Positions 1 to 64,000 of a stretch of DNA of 64,000 nt are shown here, piece by piece. Source of the stretch: Candidatus Gastranaerophilales bacterium. GTDB lineage: Bacteria; Cyanobacteriota; Vampirovibrionia; Gastranaerophilales; Gastranaerophilaceae. A model generated the notes under the pieces. It worked only from the letters and a program-made list of their open reading frames with translations, was not told the DNA's origin and ran no database searches. Both the position numbers and the translations under genes were made by a program. The stretch is taken from positions 62,001 through 126,000 of the forward strand of contig CALVBO010000004.1 of assembly GCA_944325835.1 (NCBI GenBank), read 5' to 3'. Every line of letters begins with the position of its first letter. Position 1 is the first letter of the stretch.

Positions 1-848
1 CCTCTCAATTGTTCAACCATTTCATTGAACTGCTTGTCATAGAGGAACTGTTCAAATTTATAAAGTCCGACTTCATCGTGAAGTTCTTCTTTTGAAACAC
101 CTTTCAATAGCGGCGCAATTTGTTCTTCAAGCGGAATCCCTTTTGCTCTGGCGTCTTCCGGTGCGGTTTGAAGCCCGCGTTCCCAGTTCGTCCAGACTTT
201 TCCGTGTTTTTTTGCTATTGCATCATAATTTGCGTATTCATCAAGCCACAGTGCATCGTTATCATTAATAAATTTATTATATTCTTGCTTTATTGGTTTT
301 GTTTCGTCTAACTGTTTGAACCGTTCAAATGCAAGTTTAAAACGCGGGTTTTTCTGTTTCTCAAGCATATCAAGCGTGAAAACCGGTGTTGTTATGTCAT
401 CAGGAAGTTCATTTTCTTTTAGAAGGTTGCCATAATCATCCCCGACAAGTTTATTCAGATTTACGATAAATTTGTTTCTGCTGAACCTGCCGTCCGGGCT
501 GTACGGGCACAGGTGATCCTCGAGTGCGTTTAAAGGGTTCATAATCCAGTGGGTTTGCTTAGACTCTGCCATCCAGTTGATGAATTTATCAGTCTGCGGG
601 TCGCCGAATTGACCGCAGAAGGAACGGTGTGCCGGCAAACTCGTAATATGCATCAACAGCCCGCGTTGTTTGACTATACCTGCCGCGTTTACACCCTCAA
701 ATCTTATTGCCTGTGCGTAATTGTTATCTGTTGTGCGCTCAAAACTATCGTTTTTCAAAGGTGTAGTTTTTTGTAAATTTAAATTGTTGCTTTTTACAGC
801 ATTCACACTAAAAATGCCCAAATTGTTAGAAATTGCAGAAATTCTCAT
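1..848 (-). CDS. malQ: 4-alpha-glucanotransferase (GH77), 3' end outside window
   Basis: This frame is open from the ATG at 848 to the window edge, giving the first 282 residues. Residues 62-120 carry the GH77 amino-terminal pattern (RGLLMHITSLP, then FGDPQTDKFINWMAESKQTHW and NPLN), which places it with amylomaltase/DPE enzymes that transfer alpha-1,4-glucan segments in the cytoplasm. The catalytic Asp/Glu residues lie beyond the edge and cannot be checked. About 55 residues of Asn/Ser-rich sequence ending in IRFEG precede the domain; other proteins in this window have a similar amino-terminal tail. A weak AAAGGA site lies upstream. Together with glgP and the GH57 enzyme it suggests glycogen or maltodextrin turnover. 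Family call is firm; the exact substrate is inferred. Confidence 0.88.
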   Translation of the reverse strand, partial: MRISAISNNLGIFSVNAVKSNNLNLQKTTPLKNDSFERTTDNNYAQAIRFEGVNAAGIVKQRGLLMHITSLPAHRSFCGQFGDPQTDKFINWMAESKQTHWIMNPLNALEDHLCPYSPDGRFSRNKFIVNLNKLVGDDYGNLLKENELPDDITTPVFTLDMLEKQKNPRFKLAFERFKQLDETKPIKQEYNKFINDNDALWLDEYANYDAIAKKHGKVWTNWERGLQTAPEDARAKGIPLEEQIAPLLKGVSKEELHDEVGLYKFEQFLYDKQFNEMVEQLR

Positions 849-936
849 ACCCTAAATCCTTTTTTTACACAATTTTATAATAAACACATTTTAATATAAA
901 GGTGTAACTTTACAGTTTTTAATATATAATAATTTT

Positions 937-1087
937 GTCCGAGAAAGACTCGCGATAAGGAACGTGGCGTGAATGAGTTGCGTGCAACTCCCGCTCACGC
1001 AAGCGAGTCTTTTGAGTGGCGTATTAGACAGCGCAGCCGCTACGGCTCGCGGTTCAGCGAGGCGGAGCGGCGGAGAACTGCTTTATT
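937..1087 (+). repeat. Dispersed structured element, copy R1
   Basis: It starts GTCCGAGAAAG and ends CGGAGAACTGCTTTATT. Stem A pairs AAAGACTCGC with GCGAGTCTTT. The stem A loop carries an extra hairpin (GAGTTGC/GCAACTC inside GCGTGA/TCACGC). Stem B pairs GCCGC with GCGGC. A TATAAT-like box at about 924-929 lies just before the element, so the element may form the 5' leader of galE. Confidence 0.75.
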
Positions 1088-1104
1088 TAAGGGAGAAAAG
1101 TTAT

Positions 1105-2079
1105 ATGATTTTAGTAACAGGCGGAGCCGGATATATCGGAAGTCATTGTGTGCAGGCACTACTGGACGCCGGCAGAGATGTAGTTATTTTTGATAACCTT
1201 TCGACCGGACACCGTGAAACAGTTGAAAAACTTGCACCCGCAAAGTTTGTTGAGGGGGATTTAAAAAATCCGGCTGACATTAATGGGGTTTTTGAAAAGT
1301 TTGATATTGAGGCAGTAGTTCATTTCGCGGCATTTTCTCAGGTGGGTGAAAGCGTAAAGGAGCCTTATAAATATTTTCAGAATAATGTCTGCGGCTCCAT
1401 GAATCTTCTGGAAGCAATGATTAAACACGGCTGTAAAAAAATAGTTTTTTCTTCAACGGCAGCAGTATACGGCGAACCGGATTACACCCCGATTGACGAA
1501 AACCACCCTAAGCATCCTATAAATCCTTACGGCGAAACCAAACTTACGGTTGAGATGATTATGGATGATTTTGAAAAAGCTTACGGGCTGAAAAGTGTCC
1601 GCCTGCGTTACTTCAACGTAGCCGGTGCAGATGCACTGGGACGGATAGGCGAATGGCACGAACCTGAAACGCATTTGATACCTAATGTTTTGAAAGCCGC
1701 TATAAATCCGGGAAAAACTTTTAATCTTTTCGGCGATGATTATCCGACCAAAGACGGAACCTGCGTAAGGGATTATATTGACGTTAATGATTTGATTGAC
1801 GCGCATTTGTTGGCGCTTAAATACTTGCAAGACGGCGGGGAAACAAATGTTTTTAACCTCGGAACGCAAACAGGCAGCACGGTTAAAGAGGTTTTTGAAA
1901 CCTGCGAAAAAGTGACAGGTAAAGAAATTCCGTATCAAATTCAGCCAAGGCGCGCAGGCGATCCGGCAATCCTTGTTGCCGATAATAAAAAAGCACGTGA
2001 AATCCTTGGCTGGCAGCCTTCCCGCACACTTAACGACAGCGTCAAAAACGCATGGAACTATGAATTGTTACAAAATTAA
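1105..2079 (+). CDS. galE: UDP-glucose 4-epimerase
   Basis: GalE interconverts UDP-glucose and UDP-galactose using bound NAD, supplying sugars for envelope polysaccharide. The protein is 324 residues, the usual length. GGAGYIG at residues 6-12 is the Rossmann nucleotide-binding loop. The SSTAAVYG block near 115-122 and Tyr142/Lys146 (YGETK) form the SDR catalytic set. The start at 1105 is chosen because GGGAGAAAAG lies just upstream and the GalE N-terminus begins here; the longer frame from 973 would translate repeat R1. The gene stands alone downstream of R1. A related NDP-sugar epimerase specificity cannot be excluded. Confidence 0.93.
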   Translation: MILVTGGAGYIGSHCVQALLDAGRDVVIFDNLSTGHRETVEKLAPAKFVEGDLKNPADINGVFEKFDIEAVVHFAAFSQVGESVKEPYKYFQNNVCGSMNLLEAMIKHGCKKIVFSSTAAVYGEPDYTPIDENHPKHPINPYGETKLTVEMIMDDFEKAYGLKSVRLRYFNVAGADALGRIGEWHEPETHLIPNVLKAAINPGKTFNLFGDDYPTKDGTCVRDYIDVNDLIDAHLLALKYLQDGGETNVFNLGTQTGSTVKEVFETCEKVTGKEIPYQIQPRRAGDPAILVADNKKAREILGWQPSRTLNDSVKNAWNYELLQN

Positions 2080-2155
2080 AACTTTTTGTTTTAATCAGGC
2101 AATTATTTACTCCTAATATACTTTATATATAATATAAGGGATTAAGGGAATAAAT

Positions 2156-2896
2156 ATGACTTTAACTGACTATAAATTAAATAGTTATAGTTTCGGAAGC
2201 TTTTACAGCTCTCCGTACAGTTATTCTTATGGCACGACTTACAGTTCTTATTCGTTGCCGCTATTTAGTTATCGTTATAGTGCATACACACCTTCATATA
2301 ATTTCGGAACCGGTTCTTATAGCAGCTATACGCCTAAATTAACATATTCTTATGCGCCTTCCGGCTATTCTCCGTCAAGTTATTCTTACTCAAAACCAAA
2401 ATTTGGAAAGCTGACGTTCCCGAGAAGCACAGGAGCATTGCAAACGGATTTAGCCCAAAATGCACTTTCTTACGTTGGAAGGGTAAATAGTGACCGCGAA
2501 GGTAACAGGTTATTCTCAGGCGGGAGAAATCAGGCATGGTGCGCGGATTTCGTAACCAGTGTTACAAGAGATACCTTTGGCTCTCAACTGCCGTCCTCAT
2601 TCGGCTCTTCTTCTGTATCAGGTCTGCAAAGCTGGGGAAGGTCGCACGATTGTTATTTAGATGTAACTTCTGCTTCTGACAGGGCTGATTATATTGCGCA
2701 AAATGTAAAAGTCGGCGACATCATGATTGAAAAACGCGGCGGTAAATCTCACACGGGTATTGTCACAAAAGTAAATCCTGACGGCTCTTTTGAAACCGTT
2801 GAAGGTAACTGTTCAAATAAAGTTAAAACTCAAAGATACTCTGCAAATAGTTCAACCCTTAGCGGGTTCGTTACTCTTGATCGTTATGTTGCATAG
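2156..2896 (+). CDS. Tyr/Ser-rich protein with C-terminal CHAP domain
   Basis: CHAP domains are papain-like amidases or endopeptidases that usually cut peptidoglycan. Residues 1-85 are very rich in Tyr, Ser and Pro (repeats such as YSYGTTYSSYS), with no hydrophobic signal peptide. The C-terminal 150 residues carry the CHAP triad: Cys129 in WCADFV, His199 in SHTGIV and an Asn near 218 in EGN. The gene is monocistronic: a TATATAAT-rich region precedes it and a strong hairpin terminator follows at 2921. How it leaves the cytoplasm without a signal peptide is unclear. The domain call is good; the role in wall remodelling is inferred. Confidence 0.8.
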   Translation: MTLTDYKLNSYSFGSFYSSPYSYSYGTTYSSYSLPLFSYRYSAYTPSYNFGTGSYSSYTPKLTYSYAPSGYSPSSYSYSKPKFGKLTFPRSTGALQTDLAQNALSYVGRVNSDREGNRLFSGGRNQAWCADFVTSVTRDTFGSQLPSSFGSSSVSGLQSWGRSHDCYLDVTSASDRADYIAQNVKVGDIMIEKRGGKSHTGIVTKVNPDGSFETVEGNCSNKVKTQRYSANSSTLSGFVTLDRYVA

Positions 2897-2920
2897 TAAA
2901 CTAATTTAATTAAAGTTTTG

Positions 2921-2945
2921 AAAAGCCCCGAAATCCGGGGCTTTT
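2921..2945 (+). terminator. Rho-independent terminator after CHAP gene
   Basis: AAAAGCCCCG and CGGGGCTTTT form a perfect GC-rich hairpin with a T-rich tail. Confidence 0.85.
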
Positions 2946-3101
2946 AAGTGTGTAGTCAGAAGATATGTTACGAAATGTTAAGCAAAATAAAATGCTTTTC
3001 TAAAGTTTGAAACTCATGCTGCCGACATGCATGCTACGGAAATCAAAAAGATTAAAAAACAAGGTCGAATTTAATCTTTTAAAATCGAAAGGGATACTAC
3101 A

Positions 3102-4106
3102 ATGGGTATGGCAGCATCTCAAGCCAGATTTTTAGGCTTGACAGCAAGAATGAACAACGTTGAATTTGAAGGACAGCAGATTAACCAGCAAAGAACTGCT
3201 CTGTCTAACAAATCAGCTTCATACTATACAGATTTGCTCGGTATGGAAGTTCCGACTGCGCCATCCGTTGAAGAATTCACGCAAACTGTTTATACATTTA
3301 ATGATGGCGCTCTAACTAACCAGATTACATCATTAATTGCAGATACTAATGGAACTTATAAAGTAAGTTATATCAGAACCTGGACAGATGACTTTTCTGT
3401 TGTTTCAGCGGCACCTAGCATTATTACGGAAGTCGCTGCGGGCAATACTTATACCATAGGTGCAACTACACTGAGAAATCTCGGTGATGCTCCGGCAGGT
3501 GATGACCCTTATTACGACAGTCTGTCTGCGGATCAAAAAGCTAAACTTCTGGAAGAAGAAGAAACCTTCCTGAAATTATTGCAAAAAACTCACGGCAATA
3601 CTGATGATTATTTAGTAAGATATGTTCAAAATACATCAACCGGTGAGTACGAAGCAATTTTCTACAACCGTACAGAAGTTGAAGGCGCAATCTACAGCGA
3701 TACAAATAATAATTCTCAATCCTATATCGCTGCATATAAAGTCGGCTCAGCAGAAAGAGTTGAAGAAATCAAAGGCGTTGACGGATGTTATCTGGAACAG
3801 GATTCCACCGGCCGCTATATAAATATCACGATTGACGGCAAAGAATATGCGTTGACAACTAATACAATAACCGATCAAAAGGCATACGATGATGCAATGA
3901 ATCAGTACGAATATGACAAAGCCTTGTATGATCAAGCTATCGCAGAAATTAACGCTAAAATTGAAATAATTCAGGCTGAAGATAAAAACCTTGAATTAAG
4001 ACTTAAACAACTTGATACCGAACACGATGCAATCTCTAACGAAAAAGATGCAGTCGAAAAGGTTATCGAAAAGAACGTAGAATCAAGCTTTAAAACGTTC
4101 GGTTAA
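3102..4106 (+). CDS. Unrecognised 334-aa protein with C-terminal coiled coil
   Basis: I do not recognise a named family. The first 40 residues (MGMAASQARFLGLTARMNNV, then EFEGQQINQQRT) are rich in Gln, Arg and Ala and resemble helical ends of surface or filament proteins, but there is no signal peptide. Residues 40-250 are acidic and polar. Residues 255-325 form a long heptad-like coiled coil (EIIQAEDKNLELRLKQLDTE). AAAGGG precedes the ATG. The gene has its own long leader and a terminator-like hairpin 170 bp downstream. The ends suggest a filament- or flagellar-type structural protein, but that is only an impression. Confidence 0.7.
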   Translation: MGMAASQARFLGLTARMNNVEFEGQQINQQRTALSNKSASYYTDLLGMEVPTAPSVEEFTQTVYTFNDGALTNQITSLIADTNGTYKVSYIRTWTDDFSVVSAAPSIITEVAAGNTYTIGATTLRNLGDAPAGDDPYYDSLSADQKAKLLEEEETFLKLLQKTHGNTDDYLVRYVQNTSTGEYEAIFYNRTEVEGAIYSDTNNNSQSYIAAYKVGSAERVEEIKGVDGCYLEQDSTGRYINITIDGKEYALTTNTITDQKAYDDAMNQYEYDKALYDQAIAEINAKIEIIQAEDKNLELRLKQLDTEHDAISNEKDAVEKVIEKNVESSFKTFG

Positions 4107-4272
4107 TAAAATAAAATCCTGTTAATAGCTTAATGAGGAATATGACCTCTTGGATGAAAATAAATCCGGCTTAATTCCCATTACCTTTATAACAGCTACC
4201 AAAGTTTGCAATAAACTTTTTAACTGATTAACTAATTTTTCATACACATAACTAATGTTTCCTTTATTACTT

Positions 4273-4296
4273 GACCGTCATTAAGATGGTCTTTTT
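4273..4296 (+). terminator. Probable terminator
   Basis: GACCGTC pairs with GATGGTC (one G-U) across a 5-nt loop and is followed by TTTTT. It ends the transcript of the coiled-coil gene. The rest of 4107-4311 is AT-rich with no ORF. Confidence 0.6.
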
Positions 4297-4311
4297 ATTT
4301 TGTCTAAATTT

Positions 4312-4457
4312 GTCCGAGAAAGGCTCGCGCCCGGCTGAGCCGGAGCCATAATTTGTAAGTTGGGCTTGCAAGCCCAACCTGCGTGGCTTTTGCCTGAATG
4401 CCGTTAAGCGCGAGTCGAGCAAGAAGCGAGGCGGAGGCGGCGGAGAACTGCTTTATT
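4312..4457 (+). repeat. Dispersed structured element, copy R2 (divergent interior)
   Basis: It has the same ends as the other copies (GTCCGAGAAAGG at the left, GGCGGAGAACTGCTTTATT at the right). The middle is replaced by other hairpins: CCGGCTGAGCCGG and GTTGGGCTTGCAAGCCCAAC. The conserved GAGTGGCG/TTAGACAG block is absent. It lies just upstream of the gene at 4534. Confidence 0.7.
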
Positions 4458-4498
4458 TCTAAATTTACAAACCGGCAGCGTCTTTATAAATATTTTAT

Positions 4499-4527
4499 TT
4501 GCGAAATATTTTGTTTTTGAATATAAT
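4499..4527 (+). promoter_or_regulatory. Promoter giving a predicted leaderless mRNA
   Basis: TTGCGA (4499-4504), a 17-bp spacer, then TATAAT (4522-4527). Six bases separate the -10 box from the ATG at 4534, so the predicted transcript starts at or beside the start codon and no Shine-Dalgarno is present. Confidence 0.6.
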
Positions 4528-4533
4528 AATTTT

Positions 4534-5232
4534 ATGATTAAGAAGCTGGTTATATTTACTATATTGGCTTGCACAATATTTATCCCTGATTGCAAAGCCT
4601 CAGATACCCAAATATATGATAATTTGAAAATTCAACACTATATTGATAACGTTGCGTTTAATATTCTTAATGCCAACAGAATTGATAAACGTATGGTTTT
4701 TACTTATAACGAACAGGACCAAAAAACTATATCGTTGAGTGATAAAACAATTACCCGCAGGCAAATTGTGGTTTATAAAAATAAAATAAATCATATTTCT
4801 GATGAAAATGAACTGGCTGCATTTTTATCCCGTGAAATAGTTAAAGGTACTCTTTCATACGATGGTTTTGCAAGAGGTTTTGTAACTTCTGCGCAGATGA
4901 AATGTGCTCCAAAAAAATATGAACTGTTTTTTGATAAACGTGCGGTGGATTTAATGGTAAAAGCCGGTTATAATCCGGTCGCAATGATTGTATTCTTAAA
5001 TAAACTCGGCGAACAGAAAAGATTTAGCTTTTTCCTGACTAATAATACCGTCAGCAAACGGATGGCTGAAATTTATGAGTATATTTATTTCAAATACCCT
5101 GAATATTTAGCAAATAATATATATTTGACGAATAAGTACTATCAAAATTTCCTTCTTACTTCCGAAAAAAACAGACGTATGCTGCAGGAAAAAATAATGA
5201 CATCTTCGCAGAAACGGTTGAAATATGAATAA
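4534..5232 (+). CDS. Secreted M48-metallopeptidase-like protein lacking the zinc motif
   Basis: A signal peptide covers residues 1-22. The middle resembles the M48 family: ENELAAFLSREIVKG near 91-105, then FDKRAVDLMVKAGYNPVAM at about 132-150, which matches the AD-lm-aGYNP segment of that family. The HExxH zinc motif is replaced by R100-E-I-V-K104, so catalysis by the usual mechanism looks impossible. It is probably a pseudo-protease or binding protein in the periplasm. It overlaps the next secreted gene by 8 bp, so the two are likely translated together. The M48 relationship is inferred from motif pattern only. Confidence 0.65.
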   Translation: MIKKLVIFTILACTIFIPDCKASDTQIYDNLKIQHYIDNVAFNILNANRIDKRMVFTYNEQDQKTISLSDKTITRRQIVVYKNKINHISDENELAAFLSREIVKGTLSYDGFARGFVTSAQMKCAPKKYELFFDKRAVDLMVKAGYNPVAMIVFLNKLGEQKRFSFFLTNNTVSKRMAEIYEYIYFKYPEYLANNIYLTNKYYQNFLLTSEKNRRMLQEKIMTSSQKRLKYE

Positions 5233-5818
5233 AATAATCGGAATTTTTATAGCTTTTATACTTGTGTTTGCCGGAATAAATACTGTGCAGGCAAAAGTTA
5301 TTATACAGGATACATTTGTAGATGAAACATTGAAGGATTATGCAGGTAAAGAACTACCTGCCGCCAATCCGTTGTGCAATTTTGAAAGCACTGAAAGAGT
5401 TGCAATCGTAATGCGTCCGATGCAAACAATAAGAAGTAAAAACGGTATCAACGGTGCTTCTGTCAGTTTACGCGTAAAAGAAGATGTATTTTATAAGAAC
5501 AAACTGCTTGTGCCGCGCGGAACAGAAGCCCTTGCGCGGGTTGAAACTGTCGCAACACAGGGGATGAACGGAATACCGGCAATGATTATTTTAGACAGGT
5601 TTGAAATCCCGGGTTTAGATTCTGCCAAAATGAAGTCGTCTTATATAAAAAAAGGTTTGAACCTTACATATATAGTTTTGCCGGTAAAATGGGCTTTGAC
5701 AATTCTGCCGCCAACCGGCTCGTTGACGAATTTTATTGTCGGAGGCCCTGCAAAAGTTTCGCCTAAAAAAGATGTGACGATTTATTATTACCCTGAATGG
5801 GAATGCTTTAACAATTAG
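5225..5818 (+). CDS. Secreted protein of unknown function
   Basis: A signal peptide (residues 1-23, ending VQA) leads a 197-residue protein. Residues 75-130 carry a pattern, SLRVKEDVFYKNKLLVPRGT followed by EALARV, like the small beta-barrel seen in VirB10/TrbI-type and other envelope proteins, where a V-G-x-x-x-P-x-G-T strand turn is typical. The C-terminus (VTIYYYPEWEC) is aromatic. Its start overlaps the preceding M48-like gene by 8 bp, indicating an operon of two exported proteins. I do not assign a function. Confidence 0.7.
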   Translation: MNKIIGIFIAFILVFAGINTVQAKVIIQDTFVDETLKDYAGKELPAANPLCNFESTERVAIVMRPMQTIRSKNGINGASVSLRVKEDVFYKNKLLVPRGTEALARVETVATQGMNGIPAMIILDRFEIPGLDSAKMKSSYIKKGLNLTYIVLPVKWALTILPPTGSLTNFIVGGPAKVSPKKDVTIYYYPEWECFNN

Positions 5819-5881
5819 CTGCTTTATTAAACCTGATTTTTACTCTTAGCAAATATTTTTTTGTTTTGTTTTTGTAGGAGT

Positions 5882-6520
5882 ATGGAAAATCATAATAAAA
5901 ATATTTCATTTACCTCAAGAATTCAATTCGTTCCGTGGAAAACTTTTTGTTCTATAAAACAAACCCAAAATAAAATTTTGTATTTTCACGATACACCTAA
6001 TATTTTAAAAGCGGATGAGTTTTATTCTATGGATATCAGAACCTGTACTGGCGGCGGGCTTACGAAACCTTCAACCCGTGAAGGAGAAGGCTTTCACTTT
6101 TGGGATGACCGGATTACGCAGCGCAAAGCGAATGATAATGTTATTTCGTTAATACGGTTTGTAAAAAATCCGGAAAGGGGGCTTATTTTAGGCGGGAAAA
6201 GACTGGAATCTAATCCGCTTTCAGTTCCCTTATTCGATAAGTTCAGAAGTTTGATTTCTCAAAGGGTGAAATTCTTGACAGAATTTGGTGTTCACCGGTT
6301 TGAGGACAGTCAGACACATTATCATTACAATGCACAGAATGATACCTGGACGCTCTGCACAGAATACAGTAAATCAGATAAAAGTCCGCTAAGGGCTGTA
6401 AATACACTTGGAACATTAAAAAATGCATTTGAAAAAATCTCTATAGCTCCGGGTGACAGATTATTTATCGGTAATAAAGAAATTTTACCCAAAGACGCTC
6501 CGGAGATTTTCCAGTCATAG
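5882..6520 (+). CDS. Unrecognised 212-aa protein with N-terminal ISFTS motif
   Basis: No family is recognised. The ATG at 5882 is preferred over an upstream TTG, although TAGGAG sits only one base before it, so the start is uncertain. The short polar N-terminus MENHNKNISFTSR resembles the amino-terminal tails of several unrelated proteins in this window. The body is soluble and mixed alpha/beta with no membrane segment. Dispersed element R3 begins two bases after its stop codon. Confidence 0.6.
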   Translation: MENHNKNISFTSRIQFVPWKTFCSIKQTQNKILYFHDTPNILKADEFYSMDIRTCTGGGLTKPSTREGEGFHFWDDRITQRKANDNVISLIRFVKNPERGLILGGKRLESNPLSVPLFDKFRSLISQRVKFLTEFGVHRFEDSQTHYHYNAQNDTWTLCTEYSKSDKSPLRAVNTLGTLKNAFEKISIAPGDRLFIGNKEILPKDAPEIFQS

Positions 6521-6522
6521 TT

Positions 6523-6704
6523 GTCCGAGAAAGACTCGCGCCCGGCTGAGCCGGAGCCATAGTAGTATCAATCGTTACCGTAAGCGTATAATCCAAATGT
6601 GGAAGCCACTCAGTGGCCGAGTCTTTTGAGTGGCGTATTAGACAGCGAAGTCGCGGGTTGACCTGCGGGAGCAGGGCAAGCAGGCGACGGAGAACTGCTT
6701 TATT
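6523..6704 (+). repeat. Dispersed structured element, copy R3
   Basis: It has the left end GTCCGAGAAAG, stem A AAAGACTCG/CGAGTCTTT and stem B GTCGC/GCGAC. The core blocks GAGTGGCGTATTAGACAG and CGGAGAACTGCTTTATT are present. The stem A loop carries an insertion starting CCGGCTGAGCCGGAGCCATA, which is also found in R2 and in prepilin leaders. Confidence 0.75.
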
Positions 6705-6787
6705 TCTGCTGTAAGTAAAATCCTTCTTTTTATATTAATTGAGCACTTCAATATTTGTGTTTACGATGAATAAAAGGAGGAATACAG

Positions 6788-7333
6788 ATGAAACATTTAG
6801 TAGAGCCAATCAGAAGTAAGAAAGATATAGCCGCCGTAGAAGCGTATCTGGCAGAGAAAAATCCACGAAACCGGTTAATATTTGTATTTGGTATAAATTC
6901 CGGTCTGCGTGTTTCTGATATTTTAGCCTTGAATATAGGTGATGTTCGCGGGAAAACGCATATTGAAATCAAAGAAAAGAAAACCTCAAAATATAAGAAA
7001 TTCCCGATTAACGATAAGTTAAAGAAATTACTTGCCGACTTCGTAAACGATAAATCTGATAATGAACCGCTGTTTTTGAGTCAGAAAAATCACAGACTTG
7101 ATCGTTCACAGGTCTATAGAATGCTGAATGAAGCATGTGCATCTGTTGGTATTACTGAGAATATTGGGAGCCACACAATGCGAAAATCATTTGGTTATCA
7201 TCATTATAAGCTGTTTAAGGATGTAGCTATGTTACAAATGATTTTTAACCATTCGTCACCGCAGATTACACTTCGCTATATTAGAATTAGTCAGGATGAA
7301 ATAGATAATAGTTATAAGCTGTTTACTCTGTAA
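6788..7333 (+). CDS. Minimal tyrosine recombinase (catalytic domain only)
   Basis: Tyrosine recombinases cut and rejoin DNA at short inverted sites. The protein is 181 residues, about 100 shorter than XerC/D, and lacks the N-terminal core-binding domain. The catalytic set is present: Arg41 (SGLRVSD), a Lys cluster near 61-66, His129-x-x-Arg132 (HTMR), His155 (NHSS) and Tyr164 (LRYI). AAAAGGAGG lies seven bases before the ATG. It converges on the PIG-L gene with an 11-bp overlap and follows element R3. Whether it acts on chromosomal inversions, a mobile element or these repeats cannot be told from the sequence. Confidence 0.82.
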   Translation: MKHLVEPIRSKKDIAAVEAYLAEKNPRNRLIFVFGINSGLRVSDILALNIGDVRGKTHIEIKEKKTSKYKKFPINDKLKKLLADFVNDKSDNEPLFLSQKNHRLDRSQVYRMLNEACASVGITENIGSHTMRKSFGYHHYKLFKDVAMLQMIFNHSSPQITLRYIRISQDEIDNSYKLFTL

Positions 7334-8048
7334 TTCCCGTGGTTAATCTTTTTACTATTCGTGTAAAATCCGCTGCGTTCATAATCGAAAAACATTCGAC
7401 CGCCTCAAGTCCGCGTAAAAGCCCCCGATACGAATTCAAGCCCAGAATTTTTTCGGCATAATTTCTGGTGGCAATTTGTGACTTATGAAAGTTTATCATT
7501 TTCTTTTTATCTTCAATAACGTTGCTAATATTTACGTAATATTGCGGTAGATTGATAGTTGACCAAACTTCATAGTATGCAATTTGTAATGTGGATTTGT
7601 AGCGGGATTTTTGTAATTTATTAGCTAGTAAAAGGCTTACAGCTTTATGATCTCTGTGTTGATCAAATATGTAGGGGATGAATATATAATCGTATTGTGA
7701 AATGTCAATTGTATTAAATTCCGATTGCCCTGCAATGATGTTTTTATCTTTGAGATTTAGCATTTTATAGCTGTTAACACCTGCAAACTCCATTGCGTGC
7801 TGCATTTCTTCAAAACGTATGTCATTTATATTTCCGTGAGTCAGGCAAGTTACATCAAAATTTTTAGGATGTAATTTCATTATCCCTCCGCATCCTATGC
7901 TTTCATCGTCCGGATGCGGTGCTATCACAAGACATTTATCTTCCGGCGTCAGGTTAAGCTCAAGCGGTTTGAGATTTGTTTCAATGAATGGATTGTATAT
8001 TCGATTTAATAGCAGCCTGTATATATTTTTAACAAAAAACCTTTTCAT
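7323..8048 (-). CDS. PIG-L/LmbE family deacetylase
   Basis: This zinc-dependent family removes acetyl groups from N-acetylglucosamine-type sugars. The zinc motif HPDDE is at residues 45-49 (APHPDDESIGCGG) and the second motif DQHRDH is at 129-134. The length of 241 is normal. It is divergent from a GT4 glycosyltransferase across a 264-bp AT-rich gap, a pairing also seen for bacillithiol- or polysaccharide-type deacetylase/transferase pairs. The specific substrate is unknown. Confidence 0.85.
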   Translation of the reverse strand: MKRFFVKNIYRLLLNRIYNPFIETNLKPLELNLTPEDKCLVIAPHPDDESIGCGGIMKLHPKNFDVTCLTHGNINDIRFEEMQHAMEFAGVNSYKMLNLKDKNIIAGQSEFNTIDISQYDYIFIPYIFDQHRDHKAVSLLLANKLQKSRYKSTLQIAYYEVWSTINLPQYYVNISNVIEDKKKMINFHKSQIATRNYAEKILGLNSYRGLLRGLEAVECFSIMNAADFTRIVKRLTTGITE

Positions 8049-8312
8049 ACAAACTACTTTAATAGAAAATTCACTTCAACACAAATACAATGATATATTT
8101 AAAATGATGCACTTAATAAATTATATCCAGATATATAACATGATTTCACGTTTTTTGCAAGTTAGGGAAATTTCTTGAATAGTTTAACAGTATATTTTAA
8201 GATATATTAACTCTGATTTCTAAACGTCCAAATCTCCTTACCTCAGGAGTTTAAACCTAAATGCACCATTTTAAATATTGTGGTGTATTTATGCGATATA
8301 TCTAGAGGTTTT

Positions 8313-9437
8313 ATGAAAAAGGTTGCAGTTGTTTCAAAAAATATTTGTCAGGTTTTAGCCGGTGGTGCCAAATATGGCGGCGGAATTGTTGTTACTGGAA
8401 ATTTAATTCGTGCGTACGCAAATATGAATGATGTAGAGCTGACTGTTTTTACTGAAATAGATAGTAGTGCGTCAATTGATAATGTCCGTGTAATTGAAAT
8501 TCCATATCCATATAGCAGTGATTCTTACATAGATGAAATTGATAAAATTGTTAAGAAGGAAAATTTTGATATCGTTTTAAGCGCTAATATTCCGCAATTA
8601 TACCACACTTGCCTCCTTCAGTGCCATTCACCACAGTATAAATGTAATAATCTTCCTTTTTTATTGCGTAACCTTAAAAAGGTTTTTGGTCGTAAAAAGC
8701 TGGACTGGAGTATAAAGCGTTTTAAAAATATTGAGGATTGCAGATTTATTGCAGTATCAGAAATTATAAAAAAAGATTATCAAGAAAATTTCAACATACC
8801 TTCCGAGCGTATCAGAGTTGTCTATCCGGCTTGTACTAAGGTATTTGATACTCTGCCGGAAATAAAGAAAAATACAAATATAACTTTTGGTATTGTGGCT
8901 AACAGTTCTTTTAATAAAGGAGGTAACTTATTACTATTCGTATTGGGTCTGCTTAAGTTATGCGGTTATAATTTTCGTGTTAAAATTATTGCCCCAAAGT
9001 TTAGAAGAGATTTTGTGATGCAGGGCTTGGTAAATGTTTTTGGAATGAACAAGTGTGTAGAAGCCATACCAAAACAATCTGATATGAAAGGATTTTATTC
9101 TACAATAGATGTACTGGTGCTGCCGTCAATTAATGAAGCCTTTGGACTTGTTGTTCTGGAGGCAATGGCATTTGGTAAACCCTGTATTGTTTCCTCGACT
9201 GCCGGAATTGCTGAGATTATTAATTCACAAAATGGATTTGTATTTAATCGGCGAAAGTTGTCAGATTTTATTCAAACCATAATAAAGGTGATTAAAATTT
9301 ATAATGAAAAATTTTCACGGTTTAAAGATTATTGTAAAAATGCTTTTGAAACCTCCGGAATTTATACCTGGGAAAAGTTTGCACGTAAGATTTTAGAAAG
9401 TTCTTCTGCAGACCGTGAAGGTGTAAACCGGTACTAA
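8313..9437 (+). CDS. Glycosyltransferase family 4
   Basis: It probably transfers a nucleotide-activated sugar for surface polysaccharide. The protein is 374 residues with GT-B architecture: an N-terminal glycine-rich loop GGAKYGGGI near residues 16-24 and the family E-x7-E signature in NEAFGLVVLEAMAFGKP near 275-290. The start at 8313 (MKKVAVVSKN) is preferred because an AGAGG lies upstream and the frame from 8280 adds a non-homologous 11 residues. It is divergent from the PIG-L deacetylase. Donor and acceptor are unknown. Confidence 0.85.
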   Translation: MKKVAVVSKNICQVLAGGAKYGGGIVVTGNLIRAYANMNDVELTVFTEIDSSASIDNVRVIEIPYPYSSDSYIDEIDKIVKKENFDIVLSANIPQLYHTCLLQCHSPQYKCNNLPFLLRNLKKVFGRKKLDWSIKRFKNIEDCRFIAVSEIIKKDYQENFNIPSERIRVVYPACTKVFDTLPEIKKNTNITFGIVANSSFNKGGNLLLFVLGLLKLCGYNFRVKIIAPKFRRDFVMQGLVNVFGMNKCVEAIPKQSDMKGFYSTIDVLVLPSINEAFGLVVLEAMAFGKPCIVSSTAGIAEIINSQNGFVFNRRKLSDFIQTIIKVIKIYNEKFSRFKDYCKNAFETSGIYTWEKFARKILESSSADREGVNRY

Positions 9438-9640
9438 GGTTTGGAGTTAGTCATAAATAAAGCGGCTGTAGCTGCCGCTTGTATACGATTTTTTAAACCT
9501 AATTTATTTAATATTGCTTTTACATCTTGTTTTACTTTTGAAACCGGTACAAAAAGTCTGTCGCTTATTTGTGAGTTGCTATAGCCTTCCGCTAAAAAAC
9601 GCAACACAATAATTTCACCTGGTGACAACAACTTTAACAT
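9434..9640 (-). CDS. Small LuxR/GerE-type HTH protein
   Basis: The 68 residues are almost only a GerE helix-turn-helix (LSPGEIIVLRFLAEGYSNSQ, then ISDRLFVPVSKVKQDVKAIL and NKLGLKNRIQAA). There is no receiver or sensor domain, so it either acts as a simple DNA-binding factor or interacts with another protein. It converges on the GT4 gene with a 4-bp overlap. AGAGGGG precedes the start. Confidence 0.8.
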   Translation of the reverse strand: MLKLLSPGEIIVLRFLAEGYSNSQISDRLFVPVSKVKQDVKAILNKLGLKNRIQAAATAALFMTNSKP

Positions 9641-9738
9641 AATTACCCCTCTCTATGTTTTAATGTTGTTTGCATCACAAACGGACATATTATTACATAA
9701 ACATATTTATTTGTAAAGAGGGTGTAAAAGAACACATA

Positions 9739-9778
9739 GTTTGATTATATTGTACAGATGGTTTGATTATTTTGGACA
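9739..9778. repeat. Pair of direct repeats, possible operator
   Basis: GTTTGATTATATTGTACA (9739-9756) and GTTTGATTATTTTGGACA (9761-9778) are 18-bp repeats with a 22-bp period, about two helical turns. They sit upstream of the LuxR-HTH gene. Binding by that protein is a guess. Confidence 0.4.
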
Positions 9779-9814
9779 ACTTGTGCCCGTAAGCTAAAAT
9801 AAATCGCTAAATAT

Positions 9815-10174
9815 TTAATCTATATTTCCTTTATATGAACACGGAATATTTTCTTCTTTTAAATAGTTCATGCCCCACTTGTTTAATTCAATAATAGCTG
9901 GAATAAGAGTTTCTCCTCTTTTTGTGAGAGAATATTCGGTTTTAGGCGGTACTACAGGATAAAGTTTTCGTTCAATTATTCCGTCTGCTTCAAGTTCTTT
10001 TAACTGTTGAATTAGCATTTTGGGAGTCGCGTGTGAAATCAGTTTTTGAAGTTCGTTATACCTCAATGTTTTGTTTATAAGATGTCCGATTATAACCCCT
10101 TTATATTTGCCGCCGATTATTTCCATAGTTACCTCTAACGGGCATTGATATTCATCTTTTCTCTGTTTTATCAT
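9815..10174 (-). CDS. HxlR family transcriptional regulator
   Basis: A 119-residue winged-helix protein of the HxlR type, with the usual N-terminal Cys11 (CPLEVTMEIIGGKYKGVI) and the PKMLIQQLKELEADGIIERK wing region. These proteins often sense oxidants, aldehydes or other reactive compounds and control a divergent gene. Here the divergent gene is the MBL-fold hydrolase at 10281, so it is the likely regulator of that gene. Confidence 0.87.
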   Translation of the reverse strand: MIKQRKDEYQCPLEVTMEIIGGKYKGVIIGHLINKTLRYNELQKLISHATPKMLIQQLKELEADGIIERKLYPVVPPKTEYSLTKRGETLIPAIIELNKWGMNYLKEENIPCSYKGNID

Positions 10175-10188
10175 GTAAAAATCCTTAT

Positions 10189-10202
10189 TTACTTTTTAGT
10201 AA
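10189..10202. promoter_or_regulatory. Candidate HxlR operator palindrome
   Basis: TTACT-TTTT-AGTAA is a short palindrome of the TACT/AGTA type known for HxlR-family sites. It lies in the divergent region between the regulator and the MBL hydrolase, directly before AAGTATTATAC, a possible -10. Confidence 0.45.
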
Positions 10203-10280
10203 GTATTATACAAAAAAGTGCATTCTTGTCAAAATGATAATAACTATATAAAATTGCTTTATTATATGGAGGAAATATAA

Positions 10281-11072
10281 ATGAAAATTACACAAGTAAG
10301 AAATGCAACAATTATAGTGGAATACAATAATACAAAGTTTTTAATTGACCCGTGGCTTATGCCTAAAGATTATATGCCGGGATTTGATACAGCGATAAAT
10401 TCCGAAATTCGCCAGCCAAGAGTGGAGTTGCCTTTTGAAATTGAAAAAATTGTCGATGTTGATGCTGTTATCATTACTCATATTCACCCTGACCACTGGG
10501 ATGAATTCGCTGAAAATGCATTAGATAAAAATATAAAAGTATTTGTACAGTCAATTATTGACAAAGATTACATCATTTCAAAAGGGTTTACAAATGTTGA
10601 AATTATACAGGAATCCGGAACAGAATATAATGGGATAACTCTATACAAGACAGGCACCCAGCATGGCAAAAGAGAAATAATTAAACCGTTATGCGATTCT
10701 GTTGGCTTGCCTTATGATGCGATGGGCGTCGTTTTTAAATCACAAGATGAAAAGACCTTGTATATAGCAGGCGACACGATTTGGTGTAAAGAAGTAATTG
10801 AGGCTCTTACAAAATACCATCCTGATATAATAGTTGTAAATGCCTGCGCTGCAACGGTTTTAAGCGGTGAAAGAATAATTATGAATATTGATGATGTAAA
10901 AGAAGTTTTGCAAAATGCTCCAAACGCAACAGTAGTTGCCAGCCACATGGATACAGTCAGCCATCTTTCGGTTACAAGAAATGATTTAAAAGAATTTAAA
11001 AATAAAAACAATATTGATAATTTGTTAATTCCCGAGGATGGAGAGATAATTGATTTTGCAAGAAATAGTTAA
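10281..11072 (+). CDS. MBL-fold metal-dependent hydrolase
   Basis: The protein is 263 residues of the beta-lactamase superfamily (UlaG/YtnP-like branch). The zinc motif H67-I-H69-P-D71-H72 (THIHPDHWD) is intact, with later ligands GDT near 168 and SHMD near 222. TGGAGGAAAT precedes the ATG. Divergent pairing with HxlR suggests an inducible detoxifying or lactonase-type enzyme, but the substrate is not determinable. Confidence 0.85.
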   Translation: MKITQVRNATIIVEYNNTKFLIDPWLMPKDYMPGFDTAINSEIRQPRVELPFEIEKIVDVDAVIITHIHPDHWDEFAENALDKNIKVFVQSIIDKDYIISKGFTNVEIIQESGTEYNGITLYKTGTQHGKREIIKPLCDSVGLPYDAMGVVFKSQDEKTLYIAGDTIWCKEVIEALTKYHPDIIVVNACAATVLSGERIIMNIDDVKEVLQNAPNATVVASHMDTVSHLSVTRNDLKEFKNKNNIDNLLIPEDGEIIDFARNS

Positions 11073-11093
11073 ATTGTTATATTGATAAAGTTA

Positions 11094-11135
11094 TTCAGAA
11101 TAAGGTTGGAAAAATTTTTCCAACCTTATTCTGAA
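11094..11135. terminator. 42-bp perfect palindrome, probable terminator
   Basis: TTCAGAATAAGGTTGG-AAAAA and its exact reverse complement TTTTT-CCAACCTTATTCTGAA are contiguous. As RNA this is a 16-18 bp hairpin with a T-rich segment on both strands; it ends the MBL gene. Confidence 0.65.
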
Positions 11136-11238
11136 ATATTACAAAAATTTTGATTTTTTAAAAATTTGTGCAACTGGACTTTTCCGAAATAATCAAATTA
11201 TCCGTACAACTCAAAAACGGTGCGTATCTCACTAAAAT

Positions 11239-11355
11239 GTCCGAGAAAGGCTCGCGATAAGGAACGTGAGCGAGCCTTTTGAGTGGCGTATTAGACAGCG
11301 CAGCCGCTAACGGCTCGCGGTTCAGCGAGGCGGTGCGGCGGAGAACTGCTTTATT
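11239..11355 (+). repeat. Dispersed structured element, copy R4
   Basis: This is the compact reference copy: GTCCGAGAAAG, stem A AAAGGCTCGC/GCGAGCCTTT, core GAGTGGCGTATTAGACAG, stem B GCCGC/GCGGC, end CGGAGAACTGCTTTATT. It lies in a 629-bp gene-free stretch (11073-11701) with R5. Confidence 0.8.
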
Positions 11356-11433
11356 CTTCTGCAAATCTCAATCTATCCGTACAGTCCAGAAAAAGTCCAG
11401 TTTCCCAGTTTGATTTTTTTTGAACACTTAATT

Positions 11434-11552
11434 GTCCGAGAAAGTTTCGCGATAAGGAACGTGAGCGAAACTTTTGAGTGACGTATTAGACAGCGAAGTC
11501 GCGGGTTGACCTGCGCGAGCAGGGCAAGCAGGCGACGGAGAACTGCTTTATT
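11434..11552 (+). repeat. Dispersed structured element, copy R5
   Basis: It is in the same orientation as R4, 78 bp downstream of it. Stem A is AAAGTTTCGC/GCGAAACTTT and stem B is GTCGC/GCGAC; both stems differ from R4 but remain paired. TATCCGTACA motifs flank the pair at about 11199, 11374 and 11605. Confidence 0.8.
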
Positions 11553-11670
11553 TTTTCCGACCCGAAAACGCCCACACAAAGCCAACTTTACCAAATAATC
11601 TATCTATCCGTACAAATCAATCTGGACAAAAAACTACAGAGGGAATGTTAAATAAAATTTTTATATATTA

Positions 11671-11691
11671 AAAAAGCCTCCGAAGAGGCTA
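11671..11691 (-). terminator. Terminator of tRNA-His
   Basis: On the minus strand TAGCCTC-TTCG-GAGGCT is followed by TTTTT, directly downstream of the tRNA. Confidence 0.8.
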
Positions 11692-11701
11692 AATTGATAA
11701 A

Positions 11702-11778
11702 TGGGGCGGGTAGTGGGATTCGAACCCACGCATATCGGAACCACAATCCGAGGCCTTAACCGCTTGGCGATACCCGCC
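11702..11778 (-). tRNA. tRNA-His (anticodon GTG)
   Basis: The cloverleaf folds fully. The acceptor stem is GCGGGTA/TACCCGC with the extra G-1 opposite C73 that marks histidine tRNAs. The anticodon stem-loop is TCGGA-TTGTGGT-TCCGA, and the T arm is GTGGG-TTCGAAT-CCCAC. CCA is encoded at the 3' end. Confidence 0.97.
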
Positions 11779-11875
11779 ATTTCGTTTACTTTTTTATACT
11801 AACACGAAAATATTTTTTGTCCAGAACTTTTTATTTGCCAGAGATATACTGCACGACCTATCGACAGAAAAATGT

Positions 11876-12295
11876 TTAACGGCTCACTTCTATTATATTG
11901 CTATCTTCTCTTAATTTCATCATTATTTCATGGGCTTTTTCTTTGGCTTGCTCGTCCGAACGATATCTCCGGGAGAATATTCTTCTTTCTGTTCTGTTGT
12001 TAATATGTCTGAATACCAGAAAATAATAGTTGCGTCCACGCCTTCTCCCTGTTAGCCAGTCCCGGTGTCTGCGATAATGTGAACTCACTCTCACATCCTT
12101 CACCTCATCAACGTCCATTAAATAAGCTGTTTTAACCTTATTTAATCTCGTTATTCGTTCAACAACGCAGCTGTTTTTTTCTCTATTGCATATAAGCTTT
12201 TCTGATTTGTATGATGTGAGATAATCAATAAGACTTAATATGCATAATATTACCAGAATTATTATTGTTAGCTGTCGTCTGTAATCGTAATCCAT
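11876..12295 (-). CDS. Membrane-anchored basic protein, unknown function
   Basis: One transmembrane helix at residues 9-27 (LTIIILVILCILSLIDYL) is followed by a 110-residue soluble part that is strongly Arg-rich (HYRRHRDWLTGRRRGRNYYF). AGGAGCAGGAAAGT precedes the ATG. It lies downstream of rpaB, separated from it by a terminator hairpin. The layout resembles a small PH-like membrane anchor domain, but I cannot assign a family. Confidence 0.7.
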   Translation of the reverse strand: MDYDYRRQLTIIILVILCILSLIDYLTSYKSEKLICNREKNSCVVERITRLNKVKTAYLMDVDEVKDVRVSSHYRRHRDWLTGRRRGRNYYFLVFRHINNRTERRIFSRRYRSDEQAKEKAHEIMMKLREDSNIIEVSR

Positions 12296-12313
12296 ACTTT
12301 CCTGCTCCTAAAT

Positions 12314-12350
12314 AAAAAAATAATGCCATATTTTGTATGGCATTATTTTT
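12314..12350. terminator. Bidirectional terminator after rpaB
   Basis: AATAATGCCATA and TATGGCATTATT form a perfect stem around TTTTG, with A-runs on one side and T-runs on the other. It ends rpaB on the minus strand. Confidence 0.75.
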
Positions 12351-12367
12351 AAAATCAATATTTAAAA

Positions 12368-13117
12368 CTAACTTATTCTTTGGAACATATAGCCTATTCC
12401 GCGGGCAGTTAAGATTAATTCCGGATTCGCAGGATCGGATTCCAGTTTTGAGCGCAGTCTTGAAATATGGACGTCTACAACTCTCGTATCAATCCGATGA
12501 TCAGCAGGGTAAGCCCATACGTGCTGAAGAATTTCGTTTCTTGAGAACGCCTGGCCGGAATTGTTTACGAGAAGTTCCAACAAGCTGAATTCCATTCCTG
12601 TAAGGCGGATTCTGTCGTTCTTTCTGTAGACTTGACGGCGTGCGGTATCAATTTTAATATTGCCGGCAGTGATTACGTTTTTGGTTACTTTACCGGAAGG
12701 TGTTACCATTTCGCGGTTATTTGTACGGCGCAAAACTGCTTTTACACGTGCTTCAAGCTCTTTAGGGCTGAAAGGTTTGATTACGTAGTCATCCGCCCCG
12801 AGTTCAAGGCCGGTAATTCTTTCTGAAACATCTCCTAATGCTGTCAAAATGATAATAGGTACATCTGCTGTACGTCTGATTTCGCGTGTTACGCCGTAAC
12901 CATCCATTTTAGGCATCATAACATCCAGAACTACCAGATCAGGATTATATTTATTGAACGCATTTACTGCGGCTTCTCCGTCTTCTGCTGTATAAACATC
13001 GTAACCCGCCATTTTCAAGCGTGTTTCCAAGATACGTCTTATGCTGGCTTCATCATCGGCCAATAATATTCTCGGACGGTCTTCATTTTCTACTGTCATT
13101 TCAGCATTTTCTGTCAT
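12368..13117 (-). CDS. rpaB: OmpR-family response regulator, RpaB type
   Basis: It has a receiver domain at residues 15-130 with phospho-acceptor Asp65 (LVVLDVMMPK), Thr92 and Lys114 (IKPFSPKE), then a winged-helix DNA-binding domain at 150-248 (RLTGMEFSLLELLV, DTRVVDVHISRLRSKLE, LILTARGIGYMFQRI). The last third is close to the motif pattern of cyanobacterial RpaB (ycf27), an essential light- and redox-stress regulator of photosynthesis genes. Finding it in a genome with no visible photosynthesis genes argues for a cyanobacterial sister lineage and an older, non-photosynthetic role. No histidine kinase is adjacent. The ortholog call is from recalled motifs. Confidence 0.88.
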   Translation of the reverse strand: MTENAEMTVENEDRPRILLADDEASIRRILETRLKMAGYDVYTAEDGEAAVNAFNKYNPDLVVLDVMMPKMDGYGVTREIRRTADVPIIILTALGDVSERITGLELGADDYVIKPFSPKELEARVKAVLRRTNNREMVTPSGKVTKNVITAGNIKIDTARRQVYRKNDRIRLTGMEFSLLELLVNNSGQAFSRNEILQHVWAYPADHRIDTRVVDVHISRLRSKLESDPANPELILTARGIGYMFQRIS

Positions 13118-13364
13118 TATCTTTTCCTTTTCTCTTTTTAAAAGTGTAACTCTTCCACTTAATTTATTAAAAAATGTTTATTTTTTTGAATTTTTTTAAA
13201 CAATTGTAACCATATATTAACATAACTCTTTAAAAAATACAAGCACTTTTGCGAAAAAAAGCAACTTGCCTGAAATGCTTGTTAAATATATCCGTTTGCT
13301 TAGTTTATATGGGGAATGCTTTAATTTTTTTAGAATTTTAGACTTTATTTGAGAGGAGATTTTT

Positions 13365-13712
13365 ATGCGGACATATATTATTTTAATTTTACTTATTGCA
13401 ATTGCTATTCCAATGGCTATAAAGTTCGGGATAGGGCATGCTAATGTGCGGACGGCATCGTCAGTGGGGCCGGGGCCTTGCATAATTAACAATTTTAATG
13501 AAGATTCGCTGCAGGATAGGATGCTGCCTAAGAATTTGGATAATTTGAAAAAGCCGGATGCGTTTCAACCTAGTTTGGATAATCATCCTAAAGACGGTAT
13601 GGTTGATATGGATAGTTTTGATGAAAAGCGCAACCCTGATCAAATTGGCGAACAGTGTGAATTCGGTTTATGTACACCTGGCTCACAGCAGCCGCAAAAT
13701 AGTCAGAATTAA
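13365..13712 (+). CDS. Small membrane-anchored or secreted protein
   Basis: The 115-residue protein has an N-terminal hydrophobic helix (residues 4-22), then a polar, Asp/Asn/Pro-rich tail with three Cys (GPGPCIINN and GEQCEFGLCTPG). GAGAGGAGA precedes the ATG. No family is recognised. A strong hairpin follows. Confidence 0.7.
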   Translation: MRTYIILILLIAIAIPMAIKFGIGHANVRTASSVGPGPCIINNFNEDSLQDRMLPKNLDNLKKPDAFQPSLDNHPKDGMVDMDSFDEKRNPDQIGEQCEFGLCTPGSQQPQNSQN

Positions 13713-13743
13713 TTGCAGTGGGGCCGGTGAGCAGGTTCCACAA

Positions 13744-13783
13744 TTCAGAGAAGGCGCGGAGCGTGCTCCGCGCCCTATCTGAA
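13744..13783 (+). terminator. Terminator-like hairpin
   Basis: GGCGCGGAGC-GT-GCTCCGCGCC is extended by outer TTCAGA/TCTGAA pairing. A T-run follows a few bases later. It separates the small gene from dnaK. Confidence 0.65.
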
Positions 13784-13878
13784 ATATTAATTTTTTGTTT
13801 ATTTTTTTAATATTCTGCAAAAACAGTGTTATATATTAAATATAAAATAAATTTGCATGAAATTTGTAAAGGAGATAA

Positions 13879-15720
<1,842 letters not shown>

Positions 15721-15748
15721 TTTATCTATCCTTTCAATAAATAAGACT

Positions 15749-15778
15749 AAGGTTCGGGCTTAAATCCCGAACCTTTTC
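15749..15778 (+). terminator. dnaK terminator
   Basis: AAGGTTCGGG-CTTAAAT-CCCGAACCTT is followed by TTCT. Confidence 0.85.
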
Positions 15779-15950
15779 TATATTATTCGCATGGCTAATA
15801 GTAAAATTTTTATTATTTTCATAGAATATTTTTATCTATAAATACATTTGCTTGTTTGTTTGCGTCGAGATTAAGGAGTTTATGCAGTTTGCAATATTTT
15901 CCTAAACCCGTTTACGTCCTATTTTATATAGTACGAGGTAACAATTTTCT

Positions 15951-16283
15951 ATGACATTTGATGATAAAGTTTTTATTGCTAAGAAAATACGTGAGGCAAG
16001 AAAAGCCTTGAAGTACACTCAGGCAAAGCTTGCTGAGATTGTGAACGTTAATGAACAGCATATTTCACGTATTGAAAATGCAACATATACTCCGTCGTTA
16101 AGCCTGTTTTTCAGGTTGCATAAAGCTTTGGGGCTGGATCTGGCTGATTTTGGAATTGATGTGGAAGAAGATTTATCAACTTTGAGAAAAGATGTTTTGA
16201 GAATGGTTTATGCCGCAAGTGAAAAAGACCTGAAATATTATAAAGATGTTTTGGGCTACCTTGATGAAAACTTTTTGAAATAG
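15951..16283 (+). CDS. XRE-family HTH regulator
   Basis: The protein is 110 residues. The HTH occupies residues 10-65 (REARKALKYTQAKLAEIVNV, then NEQHISRIENATYTPSL). The C-terminal 45 residues (DLSTLRKDVLRMVYAASEKD) are helical and may dimerise or bind a ligand. ACGAGGTAAC precedes the ATG. It converges on the GT9 gene with only three bases between. Its target is unknown. Confidence 0.85.
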   Translation: MTFDDKVFIAKKIREARKALKYTQAKLAEIVNVNEQHISRIENATYTPSLSLFFRLHKALGLDLADFGIDVEEDLSTLRKDVLRMVYAASEKDLKYYKDVLGYLDENFLK

Positions 16284-16286
16284 AGT

Positions 16287-17327
16287 TCAGATTAGCGCCC
16301 TGATAGCATTCAATACCTCGTCAACAGTGGGAGTCAGGGTGCAGATGTTTTTTTGATTTTTGTTCGGGCATTTTTTTCTGTGGCATGGCTGGCAAGGGTT
16401 TGAACCGGTGAGAGCGATGTATTTGGTTTTATCGCCTAATGGCGCATAAAGCCCCGGAGGGGTGCAGCAGAAAATTGTTACTATTTTAATCTTCTGAACA
16501 GCCCAGGCAAGGTGTGTGCTTCCGCTGTCGAGTGACACCATTAAATCCCCGCGGGAGAAAAGTTCCTGCAATTCTTCAAGGTTTGTTTTGCCTGTTAAAT
16601 TTATGTGTTTGTCGCCGCCGATATATGAGATAAGTTCGGCATCTGCCGGCATGCCGGTAAAAATGAGGTTAAATTCATTCCCGAGGCGGCTGATGAGTTC
16701 ACGCCAGTTATCTTTGTTCCAGTGTTTCGGAACCCATGTGGTCGCCGGCGCAATAATAATAGTTCTTTTTGACGGATTAAGCTCTTTTAAAAGCTCGTTA
16801 ATCTTTTCTTGCGTTTTAATGGATGTCGGGGGAAGTGTCACCTTAATTTTTTCTGTATTAAGCCCGAGATATTCGGCAAATTTCAGGTAACATTTTACAA
16901 CGTGGCGGTTGAAACCGTCGCGGGTGGACGGAATTACTTCATTTCCGCCTAAAATCGCGCCTTCACGGGCGTTTTTAGACACAATTCTTCTTCTGGCACC
17001 GCAAAAACGTGTCCAGTAAAGACTTTTAAGGATAAGCTGGGTGTCAATCGCAATATCAAATTTTTCTCCCCGCAGTGTTTTTAAGATGCCGAGGTATTCT
17101 TTGAAATTTTGAAACAGTTTACCGGATTTTTTCCATTTTTCGACCGGCGCAAGGTAAACTTTATCTACGCAGGGGTTATCTTTAATAAGGGAATAGCCCT
17201 TCTCCGACACCAGCCAGTGAACCTCATAACCGTTATCTTTCAGGCAGTTTGCAAGCGGAATGTTGAAGATTACATCTCCCATTGCGCTCAGCCTGATTAG
17301 TAAAACTTTTCCCCGTTTTTCTTCCAT
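16287..17327 (-). CDS. ADP-heptose:LPS heptosyltransferase-like (GT9)
   Basis: GT9 enzymes add heptose to the LPS core on the cytoplasmic face. The 346-residue protein has the GT9 N-terminus (KVLLIRLSAMGDVIFNIPLA), the donor-site region IIIAPATTWVPKHWNKDNW near 190-210 and SRGDLMVSLDSGSTHLAWA near 260-280. A Cys cluster near the C-terminus (CQPCHRKKCP...C) is common in part of the family. It supports a diderm with LPS. WaaC/WaaF/WaaQ assignment is not possible. Confidence 0.9.
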   Translation of the reverse strand: MEEKRGKVLLIRLSAMGDVIFNIPLANCLKDNGYEVHWLVSEKGYSLIKDNPCVDKVYLAPVEKWKKSGKLFQNFKEYLGILKTLRGEKFDIAIDTQLILKSLYWTRFCGARRRIVSKNAREGAILGGNEVIPSTRDGFNRHVVKCYLKFAEYLGLNTEKIKVTLPPTSIKTQEKINELLKELNPSKRTIIIAPATTWVPKHWNKDNWRELISRLGNEFNLIFTGMPADAELISYIGGDKHINLTGKTNLEELQELFSRGDLMVSLDSGSTHLAWAVQKIKIVTIFCCTPPGLYAPLGDKTKYIALTGSNPCQPCHRKKCPNKNQKNICTLTPTVDEVLNAIRALI

Positions 17328-17449
17328 ATTCTAAGCTTATCACGAAAACCCTTGTATTATATTTAATTTTGTAACAAAATAATGCATAGATAACAAGAAT
17401 TATTTTTTAGCAGTTTTCTACCCGTTGTAGGAAGAAGTGTGTATATCTT

Positions 17450-18217
17450 ATGTCAGTAACACCCGTTTCACAATTTAATAATATAAAGCCTTTTCACCCT
17501 GACAGGCAGCAAGACAATACAAAACGGAAAATTCTTGCAACAGCTGCTCTTGGTTCGGCTGCTGCATTTGGAATAATTTCGCATAAACAGGGTTTCAAGA
17601 TTTCAAAACTTGCCAAAACTCCGGTCAAAGATTGGGCACTTTTTAAAATTAAAGGTAAAACTCTACAGATTGAAGAGAAAGAAGTGATGGGGCTTGCAGG
17701 CGGCTCTGTTGTTGGCGGGCTTGCGGGCGGCGCGCTTTTTGACGATAAAAAGAATTTCAAGTCAAAAATGCAGGAAGCATTGAGCCAGCTTCTCGGTAAC
17801 GTTGCGGTGCCGATATTGTGTGTCGGTCAAACTTCTAAATACTACAAAAAACACGAAGATGATGTTTTAAAACATGTTCCGCAAATTAAGGGTGAAAATA
17901 AAGGGTTTGTTAAATATGCAAACCGTGCATTGAAAGCTGTTCCGCCGGTCGGACTAACGGCCGCAGCACTGGGTGTCGGAATAATTGGCGGTAACAAGGT
18001 TTCTAATTTTATTAATGAAAAGATTTCGGGTAAAAAAGTTGAGCGTCATATCAAGGGAACGGATTTTGCGCCTCACGTTGATGATTTGTGCCTTGCAATC
18101 ACCTTAATGGCGCCGGGAACTCCTGTCGGTGAAGTTATTGCAAAAACGATACCTGCGTTCCTGACTGTTCCGGGATATCAAACGGGTATCGCTGGAATTA
18201 AGTCTTCTCATTTGTAA
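17450..18217 (+). CDS. Lineage-type glycine-rich membrane protein
   Basis: The 255-residue protein contains several Gly/Ala-rich hydrophobic segments (ILATAALGSAAAFGII, GLAGGSVVGGLAGGALF, PVGLTAAALGVGIIGG, LCLAITLMAPGTPVG). It resembles in style the proteins at 21008 and 22766, with a short polar N-terminus (MSVTPVSQFNNIKPFHPDRQ) and membrane segments but no cleaved signal. It is immediately upstream of the FliI-type gene. No function is known to me. Confidence 0.65.
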   Translation: MSVTPVSQFNNIKPFHPDRQQDNTKRKILATAALGSAAAFGIISHKQGFKISKLAKTPVKDWALFKIKGKTLQIEEKEVMGLAGGSVVGGLAGGALFDDKKNFKSKMQEALSQLLGNVAVPILCVGQTSKYYKKHEDDVLKHVPQIKGENKGFVKYANRALKAVPPVGLTAAALGVGIIGGNKVSNFINEKISGKKVERHIKGTDFAPHVDDLCLAITLMAPGTPVGEVIAKTIPAFLTVPGYQTGIAGIKSSHL

Positions 18218-18232
18218 TCTCACGTTAAAAAG

Positions 18233-18261
18233 TTGTACATTCGGCGATTAGGTAGTATACT
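18233..18261 (+). promoter_or_regulatory. Promoter of the FliI-type gene, predicted leaderless
   Basis: TTGTAC (18233-18238), a 17-bp spacer, TATACT (18256-18261), then only seven bases to the ATG at 18269. There is no Shine-Dalgarno. Confidence 0.65.
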
Positions 18262-18268
18262 TACTAAT

Positions 18269-19615
18269 ATGAGCGAGCTTGATTTAAGTAAGTTAGAAGA
18301 TTTAAAAACACGGGTTCATAATAAACTTGAACAGACTTCTCTTTACCAGTTTAAGGGAACGGTTTCAAAGCTTCTCGGGCTGACGGTTGAGGTAAAACTG
18401 CCGGGGCTGAAAATCGGCGATTTATGCTATATCGAAACAAACACAGGAGAGCTTAAACCTGCTGAAGTTTCCGCGTTTAAAGGGGAAGTTGCACAATTGC
18501 TGCTTCTTTTGGACGGAAATGGTATCGGGCAGGGAAGCCTTGTAACTTCAACCGGCCAGCCTATTACGATACCTGTCGGGGATTTTCTTTTAGGCCGGCT
18601 TATTGACCCTATGGGACAGCCAATGGACGGCAAACCTATGGATATTTCAGGAGCTACGTGGCGTTCAATTGAAGGCCCGCCGCCGGGGCCGTTTGAACGA
18701 CCGATTATTCAGGAAATTTTCTCAACCGGTGTAAGGGCGATTGATTCATGTCTTACAATGGGCTGCGGTCAGCGTCTGGGTTTGTTTGCCGGCTCCGGCG
18801 TTGGTAAAAGTACGCTTCTCGGGATGATTGCAAGGAATTCTGATGCGGATGTTAACGTAGTTGCGCTAATCGGTGAACGTGGGCGTGAAGTTAAAGAGTT
18901 TATTGAGGATTCTCTGGGCGAAGAGGGGATGCGAAAATCCGTTCTTGTATGTGCAACAGGTGATAAGCCGCCTTTAATCAGGCAGAAATGTCTTTTGGCA
19001 GCTACGGCAGTTTGTGAATATTTCCGTGATCAGGGTAAAAAGGTTTTCTTAATGACGGATACCGTAACCCGTTGTGCAATGGCAGGGCGTGAAGTCGGGT
19101 TGTCACTCGGCGAACCGCCTACTATGAAGGGTTATCCGCCTTCAATTTTTTCATGGCTTCAAAAGGTTCTCGAGCGTGCCGGAAATAGCCCGAAAGGCTC
19201 AATTACTGCACTGTATACGGTATTAATGGAAGGTGATGATATTAACGACCCGATTGTCGATATTGTGCGTGGTATCGTTGACGGGCACATTTTCTTATCC
19301 CGTAAAGTTGCAGAAAGTAACCACTATCCGGCAATTGATGTTCTCGGGAGTATTTCAAGGCTTATGAGTGCGATAGCAACACCGGAGCATAAAGAAGCGG
19401 CGGCTAAGATGCGTACTATTATGTCAATGTATCGCGAAAACAAGGATTTGATTGATGTCGGTATGTATCAGCCCGGAACTAACCCGAAACTTGATACTGC
19501 AATCCAGATGATGCCGCAGATTAATGCATTTTTGCAGCAGCGAACTTCTGACAGCGTGACAATGGAAAATACTATATCTACGCTTGTTAATATGATGAAG
19601 GGCGTTGAGGTTTAG
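18269..19615 (+). CDS. fliI: FliI/YscN-type export ATPase
   Basis: These hexameric ATPases energise flagellar or type III protein export. Walker A AGSGVGKST lies near residues 173-181. IGERGREVKEFIEDSLGEEG, MTDTVTRCAMAGREVGLSLG and GEPPTMKGYPPSIF are diagnostic of FliI/YscN over the F1 beta subunit. The length of 448 is typical. The start at 18269 is chosen over 18233, because the upstream frame translates the promoter. No other flagellar or type III genes are in the window, so FliI versus a secretion paralog is unresolved. Confidence 0.88.
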   Translation: MSELDLSKLEDLKTRVHNKLEQTSLYQFKGTVSKLLGLTVEVKLPGLKIGDLCYIETNTGELKPAEVSAFKGEVAQLLLLLDGNGIGQGSLVTSTGQPITIPVGDFLLGRLIDPMGQPMDGKPMDISGATWRSIEGPPPGPFERPIIQEIFSTGVRAIDSCLTMGCGQRLGLFAGSGVGKSTLLGMIARNSDADVNVVALIGERGREVKEFIEDSLGEEGMRKSVLVCATGDKPPLIRQKCLLAATAVCEYFRDQGKKVFLMTDTVTRCAMAGREVGLSLGEPPTMKGYPPSIFSWLQKVLERAGNSPKGSITALYTVLMEGDDINDPIVDIVRGIVDGHIFLSRKVAESNHYPAIDVLGSISRLMSAIATPEHKEAAAKMRTIMSMYRENKDLIDVGMYQPGTNPKLDTAIQMMPQINAFLQQRTSDSVTMENTISTLVNMMKGVEV

Positions 19616-19631
19616 CTTTGAGGTGGTTGTT

Positions 19632-20672
19632 TTAAATCATAAAGAGGGTATTCATCATTGTTGTGCCGTAGAGTATTGCCATGCCGGCTATGATTAGCAT
19701 AAGCACCGGCTCTATGAGCCTGAGCGCAGAAGATAAGACCATTTCGAGAGTTTCATCAATTTCGCTGCTGATTTCGTGCAGAACTTCATCAAGTTTGCCG
19801 GTTTGTTCGCCTGCTTGAATTTTAGAGAGCATTTGCGGGGTAAAAAATCCGGTTCCGGCAAAGGATTCGGAAAGTGAATGCTTTGAAATATACGAGGAGC
19901 ATTTGAACAGTTTTTTCTGAATATATTCGTTTTGAACGGATTCGCAGGAAAGAAGTATGCCGTGCGTGATTGGAAGGCCTGCTGCGTATGATATCGCAAG
20001 AAGTTTTGAGAAAATTGAAAGATTATAATATTTTATGACCCTGCCGATTACCGGAAAAACTATGCCCAGCTCTGATTTTAAAAGATATTTTGCAAATCTG
20101 ATTATGCCCAAGAGGATTATATTGAAAATAATGAGCAGGGAAATCCAGTTGTTTTGCAGTAAATTTGCGATATTTTCCATTGCGTTCATGTTTTGCGAGA
20201 GTTCGCCGCCGGTTAAGGTCTGGTATTGTGCAGACATACGCGGAGATATAAAAAACACCAGCAAAAGCGATGATGCAATAAGAATTAGAATTAAAATCGC
20301 AGGGTAGACGCTTGCTTTTATCAGGTTGTAAAGCATTGTTCTATGTCTTTTTAAAGAGGCATGTATTTCCTGTAAAATTCGCGGCAGTTCGCCTGACTGA
20401 GCGCCTATTGACATCAGATTGCAGTATACGTTTCCGATAGAATGTTTGAATTTTAAAATTGAATTGGCAAAGTTTTCGCCTTTATCCAAATCCTCCAGCA
20501 GTTTTTTTGCGATTAATTTAATTTTTTTGCTGTTTGAGTATTTTTGAATATTCATCAGGGCTGTTGTTATCGGAATAGAGGAGCTGAGGTATGAGTGGAG
20601 TTGGGAGAAAAAATCCACTTTTTCATTCAGCGAAAGCCCTGATATGTTGTACTGGAGAATGTCGTTACTCAT
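19632..20672 (-). CDS. Type II secretion/type IV pilus inner-membrane platform protein (GspF/PilC)
   Basis: GspF/PilC is the polytopic platform on which assembly ATPases polymerise pilins. The 346-residue protein has two T2SF domains (QLHSYLSSSIPITTALMNIQ near 24-43, and SKLLAISYAAGLPITHGILL in the second half) with membrane segments near 120-140, 175-200 and 315-340, plus GEQTGKLDEVLHEI, a family hallmark. It is predicted to be transcribed leaderless from a good promoter. The ATPase and peptidase genes are not in the window. It is a candidate platform for the prepilin family found at 26-51 kb. Confidence 0.9.
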   Translation of the reverse strand: MSNDILQYNISGLSLNEKVDFFSQLHSYLSSSIPITTALMNIQKYSNSKKIKLIAKKLLEDLDKGENFANSILKFKHSIGNVYCNLMSIGAQSGELPRILQEIHASLKRHRTMLYNLIKASVYPAILILILIASSLLLVFFISPRMSAQYQTLTGGELSQNMNAMENIANLLQNNWISLLIIFNIILLGIIRFAKYLLKSELGIVFPVIGRVIKYYNLSIFSKLLAISYAAGLPITHGILLSCESVQNEYIQKKLFKCSSYISKHSLSESFAGTGFFTPQMLSKIQAGEQTGKLDEVLHEISSEIDETLEMVLSSALRLIEPVLMLIIAGMAILYGTTMMNTLFMI

Positions 20673-20707
20673 GCGCTAATTATAGCGCGTGCAGCAGCTT
20701 TTCGCAA
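20673..20707 (-). promoter_or_regulatory. Leaderless promoter for the GspF/PilC gene
   Basis: On the minus strand TTGCGA (20707-20702), a 17-bp spacer, TATAAT (20684-20679) and six bases lead to the ATG at 20672. This matches the arrangement before 4534. Confidence 0.65.
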
Positions 20708-21007
20708 TTTGTAATGAATTATTTCATCTTTTAAGTGTAGGATGTACAAAAATTTACAAAATTTTACATAAATTTCGGGTGTCTAAACTATAGAAAATGG
20801 ATATGCTGTTTTATTGCCCGTGTGAATGTTTAGTTAAAAATAATGAAAATAATTAAAATTTTTTATTTTTAAAAAAATATTTTCAATTAAGCCTTTACAT
20901 TTACTTAATATTTTCACATTTGATAGCAAATTTTTTTGTGCACCGCTTTTATTTAAGTATGCTCTTGGTAAAATAATTATATAGTATTTGTGTAGTAGAA
21001 GTTTTTT
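20708..21007. other. AT-rich intergenic region
   Basis: No ORF, repeat or RNA is seen. Near the right end TTGGTAAAATAATTATATAG may serve as promoter of the gene at 21008. Confidence 0.5.
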
Positions 21008-22762
21008 ATGTTACAAAAAATCCAATCAAGTGAAGTAAAAAGTAGAAATAGTGTAAAAAGTACCCGTGAAATGAACGGTACTTCTTCTGCTAACGCTAAA
21101 AGTCAAAACTTTAGCGGATTGGGTGATTTTGTGCTTCAAGGGGTTCAATTATGTGAACGCCACCCTATGATTAACGTTTCCGTACTGGATTTATCTACTG
21201 CAATTATTCCAAGAACAATTATTGAAACATATTCGGGCGATGCCGCAGTTGATGAAAAAGGAGAGAAAAAACGCAAGGCTAATGTCTTTGCAGGCATGGA
21301 AGCATTCAGACGTGAAGCTTCAGGCTTGATTATTAACTGTTTAATTCCGGGCTTTATTGTTGCAGGCGTGGCTAAACTTATTCAAAAACCTATTATGAAA
21401 GGGTTTGGCAAAACTAACCTCTCTAACGTTTGGGCAAACTCAGATTCTTTGGACAAAATTTCCAAATACTATCTCGGTGCTAAGGGCGCAACTGAGGATG
21501 AAAAAGTCTTTAATACCTTCAAATCAATGCTCCACGATCTGGAAGGCGCGGACGGTGATGTCCCGAAAAAAGGACTTGTTAAATTCAGTTCTTTTGCAAA
21601 CCTCGATACAAACGCTAGAGAACTTACTGATTGCGTAATGTCTGACAAACCTTTCAAAGCTGCATATAAAAATTTAATCGACAAAACTCATATCGGTGAA
21701 CATATTCAATTTAAAGATGATAAAGCTTATTTCTCTTCTACGCTGGAATCTTTAATGGAAAATACCGTCAAAGTTATTAAAGAATTCCACAAAGAAAAAA
21801 TTACTGATGAAAAAGGTGTTGCCGATTATATTAAAAAAGCTAAAAAACTGGTTAAAACCAAGAGCCTTGCAGGTCTTGCCGTAATTATTCCGCTGGCAAT
21901 TTCCGCTCAGCCTATCAACAGGTGGCTTACTCGTAAAGCTTCCGGCAGAAAAGGCGCGCCTATTTACGATGAATTTAAAGACAAAAATTCTAAAACAGAA
22001 GTAAATCTTTCTGAAAAAGATAAAGCAGCACTATTCAAACAAAAAATCATATCCGTATCATCAATGGTCGGTGTGGCGTTGCTTTCCATGATGAAACTGC
22101 CTAGCATGAAGATGTTGGAATTTAACGGAATATTCCCGTCAATGGATATGGCGCGTATAGTTTCAACAGCAACGTTCGCAAGCCGTATGGCCGCATCAGA
22201 AGATAAAAACGAACTTCAATTATCAACTGTTCGTGATATCACAACATTTGCAAGCATGTACTTCTTAGGCGACTATGCTGCAAAAGGCGTTGCAACCGCA
22301 ATGGAAAAGGCAAATCCGGAATTGAAACTTCTTAACAGATTTAAAGATGTTCCGCAAGATGCAAATGTGTTTAAGAAATTCTGGAACTGGGTTAAAAATA
22401 CCAGCCTTAAATCTTCAGATGAATTAGTAACAAAACATGCAAAAAATATGCGCACCTGGTGTCAGGTTGCAAACATCGGTTTCTCCCTTGCTCTGCTTGG
22501 CTTGCTTGTACCGCTTTTGACAGTTGATACAGCACAAAAAGGCAGAAAGAAAGATCTTGAAGCTCAACAAAAAAATAATACACTAGCAAATTCGAACGAA
22601 ACAGGTTTGTCATCGACCGGCGCCTCAACACAGGCGGCTGCCGGCACGGCTGCGGAAAAATCCGCAACAACAACCGTAAACGGCAATACTGATGCCGCCG
22701 AAAATAAGGATACGTCCTTCCACAAATATTCGTTCGATAGTTTTAACAGAAAAGTAGGTTAG
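21008..22762 (+). CDS. Large lineage-specific membrane protein, paralog A
   Basis: The protein has 584 residues. A polar N-terminus ends in QNFSGLGD. Hydrophobic segments lie near 100-120 (LIINCLIPGFIVAGVAKLI), 290-310 (LAGLAVIIPLAISAQPINRW) and 500 (IGFSLALLGLLVPLLTV), and the tail is Ala/Ser/Thr-rich. The QPINRWLTRKASGRKG block, the VLDLSTAIIPRTIIET block and the overall plan are repeated in the next gene, showing tandem duplication. Good codon bias suggests real expression. The function is unknown; there is no enzyme motif. Confidence 0.75.
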   Translation: MLQKIQSSEVKSRNSVKSTREMNGTSSANAKSQNFSGLGDFVLQGVQLCERHPMINVSVLDLSTAIIPRTIIETYSGDAAVDEKGEKKRKANVFAGMEAFRREASGLIINCLIPGFIVAGVAKLIQKPIMKGFGKTNLSNVWANSDSLDKISKYYLGAKGATEDEKVFNTFKSMLHDLEGADGDVPKKGLVKFSSFANLDTNARELTDCVMSDKPFKAAYKNLIDKTHIGEHIQFKDDKAYFSSTLESLMENTVKVIKEFHKEKITDEKGVADYIKKAKKLVKTKSLAGLAVIIPLAISAQPINRWLTRKASGRKGAPIYDEFKDKNSKTEVNLSEKDKAALFKQKIISVSSMVGVALLSMMKLPSMKMLEFNGIFPSMDMARIVSTATFASRMAASEDKNELQLSTVRDITTFASMYFLGDYAAKGVATAMEKANPELKLLNRFKDVPQDANVFKKFWNWVKNTSLKSSDELVTKHAKNMRTWCQVANIGFSLALLGLLVPLLTVDTAQKGRKKDLEAQQKNNTLANSNETGLSSTGASTQAAAGTAAEKSATTTVNGNTDAAENKDTSFHKYSFDSFNRKVG

Positions 22763-22765
22763 AAA

Positions 22766-24430
22766 ATGCAAGTTAGTAAATTAAATTACCGGAACAATTA
22801 CCCTCAGCAAAGACAAAATAGCAAAGAACAATTAAATAATAATCAGCAAAAATTCGGCGGTGCATTTGACTGTGTGTCACTGGCGTTAAGATTTTTGGAT
22901 ACAAATCAGGCGTGGGGCGCAACAGCGGTCGATGTCGGTTCTATGGTTCTGCCAAGAACAATCGTTGACTTTCAGCGCGGCGTTAACGCAGGGGTAGAAA
23001 CTGCTACACGTGAATCTTCAAGTTCCGCAAACCACGCATTAGTCGGTGTTTACGGCACACTGGCAGGTTTAATGCTTGCAAGCTCCTTTAACTCTAAATT
23101 CGGCATTAAATTTAATAAGATTTTTGCCGGCGATAAAATTCTGGATAACCTCGGTGAAAGCTGGCATGAAGAAGTTCAGGCAGGTAATAAAAATCCTCTG
23201 AGAAAACACCTTGAAAAAGTCGTAGGCTCTATTGAAGGCTTTAACCCGTCCGGCTCAAAAGAAGGCTGGGTCGGAATCCCTAAAGATACACAAAAACTTA
23301 TTGTTGACAGATTGGAAAATGATATAACCTCTTCAAATAAGGCAAAAATCAGCAAGGAAACAGAAAAATATATCCACTCCCTAATCACATCTTCAACCGG
23401 TGCGGAAGCTAAAATGCGCCTGCTGAAAAAAGGTCAGGAACATGTTAGCGGTCTTGATTTAAAAACAATGCTGGAAAATATTTATTCTGTTACAAAAACA
23501 TTTACCAGTGAAAAAGTCGGTAACGTATTTGAAACGACAAAAGACTTTTCAGCTAATGATTTCATAAAATCAATGAAGAAATTCAACAAAATGCGTTCAT
23601 TGATGGGTATCGGCATTGCCGGTGCGATTGGTATGTCTATCCAGCCGATTAACAGATATATCACAAAACGCAGAACAGGTGAGGATAAATTCGTCGGCGG
23701 CGGCGAAAAAGATAATTCTTTCGGATTTAAAATAAGAAAAGCACTCGCGGCAGTTGTCTTTGGTACCGGAGCTTTTGCCTGCATAAGCACTAACCCTAAA
23801 GAAATTATTCCACGTTTGCAGTTTAAAGGTATGATTCCGTCTTTGAACCAGTTTAAAGCCATTTACGGCTTAACGATTATGTCAAGATTTATGGCTGCAA
23901 GAAACGACAACGAATTGATTGAATCCAGCGTAAAAGATATTTTCGGATTCGTCAACTGGTTAATTTTGGGCAGCGTTGTCAGCAAAGGTGTTGCAAACGC
24001 TTTAGACAAAGATTTGATTAATATTAAAGACGGCGACGGAAAAGGTTTCTTCAAATGGCTTAAAAATTCAAGTATAAAAACACGGGATGAAGTTCTTCTC
24101 TCAAGCCTTAAAAATGCCGGTGTTGACGTAGTAAAAGACGGCAAAGCTCTGACATATTCTGAAATGTTGAAGAAAATCCCTGCAAATGACAAATTGACCA
24201 AAGTTAAATTGAGAAAACTGAATATTGCACAGGTAGCCGGTTACTTGTATTCAGGTTTGGTCTTAGGTTTCGGTATTCCAAAACTTAACGCATATATGAC
24301 TAATAAACGTATAGCTAAACAAGCTGCGGCACAAGAGGCCGCAAAAACTCAGGCTGCACCGGAAAACAACCAGACAACAGCTTTCTTTAAAGAGCAATCT
24401 GAAATGAAATCATTTTTGAGAGCTTCATAA
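22766..24430 (+). CDS. Large lineage-specific membrane protein, paralog B
   Basis: The protein has 554 residues and starts three bases after paralog A, so the two form an operon. Shared blocks are AVDVGSMVLPRTIVDFQRG, MGIGIAGAIGMSIQPINRYI and a late membrane segment (VAGYLYSGLVLGFGIPKLNA). The N-terminus is Gln/Asn-rich and ends in QKFGGAFD. There is no signal peptide. Both may form one complex, which is inferred only from adjacency and similarity. Confidence 0.75.
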   Translation: MQVSKLNYRNNYPQQRQNSKEQLNNNQQKFGGAFDCVSLALRFLDTNQAWGATAVDVGSMVLPRTIVDFQRGVNAGVETATRESSSSANHALVGVYGTLAGLMLASSFNSKFGIKFNKIFAGDKILDNLGESWHEEVQAGNKNPLRKHLEKVVGSIEGFNPSGSKEGWVGIPKDTQKLIVDRLENDITSSNKAKISKETEKYIHSLITSSTGAEAKMRLLKKGQEHVSGLDLKTMLENIYSVTKTFTSEKVGNVFETTKDFSANDFIKSMKKFNKMRSLMGIGIAGAIGMSIQPINRYITKRRTGEDKFVGGGEKDNSFGFKIRKALAAVVFGTGAFACISTNPKEIIPRLQFKGMIPSLNQFKAIYGLTIMSRFMAARNDNELIESSVKDIFGFVNWLILGSVVSKGVANALDKDLINIKDGDGKGFFKWLKNSSIKTRDEVLLSSLKNAGVDVVKDGKALTYSEMLKKIPANDKLTKVKLRKLNIAQVAGYLYSGLVLGFGIPKLNAYMTNKRIAKQAAAQEAAKTQAAPENNQTTAFFKEQSEMKSFLRAS

Positions 24431-24464
24431 TGTAACAACAAACACAAATATTTTATAACCAAAA

Positions 24465-24490
24465 GCAGCCTCATCTTTGATGAGGCTTTT
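24465..24490. terminator. Shared terminator between convergent genes
   Basis: GCCTCATC-TTT-GATGAGGC is flanked by AAAA and TTTTATTT. Confidence 0.8.
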
Positions 24491-25538
24491 ATTTAATAAT
24501 TTCTGCGTTTGAAAGAAAGTCTAACATATTCATAATTTTAATTTTTGTTCCGAAAAGCGCGGTTTTTAATCCTATGACGCATGCCGGACAGGAGGTCAGA
24601 ACGATATCGGCACCGGAGTTTTTAATCTCACTCGCTCTTTTTTTCATTAACATCGCGGCGATACGCGGCTTTTTGAAAATAAATTCACCGGCAAGCCCGC
24701 AGCAGCTTTCGGGAATTTCTATAAATTCCACGTTTTCACAGGCTTGTAAAATTTTTTCTAAAAAGTCTGTGTCCTCAATATGGCAGGGACGGTGGAATGT
24801 TATTTTTTGCTTCTTTTTAAACTTGAATTTCAGCCCCAATTCAGCGATGAGGGTTTCCGCGTTGACGAATTTTTTATTTATTGTTCCATAGCCTTTAAGC
24901 GTGCTTTCGCAGCTTGCGCAGTCGGTGAGGATGTGTTCAGATGTTGAAGCGTTTATAAGTTCTGTATTGCGGGCTTTGACCTCTTCATATTTTTCAAGAT
25001 CACCGCTGGAGAAAAACGGCAGCCCGCAACAGGAAAAATCAGCGTCAACAAGCTCTATGCCGGCTTTATTAAGTAATTTCTTTAATGAATTTTCAGTGCG
25101 CGGGTAAATTTTGTTGGCGCAGCCTTTGAAATAAAGGATTGCGCGCTTACTTTGTAATGATTTTACGCGGAAAGGTTCGCTTATTCGGTTTGCAAGATTT
25201 ATAAATTTTTCCAGTGCACAATGGAACAGTTTTATAATTTTGAAAAATTTTTTGTTGCTAATATATTCATACTTGGCAGTTTGCAGGATTTCGCACACAT
25301 TAATTCCGGCAGGGCAGAATTTTGAGCATTTGTCGCAGTTCAGGCACAGGTCAAGATAGGAGTTGATTTTATCCGAAAGCTTTAAATCCCCTTTCAAAAC
25401 ACCTGAAAGCATTACGAATTTTCCCTTGGAAACCGCGCACTCGTTGCCGGTTGCATGGTAAACAGGACAAGAACTCTGGCAAAGACCGCATTTTGAACAT
25501 TTATTTATCTCTTTTTCAAAATCTTTCAGTTTTTTCAT
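24489..25538 (-). CDS. Iron-sulfur CCG-domain protein, GlcF/LutA-like
   Basis: It has two N-terminal ferredoxin-like clusters (C14-x2-C17-x2-C20-x3-C24, and CLNCDKCSKFCPA near 70-82) followed by two CCG domains (CCGLPFFSSGD and ESCCGLAGEF), the plan of glycolate/lactate oxidase iron-sulfur subunits and HdrB-like proteins. It should pass electrons from a flavin dehydrogenase. No FAD-linked partner (GlcD) is adjacent. The start at 25538 (MKKLKDFEKE) is preferred over 25556. AATAAT lies six bases upstream, so this mRNA may also be leaderless. Confidence 0.82.
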   Translation of the reverse strand: MKKLKDFEKEINKCSKCGLCQSSCPVYHATGNECAVSKGKFVMLSGVLKGDLKLSDKINSYLDLCLNCDKCSKFCPAGINVCEILQTAKYEYISNKKFFKIIKLFHCALEKFINLANRISEPFRVKSLQSKRAILYFKGCANKIYPRTENSLKKLLNKAGIELVDADFSCCGLPFFSSGDLEKYEEVKARNTELINASTSEHILTDCASCESTLKGYGTINKKFVNAETLIAELGLKFKFKKKQKITFHRPCHIEDTDFLEKILQACENVEFIEIPESCCGLAGEFIFKKPRIAAMLMKKRASEIKNSGADIVLTSCPACVIGLKTALFGTKIKIMNMLDFLSNAEIIK

Positions 25539-25580
25539 ATTTCTATTATTGCACAAATTTTGTTGTATAATACTCTTTGT

Positions 25581-26405
25581 ATGAAAAAGATTAAGTTGTT
25601 TGCGGGATATTTTTTACTATGTGCAGTGGCGTTTAGCATGCTGTACCCGTTCTTTGCTATGTTGAATTTATCTTTTGCGCACAATGCAGATTTCTTTTCA
25701 AATTCGGGGCAGTTTATTCATCTCGATTTGACGCTGGAAAATTATAAACGCCTTTTTGCGGATATTCCTATTGCGCAGTATTTTTTGAACAGCTTAATTG
25801 TTGCACTGGCAGCGACTGTCGGACAGGTCGTTTTTTCGGCACTTGCGGGATATGCGTTTGCGAGGTTTAATTTTCGCGGTCGGGATGTTATTTTTTTAGT
25901 GATTTTGATAACAATGATGATTCCGCCGCAGGTGAATATTATTCCGCTTTTCTTTATGATGCGGGAATTGCACCTGATTAACACGTATTCAGCCCTTATA
26001 TTGCCTGCGATGTTCGGCGGCTTGGGAATTTTTATGATGCGGCAACATTTCCTTGCCTTCCCTAAGGATTTGGAGGAAGCCGCAAGGATTGACGGGTGTA
26101 ATTATTTCCAAACCTTTTTGCGCGTAGTATTGCCGCTTGCGCTTCCGGTACTTGCAACGCTTTCTATTTTTACATTCGTGACAACGTGGAATAGCTTTAT
26201 GTGGCCGTTGATTTCTACAAACACGGAGGCCTTGAGAACGCTTCCTGTCGGGCTTGCTATTTATAAAGGCAGTTTCCGCGAATTAACGCAGTGGGGTGAA
26301 CTGCTGGCATGTTCTGCGATTTGTACAATACCTGTAGTTACGGTGTTTATTGTTGGTAAAAAATATTTTATTAATGACATTTTGCTTGGCGGTGTTAAAG
26401 AATAA
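25581..26405 (+). CDS. ABC sugar transporter permease, MalG/UgpE type
   Basis: It has six predicted membrane helices and the inner-membrane EAA loop EEAARIDGCNYFQTFLRVVL PLALP, which docks the ATPase. The 274-residue length fits carbohydrate permeases. TATAAT lies nine bases before the ATG, with no Shine-Dalgarno. The usual partners are missing here; the MalF-type permease is 27 kb away at 52969, and no binding protein or ATPase is in the window. Substrate is unknown, perhaps maltodextrin given nearby glucan enzymes. Confidence 0.87.
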   Translation: MKKIKLFAGYFLLCAVAFSMLYPFFAMLNLSFAHNADFFSNSGQFIHLDLTLENYKRLFADIPIAQYFLNSLIVALAATVGQVVFSALAGYAFARFNFRGRDVIFLVILITMMIPPQVNIIPLFFMMRELHLINTYSALILPAMFGGLGIFMMRQHFLAFPKDLEEAARIDGCNYFQTFLRVVLPLALPVLATLSIFTFVTTWNSFMWPLISTNTEALRTLPVGLAIYKGSFRELTQWGELLACSAICTIPVVTVFIVGKKYFINDILLGGVKE

Positions 26406-26434
26406 TTGACAAAGTGTAGAAGATAGTACATAAT
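26406..26434 (+). promoter_or_regulatory. Promoter of prepilin copy 1
   Basis: TTGACA, a 17-bp spacer, CATAAT. The same arrangement precedes all four prepilin copies. Confidence 0.8.
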
Positions 26435-26471
26435 AAAATTGTACTATTTAATAAGAAAGGATGGAAAAGTT

Positions 26472-27768
26472 ATGAAGAACCGAATTGTAATTACGTATGC
26501 AGGGGGGGGGGGGGAGCCCTGAGCCGGCCACTGAGTGGCATCCACAAAGCGACCCGAGCGAGAAATTAACGATTGCGGTTAAGCAATCCGTGCTCACGGA
26601 CGGCGTGAAAGCTACAGCGAAGGGCGGAGCGCCGGCGCCGGTTCGCGTGAGCGAAACGGGCAGGGCGCGAAACTGGACGATGCCGCCGTTGCGACTGGAG
26701 CGTGAGTGTAAGGAGCACTCTGCCGAACAAAACGATTTATTATCGTTTTGTGAGAGGCGAAATTCTGCAACGATTGATAATCGTTGCGTAGAATTTGACA
26801 GGCGGGAGAACCAACGTTGCGCATTTACGATGGCAGAGATATTGCTGTCATTAACAATAATCGGTGTGGTTGCGGCGATAACGCTTCCGTCGCTTACAGG
26901 CAACATTAACGAGCGAACCTGGAACACCCAAAGAAAGGCTCTTTATGCGCGTTTTAGTCAGGCAATTGCTCTGATGCCATCGTTGAATGGTTATGGAACA
27001 TTAAGAGAGAATACTGACAGTGCAGGTTCGACCTCAATTGAGGATACCGCCGCCGAAACTTTTATCACAGACGGGCTTGCAAAAGTCCTTAAAATTAACA
27101 ATATCTGTGATAATGAACACTTGCAGGATTGCGGATTGCCGGAAAGTATAACACCGCTTGTAGGAAGTGCCTTTTCTCTCCCGTTGGATATGGAAAATTT
27201 AAATTCCGCAATAATAAGTACAATAGCGACAGACGGAGGCTACAGAACCTATTCTCAAATTAATACCAAGGCCGCAGCTTTTGAAACCCAAAATGGAGAA
27301 AGTATTGCTGTTTTCTATAATCCTAATTGTTTATCTTCATTGTATGAAAATGAACTCTCTTTTACACAACCGCTCTTATGTGCGAATTTTATTTATGACT
27401 TAAACGGGCAAAAGGGGCCTAATACTGTCGGTAAGGATATAGGGTTTATGACCGCATTTTACCCTACAGATACAAGTGTTGTTGCACCGTATCCTTATGT
27501 AAGAGATGTTTCCGGAACTTATAGCTGGAATGATGCAATTTCGCAATGTAAAGCTATTGATGACGAATACAGGCTTCCAAACAGGGATGAAGCAATCTCA
27601 ATGTTTATCAATAAAAAGTTATTGGGTACTACGGCACTCACGACGAATCAGTATTGGACGTCTACGGTATATGATAGTGAAAATGCATGGCATCAGGGGT
27701 TCGCTACAGGAACCCGTTATCCTTGGCCTAAGTCCGAACGGCGTTCCGTACGTTGTGTCAAACGATAG
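26472..27768 (+). CDS. Phase-variable prepilin-like protein, copy 1 (frame broken at G tract)
   Basis: The start at 26472 has AAGAAAGGA upstream and encodes MKNRIVITYA, then a 13-G tract (26502-26514). As assembled this frame stops after EP (TGA at 26520). With 12 G it reads into a frame open to 27768. That frame has about 100 residues of odd leader, then AFTMAEILLSLTIIGVVAAI, a type IV prepilin helix with a likely cleavage before Phe and the conserved Glu+5, then SLTGNINERTWNTQRKALYA. The C-terminal part (RLPNRDEAISMFINKKLL, YWTST, SVRCVKR) resembles the DUF1566/Lcl_C lectin-like fold. The product is probably a surface pilin or adhesin; ON/OFF switching is inferred. Confidence 0.8.
26502..26514 (+). 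repeat. Poly-G tract, 13 G, prepilin copy 1
   Basis: The tract begins on a codon boundary ten codons after the start. Twelve or fifteen G join the start codon to the prepilin body; 13 do not. Confidence 0.9.
26690..26815 (+). repeat. Hairpin-rich segment resembling the dispersed element, inside prepilin leader
   Basis: Consecutive perfect stems are present: GAGTG/CACTC, CAAAACGAT/ATCGTTTTG and GCAACGAT/ATCGTTGC within AAATTCT/AGAATTT. They are joined by GAGAGGCG and GACAGGCGGGAGAAC, which resemble the core blocks GAGTGGCG, GACAGCG and CGGAGAAC of elements R1-R6. Confidence 0.5.
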
Positions 27769-27769
27769 A

Positions 27770-27796
27770 AAAAGGAGCCATTTAGGCTCCTTTTTT
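27770..27796 (+). terminator. Terminator of prepilin copy 1
   Basis: AAAGGAGCC-ATTTA-GGCTCCTTT with TTTCTT tail, two bases after the stop. Confidence 0.85.
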
Positions 27797-27797
27797 C

Positions 27798-28079
27798 TTA
27801 TGCGATATTGTGCATACTGTCAAAAATTTCTTTTCTCTGTACCCAGATTTCCATTCCCATCTTTTCACCGAGTTTTGTCAAACCCTCTTTTATTTCTGCG
27901 AATGAAAATTTAGATTTCTCAATGTTTCCCAGCAAGAACATGACAAAATGTCCCTGCATTAAGGTTTGTTTAATGTCTTCGATATTGACCTCAAATCTTG
28001 CCAGTTCTGTTGTTACTCCGGCAACAATTCCCACTTTGTCAACACCTGAAACTGTTACTATTATTTGCTTATCGGACAT
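27798..28079 (-). CDS. ACT-domain protein (UPF0237/GcvR-like)
   Basis: The 93-residue protein is a single ACT domain (IIVTVSGVDKVGIVAGVTTE, then LARFEVNIEDIKQT), a fold that binds amino acids and regulates enzymes or transport. Its start lies inside the end of the AGCS symporter gene (19-bp overlap), so translation is probably coupled. It may sense the transported amino acid, which is an inference from the overlap. Confidence 0.85.
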   Translation of the reverse strand: MSDKQIIVTVSGVDKVGIVAGVTTELARFEVNIEDIKQTLMQGHFVMFLLGNIEKSKFSFAEIKEGLTKLGEKMGMEIWVQRKEIFDSMHNIA

Positions 28080-29659
28080 ACTGTTTCCTCTTCTTCAACT
28101 TTTACCGCGACCGGAGCGGGTTCCATCTTCGCGAGTTTATCTCTGTAAATTAGTGTTCCAACATTAAATCTCTTACAATAATCCAGTAAATCGTGTTTGA
28201 TTTCCGGCGCCAGAATATATAATGCTATGATGTTAGGAATAGACATTGCAATCATCATCGCGTCAGTGATATCAATAATTGACTTAACGTTCATTGCAGA
28301 ACCCGCGATAATAAATAAGCAGTAGATTATATTAAATGTTATGTTACGTTTTTTCCCTTCGCCAAGCAGGAAGTTCCACGCTTTTTGTCCGTAATATGCC
28401 CACGAAATCAAGGTTGACAGCGCAAACAGAATTACAACCACTGACAGAATGATAGGGAAGAACGGAATTACGGATTCAAATGCGCTTGAAGCCATTTCAA
28501 TACCGGAAATTCCTTCGTGCGGTTCAAGGTAGGAGCCTGAAAATACAATTGAAAATGAAGTCAACAGGCACAGAATACCGGTCAAGAATGTTTCCAAAAT
28601 TGAAACAAATCCTTGTGATACAGGTTCTTTTGTTTTAACAGCGGCATACGCGATTGCAGCTGCGCCGGTTCCGGCTTCGTTTGTTTGTACGGAGCGTCTT
28701 AAACCGATGATTATTGTTCCGAAAACACCACCTGCGACAGCTTCAGGTGCGAATGCCTGTTTTACGATAACCCATATTGCGTGTGGAATATGTACAAAAT
28801 TTGCTAATATAACAACTAAGCTTGCACCTATATATAGAAAGCACATGGAAGGAACAAGAATACTTGTAACCCTTGCAATACTTTTAATCCCGCCGAATAC
28901 TGATGCTCCGACCAGTACCGCAACAACAAGTCCTATCGCCCATGTGCAGCCGTGTAAAAAGCTTTGTTCTCCGCCGGTAATCAATACAAGCTGGTGTGCA
29001 GACTGGTTAATTTGTATCATATTCCCGCCTGTAATTGCTCCGCCGACACACAGGGTAGCAAAAATAACGGAAAGTGTCTGTCCGAGCGGTCTTAATTTTT
29101 TTCTGGTTAAACCGTGTGCGATATAGTGCATAGGCCCGCCTGAAACGCTTCCGTCAAGGTTAAATCTTCTGTATTTAACCGCAGCAGTTGCTTCGACAAA
29201 TTTTATAGCCATACCGAGAAGTGCGCCTGCAAAAATCCAGAATGCTGCTCCCGGCCCGCCGATCGAAATCGAAATCGCAACGCCTGCAATACTTCCGATA
29301 CCTATAGTTCCTGAAAGTGCTGTTGCCAGAGCCTGCAAAGATGAAACTTCACCGGTATTTCCTTCTTTGTGGCCGTGGTTGTCTTCGTGATCTTTGTCGT
29401 GGCTTATAACAGTTTCTATTGCGTGTTTAAATCCCCAGACTGAAAGCCCGCGGAAATATATCGTAAAGAAAAATCCGGCAAAGAGTATCCAAAATATTAT
29501 CACAGGAATATCCGTACCCGGCAGCGGACAGAATATTAAATTGGCTATTGCGTTTGTTATCGGTGAAAGTTTTTCATCAATAAGGGCGTCAACGTTTACA
29601 GCCTTAGCCTGCTGCATGGATAAAATCAGTGTAAATAGTACAATTAAAATTTTTGGCAT
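28061..29659 (-). CDS. Sodium:alanine/glycine symporter (AGCS family)
   Basis: The family hallmarks are present: ALSGTIGIGSIAGVAISISI, GPGAAFWIFAGALLGMAIKF, GSVSGGPMHYI, RRSVQTNEAGTGAAAIAYAA. About ten membrane segments are predicted. An N-terminal signal-like helix (MPKILIVLFTLILSMQQAKA) is present, and a His/Asp-rich loop (SHDKDHEDNHGHKEG) lies near residue 90-105, which is unusual. The start at 29659 is chosen because AAAGGAAGAG precedes it. It is coupled to the ACT gene downstream. Confidence 0.92.
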   Translation of the reverse strand: MPKILIVLFTLILSMQQAKAVNVDALIDEKLSPITNAIANLIFCPLPGTDIPVIIFWILFAGFFFTIYFRGLSVWGFKHAIETVISHDKDHEDNHGHKEGNTGEVSSLQALATALSGTIGIGSIAGVAISISIGGPGAAFWIFAGALLGMAIKFVEATAAVKYRRFNLDGSVSGGPMHYIAHGLTRKKLRPLGQTLSVIFATLCVGGAITGGNMIQINQSAHQLVLITGGEQSFLHGCTWAIGLVVAVLVGASVFGGIKSIARVTSILVPSMCFLYIGASLVVILANFVHIPHAIWVIVKQAFAPEAVAGGVFGTIIIGLRRSVQTNEAGTGAAAIAYAAVKTKEPVSQGFVSILETFLTGILCLLTSFSIVFSGSYLEPHEGISGIEMASSAFESVIPFFPIILSVVVILFALSTLISWAYYGQKAWNFLLGEGKKRNITFNIIYCLFIIAGSAMNVKSIIDITDAMMIAMSIPNIIALYILAPEIKHDLLDYCKRFNVGTLIYRDKLAKMEPAPVAVKVEEEETVCPISK

Positions 29660-29826
29660 TAAAACTCTTCCTTTCGGCTTAACCATAAAAAAATATATAA
29701 AATCATTATATAAATTCTACTACAAACACAGCAAATAACATAGAACTTTATATTTTATTTACAAAAATTAAATAAAAGTCAATAGTCTATGCGGCTGATG
29801 TGTACTATTTACAATAGATTTAGGTA

Positions 29827-30240
29827 TTATTTTCGCGGACAGAAAATATCTTTACAAGGCTGACCTGAAAGTCGGGATGTACTTCCGGCAGGTGGCATTC
29901 CCATTGGCGGCGGCCCGTATATTCCACCCGGCGGCGGAACCAGTCCGTAGGTTCCGATTGTACTGCCATAGTATCCGCCAGGCATCCCCGGCATACGTCC
30001 CGGGGGCATTCCCATTGGCGGCATTCCGTACATTCCCATCATTCCGTTCATTGCGTATGGCGGAACTCCGGTTGGCATAGGCAAGGGTCTTGCCTTTTGT
30101 ATATCTCTGTAGTAACTATCCAGATCATCTCTGTCAAGCTTCGCCTGTAAGCTGTCAAGCTTTTGCTCCAAACGGTATAAATCATCACTGGTATAATTGC
30201 TTTTGAAATTCATAGTATTATGAATACTTTTGATTTCCAT
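29827..30240 (-). CDS. Pro/Gly/Met-rich protein with N-terminal FKS motif
   Basis: The 137-residue protein begins MEIKSIHNTMNFKSNYTSDD, then a short coiled coil (RLEQKLDSLQAKLDRDDL), then a low-complexity tail of PPMGMPPGRMPGMPGG-like repeats ending in a two-Cys segment (PCKDIFCPRK). CAGGAG nine bases upstream supports the start at 30240 rather than 30288. There is no signal peptide. The function is unknown. Confidence 0.65.
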   Translation of the reverse strand: MEIKSIHNTMNFKSNYTSDDLYRLEQKLDSLQAKLDRDDLDSYYRDIQKARPLPMPTGVPPYAMNGMMGMYGMPPMGMPPGRMPGMPGGYYGSTIGTYGLVPPPGGIYGPPPMGMPPAGSTSRLSGQPCKDIFCPRK

Positions 30241-30329
30241 TGATAAAAACTCCTGTCTTACCCGAACATAAATGATGCTGAATTTCAAGATTTGCTATTA
30301 TAAATATTATATTTAACAAAATTTAATAA

Positions 30330-30692
30330 TCAATTTTTAATAATTATAGCATCCGTTCCGAGAATTTTTTGCGTATCGGCTTCGGTAATGCTGTTTTCAT
30401 CAAGAATAATCCCGTCTGCTTCTGTTAGAAATGCAATATCCGCTCTGTCGTAAACTAAAAATGTTGCGTCAAATTCTCCTGCCAGAAGTTTTGCTTTTCT
30501 GGCAACTTCAAGTGAAATTCCGCTTGGTGCGCTAGTTTTGAAAATAATTAAATCCGCCCCGTTGTTTAATTCGTTTGCCAGATTATCCAGAAAAGCAGCG
30601 GTATCGGTTTTATCAGTAAAATTCGCAACAAAGCGTTTGACTCTGTTGCGAATTTTGTAATTTATAAGATGTTTTTGTAATTTTTCATCCAT
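30330..30692 (-). CDS. ThiE/TenI-like protein, half length
   Basis: The 120 residues resemble the first half of thiamine-phosphate synthase: NGADLIIFKTSAPSGISLEV, FLVYDRADIAFLTEADGIIL, then DENSITEADTQKILG, matching the NDRvdiA-x-GADGvH-qeD-LG pattern of ThiE. The second half of the TIM barrel, with the SvH and pyrophosphate-binding GaD-GP segments, is missing, so synthase activity is unlikely. Its ATG overlaps the gatA stop by one base, indicating co-translation. It is either a domesticated fragment or a decayed gene. Confidence 0.6.
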   Translation of the reverse strand: MDEKLQKHLINYKIRNRVKRFVANFTDKTDTAAFLDNLANELNNGADLIIFKTSAPSGISLEVARKAKLLAGEFDATFLVYDRADIAFLTEADGIILDENSITEADTQKILGTDAIIIKN

Positions 30693-32155
30693 TATATGTT
30701 AGCTAATTTTTTGTAGTAATCGTTTGCCTGTTCAAATTTGTATGCAAAGTTGAGCAATTTTGCATCCTGCATTTGCGGTGCAAGGATTTGCAGACCGATA
30801 GGCATTCCGTCCTTATCAAATCCGGCAGGAACGCTCAGGCCAGGAATCCCTGCAAGGTTTGCCGAAATCGTTGCAATATCGGTTAGATACATTGCAAGAG
30901 GATCGCTGGTTTTTGCACCCATATCAAATGCCGTATTAGGGCAGGTTGGTGAAATCAGAACGTCAACCTGTTCAAAAGCTTTTGCAAATTCCTGAGTTAC
31001 AAGCGCTCTCATTTGTTGTGCTTTTTTATAATAAGCGTCATAGTAACCGGAACTTAGTGCATAAGTTCCAAGCATTATACGACGTTTAACTTCCGGACCG
31101 AAGCCTTCTGCTCTTGTTTTTGTGTACATTTCCATAAGGTTTTTCGCATCCGGTGTTCTGTAGCCGTATCTTACACCGTCAAAACGCGCTAAGTTTGAAC
31201 TGCATTCTGCCGTTGCAAGAATGTAGTAAATCCCGATTGAATATTTAAGGCTCGGAAGTGAAATCTCAACGACTTCGCAGCCCATGGCTTTGTAGTCGTT
31301 AATCGCTTTTTGCAAAGCTTTTGAAACATCTTCCGATAAACCTTCCGCCATAAGTTCTTTAATAACGCCGATTTTTTTGCCTTTGATATCGTTGTTTAAA
31401 GTTGCCGAATAATGCTCGACCGGAATGTCTAAAGATGTAGAATCTTTAGGGTCGTGGCCGGAAATAACTTCCAGAAGATTAGCCGCATCTTCAACCGTTC
31501 TTGCGAACGGGCCGATTTGGTCCAGAGAAGATGCAAACGCAATTAAACCGTATCTTGAAACTCTTCCGTAAGTCGGTTTCATACCCACAATACCGCAGAA
31601 AGATGCCGGAAGTCTGATAGAACCGCCGGTGTCTGAACCGAGCGACAGTGTAACTTCGCATGCCGCAACGCTTGCTGCAGAACCGCCTGAAGAACCGCCC
31701 GGAACTTTATTCAAATTCCACGGGTTGTGAACCTTCTTGAATGCGGAGTTTTCGTTGGAACTTCCCATTGCGAACTCGTCAAGGTTAGCTTTACCTAAAA
31801 TCGGCACGCAGTTATCTAAAAGTTTTTGTGTAATTGTTGCGTTGAAAGGTGACACAAAATTTTCCAGAATTTTGCTTGACGCGGTGGTTTTTGAACCAAC
31901 GAGGTTCATATTGTCTTTGAGTGCAAGCGGAACTCCGGCAAGAAGCGGTAATTCTTCACCTCTAGCAACCATTTCGTCAACTTTTTTAGCTGTTGCAAGA
32001 GCAGTATCCTCTGTCAGGGAATTAAAACTTCCCAATTTTTCATCAATCTGATTAATTCTATCCAGCGCTGCTTTTGTTAATTCGACAGCCGAAATTTCTT
32101 TATTTTTAATGGCCTTACTTTGTTCTGTAGCCGACTTTTTTAAAAGCTCATTCAT
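30692..32155 (-). CDS. gatA: Glutamyl-tRNA(Gln) amidotransferase subunit A
   Basis: GatA liberates ammonia from glutamine to convert Glu-tRNA(Gln) to Gln-tRNA(Gln). The Ser-cisSer-Lys set is visible: LALKDNMNLVGSKTTASSKI for Lys and PGGSSGGSAASVAACEVTLS for the serines, with SLGSDTGGSIRLPASFCGIV following. The 487-residue length is normal. The start at 32155 follows AAGGAG; the longer frame is rejected. GatB and GatC are not adjacent. The downstream ThiE-like gene overlaps its stop. Confidence 0.95.
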   Translation of the reverse strand: MNELLKKSATEQSKAIKNKEISAVELTKAALDRINQIDEKLGSFNSLTEDTALATAKKVDEMVARGEELPLLAGVPLALKDNMNLVGSKTTASSKILENFVSPFNATITQKLLDNCVPILGKANLDEFAMGSSNENSAFKKVHNPWNLNKVPGGSSGGSAASVAACEVTLSLGSDTGGSIRLPASFCGIVGMKPTYGRVSRYGLIAFASSLDQIGPFARTVEDAANLLEVISGHDPKDSTSLDIPVEHYSATLNNDIKGKKIGVIKELMAEGLSEDVSKALQKAINDYKAMGCEVVEISLPSLKYSIGIYYILATAECSSNLARFDGVRYGYRTPDAKNLMEMYTKTRAEGFGPEVKRRIMLGTYALSSGYYDAYYKKAQQMRALVTQEFAKAFEQVDVLISPTCPNTAFDMGAKTSDPLAMYLTDIATISANLAGIPGLSVPAGFDKDGMPIGLQILAPQMQDAKLLNFAYKFEQANDYYKKLANI

Positions 32156-32476
32156 TATAATCTCCTTAGCATTCTTTTCCATGAATATATTATTATAAAA
32201 AGAGAATAATGCAAGGGCGGAGCCGTTCGGCTCCGCCAATATTGAGGCGGGTGTCAAGATTAACCCTTATGGACTAATACTTTTTAACTAAATTATTAAG
32301 AAAAATAAAGTGTTAAAACCCTTGAAACACAATAGTTTGACTTCTGTTCTCCTAAAGGTTAAGATGTTATTGTTTGACAGAAGTTTTTTTGTGGTATCAT
32401 TACGAAAGGCTAATGAATGATTATCATTGCTTAATTGTAAAACAGTTTATAACTTTTATAAGAGGAAGGGTTAAAT
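32156..32476 (+). promoter_or_regulatory. Intergenic region with leader-like hairpin before glgP
   Basis: It contains GGCGGAGCC-GTTC-GGCTCCGCC (about 32217-32238), upstream of gatA on the other strand. ACTTCTGT (about 32340) pairs with ACAGAAGT (about 32377), followed by seven T. TTGACA at about 32374, a 15-bp spacer and TATCAT may be the glgP promoter. GAGGAAGGG is the ribosome site of glgP. No ORF is seen. Confidence 0.45.
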
Positions 32477-34174
32477 ATGTCATTACCTAATGTAGCTTAT
32501 TTTTCAATGGAGATAGCAATTGACCAGTCTTTGAAAACTTACTCCGGCGGTTTGGGTTTCTTAGCAGGCTCACATATGTTATCTGCAGGTTATTTACAAA
32601 TGCCGATGGTTGGTGTTACCATGTTGTGGTCATTCGGTTATTATGATCAGCGAATCGGCAGTGATGGTCAGGTGGAAGTTGCCTACATCAGAAAGTATTA
32701 TGATTACTTAATTGATACCGGCGTCAGCACAACTGTTGATGTTTTCGGTGAAAAAGTTAAGGTTAAAGCGTTTAAGGTTGCTCCGGAACTTTTCGGAACC
32801 TGCCCTGTTTATCTTTTGACTACTGATATTGACGGTAACAGCGATTGGGCAAAAAGTATTTCACATAAACTTTATGACGGAAACGAAAAAATCAGAATCG
32901 CTCAGGAAACTGTTCTCGGTGTCGCAGGTGTTAGAATTCTTCAGGCTCTTCAATATAACTTCCAGGTTATTCACCTGAATGAAGGTCATGCTCTGCCGGC
33001 TGCATTTGAATTGTTACGTCAATACAACGGTGATTTGAATGCGGTTAAGAAAATGACAGTATTCACAACTCACACACCTGTTGCGGCAGGTAATGAAGTT
33101 CACTGGGTTGATACTTTATTAGAAGGCGGCTTCTTTGCCGGAAATTCAAGAGAAACAGCTGTTCAACTCGGCGGTGAAAACTTCTCGCTTACAGTTGCGG
33201 CTCTCAGAATGTCAAGACTGGCTAATGCGGTTTCCCAACTTCACGGTCTTGTTTCTAATAAAATGTGGGAATGGGTTGAAGGCAGATGCCCTATCAGAGC
33301 TATCACTAACGCAGTAAATCTTAACTACTGGCAGGATAAGAGAATTAAAGATGCAGAAGCCTCTAATGAGCCGGAAAGACTCCTTGCTGTTAAACGTGAA
33401 ATGAAAGCTGAGCTTTTCCAATATGTTGCAAACGTTGCAGGCAAGAGATTTGATCCAAATGTTCTGACAATTACCTGGGCTAGAAGATTTGCTGATTACA
33501 AACGTGCATGGTTAATTCTTATGGATAACGACAGAATTACCAAATTGTTAGATGCTAACAAGGTTCAAATTATCTTCGCAGGTAAATTCCACCCTGATGA
33601 TGTTATGGGTAAAGAAATGTTCAACAAATTGTTAAATCGTTCTCACACCTTGAAAAACGTTGTTGTTCTTCCGGGTTATGAACTTGAACTTTCAGGAATG
33701 CTCAAACGCGGTTCTGATATCTGGTTGAACACTCCTCTCAGACCGTTTGAAGCTTCAGGTACTTCCGGTATGTCTGCGAATATGAACGGTGCATTGCACT
33801 TATCAATCTATGACGGCTGGACTGTTGAAGGTACTTTTGACGGAATCAACGGCTACACTGTTGAATATCCGGGCCTTGATGATGAAATGCCTTGGGAAGA
33901 ACGCCACTGGAAAGATCATAAGTGCTTAATGGATATTATTGAAAACAGAATCCTGCCTACTTACTACGAAAATAAACAGGAATGGGCAAGATTGATGAGA
34001 CAGGCAATCAGAACTTCTGAAGCTTACTTCAATTCTGACAGAATGGTTATTGAGTACTACAACAGACTTTATAAACCAATCGCTCATGATGATGTCGGAA
34101 GCGAAGATAAGAAAGAAATGAAGATTATGGAAGCTCCGACTTTCGATGCCTGGACTTTCTCAAACATTAAGTAA
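32477..34174 (+). CDS. glgP: Alpha-glucan phosphorylase (GT35, short type), PLP lysine replaced
   Basis: This family releases glucose-1-phosphate from alpha-1,4-glucans using PLP. The 565 residues show YFSMEIAIDQSLKTYSGGLG, FQVIHLNEGHALPAAFELL, FTTHTPVAAGNEVHW and ITWARRFADYKRAWLI, the short archaeal/bacterial phosphorylase pattern. The PLP site normally reads EASGTSGMKAALNG; here it is EASGTSGMSANMNG, with Ser433 at the lysine position. If real, PLP cannot be bound as a Schiff base, so the enzyme may be inactive as a phosphorylase or have another role. The gene is strongly biased in codons and followed by a terminator. Confidence 0.82.
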   Translation: MSLPNVAYFSMEIAIDQSLKTYSGGLGFLAGSHMLSAGYLQMPMVGVTMLWSFGYYDQRIGSDGQVEVAYIRKYYDYLIDTGVSTTVDVFGEKVKVKAFKVAPELFGTCPVYLLTTDIDGNSDWAKSISHKLYDGNEKIRIAQETVLGVAGVRILQALQYNFQVIHLNEGHALPAAFELLRQYNGDLNAVKKMTVFTTHTPVAAGNEVHWVDTLLEGGFFAGNSRETAVQLGGENFSLTVAALRMSRLANAVSQLHGLVSNKMWEWVEGRCPIRAITNAVNLNYWQDKRIKDAEASNEPERLLAVKREMKAELFQYVANVAGKRFDPNVLTITWARRFADYKRAWLILMDNDRITKLLDANKVQIIFAGKFHPDDVMGKEMFNKLLNRSHTLKNVVVLPGYELELSGMLKRGSDIWLNTPLRPFEASGTSGMSANMNGALHLSIYDGWTVEGTFDGINGYTVEYPGLDDEMPWEERHWKDHKCLMDIIENRILPTYYENKQEWARLMRQAIRTSEAYFNSDRMVIEYYNRLYKPIAHDDVGSEDKKEMKIMEAPTFDAWTFSNIK

Positions 34175-34195
34175 GTTGATGTATTTCGTAGATAA

Positions 34196-34226
34196 AAGGA
34201 CACATTTCGGTGTGTCCTTTTTTAGT
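34196..34226 (+). terminator. glgP terminator
   Basis: AAAAGGACACA-TTTCGG-TGTGTCCTTTTTT. Confidence 0.88.
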
Positions 34227-34272
34227 GCTTTGCGGTAATGTTTTTGTATAAAACTCCGTATATATTATCAAT

Positions 34273-34671
34273 ATGTTTCCTGATGAATTTTATGATAATT
34301 TGAAAAAGCCCCAAATAACCCCGTCAAAAGCTGTTTTTCGCGGGGCATGGAAAATTTTGTATTTATTAATGGCGGTAGCATTTGTTTTGCTGCTGCTTTC
34401 GCCAAATTCTTTTAATAAGCTTATGGCAATTTTTCTTTTTCTCTTGCAGCTTTTATTGAATTTCAACTGGGGCTGCGTATTTTTTCTGTACAGACAAATA
34501 AAAAAGGCATTTTTTATATGCCTTTCTTTATTAATTATTGTGCTTATTATGACGGTATTATTCTTTAAACAATCAATATTAGCAGGAGTTTTGCTGATAC
34601 CATATTGTGTATGGTTAATCCTTGCCACATATCTTAACTATTATATTATGGTAGAAAATCCGTCAATCTAG
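34273..34671 (+). CDS. tspO: TspO/MBR family membrane protein
   Basis: TspO is a five-helix membrane protein that binds porphyrins and is linked to stress signalling. The family path is clear in 132 residues: KPQITPSKAVFRGAWKILYL near 12-31, LQLLLNFNWGCVFFLYRQI near 60-78, LLIPYCVWLILATYLNYYI near 107-125. The N-terminal helix is short. TATATT lies six bases before the ATG, with no ribosome site. It converges on the nitroreductase gene with a 4-bp overlap. Confidence 0.82.
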   Translation: MFPDEFYDNLKKPQITPSKAVFRGAWKILYLLMAVAFVLLLLSPNSFNKLMAIFLFLLQLLLNFNWGCVFFLYRQIKKAFFICLSLLIIVLIMTVLFFKQSILAGVLLIPYCVWLILATYLNYYIMVENPSI

Positions 34672-35309
34672 GATAATTTCTCATAGAAAATAACTTCTGC
34701 CGGTTCTTTTCTGATTTTGTTGGTTTCTTTCGGTGTTTTTTCGTAACCGAGCGTGAGAAGTGTTAATAGGATTTGTTTATCATTGAGGTTAAGTTGTTCT
34801 TTAAGCTCTTTGATAATATTTTCATCACCTTTTGTCATTTCGTTTGCGAGCGCACCGATAATGCAGCAGCCGACACCGGATTTTTCAGCCTGAATTGACA
34901 TATAAGCAACAGCGTAGGTAAGCTGTTCGATTGTTCTTGTGAGCATTTCGACATTCCCGAGTAGTGACGGGTTGAGAGTCGGACTGTTTAGAATGTAGTC
35001 TTGAACCATCTGGTTTTTGCCTGATTTTTCAAGAACTGCGCCAAAGTTTTTCTTTTCCCACGCTTCCATATCTGCAACACAGGCGATAATTACGTTCGCG
35101 CCTAAAACTTGTTTTTGTTCGCCTGAGGCTTTGTATAGCAATTCCTTTGTTTTTTCATCTCTGATTACGATAAACTTCCACGGCTGAACGTTAACCCAAG
35201 AAGGAGCAAGGCGTCCTGCTTCAAGGATTTCGTTTAGAGTTTCATCGGAAATCTTTTCTTCGCTGTAGCTTCTTACGCTTTTCCTTTTTTTAATCTCTTC
35301 TAGTAGCAT
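34668..35309 (-). CDS. Nitroreductase family protein
   Basis: The protein is an FMN-binding NAD(P)H oxidoreductase. Residues 3-40 carry RKSVRSYSEEKISDETLNEI and the FMN-contact LAPSWVNVQPWKFIVIRD, and near 130-160 GVGCCIIGALANEM. The start at 35309 (MLLEEIKKRKSVR) follows AAGGAG by six bases; the ATG at 35327 overlaps the LCP gene and is less likely. It lies directly downstream of the LCP gene. The substrate is unknown. Confidence 0.9.
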   Translation of the reverse strand: MLLEEIKKRKSVRSYSEEKISDETLNEILEAGRLAPSWVNVQPWKFIVIRDEKTKELLYKASGEQKQVLGANVIIACVADMEAWEKKNFGAVLEKSGKNQMVQDYILNSPTLNPSLLGNVEMLTRTIEQLTYAVAYMSIQAEKSGVGCCIIGALANEMTKGDENIIKELKEQLNLNDKQILLTLLTLGYEKTPKETNKIRKEPAEVIFYEKLS

Positions 35310-35319
35310 ATTTAACTCC

Positions 35320-36669
35320 TTATTCATCTGCCATAATTATTGTAAAATCGGTAGCCGCGCAGTAAAGGTTAATCGGGTCGTAGACGAACTGAATTTTATC
35401 AATATTCTGGACTTTTTCATTTAGAATATTAAAGTAATCGTTTGTAATTCTGTTTGAGTGTGCAATAAATTGCGAGTGGGAACGGTTGATTTCGTCTGTG
35501 CATTTGACATCAATTCCCTGAGCTTTAAGTTCATCAATAAGTGCGGAAGCTTTTGTCTTTTGGGTTCTTGCGTACATAACATTCGCGACAATCGGCTTAT
35601 CAGCTTCTATATTTCTTGCTTTATCTCTGTAGATAAGTCTGTCAATAACCTCCTGCGTTTTTTCAGGATCTAAAATCCAGTAGCTTATGTATCCGCTCTG
35701 GTTTGGCTGACCCGGAAGGGTTGCAATTTCGGTTTTGGATAAATCTATGTGGCGTAAGAATTCAATAAGCTGCGCCATTTCACCGGTACTGATGTCGGTT
35801 TTAATATATTTTTTAGCAGTTGCAATCAAATCAGGTATTTTTGCGATAGTCTGCGGGTTTTGCAGAGTTTTGACCAACCCTCTGATAAACCATTGCTGGC
35901 GTTGGGTTCTGCCGATATCCCCGAGTGCGTCATGGCGGAAACGCAGGTATTCAATTGCTTTTTGTCCGTCAAGTTTTTGAAGCCCTTTGTCAAAATTGAT
36001 ATTTAAATGCGCGGTTCTATCACGGTAATGCATTGGTTTTTCAATATAGATTTCAACGCCGCCAAGAACGTCAACGAGTTCTTTGACAATATCTTCGTGA
36101 ACAAGTACGTATCTGTGGATTTTAACCCCGAGCGTTTTTTCGATAGTTTCTTTTGTCATTTCCACCCCGCCTATTGCATGGGCTGAATTTATTTTATTAA
36201 TTCCGTTGTTGCGTGCTAAAAATACTTTACTGTCGCGCGGAATAGAAATCGCGTTTATTGATTTGGATTTAGGGTCAATATTGGCAAGAATAATTGTGTC
36301 GGTTCTGGTTCCGGCCCACATATCTTTTTTTGCTTCCGGATTATCATCCACACCGAGAAGCAGAATATTCTGGCGCTTCATGCCAAAAGGTGTCGGGAAG
36401 TTTGCATGCTGCTTTTTCTCATTAGAAAATGCACGGCTTATTTTTGATTCTTCTCCGAAAAGCTTTGATGAAAGTTCTTCTGAATCGACAAAAATAACTA
36501 TTCCTAACAAAATAACCAGAAATATTAATACAGAAATAATGACAGTGCGTTTTATTTTAGAAGTACTGTTTTCTTCCTGTTCTCTGTTGTAAATTTCCTG
36601 ATTTAAAAATGTTCTGCTATAATCGACTTTGTAAACTTTATTAGAATTATCTGTGCTATTGTTATTCAT
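35320..36669 (-). CDS. LytR-CpsA-Psr (LCP) family protein
   Basis: LCP proteins attach polymers to the cell wall or act as membrane phosphotransferases. One membrane helix at residues 46-63 anchors an external LCP domain: LLLGVDDNPEAKKDMWAGTR, TDTIILANIDPKSKSINAIS, IPRDSKVF, KINSAHAIGG, and EYLRFRHDALGDIGRTQRQQ with catalytic Arg/Asp residues. A C-terminal LytR_C-type domain follows (about 355-449). Such proteins also occur in cyanobacteria. Confidence 0.9.
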   Translation of the reverse strand: MNNNSTDNSNKVYKVDYSRTFLNQEIYNREQEENSTSKIKRTVIISVLIFLVILLGIVIFVDSEELSSKLFGEESKISRAFSNEKKQHANFPTPFGMKRQNILLLGVDDNPEAKKDMWAGTRTDTIILANIDPKSKSINAISIPRDSKVFLARNNGINKINSAHAIGGVEMTKETIEKTLGVKIHRYVLVHEDIVKELVDVLGGVEIYIEKPMHYRDRTAHLNINFDKGLQKLDGQKAIEYLRFRHDALGDIGRTQRQQWFIRGLVKTLQNPQTIAKIPDLIATAKKYIKTDISTGEMAQLIEFLRHIDLSKTEIATLPGQPNQSGYISYWILDPEKTQEVIDRLIYRDKARNIEADKPIVANVMYARTQKTKASALIDELKAQGIDVKCTDEINRSHSQFIAHSNRITNDYFNILNEKVQNIDKIQFVYDPINLYCAATDFTIIMADE

Positions 36670-36699
36670 TTAATATAAAACCCTGCTTATTATTTAAAT

Positions 36700-38067
36700 T
36701 TAGGAACTGTGTGAAATTAGGAAGGCTGAAACCAGTCCGAAATAGATAGCCAGCCCTATGACGTCAATGGTTGTTGCGATTATCGGGCCTGACGCGATTG
36801 CGGGATCGACATTCATAGATTTTAGAGCAAACGGCGTAAACGTACCGATTACAGTTGCCATTGTCATGTTTATAATCATTGCAATACCAACTATAATACC
36901 AAGTTCAATATTATGTTGCCACCCCCAGGTGGTTAGGGTTACGAGGAGTCCGAAGATTGTACCAATCATCAGCCCGATGCCCATTTCCCTGAAAATATGG
37001 AACAGGGCAGAATTAAGCGTAACCTGTCCTGTTGAAAGACCGCGAACCATAAGAGTAATACTTTGTGTGCCGATATTTCCGCCCAGACCTGCCAGAAGCG
37101 GCATGAATATCGCAATAATCGGCAGCGCCGTTAATGTCGCATTGAAATGGTTGGCAACGTTAACCGCAAGAAACTCCCCGATAAGTGTGATAAATAACCA
37201 TGGAAGTCTTGCAATTATTGCGTTCAAAACATTGCCGGATAAAATTTGATCTTCGTCAACTATTTCTGTCGAAATACCTGAGGACTGGTAGATTTCTTCT
37301 GTTGTTTCTTCTTCAAATAAATCGTGGACATCATCCCACGTAACCATACCTTTTAACCTGTTATACAAATCCACGACCGGAAGTGCGTTGTACTGGTATT
37401 TTAGAAACTCATCAACAATAAAATCGCTGTAATCATCAACGTGAAGTTTGACAATATCACGTATCATAATTTCTTTTACCGGCTGGTTTGCAGGGGAGGT
37501 GAGGAGTTTTCTCAAGGAAATAACTCCTAAAAGGTGGTTTTGTTTATCAACAACATATATATAATATAGTTCAAAATTATCTTTTTCCGCTTTGCTTCTG
37601 ATAGTGTTAAGTACGTCCTGAACGGTCATATCAACCGTTACGGTCAGGACAACGGGGTTCATAATCCCGCCTGCGGTATCTTCGTTGTAGGTTAAAAGTT
37701 CCCTGACTTCTTCGGAGAATTTATGCGGAAGCTTGTCAAGATATGTTTCACTCTCGTCCTCTTCCATGTCGCCTAAAACGTCAGCAGCAGCATCGTGAGG
37801 AAGTTTTGTGATGATTTTTGAGGCAAGTTCTTCATCAAGTTCTCCAAGAAGTTCGACTTGAAGCTGCGGTGATAAATACTCCATTAAATCAGCCGCTTTT
37901 TCAATATTAAGCAGCTTAAAGCACTCAAGCCGTTCTTCGGGCTTTAATTGTGCAAAAATATCCGCCAAATCCGCTTCGTGGTAGCTGTCAAGTTCTTCCT
38001 GAAGCCTTTCTACGGATTCATCAGCCATTATTTCACGTAATCTGTCGATAATATTTGCCGTGTTCAT
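36700..38067 (-). CDS. mgtE: Magnesium transporter MgtE
   Basis: It has an N-terminal MgtE_N superhelical domain (residues 1-125), two CBS domains (about 130-250, with IMNPVVLTVTVDMTVQDVLN and GVISLRKLL), the plug helix and five membrane helices with the family motif PLLAGLGGNIGTQSITLMVR near 325-345. MgtE is a Mg2+-gated channel. The start at 38067 is preferred; TATAAT lies nine bases before it, with no ribosome site. The length of 455 is normal. Confidence 0.94.
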   Translation of the reverse strand: MNTANIIDRLREIMADESVERLQEELDSYHEADLADIFAQLKPEERLECFKLLNIEKAADLMEYLSPQLQVELLGELDEELASKIITKLPHDAAADVLGDMEEDESETYLDKLPHKFSEEVRELLTYNEDTAGGIMNPVVLTVTVDMTVQDVLNTIRSKAEKDNFELYYIYVVDKQNHLLGVISLRKLLTSPANQPVKEIMIRDIVKLHVDDYSDFIVDEFLKYQYNALPVVDLYNRLKGMVTWDDVHDLFEEETTEEIYQSSGISTEIVDEDQILSGNVLNAIIARLPWLFITLIGEFLAVNVANHFNATLTALPIIAIFMPLLAGLGGNIGTQSITLMVRGLSTGQVTLNSALFHIFREMGIGLMIGTIFGLLVTLTTWGWQHNIELGIIVGIAMIINMTMATVIGTFTPFALKSMNVDPAIASGPIIATTIDVIGLAIYFGLVSAFLISHSS

Positions 38068-38111
38068 CACAATAAAATTATAAAACAAAAAGGTAATAAG
38101 GCAATATTAGC

Positions 38112-38735
38112 CTAAGCTTTTACATCAACAGATTTTGGTTGCGCAGCTTTCTCGTCAGCCTCTTTTTCAAACCCGAAGAATTTTAAGGCAGGGTGGACAA
38201 TCAGGTGGCTGACCTGAGGCGCAAAAATTGCTAAACCTAGTACAGAACCTACAATGTTTCCAAATTCTATCGCGCCTTTGACTATATTATATTTTTCCGG
38301 TTTGTCATTATTCTTTAAGTCATTTTGAATTTTTTCAGAAAACATATTTTTATATTTATCTTTTCCGAGCGTTGCAGTTCTGTCGTTTTTGGACATAGAA
38401 GCGAGTTTTCTGTATTTCAGGTAGTGATTTGCACTGCTGAAGTTTTGGAAGGCTTTTTCATCTTTCAATAAGTTATTTTTAGCGAGTTTAAACGCACCGT
38501 TTTTAAAGATAGGAATTACGATTGCCATATAAGTAGCAAGGCATGTTGCCTGATAGAGAAATTCTTTCATTGCCGCATAGCGTTTTGTCTGGCGGTCGAT
38601 GTCGTTATCCACCAGAATAAACGCAGGTCTGCCAAGAGCTTTCATCCCTGTTTCAAGAGAAACGGAAGCGGTCGTACTCTGAGAAATTGAAGATAAAGTA
38701 GAGCTTGTCAGAAAGTTTGTAATTCCGCTTACCAT
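38112..38735 (-). CDS. Lineage-type membrane protein, paralog of next gene
   Basis: The 207-residue protein has membrane segments near 65-85 and 165-185. It shares with its upstream neighbour the block KALGRPAFILVDNDIDRQTK followed by RYAAMKEFL. It overlaps the neighbour by 7 bp, so both are co-translated. The Ala/Lys-rich tail (EKEADEKAAQPKSVDVKA) is soluble. The function is unknown. Confidence 0.68.
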   Translation of the reverse strand: MVSGITNFLTSSTLSSISQSTTASVSLETGMKALGRPAFILVDNDIDRQTKRYAAMKEFLYQATCLATYMAIVIPIFKNGAFKLAKNNLLKDEKAFQNFSSANHYLKYRKLASMSKNDRTATLGKDKYKNMFSEKIQNDLKNNDKPEKYNIVKGAIEFGNIVGSVLGLAIFAPQVSHLIVHPALKFFGFEKEADEKAAQPKSVDVKA

Positions 38736-39298
38736 GGTGCACCTACTTTCATTCCGGCCGGTTTCGCAGCTATATAATTAGATATACTTATTGTTTGTAA
38801 AGGACGGGTAAATTCCTGAGGTTTTTGCATTGCAACAGGATTTACATTTTCTAAAACTTCGTTTTCTTTTATATCAAGTTTATGCTCTTCTTGCGGAGCT
38901 TCTTTCTTTTTATTTTTGTCACCCTGAATCATACCCATAAACGGTTTTATCGCTATGGATGCAAGTGCCGGAATTACAAATAATGCTGCCGCGCAAACCC
39001 CGAGAAACATAAAGTTATGACCTGCAAGTGCCTGTTTTTCCGGTGAAACTTTCATTTGTTTTGCAATTTTTGCCGCAAGTTCTCCGCAGCCCCAGTATGC
39101 AGGAATTGCAACAACCTCGGTTAAACCCTCTCTGAGCGCGGTATATTTTTTTGTTTCGGGATCTTCATGCTTATCCATCATTGTAAATGTCGGACGCGCA
39201 ATACCCTTTACCGTCGCAATAGCCATGACTGCGTACGTCGGCTTATTGTTCTCGCCCAGTTTTATGCATATATTTCTAAACTTATTTGCTAATCCCAT
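38729..39298 (-). CDS. Lineage-type membrane protein, paralog of 38112-38735
   Basis: The 189-residue protein carries VKGIARPTFTMMDKHEDPET followed by KKYTALREGL, aligned with the matching block of the downstream gene. Membrane segments lie near 60-78 and 95-115 (FMFLGVCAAALFVIPALAS). The start at 39298 (MGLANKF) is chosen over 39319, though neither has a strong ribosome site. Tandem duplication is evident; the role is unknown. Confidence 0.66.
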   Translation of the reverse strand: MGLANKFRNICIKLGENNKPTYAVMAIATVKGIARPTFTMMDKHEDPETKKYTALREGLTEVVAIPAYWGCGELAAKIAKQMKVSPEKQALAGHNFMFLGVCAAALFVIPALASIAIKPFMGMIQGDKNKKKEAPQEEHKLDIKENEVLENVNPVAMQKPQEFTRPLQTISISNYIAAKPAGMKVGAPW

Positions 39299-39409
39299 AC
39301 TCACTTTAAAACCGAACATGAAAAAATTTGCTAGTGTCTTTAAATTATGTTACAATAAAAATGAACTTTTTCAATTTTCTTTCGTTATATTAGTGAAAGG
39401 TCAAAAAAG

Positions 39410-39754
39410 ATGAAAGATAAATGTCAAAAATATGAAGGTTTATTCGTTTTTTCGGATGAAGCAACGCTTGAAGCTCACATAAAAGAGTGTCCGGACTGCC
39501 GCGCTGAACATGAAAAAATGTCTAAAGTTTCAGAACTTTTGCAAGAGGTAAAACCGTATTATATTGCACAGCGCAAGAAAAAGGCACAAATGAAGATTGC
39601 CTGTGCGATATCATTTATGTTTCTTTCGGGCACTGTTCTGGGTTTAGTTAATCTGAATCCGGATATATCCGACACGCTCCGCTATGGTACCGTTCTGGAA
39701 GCGCAGGATTACGGGTTCCCGGTAGACGATTACGGATTTTTATTGGTTGAATGA
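39410..39754 (+). CDS. Zinc-finger anti-sigma factor
   Basis: The 114 residues carry the ZAS motif H23-x3-C27-x2-C30 (HIKECPDC), with Cys5 as likely fourth ligand, then a membrane helix near 62-80 (IACAISFMFLSGTVLGLV) and a short periplasmic tail. This plan fits an inner-membrane anti-sigma factor holding the ECF sigma encoded next. Stop and start overlap (ATGA), so synthesis is coupled. The usual order is sigma before anti-sigma; here it is reversed. Confidence 0.82.
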   Translation: MKDKCQKYEGLFVFSDEATLEAHIKECPDCRAEHEKMSKVSELLQEVKPYYIAQRKKKAQMKIACAISFMFLSGTVLGLVNLNPDISDTLRYGTVLEAQDYGFPVDDYGFLLVE

Positions 39755-40254
39755 TGGATTTTAACAAGTTAGTCAGAGAAAATAAGAAAAATATCCAAAA
39801 TATTATCCGCCTTGTAACAAAGGAGAATAACGAGGATCTGGAACAGGAAGTTTACATCCGCGTGCTTAAAAATGCTGATAAGTACAAGGAACAGGGAACT
39901 TTCAAAAGCTGGGTTTCGACTATTGCAAAGAATATTTCCAAAGACTATCTGAAATCCGCCTCTTACAAGGCCCGTGAAAATTCTACCTCTGAAGACGAGG
40001 ACTGGGTTCAAATCGCAGACAAGAAGGTTACGCCGGAATTGCGATTGATTAAAAACGAAAGACAACAAATAATAATTGACGCGGTTAATTCACTGAAACC
40101 GAAATTTAAAGAGGTTGTCCTTATGTGTGAAATCTACGGTTACTCCTACGAGGACTGCGCGAAAAAGCTTAACTGTCCGCTCGGAACCGTTAAATCCAGA
40201 CTTTATAACGCAAAAAAAGAACTTTCAATACTTCTTGCCGACCTGATAGAATAA
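39751..40254 (+). CDS. ECF-type RNA polymerase sigma factor
   Basis: The 167-residue protein has sigma region 2 (NEDLEQEVYIRVLKNADKYK, then FKSWVSTIAKNISKDYLK) and region 4 (LKPKFKEVVLMCEIYGYSYE, then DCAKKLNCPLGTVKSRLYNA). It should direct transcription when released by the anti-sigma factor at 39410. The start is 39751 or 39754 (two adjacent ATG). It is followed at 15 bp by a Spy-like periplasmic protein, so the operon is probably an envelope or metal stress unit. Confidence 0.92.
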   Translation: MMDFNKLVRENKKNIQNIIRLVTKENNEDLEQEVYIRVLKNADKYKEQGTFKSWVSTIAKNISKDYLKSASYKARENSTSEDEDWVQIADKKVTPELRLIKNERQQIIIDAVNSLKPKFKEVVLMCEIYGYSYEDCAKKLNCPLGTVKSRLYNAKKELSILLADLIE

Positions 40255-40269
40255 GAAAGGAATGTGACT

Positions 40270-40830
40270 ATGAATAAAAGTTTAAAAATTATGGCTATAG
40301 CAGGAGCTTTACTGACATTGACAGCGTTTAATGCAAATGTTTGTCAGGCAGAACCGGATTTTAATAAACCAATGCCGGAAGAACAACAAATGGACGGAAA
40401 ATTCCCGCCGCCTCCGCCAGCAGATTCAACTGTAAAAAAACACAGACCACCTTCACCGGAAGCCTTTGAAAATCGTCTGGGGCTGACGGATGAACAAAAA
40501 GAACTTGCAAAAGCGCAGCGTGAAGCCAGCATTGAAAAAATTAAACCGATAATTGAGCAGATAAAAAATAAAAAAGCTGAGATTGAAATGATTAAATTGT
40601 CAAAAATGACTCAGCAAGCTATTGATGAACGGGTCGCACAGCTTGAAAGCGAGATTAAAACACTCAGAAAACAGGCTCACGAAATCCGCAAAGAAAATAT
40701 GAAAGCTTTTGAATCAATCCTGACTGATGCTCAGAAAAAAGAACTTCACAAGATGAAAGCGGAAGGCCGCAAGAAATTTGAGAAAATGAAAAAAGAACGC
40801 CAAAAGGCACAACAAAGAGTTGAAAAATAA
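40270..40830 (+). CDS. Periplasmic Spy/CpxP/ZraP-like LTxxQ protein
   Basis: A signal peptide (residues 1-28, ending CQA) is followed by a Pro-rich segment (KFPPPPPADSTVKKHRPPSP) and a long helical domain with two LTxxQ-type motifs (GLTDEQKE and ILTDAQKKEL). Such proteins are periplasmic chaperones or sensors; CnrX, which controls an ECF/anti-sigma pair in metal resistance, belongs to the same fold. The position after anti-sigma and ECF genes suggests a sensor for that pair. AAGAAAGGA supports the ATG at 40270 rather than GTG 40264. Confidence 0.85.
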   Translation: MNKSLKIMAIAGALLTLTAFNANVCQAEPDFNKPMPEEQQMDGKFPPPPPADSTVKKHRPPSPEAFENRLGLTDEQKELAKAQREASIEKIKPIIEQIKNKKAEIEMIKLSKMTQQAIDERVAQLESEIKTLRKQAHEIRKENMKAFESILTDAQKKELHKMKAEGRKKFEKMKKERQKAQQRVEK

Positions 40831-40833
40831 AAT

Positions 40834-40862
40834 AAAGCCCCCGTCAAAAAAACGGGGGCTTT
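40834..40862 (+). terminator. Terminator of the anti-sigma/ECF/Spy operon
   Basis: AAAGCCCCCGT and ACGGGGGCTTT enclose an A-rich loop. The T-rich end overlaps the -35 box of prepilin copy 2. Confidence 0.88.
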
Positions 40863-40888
40863 ACTTTTTAGGGAAAATGGTACATAAT
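40860..40888 (+). promoter_or_regulatory. Promoter of prepilin copy 2
   Basis: TTTACT (a degenerate form of TTGACT), a 17-bp spacer, CATAAT at 40883-40888, aligned exactly with the other three copies. Confidence 0.65.
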
Positions 40889-40890
40889 GA

Positions 40891-41000
40891 AGAAGGCAAT
40901 AAGGCAATAAGAGAATAAGGCAATAAGTCGTAATGACCGAATAGAAGAAAAAAAGAATAGTCCTATTGCCGTAATGCCCTATTGACCTATTGCCTTATGA
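40891..41000 (+). repeat. Octamer repeats and inverted repeat in 5' leader of prepilin copy 2
   Basis: AAGGCAAT occurs three times with an AAGAGAAT variant in an 8-bp register (about 40893-40926). The complementary forms CCTATTGCC and CCTATTGCCTTAT lie near 40970-41000. ATAAGGCAATA and TATTGCCTTAT can pair into a long leader hairpin. Confidence 0.6.
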
Positions 41001-41020
41001 CAAAAAGAAAGGATAGAAAG

Positions 41021-42260
41021 ATGAAAAAACGAAATGTAAGCATTTTATCAGGGGGGGGGGGGGCCTCTCTTAACAGACACTATTGAACAGTTGAAAGCCT
41101 TTAATTGTCATCCTGAACTTGATTCAGGATCTATCCAGCGATGCGAGCTACCGGTGTCGTTAGACAGATCCCGAAATAAATTCGGGATGACATTAAAGGA
41201 TATGCCGTCATTGCGTGTCGGTTTTACTATGGCTGCCCGGCTGAGCCGGTGCCATAATGGGCTGGTCGGCTTGCGGTCAGCGTTTACCATGGCTGAAATA
41301 TTGCTTTCCCTGACGATAATCGGAGTGGTGGCGGCGATAACGCTTCCGTCACTCACGGGCAACATCAACGAACGCACCTGGAACACGCAAAGAAAAGCGC
41401 TTTATGCAAGATTTTCTCAAGCAATAGCACTTATGCCTTCTCTGAACGGCTATGGCACATTGAGAGAAGAAACCGACAGCGCCGGTTCGACTTCAATAGA
41501 GGACACGGCGGCGGAAACTTTTGTCACAAGCGGGCTTTCAAAAGTCTTAAAAATTAATAACATCTGTGACCATGAACATTTTCCGGACTGTGGTATTCCT
41601 GATAAGGTTGTTACGTTAAAAGGTGATACTTTAAGTAATTTTACAACAAGTTATAATACTCTGGTTAAATTTAATAATATGTTTAATGGTTCTTATAGTT
41701 TTACTGATGGGGGCGGATGTATTTCAACGTATTCTCAAATGGATACGAAGGCGGCAGCTTTTGAAACCGCAAATGGTGAAAGTCTTGTCACGTATTATAA
41801 TCCAAATTGTACAGTAGATATGGGTGAATACGATTACTATCTCCAACCAAAGGTTTGTGCCAATTTCGTTTATGACTTGAATGGTTCGAAAGGACCTAAT
41901 ACGGTCGGTAAGGATATTGGTTTCTTGACGGTATTTTATCCGTCTGATTCACTTGTAGTTGCTCCAAATCCTGTTGTTGGTGCTTTCGGAAGCGGGCTGC
42001 CTTATGATGAATCGGTACAAAAATGCAGAAGTTATGATGATAGCAGGCTTCCCAATATTAACGAGATGGGTTCAATGTTTGTTAACAGGAGTTTGCTTTA
42101 CGGTAATGAACGTACAGGTTCGTACTGGTCAACAAGCCGTGGGGTTACAAATGGCTCAACAGGTATTTATTACTTGAATTTTAACACCGGAGTGATAAGA
42201 CTTAATAAATCTCCAGCCACTACAACCTCCAATTTATACTGGTGTGTTAAACGCAACTAA
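41021..42260 (+). CDS. Phase-variable prepilin-like protein, copy 2 (frame broken at G tract)
   Basis: The start follows AAGAAAGGATAGAAAG and encodes MKKRNVSILS, then 13 G (41051-41063). As assembled the frame stops eight codons past the tract; with 12 G it continues to 42260. The leader then holds a palindromic repeat and CCGGCTGAGCCGG. The body starts SAFTMAEILLSLTIIGVVAA, with SLTGNINERTWNTQRKALYA as in the other copies, then a divergent C-terminal domain (DSRLPNINEMGSMFVNRSLL, YWSTSRG, LYWCVKRN) of DUF1566/Lcl_C-like pattern. Mature protein is about 315 residues. Confidence 0.8.
41051..41063 (+). repeat. Poly-G tract, 13 G, prepilin copy 2
   Basis: Starts on a codon boundary after ten codons. 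Removing one G restores the full prepilin frame. Confidence 0.9.
41106..41192 (+). repeat. Palindromic element inserted in-frame in prepilin leader
   Basis: An 87-bp segment has imperfect 30-bp terminal inverted repeats beginning TGTCATCC and ending GGATGACA. Each arm is itself a hairpin (CCTGAA/TTCAGG and CCCGAA/TTCGGG). The type resembles palindromic elements known to insert in coding regions, such as those of Rickettsia. It is open in the prepilin frame. Confidence 0.7.
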
Positions 42261-42280
42261 AACTACTGCTATCAGTGGCT

Positions 42281-42316
42281 TAAGGGGTATTGCATTTGCA
42301 ATACCCTTAAAATTTT
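42281..42316 (+). terminator. Terminator of prepilin copy 2
   Basis: GGGTATTGC-ATTT-GCAATACCC with a TTTTTT tail. Confidence 0.8.
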
Positions 42317-42410
42317 TTAACATTACATTTAACCTTTCTTGCAATTCTGTTATTTTGGTCGTAATATTTTTGAACAAGTGTGTATAAGACAATTAAGATT
42401 GGATTATGTT

Positions 42411-43286
42411 ATGGCGCTTAATTTTCAAGAACTAGTTTTTAATTTACAAAAGTTTTGGTCTGATCAGGGCTGTATTATTCAGCAGCCTTATGATATAGAA
42501 AAAGGGGCTTCTACCATGAATCCCGCTACATTTTTGCGTTCTTTAGGGCCTGAACCCTGGAACACAGCAATGATTGAACCTTGCAGAAGACCTACTGATG
42601 CAAGATATGGCGAAAACCCAAACCGTTTGGGGCATTATTTTCAATTCCAGGTAATCCTGAAACCTTCTCCGGACGATGCGCAGGAGCTTTACTTGAAGAG
42701 TCTTGAGGCAATGGGAATTGACCTTTCAAAACACGATGTTCGTTTTGTCGAAGACAACTGGGAATCACCTACTCTCGGTGCGGCCGGCGTCGGCTGGGAA
42801 GTCTGGCTTGACGGAATGGAAGTTACACAATTCACATACTTCCAACAGGTCGGCGGAATAGAAGTAAAACCGGTTGCTTTAGAACTTACCTACGGTTTGG
42901 AACGTATCGCTATGTATTTGCAGAATAAGTCTTCTGTTTTTGATATACAGTGGAACGACAAGTTGAAATACGGTGAAATCTATTTGCAAAACGAAATTGA
43001 ACAGTCTAAATACAACTTTGAGGTTTCGGATGCAAAAGCACTGTTCACGATGTTTGACCTTTATCAAAAAGAGGTTGATAATTGTGTTAGCGCAAAGCTT
43101 GTTTTACCGGCTTATGATTATGTGTTGAAATGTTCTCATACTTTTAACCTGCTTGATGCAAGAGGGGTTATAAGTAAGGATGAACGTATCAATTTCATTA
43201 ACCGTGTCAGAACAATGGCTTCTGCTGTAGCGCAATTGTATGTAGCACAAAGAGAAGAACTCGGTTTCCCTCTTTGTAAAGTGTAA
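42411..43286 (+). CDS. glyQ: Glycyl-tRNA synthetase alpha subunit
   Basis: The 291-residue protein has class II motifs of the alpha2beta2 bacterial type: [59 protein letters not shown] and [20 protein letters not shown]. It charges tRNA-Gly together with GlyS, which is not adjacent. The start at 42411 (MALNFQELV) is chosen because GlyQ proteins begin here; no clear ribosome site precedes it. Confidence 0.96.
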
Positions 43287-43336
43287 ATGGAGAGGTACTT
43301 GTTACTTCTTTGATAGTAAAGTGTAAAGGAAATTAG

Positions 43337-44941
43337 ATGGCTGAAAAATTTAACAGAGCAACGTTCACCAGAAACTTTTTGAAAAAGATTACAAGAATTA
43401 AAGCACCTGATGAAATGCTTGAACAAGCATCAGAAGGCAGCTTAGAAAAAACCTTAGGGGTTTGGGATTTAATTATTCTCGGTATTGGTGCAATTATCGG
43501 ATCGGGAATTTTTGCGGTTGTAGGCGTTGCTGCTGCGGGAAGCCCTGACGGCGGAGTCGGTGCGGGGCCTGCGTTGATTGTTTCTATGATTATCGCAGCG
43601 ATTGCGTGTGTTTTTTCAGCACTTTGTTATTGTGAATTTGCAACAATGATTCCGGTTGCGGGCGGTGCTTATATTTATACGTTTGCAACTCTTGGTGAAT
43701 TTGCAGCATGGATGGTCGGCTGGGTTTTGATGCTGGAATACGCTGTAGGGTTTATTGCCTGTGCGTGTGCGTGGTCTAACCACTTTGTTCAATTCCTTTC
43801 CGGATTTTCTCATGTACTGCCTTCCTGGCTTGCTAATCCGCCGGTTTGGCTGATGAATAATACGAGTTCTGCCCTAAAAATTTGTAAAGATGCGGGAGTT
43901 ACTGACGTTACAACGGTTATTCCGCATATTGCAGGTATACCGATTTGTATAAATGTTCCGGCTATTTTGATGATAGTTTTAACCGCGGCAATATTGATTA
44001 AGGGTACTAAAGATTCTGCTAAAATGGCAGGGATTATGGTAGTTATAAAACTCGCTGTAATTGCCCTCTTCGTTTTGGGCGGAGCATTTTATGTGAAACC
44101 TGAAAACTGGACACCTTTTGCTCCTAACGGGTTTGAAGGTATTTTTGCGGGTGCGTTTTTAATCTTCTTTGCCTATATTGGTTTTGATGCTGTTGCAACA
44201 GCAGCAGAAGAATGTAAAAATCCTCAAAGAGATTTGCCGATTGGTATTATCGGTTCATTGTTGCTGACGACAATTGTTTACGTGCTTGTAGCTTTAGTTT
44301 TAACCGGTATGCAGCCGACAAGCGGCGTAACTATTCCGACAGACTTCCTGAAAGCTCCTATGGCATACGCAATGGGTGCGGCCGGTAAAAACTTCTTTGC
44401 AGGATTGATTTCTGCGGGTTCTCTTGCGGGCTTAACTTCTGTGTTGCTGGTTATGATGATGGCTGCTATCAGAACTTTATACGCAATGAGTCGTGATAAC
44501 TTTATCTCTAAGAGATTTCAAAAGTTACACCCTGTATTTAAAACTCCGCATATTTTGACATGGACAGTTTGTGCATTGTCAATTATAGGTGTTTTATTGC
44601 TTGATTTGAATGTTGCGGCTGAACTTTCCAACTTCGGTACCTTCGCTTCCTTCATTGTTGTTTGTATCGCGGTATTGATTTTGAGAAAAACCGAACCGGA
44701 TCGCGAAAGACCATTTAAAGTTCCGTTCTCTCCGTTGTTCCCGATTCTGGGTATACTTTGCTGCGGCGGTTTGATGATTTATAAAATGCAGTTTGCATCA
44801 AGTTCAGGCTTGTTGTTCCCGCTCTGGCTTGGTATTGGTGCATTGATTTACCTCTATTACGGATTCGTTAAAAACCGTAATTACGAAAATGAAGTACACA
44901 ACGAAAAAGTAGCACTTAAAAAGCAGGAAATAACTAAATAA
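43337..44941 (+). CDS. APC-family amino acid permease, paralog 1
   Basis: About 12-14 membrane helices are predicted in 534 residues. DLIILGIGAIIGSGIFAVVG near 50-69 is the substrate/sodium-site helix 1 of APC transporters, FFAYIGFDAVATAAEECKNP matches the CAT subgroup helix 6, and the sequence ends with a cytoplasmic Lys-rich tail. It probably imports cationic or neutral amino acids. AAAGGAAATTAG precedes the ATG. It is duplicated immediately downstream. Confidence 0.9.
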   Translation: MAEKFNRATFTRNFLKKITRIKAPDEMLEQASEGSLEKTLGVWDLIILGIGAIIGSGIFAVVGVAAAGSPDGGVGAGPALIVSMIIAAIACVFSALCYCEFATMIPVAGGAYIYTFATLGEFAAWMVGWVLMLEYAVGFIACACAWSNHFVQFLSGFSHVLPSWLANPPVWLMNNTSSALKICKDAGVTDVTTVIPHIAGIPICINVPAILMIVLTAAILIKGTKDSAKMAGIMVVIKLAVIALFVLGGAFYVKPENWTPFAPNGFEGIFAGAFLIFFAYIGFDAVATAAEECKNPQRDLPIGIIGSLLLTTIVYVLVALVLTGMQPTSGVTIPTDFLKAPMAYAMGAAGKNFFAGLISAGSLAGLTSVLLVMMMAAIRTLYAMSRDNFISKRFQKLHPVFKTPHILTWTVCALSIIGVLLLDLNVAAELSNFGTFASFIVVCIAVLILRKTEPDRERPFKVPFSPLFPILGILCCGGLMIYKMQFASSSGLLFPLWLGIGALIYLYYGFVKNRNYENEVHNEKVALKKQEITK

Positions 44942-44942
44942 A

Positions 44943-46460
44943 ATGGGTTTAATAGAAAATATTTTAAAAAGGAAAAGCCCTGACGAGTTACTGGCTGTCA
45001 GTAAAAAGTCCGAACTTAAAAAGACATTAAACGTATTTGATTTAATGATAATAGGTATAGGGGCAGTTGTCGGAACCGGTATATTTACGATTATCGGTTC
45101 TGCAATCAAGGGCGGTCTGGAAGGCGCAGGCGCAGGCCCTGCTGTTATTATTTCAATGATACTGGCAGCGATTGCGTGTGTATTTTCAGCACTTTGTTAC
45201 AGCGAAATCGCAGCGATGATGCCTATTGCCGGAAGCGCTTATACATATACTTACGCAACAATGGGTGAATTTATGGCGTGGATGGTCGGCTGGATTTTAA
45301 TGCTGGAGTATGCTATCGGAAATATTACGGTGGCAAGTGCATGGACTGGATATTTTGTTCAGTTTCTCAAAGGTTTTAAACATCTTTTACCCGCGTTTGT
45401 CGTTAACTTCCCGCTCTGGCTCAGAAACGATTACAGAACAATTCTCACTATGTGCAATCAGAACGGTTTGAATCCGCACGATTATATGCCGTTTTTATTT
45501 GATAAAATTCCGGTTGCAATCAATCTCCCTGCAATTTTTATTGTACTTGTTTTGACTCTGTTGTTGATTAAAGGTGTTAAAGAGTCAACAAGAGTTGCAA
45601 GTATTATGGTTGCAGTGAATATGTTTATGATTTTGTCATTTATTGTGGTCGGTGCGTTTTACGTTAAGCCTGAAAACTGGACTCCTTTTGCCCCGAACGG
45701 GTTTGAAGGTATTTTTATGGGCGCGTTTTTGATTTTCTTTGCATATATCGGTTTTGATGCAATTTCAACGTGTGCTGAGGAAACAGAAAACCCTCAAAGA
45801 GATTTACCTATCGGTATTTTGGGAACTTTAATTTTCTGCACGGTGTTGTACGTTTTTGTAGCACTTGTATTAACAGGAATTGTTCCTTTGCAAACTATTA
45901 ATACATCTGCACCGATTGCGGCGGCAATGAAATTCGTCGGCAAAGACTGGTTCGCGGGAGTTATTTCTACCGGTGCATTATGCGCTTTGACGTCTGTCCT
46001 TTTAATTTATCAGCTTGGAACAACCAGAATTTTGTATGCAATGAGCCGTGACAGATTTTTGCCAAAGGCGGTTAGAGTCATTCACAGAAAATTCAGAACC
46101 CCTCACGTTTTGACCTGGATTGCCGGTATTATAGTAATCATCGGTTCACTGTTTATGGATTTGAACATATCGGCAGAACTTTGTAACTTCGGTACCTTTA
46201 CATCATTTATAATAATTTGTATTGCGGTATTGATTTTGAGAAAAACAGAACCAAAAAGGGAACGTCCGTTCAAAGTCCCGCTCTGTCCGTGGTTCCCGAT
46301 TTTAGGGATTTTAACGTGCGGCGGTTTGATGGTTTATTCAATGAAATTTTTGAAAACCTCGTCAATATACTTTCCGCTGTGGTTGTTGATGGGCATAGCG
46401 ATTTACGCGGCATACGGATACAAACAAAAAAGACTTGAAGATATGGGAAAACGGCAGTAG
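44943..46460 (+). CDS. APC-family amino acid permease, paralog 2
   Basis: The start lies one base after the stop of paralog 1. The 505 residues repeat the plan of the first gene (IIGIGAVVGTGIFTIIGSAI, KPENWTPFAPNGFEGIF, FFAYIGFDAISTCAEETENP), a clear tandem duplication. Differences in helix 1 (GTGIF versus GSGIF) suggest altered substrate range, which is inference. A terminator overlaps its stop codon. Confidence 0.9.
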   Translation: MGLIENILKRKSPDELLAVSKKSELKKTLNVFDLMIIGIGAVVGTGIFTIIGSAIKGGLEGAGAGPAVIISMILAAIACVFSALCYSEIAAMMPIAGSAYTYTYATMGEFMAWMVGWILMLEYAIGNITVASAWTGYFVQFLKGFKHLLPAFVVNFPLWLRNDYRTILTMCNQNGLNPHDYMPFLFDKIPVAINLPAIFIVLVLTLLLIKGVKESTRVASIMVAVNMFMILSFIVVGAFYVKPENWTPFAPNGFEGIFMGAFLIFFAYIGFDAISTCAEETENPQRDLPIGILGTLIFCTVLYVFVALVLTGIVPLQTINTSAPIAAAMKFVGKDWFAGVISTGALCALTSVLLIYQLGTTRILYAMSRDRFLPKAVRVIHRKFRTPHVLTWIAGIIVIIGSLFMDLNISAELCNFGTFTSFIIICIAVLILRKTEPKRERPFKVPLCPWFPILGILTCGGLMVYSMKFLKTSSIYFPLWLLMGIAIYAAYGYKQKRLEDMGKRQ

Positions 46461-46477
46461 TTATACTGCCGTTTTTT
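46448..46477 (+). terminator. Terminator overlapping permease stop codon
   Basis: AAACGGCAGTA-GTTA-TACTGCCGTTTTTT. Confidence 0.85.
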
Positions 46478-46482
46478 AGGGC

Positions 46483-46511
46483 TTGACTAATAATAAAAAA
46501 TAATACATAAT
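46483..46511 (+). promoter_or_regulatory. Promoter of prepilin copy 3
   Basis: TTGACT, 17-bp spacer, CATAAT. Confidence 0.8.
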
Positions 46512-46577
46512 AATTGTGTATCAAAAGAAAGGAAGGGTAAATGAATGAACGAAATTAAGACTGTAACGACAAGGACA

Positions 46578-46590
46578 GGGGGGGGGGGGG
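46578..46590 (+). repeat. Poly-G tract, 13 G, prepilin copy 3
   Basis: Starts on a codon boundary after eleven codons and runs directly into the palindrome CCGGCTGAGCCGG. Confidence 0.9.
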
Positions 46591-46868
46591 CCGGCTGAGC
46601 CGGTGCCATATTTGGTTCCGAGCGACTGGACCACGAAAAACATAAGGGTGAAGGCTGAGCCGGTCGCGAGCGCAACATTGGGACTGCGCCTCGCGTTTTC
46701 TTGTTCGACTCGCGGAAAACGTGCCTACGTGCTTTCAGCACTCCGCACTCCGCTCGCTCACGCAAACGCCACCGCTCGCGCTTGCAACCAAGAACGCGGT
46801 CTTGCTTGTCGCGCGCTCGACTTTGCACAAGGCAAGCCTTGTTCCGTGGCTCTGCTCGGCTTGGCATT
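46591..46868 (+). other. GC-rich foreign-looking leader insert of prepilin copy 3
   Basis: The segment is much richer in G+C than its surroundings and contains several hairpins (CCGGC-TGA-GCCGG, ACAAGGC-AA-GCCTTGT, CGCGTTTTC with GCGGAAAACG). It is open in the prepilin frame, with Arg/Ala-rich coding unlike neighbours. Confidence 0.6.
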
Positions 46869-47814
46869 CACCATGGCGGAAATCCTGTTATCCCTGACGA
46901 TAATCGGTGTTGTGGCTGCGATAACGCTGCCGAGCCTCACGGGCAACATAAATGAGCGCACATGGAACACACAAAGAAAAGCTCTTTATGCACGGTTTAG
47001 TCAGGCGATAGCTCTTATGCCCGCATTGAACGGCTTCGGAACCCTGATTGAGGAAACTGACAGCGCAGGTTAACGTCAATAGAAGATACCGCGGCGGAAA
47101 CTTTTGTCACAAGCGGACTTTCAAAAGTCTTAAAAATTAATAACATCTGTGACAATGAACATCTGCAAGACTGCGGGATTACAAGTTCATGGACAACAAT
47201 GAATGGTAGTGCTATTTCTGTTCCAACAACAATGAAAGATTTAAATCAATTTATTGTGAGTAATTCATATCCGGGCGTAGAGTTTTCGCAGATTAATACA
47301 AAAGCTGCTGCATTTGAAACTGCAAACGGAGAAAGTGTTCTGGTTTATTATGCCCCGGGCTGTCAGCCAAATAATAATGAAACAACAGAGCATAACTCGC
47401 AAGCAAAAATGTGTGCGAACTTTGTTTTCGATATGAACGGTAATAAAGGCCCGAATACTATAGGCAAAGATATCGGGTTCCTGACGGTATTTTATCCGAT
47501 TGATTCAAAAGTTGTTGCCCCGATACCGCACCAGCGGGACGCCGGTACAAATATTGCTCAAGAAGATGCCTCGGCTGCTTGCACTGCACAAGATCCGGAA
47601 TACAGAATTCCTAATATGTATGAAAAGGCGTCACTGTTTACAAATAAAGATTTGATTGGTAATATTACCAGCTGCGTCGGCTACAATACATCTTCAGTGC
47701 TTTCCTCAACTCAGGCATGGAGAGTCGGAACTCAGTCCGGTAATTTTTGGGTTGGTGAAAAATCCCTGGCAAGATATCTTCGCTGTGTTAAGCGTAACTA
47801 AGCATAATTTTTAC

Positions 47815-47842
47815 AAGGGGGCGGAAAGTTCCGCCCTTTACT
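47815..47842 (+). terminator. Terminator of prepilin copy 3
   Basis: GGGCGGAA-AG-TTCCGCCC with CTTTACTATT tail. Nothing else is seen up to the next gene except AT-rich promoter-like sequence. Confidence 0.7.
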
Positions 47843-47990
47843 ATTACCAGGTCAACTTTGTAAATTTTTGTAACAAATACACCCCCGAATTAATCCTTTA
47901 GTATTATTTTTTCTACCCGTTTGTGCTATATTAAATCATGTAAGAATGTGGATTAATATACCATAGTTAGAATAAGAAATGGAGGCTAAA

Positions 47991-49709
47991 ATGACAGTTG
48001 GACAATTCGTGTTTATGTTGCACAGTCATCTCCCGTACTACAGAAAAGCGGGAATGTGGCCGTTTGGGGAAGAAAACCTTTACGAATGTATGGCAGAAAC
48101 CTACGTGCCTTTGCTGAATGCAATATCCGAATTATATGATGAAGGTATTAAAGCGAAACTTACGGTTGGTATTACGCCGATTTTGGCTGAACAGCTTAAT
48201 GACCAGCATCTTAAAGAAGGTTTTGTTAAGTATTTAGATTCAAGAATTGCTCAAGTGTCTAAGGATTTGGAAAGATATCCGGATCCGAAAGTTCCTCACT
48301 CCCAGCATTTAAAATACCTCGCAAAGTATTATTTTGACTGGTTTAATCACATCAGAGATTCGTTCGTAAATAAATACGGCATGGATTTGATTGCTCAATT
48401 TAAAAAATATCAGGATTTAGGCTGTATTGAAATTACGACTTCCGGTGCAACTCACGGGTTCTCTCCGCTGCTGGCAACAGACAGCAATCTGAATGCGCAG
48501 TTTAAAGTCGGCTCCGATACAACAGAAAGACTTTTCGGCAAACGTGCTAAGGGCTGCTGGCTTCCTGAATGTGCTTACAGACAAGGTTATGAGTTCGTTG
48601 GTAAGGACGGTAAGAAAAAATGGCGTCCGGCTATTGAAGTTACTCTGCAAAATAACGGTATTGAGTACTTCTTTACTGAATCTCATGTTATTGAAGGAGG
48701 TAACTCTATCGGAAACCGCCGTGTAATAGGTATTTACGGTAATATTGAATATATACCGCTTCCGGATCGCCCTGCAACCGGTTATGATACTTATTCTGCT
48801 TACTGGCTGCCGGATGCGCAGGTTGCTGTTATGGGCAGAAACGACAGAGCTGGTTATCAGGTTTGGTCTGCTGCTGACGGTTATCCGGGTGACGGATGTT
48901 TCAGAGAATTCCACAAAAAAGACGACAAGTCTGGCATGCACTACTGGAGAATTACTTCTCCAAAAACGGATTTAGGCGACAAAATGCTTTATGATCCGGT
49001 GCTTGCTCTGAATAAAATCAGCGAAAACTCTGATCACTACACAACTTTAATCTACCACTTGATGAATGATTACAAAAAAGCTACCGGCAAAGAAGGGCTG
49101 GTAATGGTATCGTTCGACACAGAACTTTTCGGCCACTGGTGGTTTGAAGGTGTTGAATTCATTAAACAGGTAATCAAAAAATTCAACAACTTTGTTCCGG
49201 AAGTTGAAAGAATGACAGCAGGTGAATACTTAAAAGCTTATCCGCCGAAAGAAGCTATTCAAATTCCTGAAAGTTCCTGGGGACAAGGCGGTCACTTCTA
49301 TGTATGGCAAAACCACCTTACTGAATGGATGTGGCCTATTATTCACTCTTGCGAAAAACGAATTAATGCTATTGTGGATAATTATCCTGAAATTCCTGAG
49401 GATAAACTTCTCCACCGTGCGTTGAACCAGCTTGCAAGAGAAAATCTGCTGCTGCAAAGTTCAGACTGGCCGTTCCTGATTACGACATGGCAGGCTAAAG
49501 ACTACGCAACAGATAGGTTCAGAGAACACGTTGACCGCTTTGAAACTATCGCGGATATGATTGAAAGCGGTAATATAGATGATGCGAAGCTGAAAGAAAT
49601 CGAAAGTATTGATAATTGTTTCCCGGTAATAGATTACAGGGTTTATCAATCAATAGAGGAGGGTGTAATTCCTCAGCAATCAGCGAAACTCGCACCACTT
49701 TACAATTAG
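47991..49709 (+). CDS. Glycoside hydrolase family 57, branching-enzyme-like
   Basis: GH57 enzymes of this size include 1,4-alpha-glucan branching enzymes. The 572-residue protein starts with the fold's VGQFVFMLHSHLPYYRKAGM (HSH motif). The nucleophile motif CWLPECAY has Glu193, and the acid motif MVSFDTELFGHWW has Asp376; EITTSGATHGFSPLLA is a further family block. GGAGG six bases before the ATG supports 47991; the upstream ATG at 47979 overlaps that ribosome site. Amylase-type activity is possible, but branching is favoured by motif pattern. Confidence 0.85.
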   Translation: MTVGQFVFMLHSHLPYYRKAGMWPFGEENLYECMAETYVPLLNAISELYDEGIKAKLTVGITPILAEQLNDQHLKEGFVKYLDSRIAQVSKDLERYPDPKVPHSQHLKYLAKYYFDWFNHIRDSFVNKYGMDLIAQFKKYQDLGCIEITTSGATHGFSPLLATDSNLNAQFKVGSDTTERLFGKRAKGCWLPECAYRQGYEFVGKDGKKKWRPAIEVTLQNNGIEYFFTESHVIEGGNSIGNRRVIGIYGNIEYIPLPDRPATGYDTYSAYWLPDAQVAVMGRNDRAGYQVWSAADGYPGDGCFREFHKKDDKSGMHYWRITSPKTDLGDKMLYDPVLALNKISENSDHYTTLIYHLMNDYKKATGKEGLVMVSFDTELFGHWWFEGVEFIKQVIKKFNNFVPEVERMTAGEYLKAYPPKEAIQIPESSWGQGGHFYVWQNHLTEWMWPIIHSCEKRINAIVDNYPEIPEDKLLHRALNQLARENLLLQSSDWPFLITTWQAKDYATDRFREHVDRFETIADMIESGNIDDAKLKEIESIDNCFPVIDYRVYQSIEEGVIPQQSAKLAPLYN

Positions 49710-49712
49710 AAT

Positions 49713-49745
49713 AATAAAGCCCCCATTTTAAAAGGGGGCTTTATT
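49713..49745 (+). terminator. Terminator of the GH57 gene
   Basis: AATAAAGCCCCC and GGGGGCTTTATT flank an A/T loop. Confidence 0.88.
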
Positions 49746-49762
49746 ATTCGGAGCAATCGGTC

Positions 49763-49791
49763 TTGACTAATCAAGAAAAGTAGTACATAAT
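49763..49791 (+). promoter_or_regulatory. Promoter of prepilin copy 4
   Basis: TTGACT, 17-bp spacer, CATAAT. A small leader hairpin (CGGGT-ATTA-ACCCG) lies before the ribosome site. Confidence 0.8.
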
Positions 49792-49839
49792 GAAGATGTG
49801 TAAAAAGAAGCGGGTATTAACCCGAGAAAGGATAGAAAG

Positions 49840-50878
49840 ATGAAAAACCGAAGTGTAAGTATTAGTACGGGGGGGGGGGGGGCCGGCTGAGCCGGTTCTA
49901 CAATTGAACCCGAGCAAGATTTTAGCCTTCACCATGGCGGAGATATTGTTATCCCTGACGATAATAGGCGTAGTAGCGGCGATAACGCTTCCGTCACTTA
50001 CAGGAAACATTAACGAGCGCACCTGGAACACCCAGAGAAAAGCGCTTTATGCCCGATTTAGTCAGGCGATAGCTCTTATGCCCGCGTTGAATGGCTTCGG
50101 AACCCTGATTGAGGAAACTGACAGCGCAGGTTCAACGTCAATAGAAGATACTGCTGCTGAAACTTTTGTCACAAGCGGACTTTCAAAAGTTTTAAAGATT
50201 AATAACATCTGTGATAATGAACATCTGGAAGATTGCGGGATAAATTCGACTTTAGTTACACTGAATGGTTCTACGATTGATACCCCTAAGACAATGTCTG
50301 AATTAAATCCCCACATGACTGATAATACTGTAATCGGCGGCGGTTTTGGAGTTCCTTATAAACAGCTGGATACAAAAGCCGCAGCATTTGAAACACAAAA
50401 CGGTGAAAGTATTTTGGCTTTTTATAATCCAAACTGTCAGCCGGCAATGGGTGAAACGTCAAACTATGCTGTTCAACCGAAAATATGTTTAAATTTTATT
50501 TTTGACATGAACGGTAACAAAGGCCCGAATACTGTCGGGAAGGATATAGGCTTTATGTCTGTGCTGTATCCGACAGATAGCGCGGTGGTTGCACCAAATA
50601 TTCCTGTACAGAGGGCTTCTTCTACTGCAAATCAGCAGGATGCAATGTCAATTTGTAAAGAGCAGGATTCGGAATTTAGAATTCCTAGTCAGGATGAACT
50701 TGCGTCTATGTTTGTTAACCAGAGGTTAATCAATGGTGAGATGGTTACAGGCAGTACAAATTACTGGTCGGCAACCTTGTATGACTCTACAAGAGCTTGG
50801 ACGCAGGGGTTCTCCAGCGGCGGCCGGTTAATCCATGCCAGAAGCAGTGCATTTAGGGTTCACTGTGTGAAACGCTAA
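49840..50878 (+). CDS. Phase-variable prepilin-like protein, copy 4 (shortest leader; frame broken at G tract)
   Basis: The start follows AGAAAGGATAGAAAG and encodes MKNRSVSIST. Fourteen G (49869-49882) then force a stop at GGC TGA. With 13 G the frame reads about 30 leader residues (GGGGPAEPVLQLNPSKILA) into FTMAEILLSLTIIGVVAAIT and on to 50878. This is the simplest copy and shows what the ancestral leader may look like. The C-terminal domain has the RIPSQDELASMFVNQRLI, YWSATLYDS and VHCVKR blocks of the DUF1566/Lcl_C-like pattern. Its end overlaps a small antisense ORF by 26 bp. Confidence 0.82.
49869..49882 (+). repeat. Poly-G tract, 14 G, prepilin copy 4
   Basis: The first G completes an ACG codon, so 13 G lie beyond the codon boundary, as in the other copies. 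One G fewer opens the frame. Confidence 0.9.
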
Positions 50879-51014
50879 GGGTAAGCTCTGTTTCTGTAAT
50901 ATCAATAATAGCCCAGCGAATGACATTAAAACCCATATCGGATAGCTGTTTTTCTATCCAAAGGTTGTCAAAGTCGTTGGGCTTTTTTAATTTTACAGTT
51001 TGCGTTGTTATCAT
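50853..51014 (-). CDS. 53-aa protein coupled to glmS
   Basis: The ATG overlaps the glmS stop (ATGA). The product begins MITTQTVKLKKPNDFDNLWI, continues EKQLSDMGFNVIRWAIIDIT and ends SVSHSEP. It looks like a compact soluble alpha/beta protein with natural composition, and coupling to glmS supports translation. It covers nearly the whole gap between glmS and prepilin copy 4 and overlaps the end of the latter. No family is recognised. Confidence 0.6.
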   Translation of the reverse strand: MITTQTVKLKKPNDFDNLWIEKQLSDMGFNVIRWAIIDITETELTLSVSHSEP

Positions 51015-52855
51015 TCAACTGTCACCGATTTCGCTAAATTCCTTGGCTGGTCAACGTCTTTACCCAGAAATTCCGCTATATAGTATGCAAGAAGCTGGAG
51101 CGGAACGATTGCAATTAGCGGTGAAAGGTATTCCTGAACTTCCGGAACTCGGATTACGAAATCAAAGAGGTCATTAAGTTTTTCATCAGTCGAGTTCGTC
51201 AGCGCAATCATTCTGGCGTTGCGTGCTTTTGATTCTTCGCTGTTTGAAAGGATTTTGTCGTAAACAAGTCCTTTCATAAGGATTGCAAGAACCGGCATGC
51301 TTTCATCCAGCATTGCAATAGGCCCGTGTTTAAGCTCACCTGCCGGATAGCCGGTTGCGTTGATGTAGCTGATTTCTTTTAGTTTCAGAGCGCCTTCAAG
51401 AGCTGTCGGGTAGTTCACACCGCGGGCAATAAAGATAAAATCTTTTGTATTGGCGTAGATTTTAGCGCATTCCTGAATAGGTTCTTTATGAACAAGAATT
51501 TGTTCAAGCTTTTGCGGCAGAACCATAAGTTCGCTTTTGAGCGTTTTAAGGAGCGTTTCTTCCATAGTACCTTTAACTTCGGCCATTTTAAGCGCAAGCA
51601 GGTAGAAGGAAAGGAGCTGCGCCATGTAGGATTTTGTTGCGGCAACGGAAACTTCTATGCCTGCATTTACCGAGATTAAGCTGTCAGCTTCGCGAGCCAT
51701 AGCAGAATCCGGCCGGTTTGTTATGATTAAGATGTGCGATCCTTTTGCCTTAGCCTGTTTAATAGCTGTCAGAGTGTCTGCGGTTTCGCCGGATTGCGAC
51801 ACACCGATAACAAGAGTATTGGTATTTGTAACGGTTTTTCTGTAAATGTATTCACTGGAAGCTTCAACATCTACGGCAATATCGCAGAAACTTTCGATTA
51901 TATATTTCCCTACCATTGCGGCGTGAAGTGATGTTCCGCAGGCAATAATTTGAATACGTGTAAGATTTTTGAGGGTTTCTTTGTTTAACTTAACCTCATC
52001 AAGCTGGATTTCGCTGTCTATTGAGTGAAGCTTTCCGGCTAAGATATTTCTCACAACACTTGGCTGTTCGTGGATTTCTTTGAGCATAAAGTGCTTATAG
52101 CCCATTTTACTAAGCGCTACCGGCTCCCACGGAAGAACTTCTGTCACATAATTTATAGGGTTGTTGTCAGTGTCAATAATCTGCATATCTTCGCGGGTTA
52201 TGGTTGCAATCTGGTTATCTTTAAGATAAACGGCTTTTTTCGTGTATTTAATAATCGCCGGAACGTCAGATGCAACAAAGTATTCGCCATCTCCTATTCC
52301 TACAAGTAACGGAGCGTTACGTTTTGTTGCAACAATTTTGTCAGGATAATTCTTATGAATTACGCAGAGTGCAAACGCGCCTTCAATTTCATTGACAGCA
52401 AGTCTTACTGCTTCTGTCAGGTCTTTACAGACGGCGTATTTTTGACCGATAAGATGTGCGACTGTTTCTGTGTCGGTTTGGGAACGGAAAACGCAGCCTT
52501 GAGCTTCAAGACGCACTTTTAATTCTTTAAAGTTTTCAATGATACCGTTATGAACAATTGCAATTCCGCCGCAGTTGCAGGTGTGCGGGTGAGCGTTGAC
52601 AACAGTTGCTGCCCCGTGGGTTGCCCAGCGGATGTGACCGATACCGAGCGTTGATGAAATTATTTTGTCACGGTTGATAAAAAGTAAATCGTTAAGGTTT
52701 TGGAGTTTTCCTTCAGCCTTATAAATATCAATTTTATCTTTTTCCATAAGCGCAACGCCGGAGGAGTCATAACCGCGGTATTCAAGCTGTTTTAATCCGT
52801 CGATTAAAATATCTGCTGCTGATTTTTCACCAATATATCCGACTATCCCACACAT
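51011..52855 (-). CDS. glmS: Glutamine:fructose-6-phosphate aminotransferase
   Basis: GlmS makes glucosamine-6-phosphate for peptidoglycan and LPS. Cys2 of MCGIVGYIGEKSA is the glutaminase nucleophile after Met removal. SQSGETADTLTAIKQAKAKG and the preceding VIGV block belong to the isomerase SIS domains, and the C-terminus DQPRNLAKSVTVE is canonical. The 614-residue length is normal. AAAGGAGAGAAAATTT precedes the ATG. No glmS ribozyme-like sequence is seen in the short leader. Confidence 0.97.
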   Translation of the reverse strand: MCGIVGYIGEKSAADILIDGLKQLEYRGYDSSGVALMEKDKIDIYKAEGKLQNLNDLLFINRDKIISSTLGIGHIRWATHGAATVVNAHPHTCNCGGIAIVHNGIIENFKELKVRLEAQGCVFRSQTDTETVAHLIGQKYAVCKDLTEAVRLAVNEIEGAFALCVIHKNYPDKIVATKRNAPLLVGIGDGEYFVASDVPAIIKYTKKAVYLKDNQIATITREDMQIIDTDNNPINYVTEVLPWEPVALSKMGYKHFMLKEIHEQPSVVRNILAGKLHSIDSEIQLDEVKLNKETLKNLTRIQIIACGTSLHAAMVGKYIIESFCDIAVDVEASSEYIYRKTVTNTNTLVIGVSQSGETADTLTAIKQAKAKGSHILIITNRPDSAMAREADSLISVNAGIEVSVAATKSYMAQLLSFYLLALKMAEVKGTMEETLLKTLKSELMVLPQKLEQILVHKEPIQECAKIYANTKDFIFIARGVNYPTALEGALKLKEISYINATGYPAGELKHGPIAMLDESMPVLAILMKGLVYDKILSNSEESKARNARMIALTNSTDEKLNDLFDFVIRVPEVQEYLSPLIAIVPLQLLAYYIAEFLGKDVDQPRNLAKSVTVE

Positions 52856-52968
52856 AAATTTTCTCTCCTTTTTAATCTCTATATTTTAAATTATACCATT
52901 CACAAAACGATAACTGAAAATCCTTATAAAATTTTTATATACCAGGAGTACGGGGGGCGGCTGTGTCC

Positions 52969-53853
52969 TCAGTCAATCTCGTTGTAGACGAGTTTTTTCC
53001 TGAAATGCCACTGCGCCAGCGTAAGAATTAAAATTATTACGAACAAAACGTACGCTAGTGCGCAGGATTTGCCGACATTGAAATACTCAAACGCGTTTTT
53101 ATAAATTGCATATACAAGAACATTTGTGCTGTTTTGAGGGCCGCCTTCCGTCATTAGGTAAATAAGGTCAAAAACCTGAAATGAACTTATCGCAGTAATT
53201 ATCACAACAAAAAATATTGTCGGGGAGAGCATTGGAACTGTTACATTTTTAAAAGTCTGCCACTCATTTGCACCGTCGATTTTCACGGCCTCAAAGATTG
53301 ACTGCGGAATAGTTCCGAATGCGGAGAGGAAAATCACCATATTGTAGCCGGTAAGTTTCCATACATTTACAAAAATCAATGCCGGAAGCGCCAGATGCGA
53401 GTCATACAACCAGTTTAAATGCTGGTGCAGAACATTATTTAAAAATCCGATATTCGGGTCAAAAATCCATTCCCATACGACACCGACAACTATCATCGGG
53501 GTTACAAACGGCAGAAAATACGCGACTTTAAAAAATTCCGCGCCGCGGATTTTTTGCTGCAAAATGTATGCCAGAACAAGCGGAATTATTACCCCGAAAA
53601 CAGATGTTGCTATTGCAAAAACAAAAGTGTTTCCTAAAATTTGATAGAAAACTTTATCCGTGAAAATTGCTTTGTAATTGGCAAGCCCTGCAAACTTGAT
53701 TTCGTTCAGCAGATCCCAATCCGCAAAACTTAACCCGAAAGAACAAAAAACAGGGATTATAATAAATATAATTATTCCCAGCAGCGCAGGCATGATGAAC
53801 AACCACGCCGCGTATCTTTCATTGTTAATAATTTCCGCAAAATTGATTTTCAT
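52969..53853 (-). CDS. ABC sugar transporter permease, MalF/UgpA type
   Basis: It has six predicted membrane helices in 294 residues with the EAA loop EAVKIDGANEWQTFKNVTVP MLSP near 190-215. It starts MKINFAEIINNERYAAWLFI. It should pair with a MalG-type permease; the only one in the window is 27 kb away at 25581. It is divergent from the phosphomannomutase gene. Substrate unknown. Confidence 0.87.
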   Translation of the reverse strand: MKINFAEIINNERYAAWLFIMPALLGIIIFIIIPVFCSFGLSFADWDLLNEIKFAGLANYKAIFTDKVFYQILGNTFVFAIATSVFGVIIPLVLAYILQQKIRGAEFFKVAYFLPFVTPMIVVGVVWEWIFDPNIGFLNNVLHQHLNWLYDSHLALPALIFVNVWKLTGYNMVIFLSAFGTIPQSIFEAVKIDGANEWQTFKNVTVPMLSPTIFFVVIITAISSFQVFDLIYLMTEGGPQNSTNVLVYAIYKNAFEYFNVGKSCALAYVLFVIILILTLAQWHFRKKLVYNEID

Positions 53854-53883
53854 GATATTATTTTATCAAAAGAGGTGAGAAAT

Positions 53884-55359
53884 ATGCAAAAGTATGAAGA
53901 AAGGTATTCACACGCGTTCGGCAAAAACGATATCAGAGGGATTTACGGGGATGATATTACGGAAATCCTCTTTCAAAATACGGCAATCGGATTTGTGAAC
54001 TGGCTGGGGGCAAAAACAGGTAAAAATGCTTCTGATATGAAAGTTACCGTTGCTATGGATGCAAGGCTTCATTCACCTTCTTTAAAAGCGGCTTTGATTA
54101 ACGGATTAACGCATTGCGGTGTCAGTGTTATTGATTTAGGGCTTGTTCCCAGTCCGCTGGGGTATTATTCCGAGTTCGCGCTTGAAAATATTACTTCTGC
54201 AATGATTATTACTGCAAGCCACAACCCGTCTGAATATAACGGGTTAAAAATGACCTTTAATAAAATGACGCTTGATGAAAAAGGAATTGCGGAAGTTAAA
54301 GAGGAAACAATGAAGATTTTCTCAGAAGCTGAGGTAAAGGGAAATTCTTCGCTCGTGAGCCGTTATGATATTGTGCCGGATTATATAAAAGATATGGTTT
54401 CGCGCTTTGGTAAAATCGGCGAAGGCGTGAAAGTTGTTACTGACTGCGCAAATGCAACGGGCGGTGTTGTCGCGCCGGAACTTTACCGTGAACTCGGGTG
54501 TGATGTCGTAGAACTATATACCGAACCCGACGGGCGTTTCCCTAACCACCACCCTAATCCGAGTGTTGAAGCGACATTAAAAGATTTGAAAGCAAAAGTT
54601 CTTGAAGTCGGTGCTGATATCGGTATCGCATTTGACGGCGACAGCGACAGAATAGGCGTTGTTACTCCGGAAGGCAAAGCTCTGACAGGTGACAAACTCC
54701 TTTTAATCTATGCGCAGGATATGATTAAAAAATTAAAATGTGAAAATAATTCTATTGTTCCTTGCGTAGTTTCGGAAGTTAAATGCTCGCAGGTGCTTTT
54801 TGATACGATTAATAAGCTTGGCGGGCGCTCAATTATGTGCAAAACCGGTCATGGCTACATTAAATCGGAAATGAAGGCCTCCGGTGCGCTTCTGGCAGGC
54901 GAGATGAGCGGGCATACTTTCTTTAAAGATTCTTATTTCGGCTACGATGACGCGGTTTATGCCGGATGCAGAATTATTGAAATTATTGCGGAACACAAAA
55001 AAGTAAATCCGCAGTTCAAAATTCAATCAATGCTTACTCCGTTTGATGAGGTTTGCACCTCGGATGAAGTCCGTTATCCGTGCCCGAATAACCTTAAAAA
55101 AGCTGTGCTGGCAGAATTCAAAGAAATCGTTAACAAAAATCCTGAGCTTTTCGGAGATGAAATCAAGGATATTGTGACACTTGACGGTATGAGAGTAGTT
55201 TTTGACGGCGGGTTCGCACTTATTCGCCAGAGCAATACAGAACCTGTTTTTACATTGCGTTTTGAGGGCAAAACCCCTGAACTTTGTGCGCAATATCAAA
55301 ATGCAATGATTTCAACCCTTGACGATTGCTTGAAAAGACAAAAGGCGCTTGAGGTATGA
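53884..55359 (+). CDS. Phosphomannomutase/phosphoglucomutase
   Basis: The 491-residue alpha-D-phosphohexomutase has the phosphoserine loop MIITASHNPSEYNGLKM near 105-121, the metal loop AFDGDSDRIGVV near 250-260, the sugar loop GEMSGH near 340 and the phosphate loop RQSNTEPVFTLRFEGKTP. It links glycolytic and nucleotide sugars for polysaccharide or glycogen. The start at 53884 follows AGAGGTGAG. It overlaps the PadR gene by four bases. Confidence 0.92.
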   Translation: MQKYEERYSHAFGKNDIRGIYGDDITEILFQNTAIGFVNWLGAKTGKNASDMKVTVAMDARLHSPSLKAALINGLTHCGVSVIDLGLVPSPLGYYSEFALENITSAMIITASHNPSEYNGLKMTFNKMTLDEKGIAEVKEETMKIFSEAEVKGNSSLVSRYDIVPDYIKDMVSRFGKIGEGVKVVTDCANATGGVVAPELYRELGCDVVELYTEPDGRFPNHHPNPSVEATLKDLKAKVLEVGADIGIAFDGDSDRIGVVTPEGKALTGDKLLLIYAQDMIKKLKCENNSIVPCVVSEVKCSQVLFDTINKLGGRSIMCKTGHGYIKSEMKASGALLAGEMSGHTFFKDSYFGYDDAVYAGCRIIEIIAEHKKVNPQFKIQSMLTPFDEVCTSDEVRYPCPNNLKKAVLAEFKEIVNKNPELFGDEIKDIVTLDGMRVVFDGGFALIRQSNTEPVFTLRFEGKTPELCAQYQNAMISTLDDCLKRQKALEV

Positions 55360-55871
55360 TAGAACTTCTTATTTTACATTCTCTGATGCAGAAAAGTTAT
55401 ACGATGTATTCTATAAAAAAGCACATCGAAACTGTTTTTGCCGCGTTCGTTACTCCGAGTTTCGGCGCGATAAATCCTGCGCTTCGCAGGCTTGAAGAAA
55501 AAGAATGTATTAAATCCGGCAAGATTATGTCTGATGGCGGAAAACTTTCTATTTATTACAATATTACTAAAAAAGGCAAAGAAGAATTTGCACGTTTGCT
55601 TTTAGACGATATGAGCCAAAATCCGTCGCAGTTTTTTCTTCTGGCAAGACTTAAATTGATAATGGCGGATTATTTGAATAAAGAAGAGAAAAAACGCCTC
55701 TTTTTTATTATAAAATCTCTTGCTATGAAGTTTAAAAATCAGGCGTCCGAACGCCGCGATTCCGGCGGATTTTACTATCAAGTGGTGCTGGATAATATTG
55801 CCTGTGAATATTCCAACCTCATTACCGCTGTAGAAGCTCTGGAGAAAGACAATGCCCGCAATAGTCAGTGA
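55356..55871 (+). CDS. PadR-like transcriptional regulator
   Basis: The 171-residue protein has an N-terminal winged helix (LILHSLMQKSYTMYSIKKHI, then SFGAINPALRRLEEKECIKS) and a helical Vir_act_alpha_C-like dimer domain. It overlaps the mutase gene upstream and the DUF512 gene downstream, so the three are co-expressed. The ligand is unknown. Confidence 0.83.
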   Translation: MIELLILHSLMQKSYTMYSIKKHIETVFAAFVTPSFGAINPALRRLEEKECIKSGKIMSDGGKLSIYYNITKKGKEEFARLLLDDMSQNPSQFFLLARLKLIMADYLNKEEKKRLFFIIKSLAMKFKNQASERRDSGGFYYQVVLDNIACEYSNLITAVEALEKDNARNSQ

Positions 55872-57141
55872 TGTCTTAAAAGGCTCAATCGCCGAAGAAC
55901 TTGAAATCTCAAAAGGAGATATAATTTTATCAATCGACGAAACCCCTATGGCTGATATGATTGATTATAATTTTTTGTGTAAATCGGATTTTCTGACGCT
56001 TGAGGTTCAAAAGGCCGGTACAGATGAGGTTGAAGTTATTGAACTAGAAAAAGATTATGACGAAGAGCTTGGAATAATCTTTGAAAGTGCGGTTTTTGAC
56101 AGAATTAAACCCTGCCTTAATAAATGCATTTTTTGTTTCGTTGACCAGCAGCCAAAAGGTTTGCGTAACACGCTCTATATTAAAGATGATGATTACAGGC
56201 TTTCTTATTTGCAGGGAACGTATATTACGCTGACAAATTTTACGGAAAAAGACAAAGAACGTATTGCGCGGATGCATCTGGGGCCTTTTTATGTTTCTGT
56301 TCACACAACCAATCCCGAACTTCGCGTTAAAATGCTCAGAAACCCTAATGCAGGAAAACTTATGGATAATCTAAAATGGTTCAGAAAAAATAAAATTCCG
56401 TTCCATGCCCAGATAGTCCTGTGCCCGGGATGGAATGACGGAGAGGAACTTGAACGTACATTAAAAGACTTATCAACGCTTAAAAATACTGTGTTATCGG
56501 TTGCAATAGTTCCTGTCGGCGTGACACAGTTCAGGCAGGAAAAGCTTGTTCAGGTTGATGCGCGTGTCGCAAAAGAAACTATTGAAATCGCCTCAAAATA
56601 TAAAAGAGTTTGCTGCTCGGATGAATTCTTTCTCCTTGCCGGCATGGAAATTCCCGATAAAAAATATTACGGCGATTTCGGGCAGCTGGATGACGGTGTC
56701 GGTTCAATCCGATACCTGCTAGAAAATTTTAAGGCTTATAAATTGCCAAAGAAAATATCAAAACCTCTCAAGATTGCGTTTGCAACATCATACGCCGCAA
56801 AAGATGCATTTCAGGAAATCGCGGCAGAGTTGAACAAAGTTAAAAATCTCAGCGTTACGATAAACCCTGTTAAATCAAATTACTGGGGTGAAAATATTAC
56901 CGTAGCCGGTTTGATTACTTCTGATGATTTAATCGCTGCCGTCAAAGATATTGATGCCGATTATATTGTAATCCCGGGAATTATGCTAAAACCCTACAGT
57001 GAAGATTTTCTTGACGGGAATAATCTTGATTATGTCAGAGCAAAAACAAACAAAAATTTTATAATTAACAAACAAAAATATAGTATTACAGAGCTTCTTA
57101 ATCAGCTTACCGGTTTTTCAGGCGAAACAACTATTTGCTAA
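55852..57141 (+). CDS. DUF512 protein with PDZ-like and radical SAM-like regions
   Basis: Residues 1-65 are PDZ-like (VLKGSIAEELEISKGDIILS). C88-x3-C92-x2-C95 (CLNKCIFCF) then matches the radical SAM cluster of this family, and the C-terminal DUF512 part follows (VPVGVTQFRQEKL, SDEFFLLAGMEIP, DDGVGSIRYLLENF). The 429-residue length is normal for these widely conserved proteins, which are common in cyanobacteria and Firmicutes. GGAGAAAGACA precedes the ATG. The reaction is not established. Confidence 0.92.
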   Translation: MPAIVSDVLKGSIAEELEISKGDIILSIDETPMADMIDYNFLCKSDFLTLEVQKAGTDEVEVIELEKDYDEELGIIFESAVFDRIKPCLNKCIFCFVDQQPKGLRNTLYIKDDDYRLSYLQGTYITLTNFTEKDKERIARMHLGPFYVSVHTTNPELRVKMLRNPNAGKLMDNLKWFRKNKIPFHAQIVLCPGWNDGEELERTLKDLSTLKNTVLSVAIVPVGVTQFRQEKLVQVDARVAKETIEIASKYKRVCCSDEFFLLAGMEIPDKKYYGDFGQLDDGVGSIRYLLENFKAYKLPKKISKPLKIAFATSYAAKDAFQEIAAELNKVKNLSVTINPVKSNYWGENITVAGLITSDDLIAAVKDIDADYIVIPGIMLKPYSEDFLDGNNLDYVRAKTNKNFIINKQKYSITELLNQLTGFSGETTIC

Positions 57142-57469
57142 ACCAGCCCTTAATTGTAGTACCGAGTGAGTGTGCGCTTTTGCCGATTTTGTGCATATAT
57201 GATTTTGTATGTTCGGCAATGGTGTCCGGATTTTTAATTTCTGAAAGCGTTCCTTTAGCATGTAATTTACCTAAAAGTGCAAAAAGTCCGGTTGCAATGG
57301 CGATGCCGCCAAGAGTCATAAATAATGCGGTGTGCTCTTTCTCCTTTTTTATATCTTCAGGTGACAAAGGCTCAAGAGCATGGTATTCATACGCCTGATG
57401 CTGTCGTGAAAAGAGCGTCGTGTGCGCATTGTGACGCCCGAACGAATAAGCAGAAACCTGTTCAATCAT
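57131..57469 (-). CDS. Small membrane protein behind element R6
   Basis: The 112-residue protein starts MIEQVSAYSFGRHNAHTTLF, has one membrane helix near 60-77 (LFMTLGGIAIATGLFALLG) and a basic amphipathic tail. GGAGG five bases upstream supports 57469 rather than 57508. Element R6 occupies its leader directly behind a TATAAT box. The end overlaps the DUF512 gene by 11 bp. The function is unknown. Confidence 0.68.
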   Translation of the reverse strand: MIEQVSAYSFGRHNAHTTLFSRQHQAYEYHALEPLSPEDIKKEKEHTALFMTLGGIAIATGLFALLGKLHAKGTLSEIKNPDTIAEHTKSYMHKIGKSAHSLGTTIKGWFSK

Positions 57470-57490
57470 ACTAACCTCCGAGTACACCTC

Positions 57491-57596
57491 ATTAAAGCCG
57501 TGCTCCATCGCCTGCCTGTCCTGCTTTCGCAGACCAACCCGCGACTGTGCTGTCTAATCTGCCGCTCGAAAGACTCACAAGCGAGTCTTCCTCGGG
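57491..57596 (-). repeat. Dispersed structured element, copy R6 (divergent)
   Basis: Read on the minus strand it begins CCGAGGAAGACTC and has stem A AAGACTC/GAGTCTT, core AGATTAGACAGC, stem B GTCGC/GCGAT (one G-U) and an end GATGGAGCACGGCTTTAAT. TATAAT (57603-57598) precedes it by one to two bases. Confidence 0.65.
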
Positions 57597-57742
57597 TATT
57601 ATACCATAATAAAACCCGTAAAGGAAATTTTTGCTAGTGTGCCCGAATTTTCTATATAAAAATTGTTACAAAACTTTACAAAATTTTTGGAATATTTTAT
57701 AATGATATTCCGTCTAAGGTTTTAGAGGAGAGAATTTATATA

Positions 57743-60700
57743 ATGGAAAATTTATTAATTGCTGACAATCAAGATATTACGTTAACCGAAAAAGAGGTTT
57801 TGGAAGAATCACAAAATTCCGTAAGAACAATAGCTGACAATTTGCTTAAAACAAAGGCTTATTATAATGCACTTGCCGCTAATGCGGTTATGCAGTATTT
57901 GAAAGATAAAGGTTTGCTGCGCGGTGAAATCGTTAATATGCACTCAAGCTCCAAGATGCTTGTGGACTTTGAAATCGCGGATATCCAGCTTCCTAATCTT
58001 TATATTGATGTTAGAGCCGTTTTTGATGAAAACGAAATATTTATTCCTAAAAAGCATTTTGAAAACAAGCTTATTCCTGACATTTACCTTATCATGAAGC
58101 TTGATGATGATTTGACAAACGGAACTCTTCTCGGGTTTGTTGAACCGGCAAAAATAAATAAGAAAAACCAAAATGATGAATATTATTTTGTTAATAAATC
58201 AATTCTTACTCCTCCTTCAAAATTAACGGAATTAATTAATTCGTTTGCGCTCAAGCAGCAGTATGTTATCTCAGAAAGCGCTGAGCTGGTTATTGAAAAG
58301 CTTATTATGCTTTATATGGATCACGATATTGATGATACAAAGCTTGAAAAACTTATTGATTATCTTAAAAACAGTGTTATTGCCAGAGAAAAACTCATTG
58401 AATTTGAAAACTTTGAGAGGCTGTCTTACATGGCGCTTCAGGAGTTCAAAAATTTAGACGTTGAAAACAATGATTTTTCTAAATATATCAGAACTCTGGT
58501 TGCAACGGATGAATTTGCGCAATTCGATGATAAAAGTGATGATTTATCGGAACTTTTCGGCGATGAAACATCACAGCCTAAAGGGTTATTTGTTGACGAT
58601 GTCGTTGAGGCTGTGCCTATGGACGAACCTGCTGTAGAAGAAGTTCCTGCAGAAGAAAAAACTATTGTTGATGAAGAAGATTTGCCGCTCACAAAAGCCG
58701 TGCATGATGAAATCGCACATGATGAAGTTCAGGAACCGGTTGAAGAAGAAATAGAAGCAGAAGTTTTTGATGATATTGAAGAGCTTGCTGTGCCGGAGGA
58801 AAATTCTGCAGAAGTTATTGAGGATACTCTTGAAGCCGCAGCTGATTCTGTTTCAGAAGAGGGTGATACAAGCGTTTTTGATGAATTCGACGCTTTTGAG
58901 GCCGGTGATGAATTTGATATTCCTGATGAACTTTTAGCAGAGGAAGAACAACCTGCTGCTGTCGAAGAAACTCATGATGTGACACAGGAGCCGGAAAATG
59001 CACCGGATATCGAAGAAATTTCGCCGGTTGTTGATGAAGCAGAAGTTGCTGCAGATGAAGTTACTGAGGAGATTGTTTCAGATGAAACAATAGCAAGTGG
59101 TGAAACATCTGTTGAAACTCTTGATCCGGATACTTTGATTGTAGAACCGGCAATTGAAGAAGAAAATATTGAGCTTTCTGCTATTGATGCTGAACCCGCT
59201 ACGGCAATTGAAGAAGAAAATATTGAGCTTTCTGCTATTGATGCTGAACCCGCTACGGCAATTGAAGAAGAAAATATTGAACTTTCTGCAGTTGAAACCG
59301 AACCGGAGATGACAATTGAAGAAGAGCCGGCTACGGAGGACATTGTAGAACCTGATGAAACAGTTATAACCGATGAGGATATCAATCAAAATTCTGAAAA
59401 TTTAACAGAATCATTGAACAGTGAAGATCTGGAATTACAGCTTGACGAGCCTGTTAGTGAAAATTTGGAAACAGAAAATATTGAACTGGAGCCTATTGAA
59501 GAAATTTCTCTTGAAACTCCTGAAAATGTTACGGAAGATATTATTACTGATTCCGCACATGAAAAAGAGGAGCCGAAAGAACTTGATGTAGCACGGGCTT
59601 TAGATTTAGATACTGTAAATCTGGATAGCGACACTGTCATAGGTTTATCAGAAGGTATTATGGATGTGAAAGATGTCGAAGATGTTCAAACCGGTGAACC
59701 GGCGCCGGAAGAAACACTTTCTGCCGATGAGCTTGATAATATCGTCTTTGATACAGAAAATACAGAAGAAGAACCGCAAACGCCGGAAGCACCGTCAGAA
59801 GAATCTGTTTCCGCCATGCAGGAGTTTGAACCGGTGGAAACTGTAACGGATGAGGATGTGGAAAATGCAATTGCACAAAGTCAGGCCAATGAGGATAAAA
59901 AAGAAGAACACTCTTCTGATATTGATCTTTTAATGGGAATGGATAATTCTTCTGATGCTGATAATTTGAGTTTGGAAGAATTATTATCAATGGAAAATGA
60001 TTTGAGTGCTTCGGATGATCCGCATAGTGCATTTCATTTTTCAGATTCTGAGGATGAAGATGAGCATGGTGATGCCAAAAATGCAACAAAAACGGTTGCA
60101 GCTTCCGCAGAAGAATTAGAAATGCTGGCAGCTGATCTGGATGATGGTCCGGAAGCTGTCATTCAAGATAATACCCCTAAGGTTGAAGATACTGAAGATG
60201 ATGAAGACCTTTCAAATTTTGCGTTTGCAGTTGATTCCAGAGCACAGGGGAATAATGCCAAGAAAATACTTATTCCTGTTGCGGCATTAGTGACAGTTCT
60301 CGGACTTGCCGGTGCCGGAGCATGGTATTTCTTATCCCATGGTAAATCCGTAGCAGGTACCGGTAGTATTGATGTTGACAATATCGGAACCGGCGGAGCT
60401 GATATAGATTTGAATAATGTAGTAACTCCTGAAAATCCTCCGGTAGCGGATATAAAACTTCCGGCTGAAACCGCAGCTAAACCGGCAGTTCCGCAGGCTA
60501 AAAAAGCTGAGGATAAAAAGGTTCCGCCATCTGCTGTACCGGAAGCACAACCGGCTTCCACCGAAAATAACGCCGAGGCTGCTGCTCCTGAACCTTTAAC
60601 TATACAAAAAATTAAAAAGGATTTTTCACAGCCTAATACATACCTTTCTGTAAGTAAAATTGTCTGGGATGTTCCTGAATATTTAACCTATAATGATGAT

Positions 60701-60982
60701 TTTAATACCTATTTGCAAACACTTGGCAGTACGTTAAAACTAAATCTCTCCAGTGATTTGCTTTTAATAAGTGAAAATACAGTATTCAATAAGGTGAAGG
60801 TTAAAATTGAATTAAAGGACAGCGGTAAAAAATACAGTGCGGAGCTTGCAGAAGGCTGCGGAACTCAGGTTGTTGATGATTTAGTGTTACAATCTGTTAA
60901 GAATACGCTTAATCTTCTGAAACCACCGGTAAATAGCCTTGAAACGGCAGATGAAGAATTGTTTATAACTATATATTTATAA
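57743..60982 (+). CDS. 1079-aa acidic membrane protein with TonB_C-like end
   Basis: Residues 1-280 form a folded-looking cytoplasmic domain without recognised family. Residues 290-830 are extremely acidic low-complexity sequence, including the 18-residue repeat AIEEENIELSAIDAEPAT. One membrane helix lies at about 840-863 (ILIPVAALVTVLGLAGAGAW), then a Pro/Ala-rich linker. The last 105 residues (VKVKIELKDSGKKYSAELAE, DDLVLQSVKNTLNLLKPP, LFITIYL) resemble the TonB/TolA C-terminal fold. If so, it spans from cytoplasm to periplasm. It heads a cluster with a sigma-like factor and a zinc-ribbon ATPase. The function is unknown. Confidence 0.75.
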   Translation: MENLLIADNQDITLTEKEVLEESQNSVRTIADNLLKTKAYYNALAANAVMQYLKDKGLLRGEIVNMHSSSKMLVDFEIADIQLPNLYIDVRAVFDENEIFIPKKHFENKLIPDIYLIMKLDDDLTNGTLLGFVEPAKINKKNQNDEYYFVNKSILTPPSKLTELINSFALKQQYVISESAELVIEKLIMLYMDHDIDDTKLEKLIDYLKNSVIAREKLIEFENFERLSYMALQEFKNLDVENNDFSKYIRTLVATDEFAQFDDKSDDLSELFGDETSQPKGLFVDDVVEAVPMDEPAVEEVPAEEKTIVDEEDLPLTKAVHDEIAHDEVQEPVEEEIEAEVFDDIEELAVPEENSAEVIEDTLEAAADSVSEEGDTSVFDEFDAFEAGDEFDIPDELLAEEEQPAAVEETHDVTQEPENAPDIEEISPVVDEAEVAADEVTEEIVSDETIASGETSVETLDPDTLIVEPAIEEENIELSAIDAEPATAIEEENIELSAIDAEPATAIEEENIELSAVETEPEMTIEEEPATEDIVEPDETVITDEDINQNSENLTESLNSEDLELQLDEPVSENLETENIELEPIEEISLETPENVTEDIITDSAHEKEEPKELDVARALDLDTVNLDSDTVIGLSEGIMDVKDVEDVQTGEPAPEETLSADELDNIVFDTENTEEEPQTPEAPSEESVSAMQEFEPVETVTDEDVENAIAQSQANEDKKEEHSSDIDLLMGMDNSSDADNLSLEELLSMENDLSASDDPHSAFHFSDSEDEDEHGDAKNATKTVAASAEELEMLAADLDDGPEAVIQDNTPKVEDTEDDEDLSNFAFAVDSRAQGNNAKKILIPVAALVTVLGLAGAGAWYFLSHGKSVAGTGSIDVDNIGTGGADIDLNNVVTPENPPVADIKLPAETAAKPAVPQAKKAEDKKVPPSAVPEAQPASTENNAEAAAPEPLTIQKIKKDFSQPNTYLSVSKIVWDVPEYLTYNDDFNTYLQTLGSTLKLNLSSDLLLISENTVFNKVKVKIELKDSGKKYSAELAEGCGTQVVDDLVLQSVKNTLNLLKPPVNSLETADEELFITIYL
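59151..59312 (+). repeat. 54-bp tandem repeat in the acidic protein gene
   Basis: Copies begin CAATTGAAGAAGAAAATATT at 59151, 59205 and 59259. The first two are essentially identical over 54 bp; the third diverges in its second half. Repeat number could vary without a frameshift. Confidence 0.85.
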
Positions 60983-60998
60983 TTTTTTAATCTTGTGC

Positions 60999-61033
60999 TA
61001 TAATAAACGCAGTAGACAGCAGATTACTGCGTT
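60999..61033 (+). promoter_or_regulatory. -10 box and leader hairpin before the sigma-like gene
   Basis: TATAAT (60999-61004) is followed by AACGCAGTA (61006-61014) and its exact complement TACTGCGTT (61025-61033), then AAAGGGAGC, the ribosome site. The hairpin abuts the ribosome site and could affect translation. Confidence 0.5.
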
Positions 61034-61047
61034 AAAGGGAGCTAGGC

Positions 61048-61626
61048 GTGGAAACATTAACACCTGAAAAAAAATTATTAATTGAAAAGTGTATAAAAAA
61101 TAATAAAAAATTCCAAAATAATGAAGATTTATATGATGATTTCTTTAATGAAACATATAAAAATGCGTTGTCTTTATTAAAGACGGTTTCTTCTGAATCT
61201 ACAATAGAACTTTATTTAAAAAGAGTTGTAACAAGCTCTATGATTAATGTTTTAAAGGATTCCGGCCGGCTAAGACGTACCTCTCAAGGCTATCAGGCAA
61301 CGCCATCCGTGCCTATTGATTCTGTTCTTGATACATATAATCCGGAGTATTTGAATACCAGAATTATTTTTAAAAATGTTCAACTGGAAGATAATCCCGA
61401 AGACGCTTTTATTAAAAGAGAATTGTTGAAAAATATTACCCGTATTTTAAATGAAATCGAAAAAAAAGAACCTGATAAGCAATACTTAACTCTTTTTAAG
61501 CTCCGTTATGAAGACGGGCTGACCCAGAATGAAATCGCTCTTAAACTTGGTATTTCCCAATCTGAAGTGTCTAAAAAATTATTTAAGTTAATGGCTAAGG
61601 TGAAGGAAAATCTTAATTTAGGATAG
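61048..61626 (+). CDS. Sigma-70-family-like factor
   Basis: The 192-residue protein uses GTG as start, placed seven bases after GGGAGC. The first 75 residues resemble sigma region 2 (YDDFFNETYKNALSLLKTVS, LYLKRVVTSSMINVLKDSGR). The C-terminal 50 residues are a clear region 4 HTH (LTLFKLRYEDGLTQNEIALK, LGISQSEVSKKLFKLMAKVK). No anti-sigma gene is adjacent. It is followed after three bases by the zinc-ribbon ATPase, so the two are coupled. It could also be a sigma-like regulator. Confidence 0.8.
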   Translation: METLTPEKKLLIEKCIKNNKKFQNNEDLYDDFFNETYKNALSLLKTVSSESTIELYLKRVVTSSMINVLKDSGRLRRTSQGYQATPSVPIDSVLDTYNPEYLNTRIIFKNVQLEDNPEDAFIKRELLKNITRILNEIEKKEPDKQYLTLFKLRYEDGLTQNEIALKLGISQSEVSKKLFKLMAKVKENLNLG

Positions 61627-61629
61627 AAA

Positions 61630-64000
61630 ATGAAGTGTCCAGTTTGTAAAAAAGAAGTTCCTGATGAATCAATTATCTGTCCGGAGTGCAAAGCAAGAAT
61701 AGGGTTAGTTTGTTATAAGTGTAAGACAGTCAACCCGATTAATACTCTGCGCTGCAAGAAATGTAATACAGAAATCCTAAGACTTTGCCCGCATTGTCGT
61801 ACAATAAATTTACCAACCGCAAGCGTTTGCAGAAAATGTCATGCCTCACTGCTTTCTGATAAAGAGCCTTCCGCAGAGCCGGTTAAGGAACAGGTTAAGG
61901 AACCTCAGCAGCCAAAATTTGCGAAAATTAAGCCGACTCAGGATGAAATAATTAATCTTATATATAACGCAATTGTTGAGAACGAAAAGTTTATTATATC
62001 TCTTAATGCACCGAAGGGTATGGGCAAAGATTTTGTACTGGATAAGGTTCTTGATAAACTTGGCGGAACAACTTATACTGTCCTCAAGGGCACCTGTTCT
62101 CCGCTTTCGCAATTGACACCGGGCGGGTTAATTCAGGAAATTTTGATTTCGCTTCTCGGACTGCCGAATTTTTGTATTAATAATGTTCAGTTTCAAAAAG
62201 ACGCGTTTAAGTTCTTTAAAAATGAGTTTGCAGAATTCGCCAATGACGAAATTGTAATGCTTATTAACCTGTTATATCCGTATTTGACAGGGAATTTTGA
62301 AGATATTCTTACAAACAAATCGCGGACATTCAATCTGGTGACAAAAGTTTTTGCGCATATTTTTAGATCGCATAAAGTCTTATTTGTCATTAATAATTTT
62401 GATTTTATTGACGCGCTTTCGTACGAATATTTTAATAACTTTATAAAGATTGATGATATTTTTGAGCATACAAAATTTCTTATGACATATTCGGAGCCGC
62501 GTCCGGCGCAGGCTTATTTTTTTCTTGAAGAAGAAAAGTACGGCGATATTTATTTCAATCTCGAATTATCTCCGCTTACGCCTGTTGAGGCTGTTGGTAT
62601 CTTTAAGATGACACCGGGGATTAATAAAATTCTGCCGGATATAGAAAAGAAAGAGCTTTACAAAAAATCCAAAGGCAGTCCGGCTTTTATTGAACAGGGT
62701 ATTGCATATAAACAGGATTGTATTCAGTATGATCTGGATTTCAAACTTCCTGATAATATTACGGACTTGATTAAAAAAAGGCTGGAAATCTTAAAAATCA
62801 GGACTCCGCTTGCGTTTAATGTTTTGCTTTGCGCGTCAATTCTCGGTAAAAAGATTAATATTAATCTTATAAAAGAAGTTTTTGAATTAAATGACGATAT
62901 CTTCAACAATACGGCGAAATTCCTGATTGGTAAGGGTTTTATCTCGGAAATTAACGAGTTTTTCTGTGAATTTAAAAATTCGCTTCTCTGGGAAGTTGTT
63001 TTAACTGTTGCGAAAAACGAACCGAATTTTGTTGAAATTAACAAAAAATTGTATTCGATTCTGAAAATTTTTACTCTGAATTCTAACACTACTCTTGCGA
63101 TAATTCTGCAAAACCTTCAAAATAAAAAAGAGGCGCTGAATGTTTGGACGCATAATGTTAATCTCTGTAGTTATATCGGGGATGTTAATTTGTATATTAT
63201 TTCGCAAAAACAGTGTCTGGCGCTTATTAACGAACTTGATGACAGGGAAACTTTGAAAATCCGGTTTAATATCGCTGAGCGTCTCGGAAAAATCTTAACC
63301 CAGTATAAACCCGATGATGCGATAGAATTCCTGCCGGATGCGATTTCAAATGCTCAGGGTATAGGTAACAGCATAAAAGAAATTGAACTTCTGGGATATC
63401 TTACATGTTCGTGTCAGAGAGCCGGCAATTATTACGGTGTGGTTGAAAGTGTTGACAGGGTGCTGGAAAAAGTCAATCCGGCTAAAGACCTTGAAATCGC
63501 CATGATTAAAGCGGCTAAACTTGATGCGCTTTTAAATATTGGTGATTGTGCGGAAGTTATTAATCTTATTCAAAATGATATTATGCCGGTGTTTAATAAA
63601 TATCTTAACGGTGTGTACCGCAGAAAAGACATTTCTTACGAACTGCTTTATAACACCTGGCTAAGAACATATTTAATTCTGGCGAATGCTTATATCTTCC
63701 AGGGTAATAACAAAGCCTTTGAAATTACAACTCTGTTATTTAATATAATTGAGCGTGGACAGGTTAAAGACACTAACTTTATTATTAAATGCCATCTTGC
63801 CTTTGCATTTGCAAGTACGGTTGCCGGCGACTACGCGGCTTCCAATAAACATTTACAGGAAATCATGGACGCTTGTACAGAATTTTCTATGAGTAATGAA
63901 AATATTCTGCGCTGGAATTTTATCAACATGATAAACCGTTTCCTCAACCACGAATACGAACATATTCAGGAAGATCTGTTTGAAATCGTCGCGTTTGCGA
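61630..64000 (+). CDS. Zinc-ribbon STAND-like ATPase, 3' end outside window
   Basis: The first 70 residues hold six CxxC pairs (C3/C6, C17/C20, C28/C31, C42/C45, C53/C56, C67/C70), forming three zinc ribbons. An ATPase domain follows with Walker A LNAPKGMGKDF (Lys133, with Asp134 where Ser/Thr is usual) and Walker B VLFVINNFDFID near 255. From about 400 onward helical repeat-like sequence continues to the window edge, at least 790 residues in total. The plan is that of large predicted signalling ATPases (STAND/AAA). It starts three bases after the sigma-like gene. Confidence 0.8.
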   Translation, partial: MKCPVCKKEVPDESIICPECKARIGLVCYKCKTVNPINTLRCKKCNTEILRLCPHCRTINLPTASVCRKCHASLLSDKEPSAEPVKEQVKEPQQPKFAKIKPTQDEIINLIYNAIVENEKFIISLNAPKGMGKDFVLDKVLDKLGGTTYTVLKGTCSPLSQLTPGGLIQEILISLLGLPNFCINNVQFQKDAFKFFKNEFAEFANDEIVMLINLLYPYLTGNFEDILTNKSRTFNLVTKVFAHIFRSHKVLFVINNFDFIDALSYEYFNNFIKIDDIFEHTKFLMTYSEPRPAQAYFFLEEEKYGDIYFNLELSPLTPVEAVGIFKMTPGINKILPDIEKKELYKKSKGSPAFIEQGIAYKQDCIQYDLDFKLPDNITDLIKKRLEILKIRTPLAFNVLLCASILGKKININLIKEVFELNDDIFNNTAKFLIGKGFISEINEFFCEFKNSLLWEVVLTVAKNEPNFVEINKKLYSILKIFTLNSNTTLAIILQNLQNKKEALNVWTHNVNLCSYIGDVNLYIISQKQCLALINELDDRETLKIRFNIAERLGKILTQYKPDDAIEFLPDAISNAQGIGNSIKEIELLGYLTCSCQRAGNYYGVVESVDRVLEKVNPAKDLEIAMIKAAKLDALLNIGDCAEVINLIQNDIMPVFNKYLNGVYRRKDISYELLYNTWLRTYLILANAYIFQGNNKAFEITTLLFNIIERGQVKDTNFIIKCHLAFAFASTVAGDYAASNKHLQEIMDACTEFSMSNENILRWNFINMINRFLNHEYEHIQEDLFEIVAFA

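Follow-up and report, generated by a model that had tools for sequence, protein, structure and literature searches.

A conserved gene cluster in Gastranaerophilales pairing an ECF-type sigma factor with a probable membrane anti-sigma factor of new architecture

In the RpoE-RseA, AlgU-MucA and SigW-RsiW systems, the gene for a sigma factor adjoins that of a protein which crosses the membrane once and carries a class I anti-sigma bundle, and a GGAA-type element lies upstream. The class I anti-sigma domains of known proteins are described as N-terminal, and about half of class I anti-sigma factors carry an Hx3Cx2C zinc motif. Cyanobacterial loci that combine DUF1822 and an ECF sigma factor, with or without a CHAT/EACC2 component, were partly described in 2021 (PMC8195603). 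No literature was found on the sigma factors of Gastranaerophilales, which are gut-dwelling, non-photosynthetic relatives of cyanobacteria.

The window analysed here is a stretch of 64,000 nucleotides from a Gastranaerophilales genome. At its end lie three open reading frames on one strand, separated by 65 and 3 bp, and their positions agree with the original prediction of three close genes. The third runs out of the window and was completed from the contig sequence, as that prediction had proposed. The features are as follows.

57675..57717, + strand: conserved promoter-like element TTTACA...GGAATA...CGTCTAA, upstream of gene 1
57743..60982, + strand: gene 1, 1079 aa, with a DUF1822 domain, an anti-sigma-like domain, an acidic linker, a membrane helix and a TonB/TolA-like C-terminal domain
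57764..58258, + strand: DUF1822-like N-terminal domain of gene 1, about residues 8-172 (Pfam PF08852; hhalign)
58274..58450, + strand: class I anti-sigma-like helix bundle of gene 1, about residues 178-236 (model match and profile comparison)
58493..60259, + strand: acidic low-complexity linker of gene 1, residues 251-839 (composition)
60266..60328, + strand: single membrane helix of gene 1, about residues 842-862 (hydropathy scan)
60656..60979, + strand: TonB/TolA-type C-terminal domain of gene 1, about residues 972-1079 (profiles and AF2 model)
61006..61033, + strand: inverted repeat in the gap between genes 1 and 2, with perfect 9-bp arms around a 10-nt loop (read from the sequence)
61048..61626, + strand: gene 2, 192 aa, an ECF-type sigma factor, with a region 2-like segment at about 61105-61317 and region 4 at about 61480-61614
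61630..64000, + strand, running on to a stop at window coordinate 64614: gene 3, 994 aa, with zinc ribbons, an AAA_16/STAND-type core and TPRs
61630..61854, + strand: three zinc ribbons of gene 3 with six CxxC motifs (Pfam DZR, 5.2e-10)
62005..62031, + strand: degenerate Walker A motif NAPKGMGKD of gene 3 (GxxGxGK[S/T] in relatives)

The order gene 1, sigma gene, gene 3 is kept in 78 of 80 fetched Gastranaerophilales loci, the exceptions being contig ends, and the sigma gene directly precedes gene 3 in 79 of the 80. This arrangement is far beyond chance. The genes are neighbours across most of the genera sampled, and the trio is nearly universal and mostly syntenic within the order. In several genera gene 3 is sited elsewhere while the pair of gene 1 and the sigma gene is still intact (loci L122, L124, L126 and L132), and gene 3 is thus the less fixed partner; to this extent the description of the three genes as one cluster, which holds for most of the order, had to be narrowed. 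In two genera gene 1 is split, its anti-sigma-like part and its membrane part being separate proteins.

The reading preferred here, with a probability of about three in four, is that the cluster is an ECF-type sigma switch, in which gene 1 would be a single-pass membrane anti-sigma factor releasing the sigma factor on an envelope trigger, the sigma factor would transcribe its own operon and gene 3 would probably act as a partner.

Gene 2 was assigned by its match to TIGR02937 (residues 20-189, 64.9 bits, cut-off 42.9), a profile matched by 23/23 members. Sigma regions 2 and 4 had both been predicted. Region 4 is clear (PF04545, Sigma70_r4, 30.7 vs 24.1 bits; 23/23 members match), whereas region 2 is divergent: no Pfam Sigma70_r2 match to gene 2 is among the matches listed, and the segment, which lies inside the TIGR02937 match, aligned in register by hhalign with a score of 17.3 against 16.8 for the best control.

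The protein encoded by gene 1 begins with a domain related to cyanobacterial DUF1822. Residues 35-179 matched Pfam PF08852 with 35.2 bits (cut-off 25), covering only positions 23-173 of the 370 in the profile, and hhalign aligned residues 8-195 with cyanobacterial DUF1822 (P 1e-7). Foldseek gave no match of this part to solved folds at E 0.001 or below, and the DUF1822 profile matched no PDB sequence. A PD-(D/E)XK nuclease fold was considered and no nuclease claim is made, as the VIA Z scores of up to 7.7 lie in the range that the tool calls common. In 28 of 30 cyanobacterial loci a same-strand sigma-like gene is adjacent to the DUF1822 gene, in line with PMC8195603; a sigma-like gene of the short type there had no Pfam match, and the identity of this type rests on that paper and on gene context. 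The trio resembles these loci in having a DUF1822 homologue beside a sigma-like gene, together with a third, variable signalling gene.

The DUF1822 domain is followed by a segment resembling a class I anti-sigma domain. A model of residues 178-232 resembles MucA(cyto) (Z 7.3, rmsd 2.4 over 54 residues; Z 6.9 for a second entry), Z values near 7 being in the range that the structure-comparison tool calls common. When the profile of the region was compared with 177,635 PDB sequences, RsiW ranked second (E 1.3), and in hhalign the bundle matched zf-HC2 anti-sigma domains with P 3.4e-4, exceeding 56 control windows. Profile searches with the window protein itself gave no zf-HC2 or RseA-type match, and Hx3Cx2C is absent from this region in the window protein and in 73 window-like proteins. 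The motif is retained in 9 of 13 distant orthologues, unlike the window lineage, and three of these distant proteins (L111, L124 and L132) pass the Pfam zf-HC2 cut-off. As the anti-sigma-like domain is internal, preceded by some 170 residues of DUF1822 domain, and not N-terminal, gene 1 is a variant and not a typical member of the class I anti-sigma factors. It is probably a membrane anti-sigma factor of new architecture, for which binding and inhibition of the sigma factor are predicted.

In cyanobacteria, by contrast, no anti-sigma-like segment is detectable in the DUF1822 protein, although DUF1822 is linked there to sigma-like genes. Both points speak for an alternative in which gene 1 activates the sigma factor or tethers it at the membrane without inhibition, DUF1822 being the main sigma contact, as may be the case in cyanobacteria. 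The zinc-type anti-sigma motifs of the distant orthologues favour inhibition, and this alternative is considered unlikely.

Gene 3 also differs from its cyanobacterial counterpart, which is a CHAT protein gene (a neighbour of DUF1822 in 12 of the 30 loci) in a different gene order; here the third protein combines zinc ribbons, an AAA module and TPRs. The six predicted CxxC pairs were found in all 81 gene 3 proteins. The window protein has a TPR_12 match (Pfam, 5.4e-9) and no AAA_16 match in Pfam; AAA_16 was seen in seven of the eight relatives scanned, and it exceeded the cut-off in three of these and in one further relative. The aspartate noted after the P-loop lysine is present, but in this genus only: its Walker motifs read GKD and NN, where most relatives have GK[S/T] and DN. 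Because the P-loop is degenerate, gene 3 of this genus may be a scaffold that does not hydrolyse ATP. The AAA_16 core and the MalT-like TPRs of its relatives recall the cyclase-AAA_16-TPR (soluble adenylyl cyclase-like) and MalT-type STAND proteins. The outer families share with the former a class III cyclase-like domain, located between the ribbons and the AAA core (hhalign P 2.8e-7) and seen by profile comparison only, Pfam and PDB sequence searches having missed it. This domain is degenerate in relatives and absent in the window lineage, which differs from both protein groups in this respect, in its three N-terminal zinc ribbons and, in the window genus, in the degenerate P-loop.

The common DUF1822-sigma core and the CHAT neighbours in cyanobacteria raise the question of whether the trio has its origin in DUF1822-ECF-CHAT systems of conflict or cell death and retains a role in immunity or programmed death, gene 3 having taken the place of the CHAT protein. 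PMC8195603, which also records STAND NTPase fusions, puts forward roles of the immunity type. Immunity loci are patchy, however, whereas the trio has the near-universal, mostly syntenic distribution described above, and domain scans found no CHAT, caspase or toxic domain in it. This reading is accordingly judged improbable.

The remainder of gene 1 is unlike RseA, MucA and RsiW, and the ATPase-like gene 3 also sets the cluster apart from their systems. Its acidic character, part of the original prediction, resides in a linker of about 590 residues with about 34% D+E and 2% K+R. This leads to one membrane helix; a hydropathy scan likewise found one hydrophobic segment in 77 of 78 relatives. The C-terminal domain had been described as TonB/TolA-like, and both profiles and modelling bear this out. 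The window protein alone matches TIGR01352 weakly and below cut-off (E 0.14 for the whole protein, 0.0054 for the domain), while the profile matches 35/35 aligned members (best 5.3e-9) and Pfam TonB_2 matches 34/35 (best 1.4e-9). The AF2 model, whose pLDDT is about 90 or higher along most of its length, matches the TonB/TolA C-terminal domains 6sly and 1tol, each with Z 8.6.

Gene 1 was nevertheless rejected as a functional TonB or TolA. The SxxxH motif by which TonB couples to its motor is missing from the membrane helix in 77 of 78 relatives (one has it), no motor genes such as ExbB/ExbD lie nearby and the cytoplasmic half is large. A rival reading, in which an ExbB/TolQ motor would energise gene 1 as a TonB/TolA-like protein for import or for maintaining the envelope, with the sigma factor as an operon passenger, draws on the C-terminal domain and on the one MotA/ExbB-family protein of the genome, but is very unlikely given the missing motif, the location of that homologue on a different contig, the anti-sigma-like domain in the cytoplasmic half and the persistence of the gene 1-sigma pair where gene 3 is unlinked.

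The element upstream of gene 1 takes the form TTACA-N8-GGAATA-N14-GTCATCT in other genera, and its core is visible in other families. TTACA-N4-12-GGAATA was found in 67 of 73 gene 1 upstream regions and the full element in 61 of them. The exact pattern TTTAC-N8-TGGAATA-W occurs once in the genome, at this position. In the sampled genomes the strict element is mostly upstream of gene 1, and other matches are about as frequent as those of a reversed-pattern control; gene 3 copies located elsewhere do not carry it upstream. The element resembles an ECF promoter. As it precedes gene 1 in at least 67 of the 73 loci and the genome has a single copy of the strict form, self-regulation of the trio is plausible; with no second strict site in the genome, no wider regulon is shown.

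In the preferred reading, the sigma switch, the cytoplasmic half of gene 1 (DUF1822 and the anti-sigma-like domain) would clamp the gene 2 sigma factor, and the linker and membrane helix would place the TonB/TolA-type domain on the periplasmic side. Sensing of an envelope event by this domain would lead to release of the sigma factor, possibly via proteolysis by a site-2-type protease, an M50 homologue of which is encoded in the genome. Once free, the sigma factor would drive transcription of at least the operon that encodes it, starting from the GGAATA-type element, and gene 3 would probably be a cytoplasmic signalling partner that modulates the gene 1-sigma pair. The envelope-to-transcription signalling originally proposed from sequence is strengthened by the class I anti-sigma-like domain beside an ECF-type sigma gene. 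That domain, the DUF1822 domain and the upstream element had been overlooked, and the system, then not recognised, can be placed as a putative pair of ECF sigma and anti-sigma factor with kinship to the DUF1822-sigma loci of cyanobacteria.

A more far-reaching proposal is offered tentatively. The TonB/TolA-type periplasmic domain might read the state of the outer envelope directly to control an ECF sigma factor, which would define a lineage-specific anti-sigma class. Gene 3, as a cyclase-derived zinc-ribbon STAND-type protein, might supply a second, cytoplasmic input, and the DUF1822-sigma core shared with cyanobacterial conflict systems might have become a core housekeeping circuit.

Gastranaerophilales are mostly uncultured and their signalling is almost uncharacterised. 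Their envelope signalling becomes open to test through a sigma/anti-sigma operon that is syntenic, nearly universal and has one predicted target element. The locus also connects DUF1822, whose function is unknown, with the control of sigma factors throughout the phylum. It further suggests that the sensing part of an anti-sigma factor can be a TonB/TolA fold.

The positions of the three open reading frames were confirmed, with intergenic gaps of 65 and 3 bp, and gene 3 was completed from the contig, its end lying past the window edge:

57743-60982, forward strand: gene 1 (1079 residues), with DUF1822, an anti-sigma-like domain, an acidic linker, a membrane helix and a TonB/TolA-like C-terminal domain
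61048-61626, forward strand: gene 2 (192 residues), an ECF-type sigma factor, here the sigma gene
61630-64614, forward strand: gene 3 (994 residues), with zinc ribbons, an AAA_16/STAND-type core and TPRs

The genome assembly amounts to 1.95 Mb in 44 contigs. Elsewhere in the window, 55852-57141 encodes a Radical SAM/PDZ protein akin to the cyanobacterial family TIGR03279 (426 bits vs a cut-off of 575).

Homologues of gene 3 were found in 144, and of gene 1 in 141, of 146 genomes sampled from the Gastranaerophilales. Among 80 loci fetched with gene 3, the sigma gene was immediately 5′ of it in 79, and the series of TonB-domain gene, sigma gene and gene 3 was present in 78, both exceptions (L183 and L222) being at contig ends. 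A wider genus sample gave the same order in most genera. A lack of such linkage in relatives, which would have refuted the original prediction of a signalling cluster, was not observed. Gene 1 and the sigma gene remain paired where gene 3 is elsewhere (for example L122, L124, L126 and L132), and in two genera gene 1 is broken into two neighbouring ORFs. No DUF1822 or gene 3 match was found in genomes of f8, another family of the same class. In genus g16, genome G111 (99% complete) lacks genes 1 and 3, and G087 retains a gene 1 (L107) in which the DUF1822 part is not detectable. The operon also occurs in L146 and L217, two MAGs that look mislabelled, their titles being Fusobacterium sp. and Clostridiaceae bacterium. 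The usual gaps are approximately 36 and 13 bp; the first is longer in the window and holds a perfect 9-bp inverted repeat with a 10-nt loop (61006-61033).

The N-terminal part of gene 1 (residues 1-258) gave a confident AF2 model (mean pLDDT 87.7). Pfam placed DUF1822 over cut-off at residues 35-179, and profile comparison aligned residues 8-195 with 29 cyanobacterial DUF1822 proteins (P 1e-7). The helices at residues 178-232 of the model matched two PDB entries for the cytoplasmic domain of MucA (Z 7.3 with an rmsd of 2.4 over 54 residues, and Z 6.9), although the tool describes such Z values as common. A profile of this segment ranked RsiW second of 177,635 PDB sequences (E 1.3), and against zf-HC2 anti-sigma domains it scored 23.6 (P 3.4e-4), exceeding all 56 control windows. 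One source of the zf-HC2 sequences was a conventional-looking pair at G000:C1:104307-104949 (L232, L278), in which a protein with sigma region 2 precedes one with zf-HC2.

The strongest evidence for this putative domain is provided by distant orthologues. The zinc signature described for class I anti-sigma domains (PMC7406223), Hx3Cx2C, is present in 9 of 13 aligned on the segment; zf-HC2 exceeds the Pfam cut-off in L111, L124 and L132, preceded by DUF1822 in the first two and followed by a TonB match in all three. The motif was found in none of 73 window-like gene 1 proteins, which points to a probable loss of the zinc ligands in the window lineage.

A single hydrophobic segment follows the acidic linker in 77/78 gene 1 relatives, and the TonB/TolA-like end was upheld both by family search of the relatives and by structure. 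The SxxxH motif of TonB is absent, and coupling with an ExbB-type motor is therefore not expected.

Gene 2 exceeded the TIGR02937 cut-off (64.9 vs 42.9 bits), and all 23 members compared gave a hit to this family. Of the two sigma regions originally proposed, region 4 is clear but region 2 is divergent: its canonical profile matches in register, barely above controls, and the reference alignment is poor. Another ECF-type sigma gene is present at 39751-40254, with Sigma70_r2 over cut-off at 39769-39960.

The ribbons of gene 3 match DZR and its TPRs TPR_12, with AAA_16 detected in relatives; the six CxxC motifs seen initially are found in 81/81 gene 3 proteins. The Asp following the P-loop Lys is real but restricted to the window's genus, where the Walker A motif has GKD and Walker B starts NN, and it is thus a degeneration at genus level. 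Members in outer families and some genera carry, between ribbons and AAA core, an extra domain resembling class III cyclases (P 2.8e-7 over 158 columns; score 50.0 vs a control maximum of 15.7), which is absent from the window lineage. A paralogue in the same genome (L143:2602-6189, G000:C1) has zinc ribbons, a cyclase-like region and a TPR-type C-terminus; it adjoins a glycogen synthase-like gene and has no neighbouring sigma gene. A type IV pilin-like stretch, FTMAEILLSLTIIGVVAAITLPSLTGN, recurs in several long ORFs (L002:8765-10009, L143:26-1078 and L143:6633-7913), and some of these have N-termini derived from repeats.

TTACA-N4-12-GGAATA precedes gene 1 in 67/73 loci. In 61/73 a GTCATCT-like or CGTC block follows downstream and completes the element, at almost constant spacings of 8 and 14; other families also show the core. 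The strict form TTTAC-N8-TGGAATA-W has one site in the genome, at window position 57675. The element is similar to GGAA-CGTC-type ECF promoters, which suggests that the operon may be self-regulated, a reading tempered by the sigma-70 promoter TTTACA-N17-TATAAT that overlaps it in the window's genus.

At cyanobacterial DUF1822 loci the same-strand neighbour is a sigma-like gene in 28/30, with a CHAT protein inside the fetched flank in 12/30. The link between DUF1822 and ECF sigma factors is already known, since it has been described (PMC8195603), as is the pairing of ECF sigma with class I anti-sigma factors. As far as searches of the open-access literature go, what is new is the putative anti-sigma domain flanked by DUF1822 and a predicted periplasmic domain of TonB/TolA type, the operon with gene 3 kept order-wide, and the conserved element upstream of gene 1.

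Gene 1, then, would probably sequester the gene 2 sigma factor and, upon an envelope signal, probably free it, possibly through regulated proteolysis. The genome encodes an M50 protease homologue, as do the genomes of nearly all bacteria. Gene 3 would probably act as a cytoplasmic modulator of this system.
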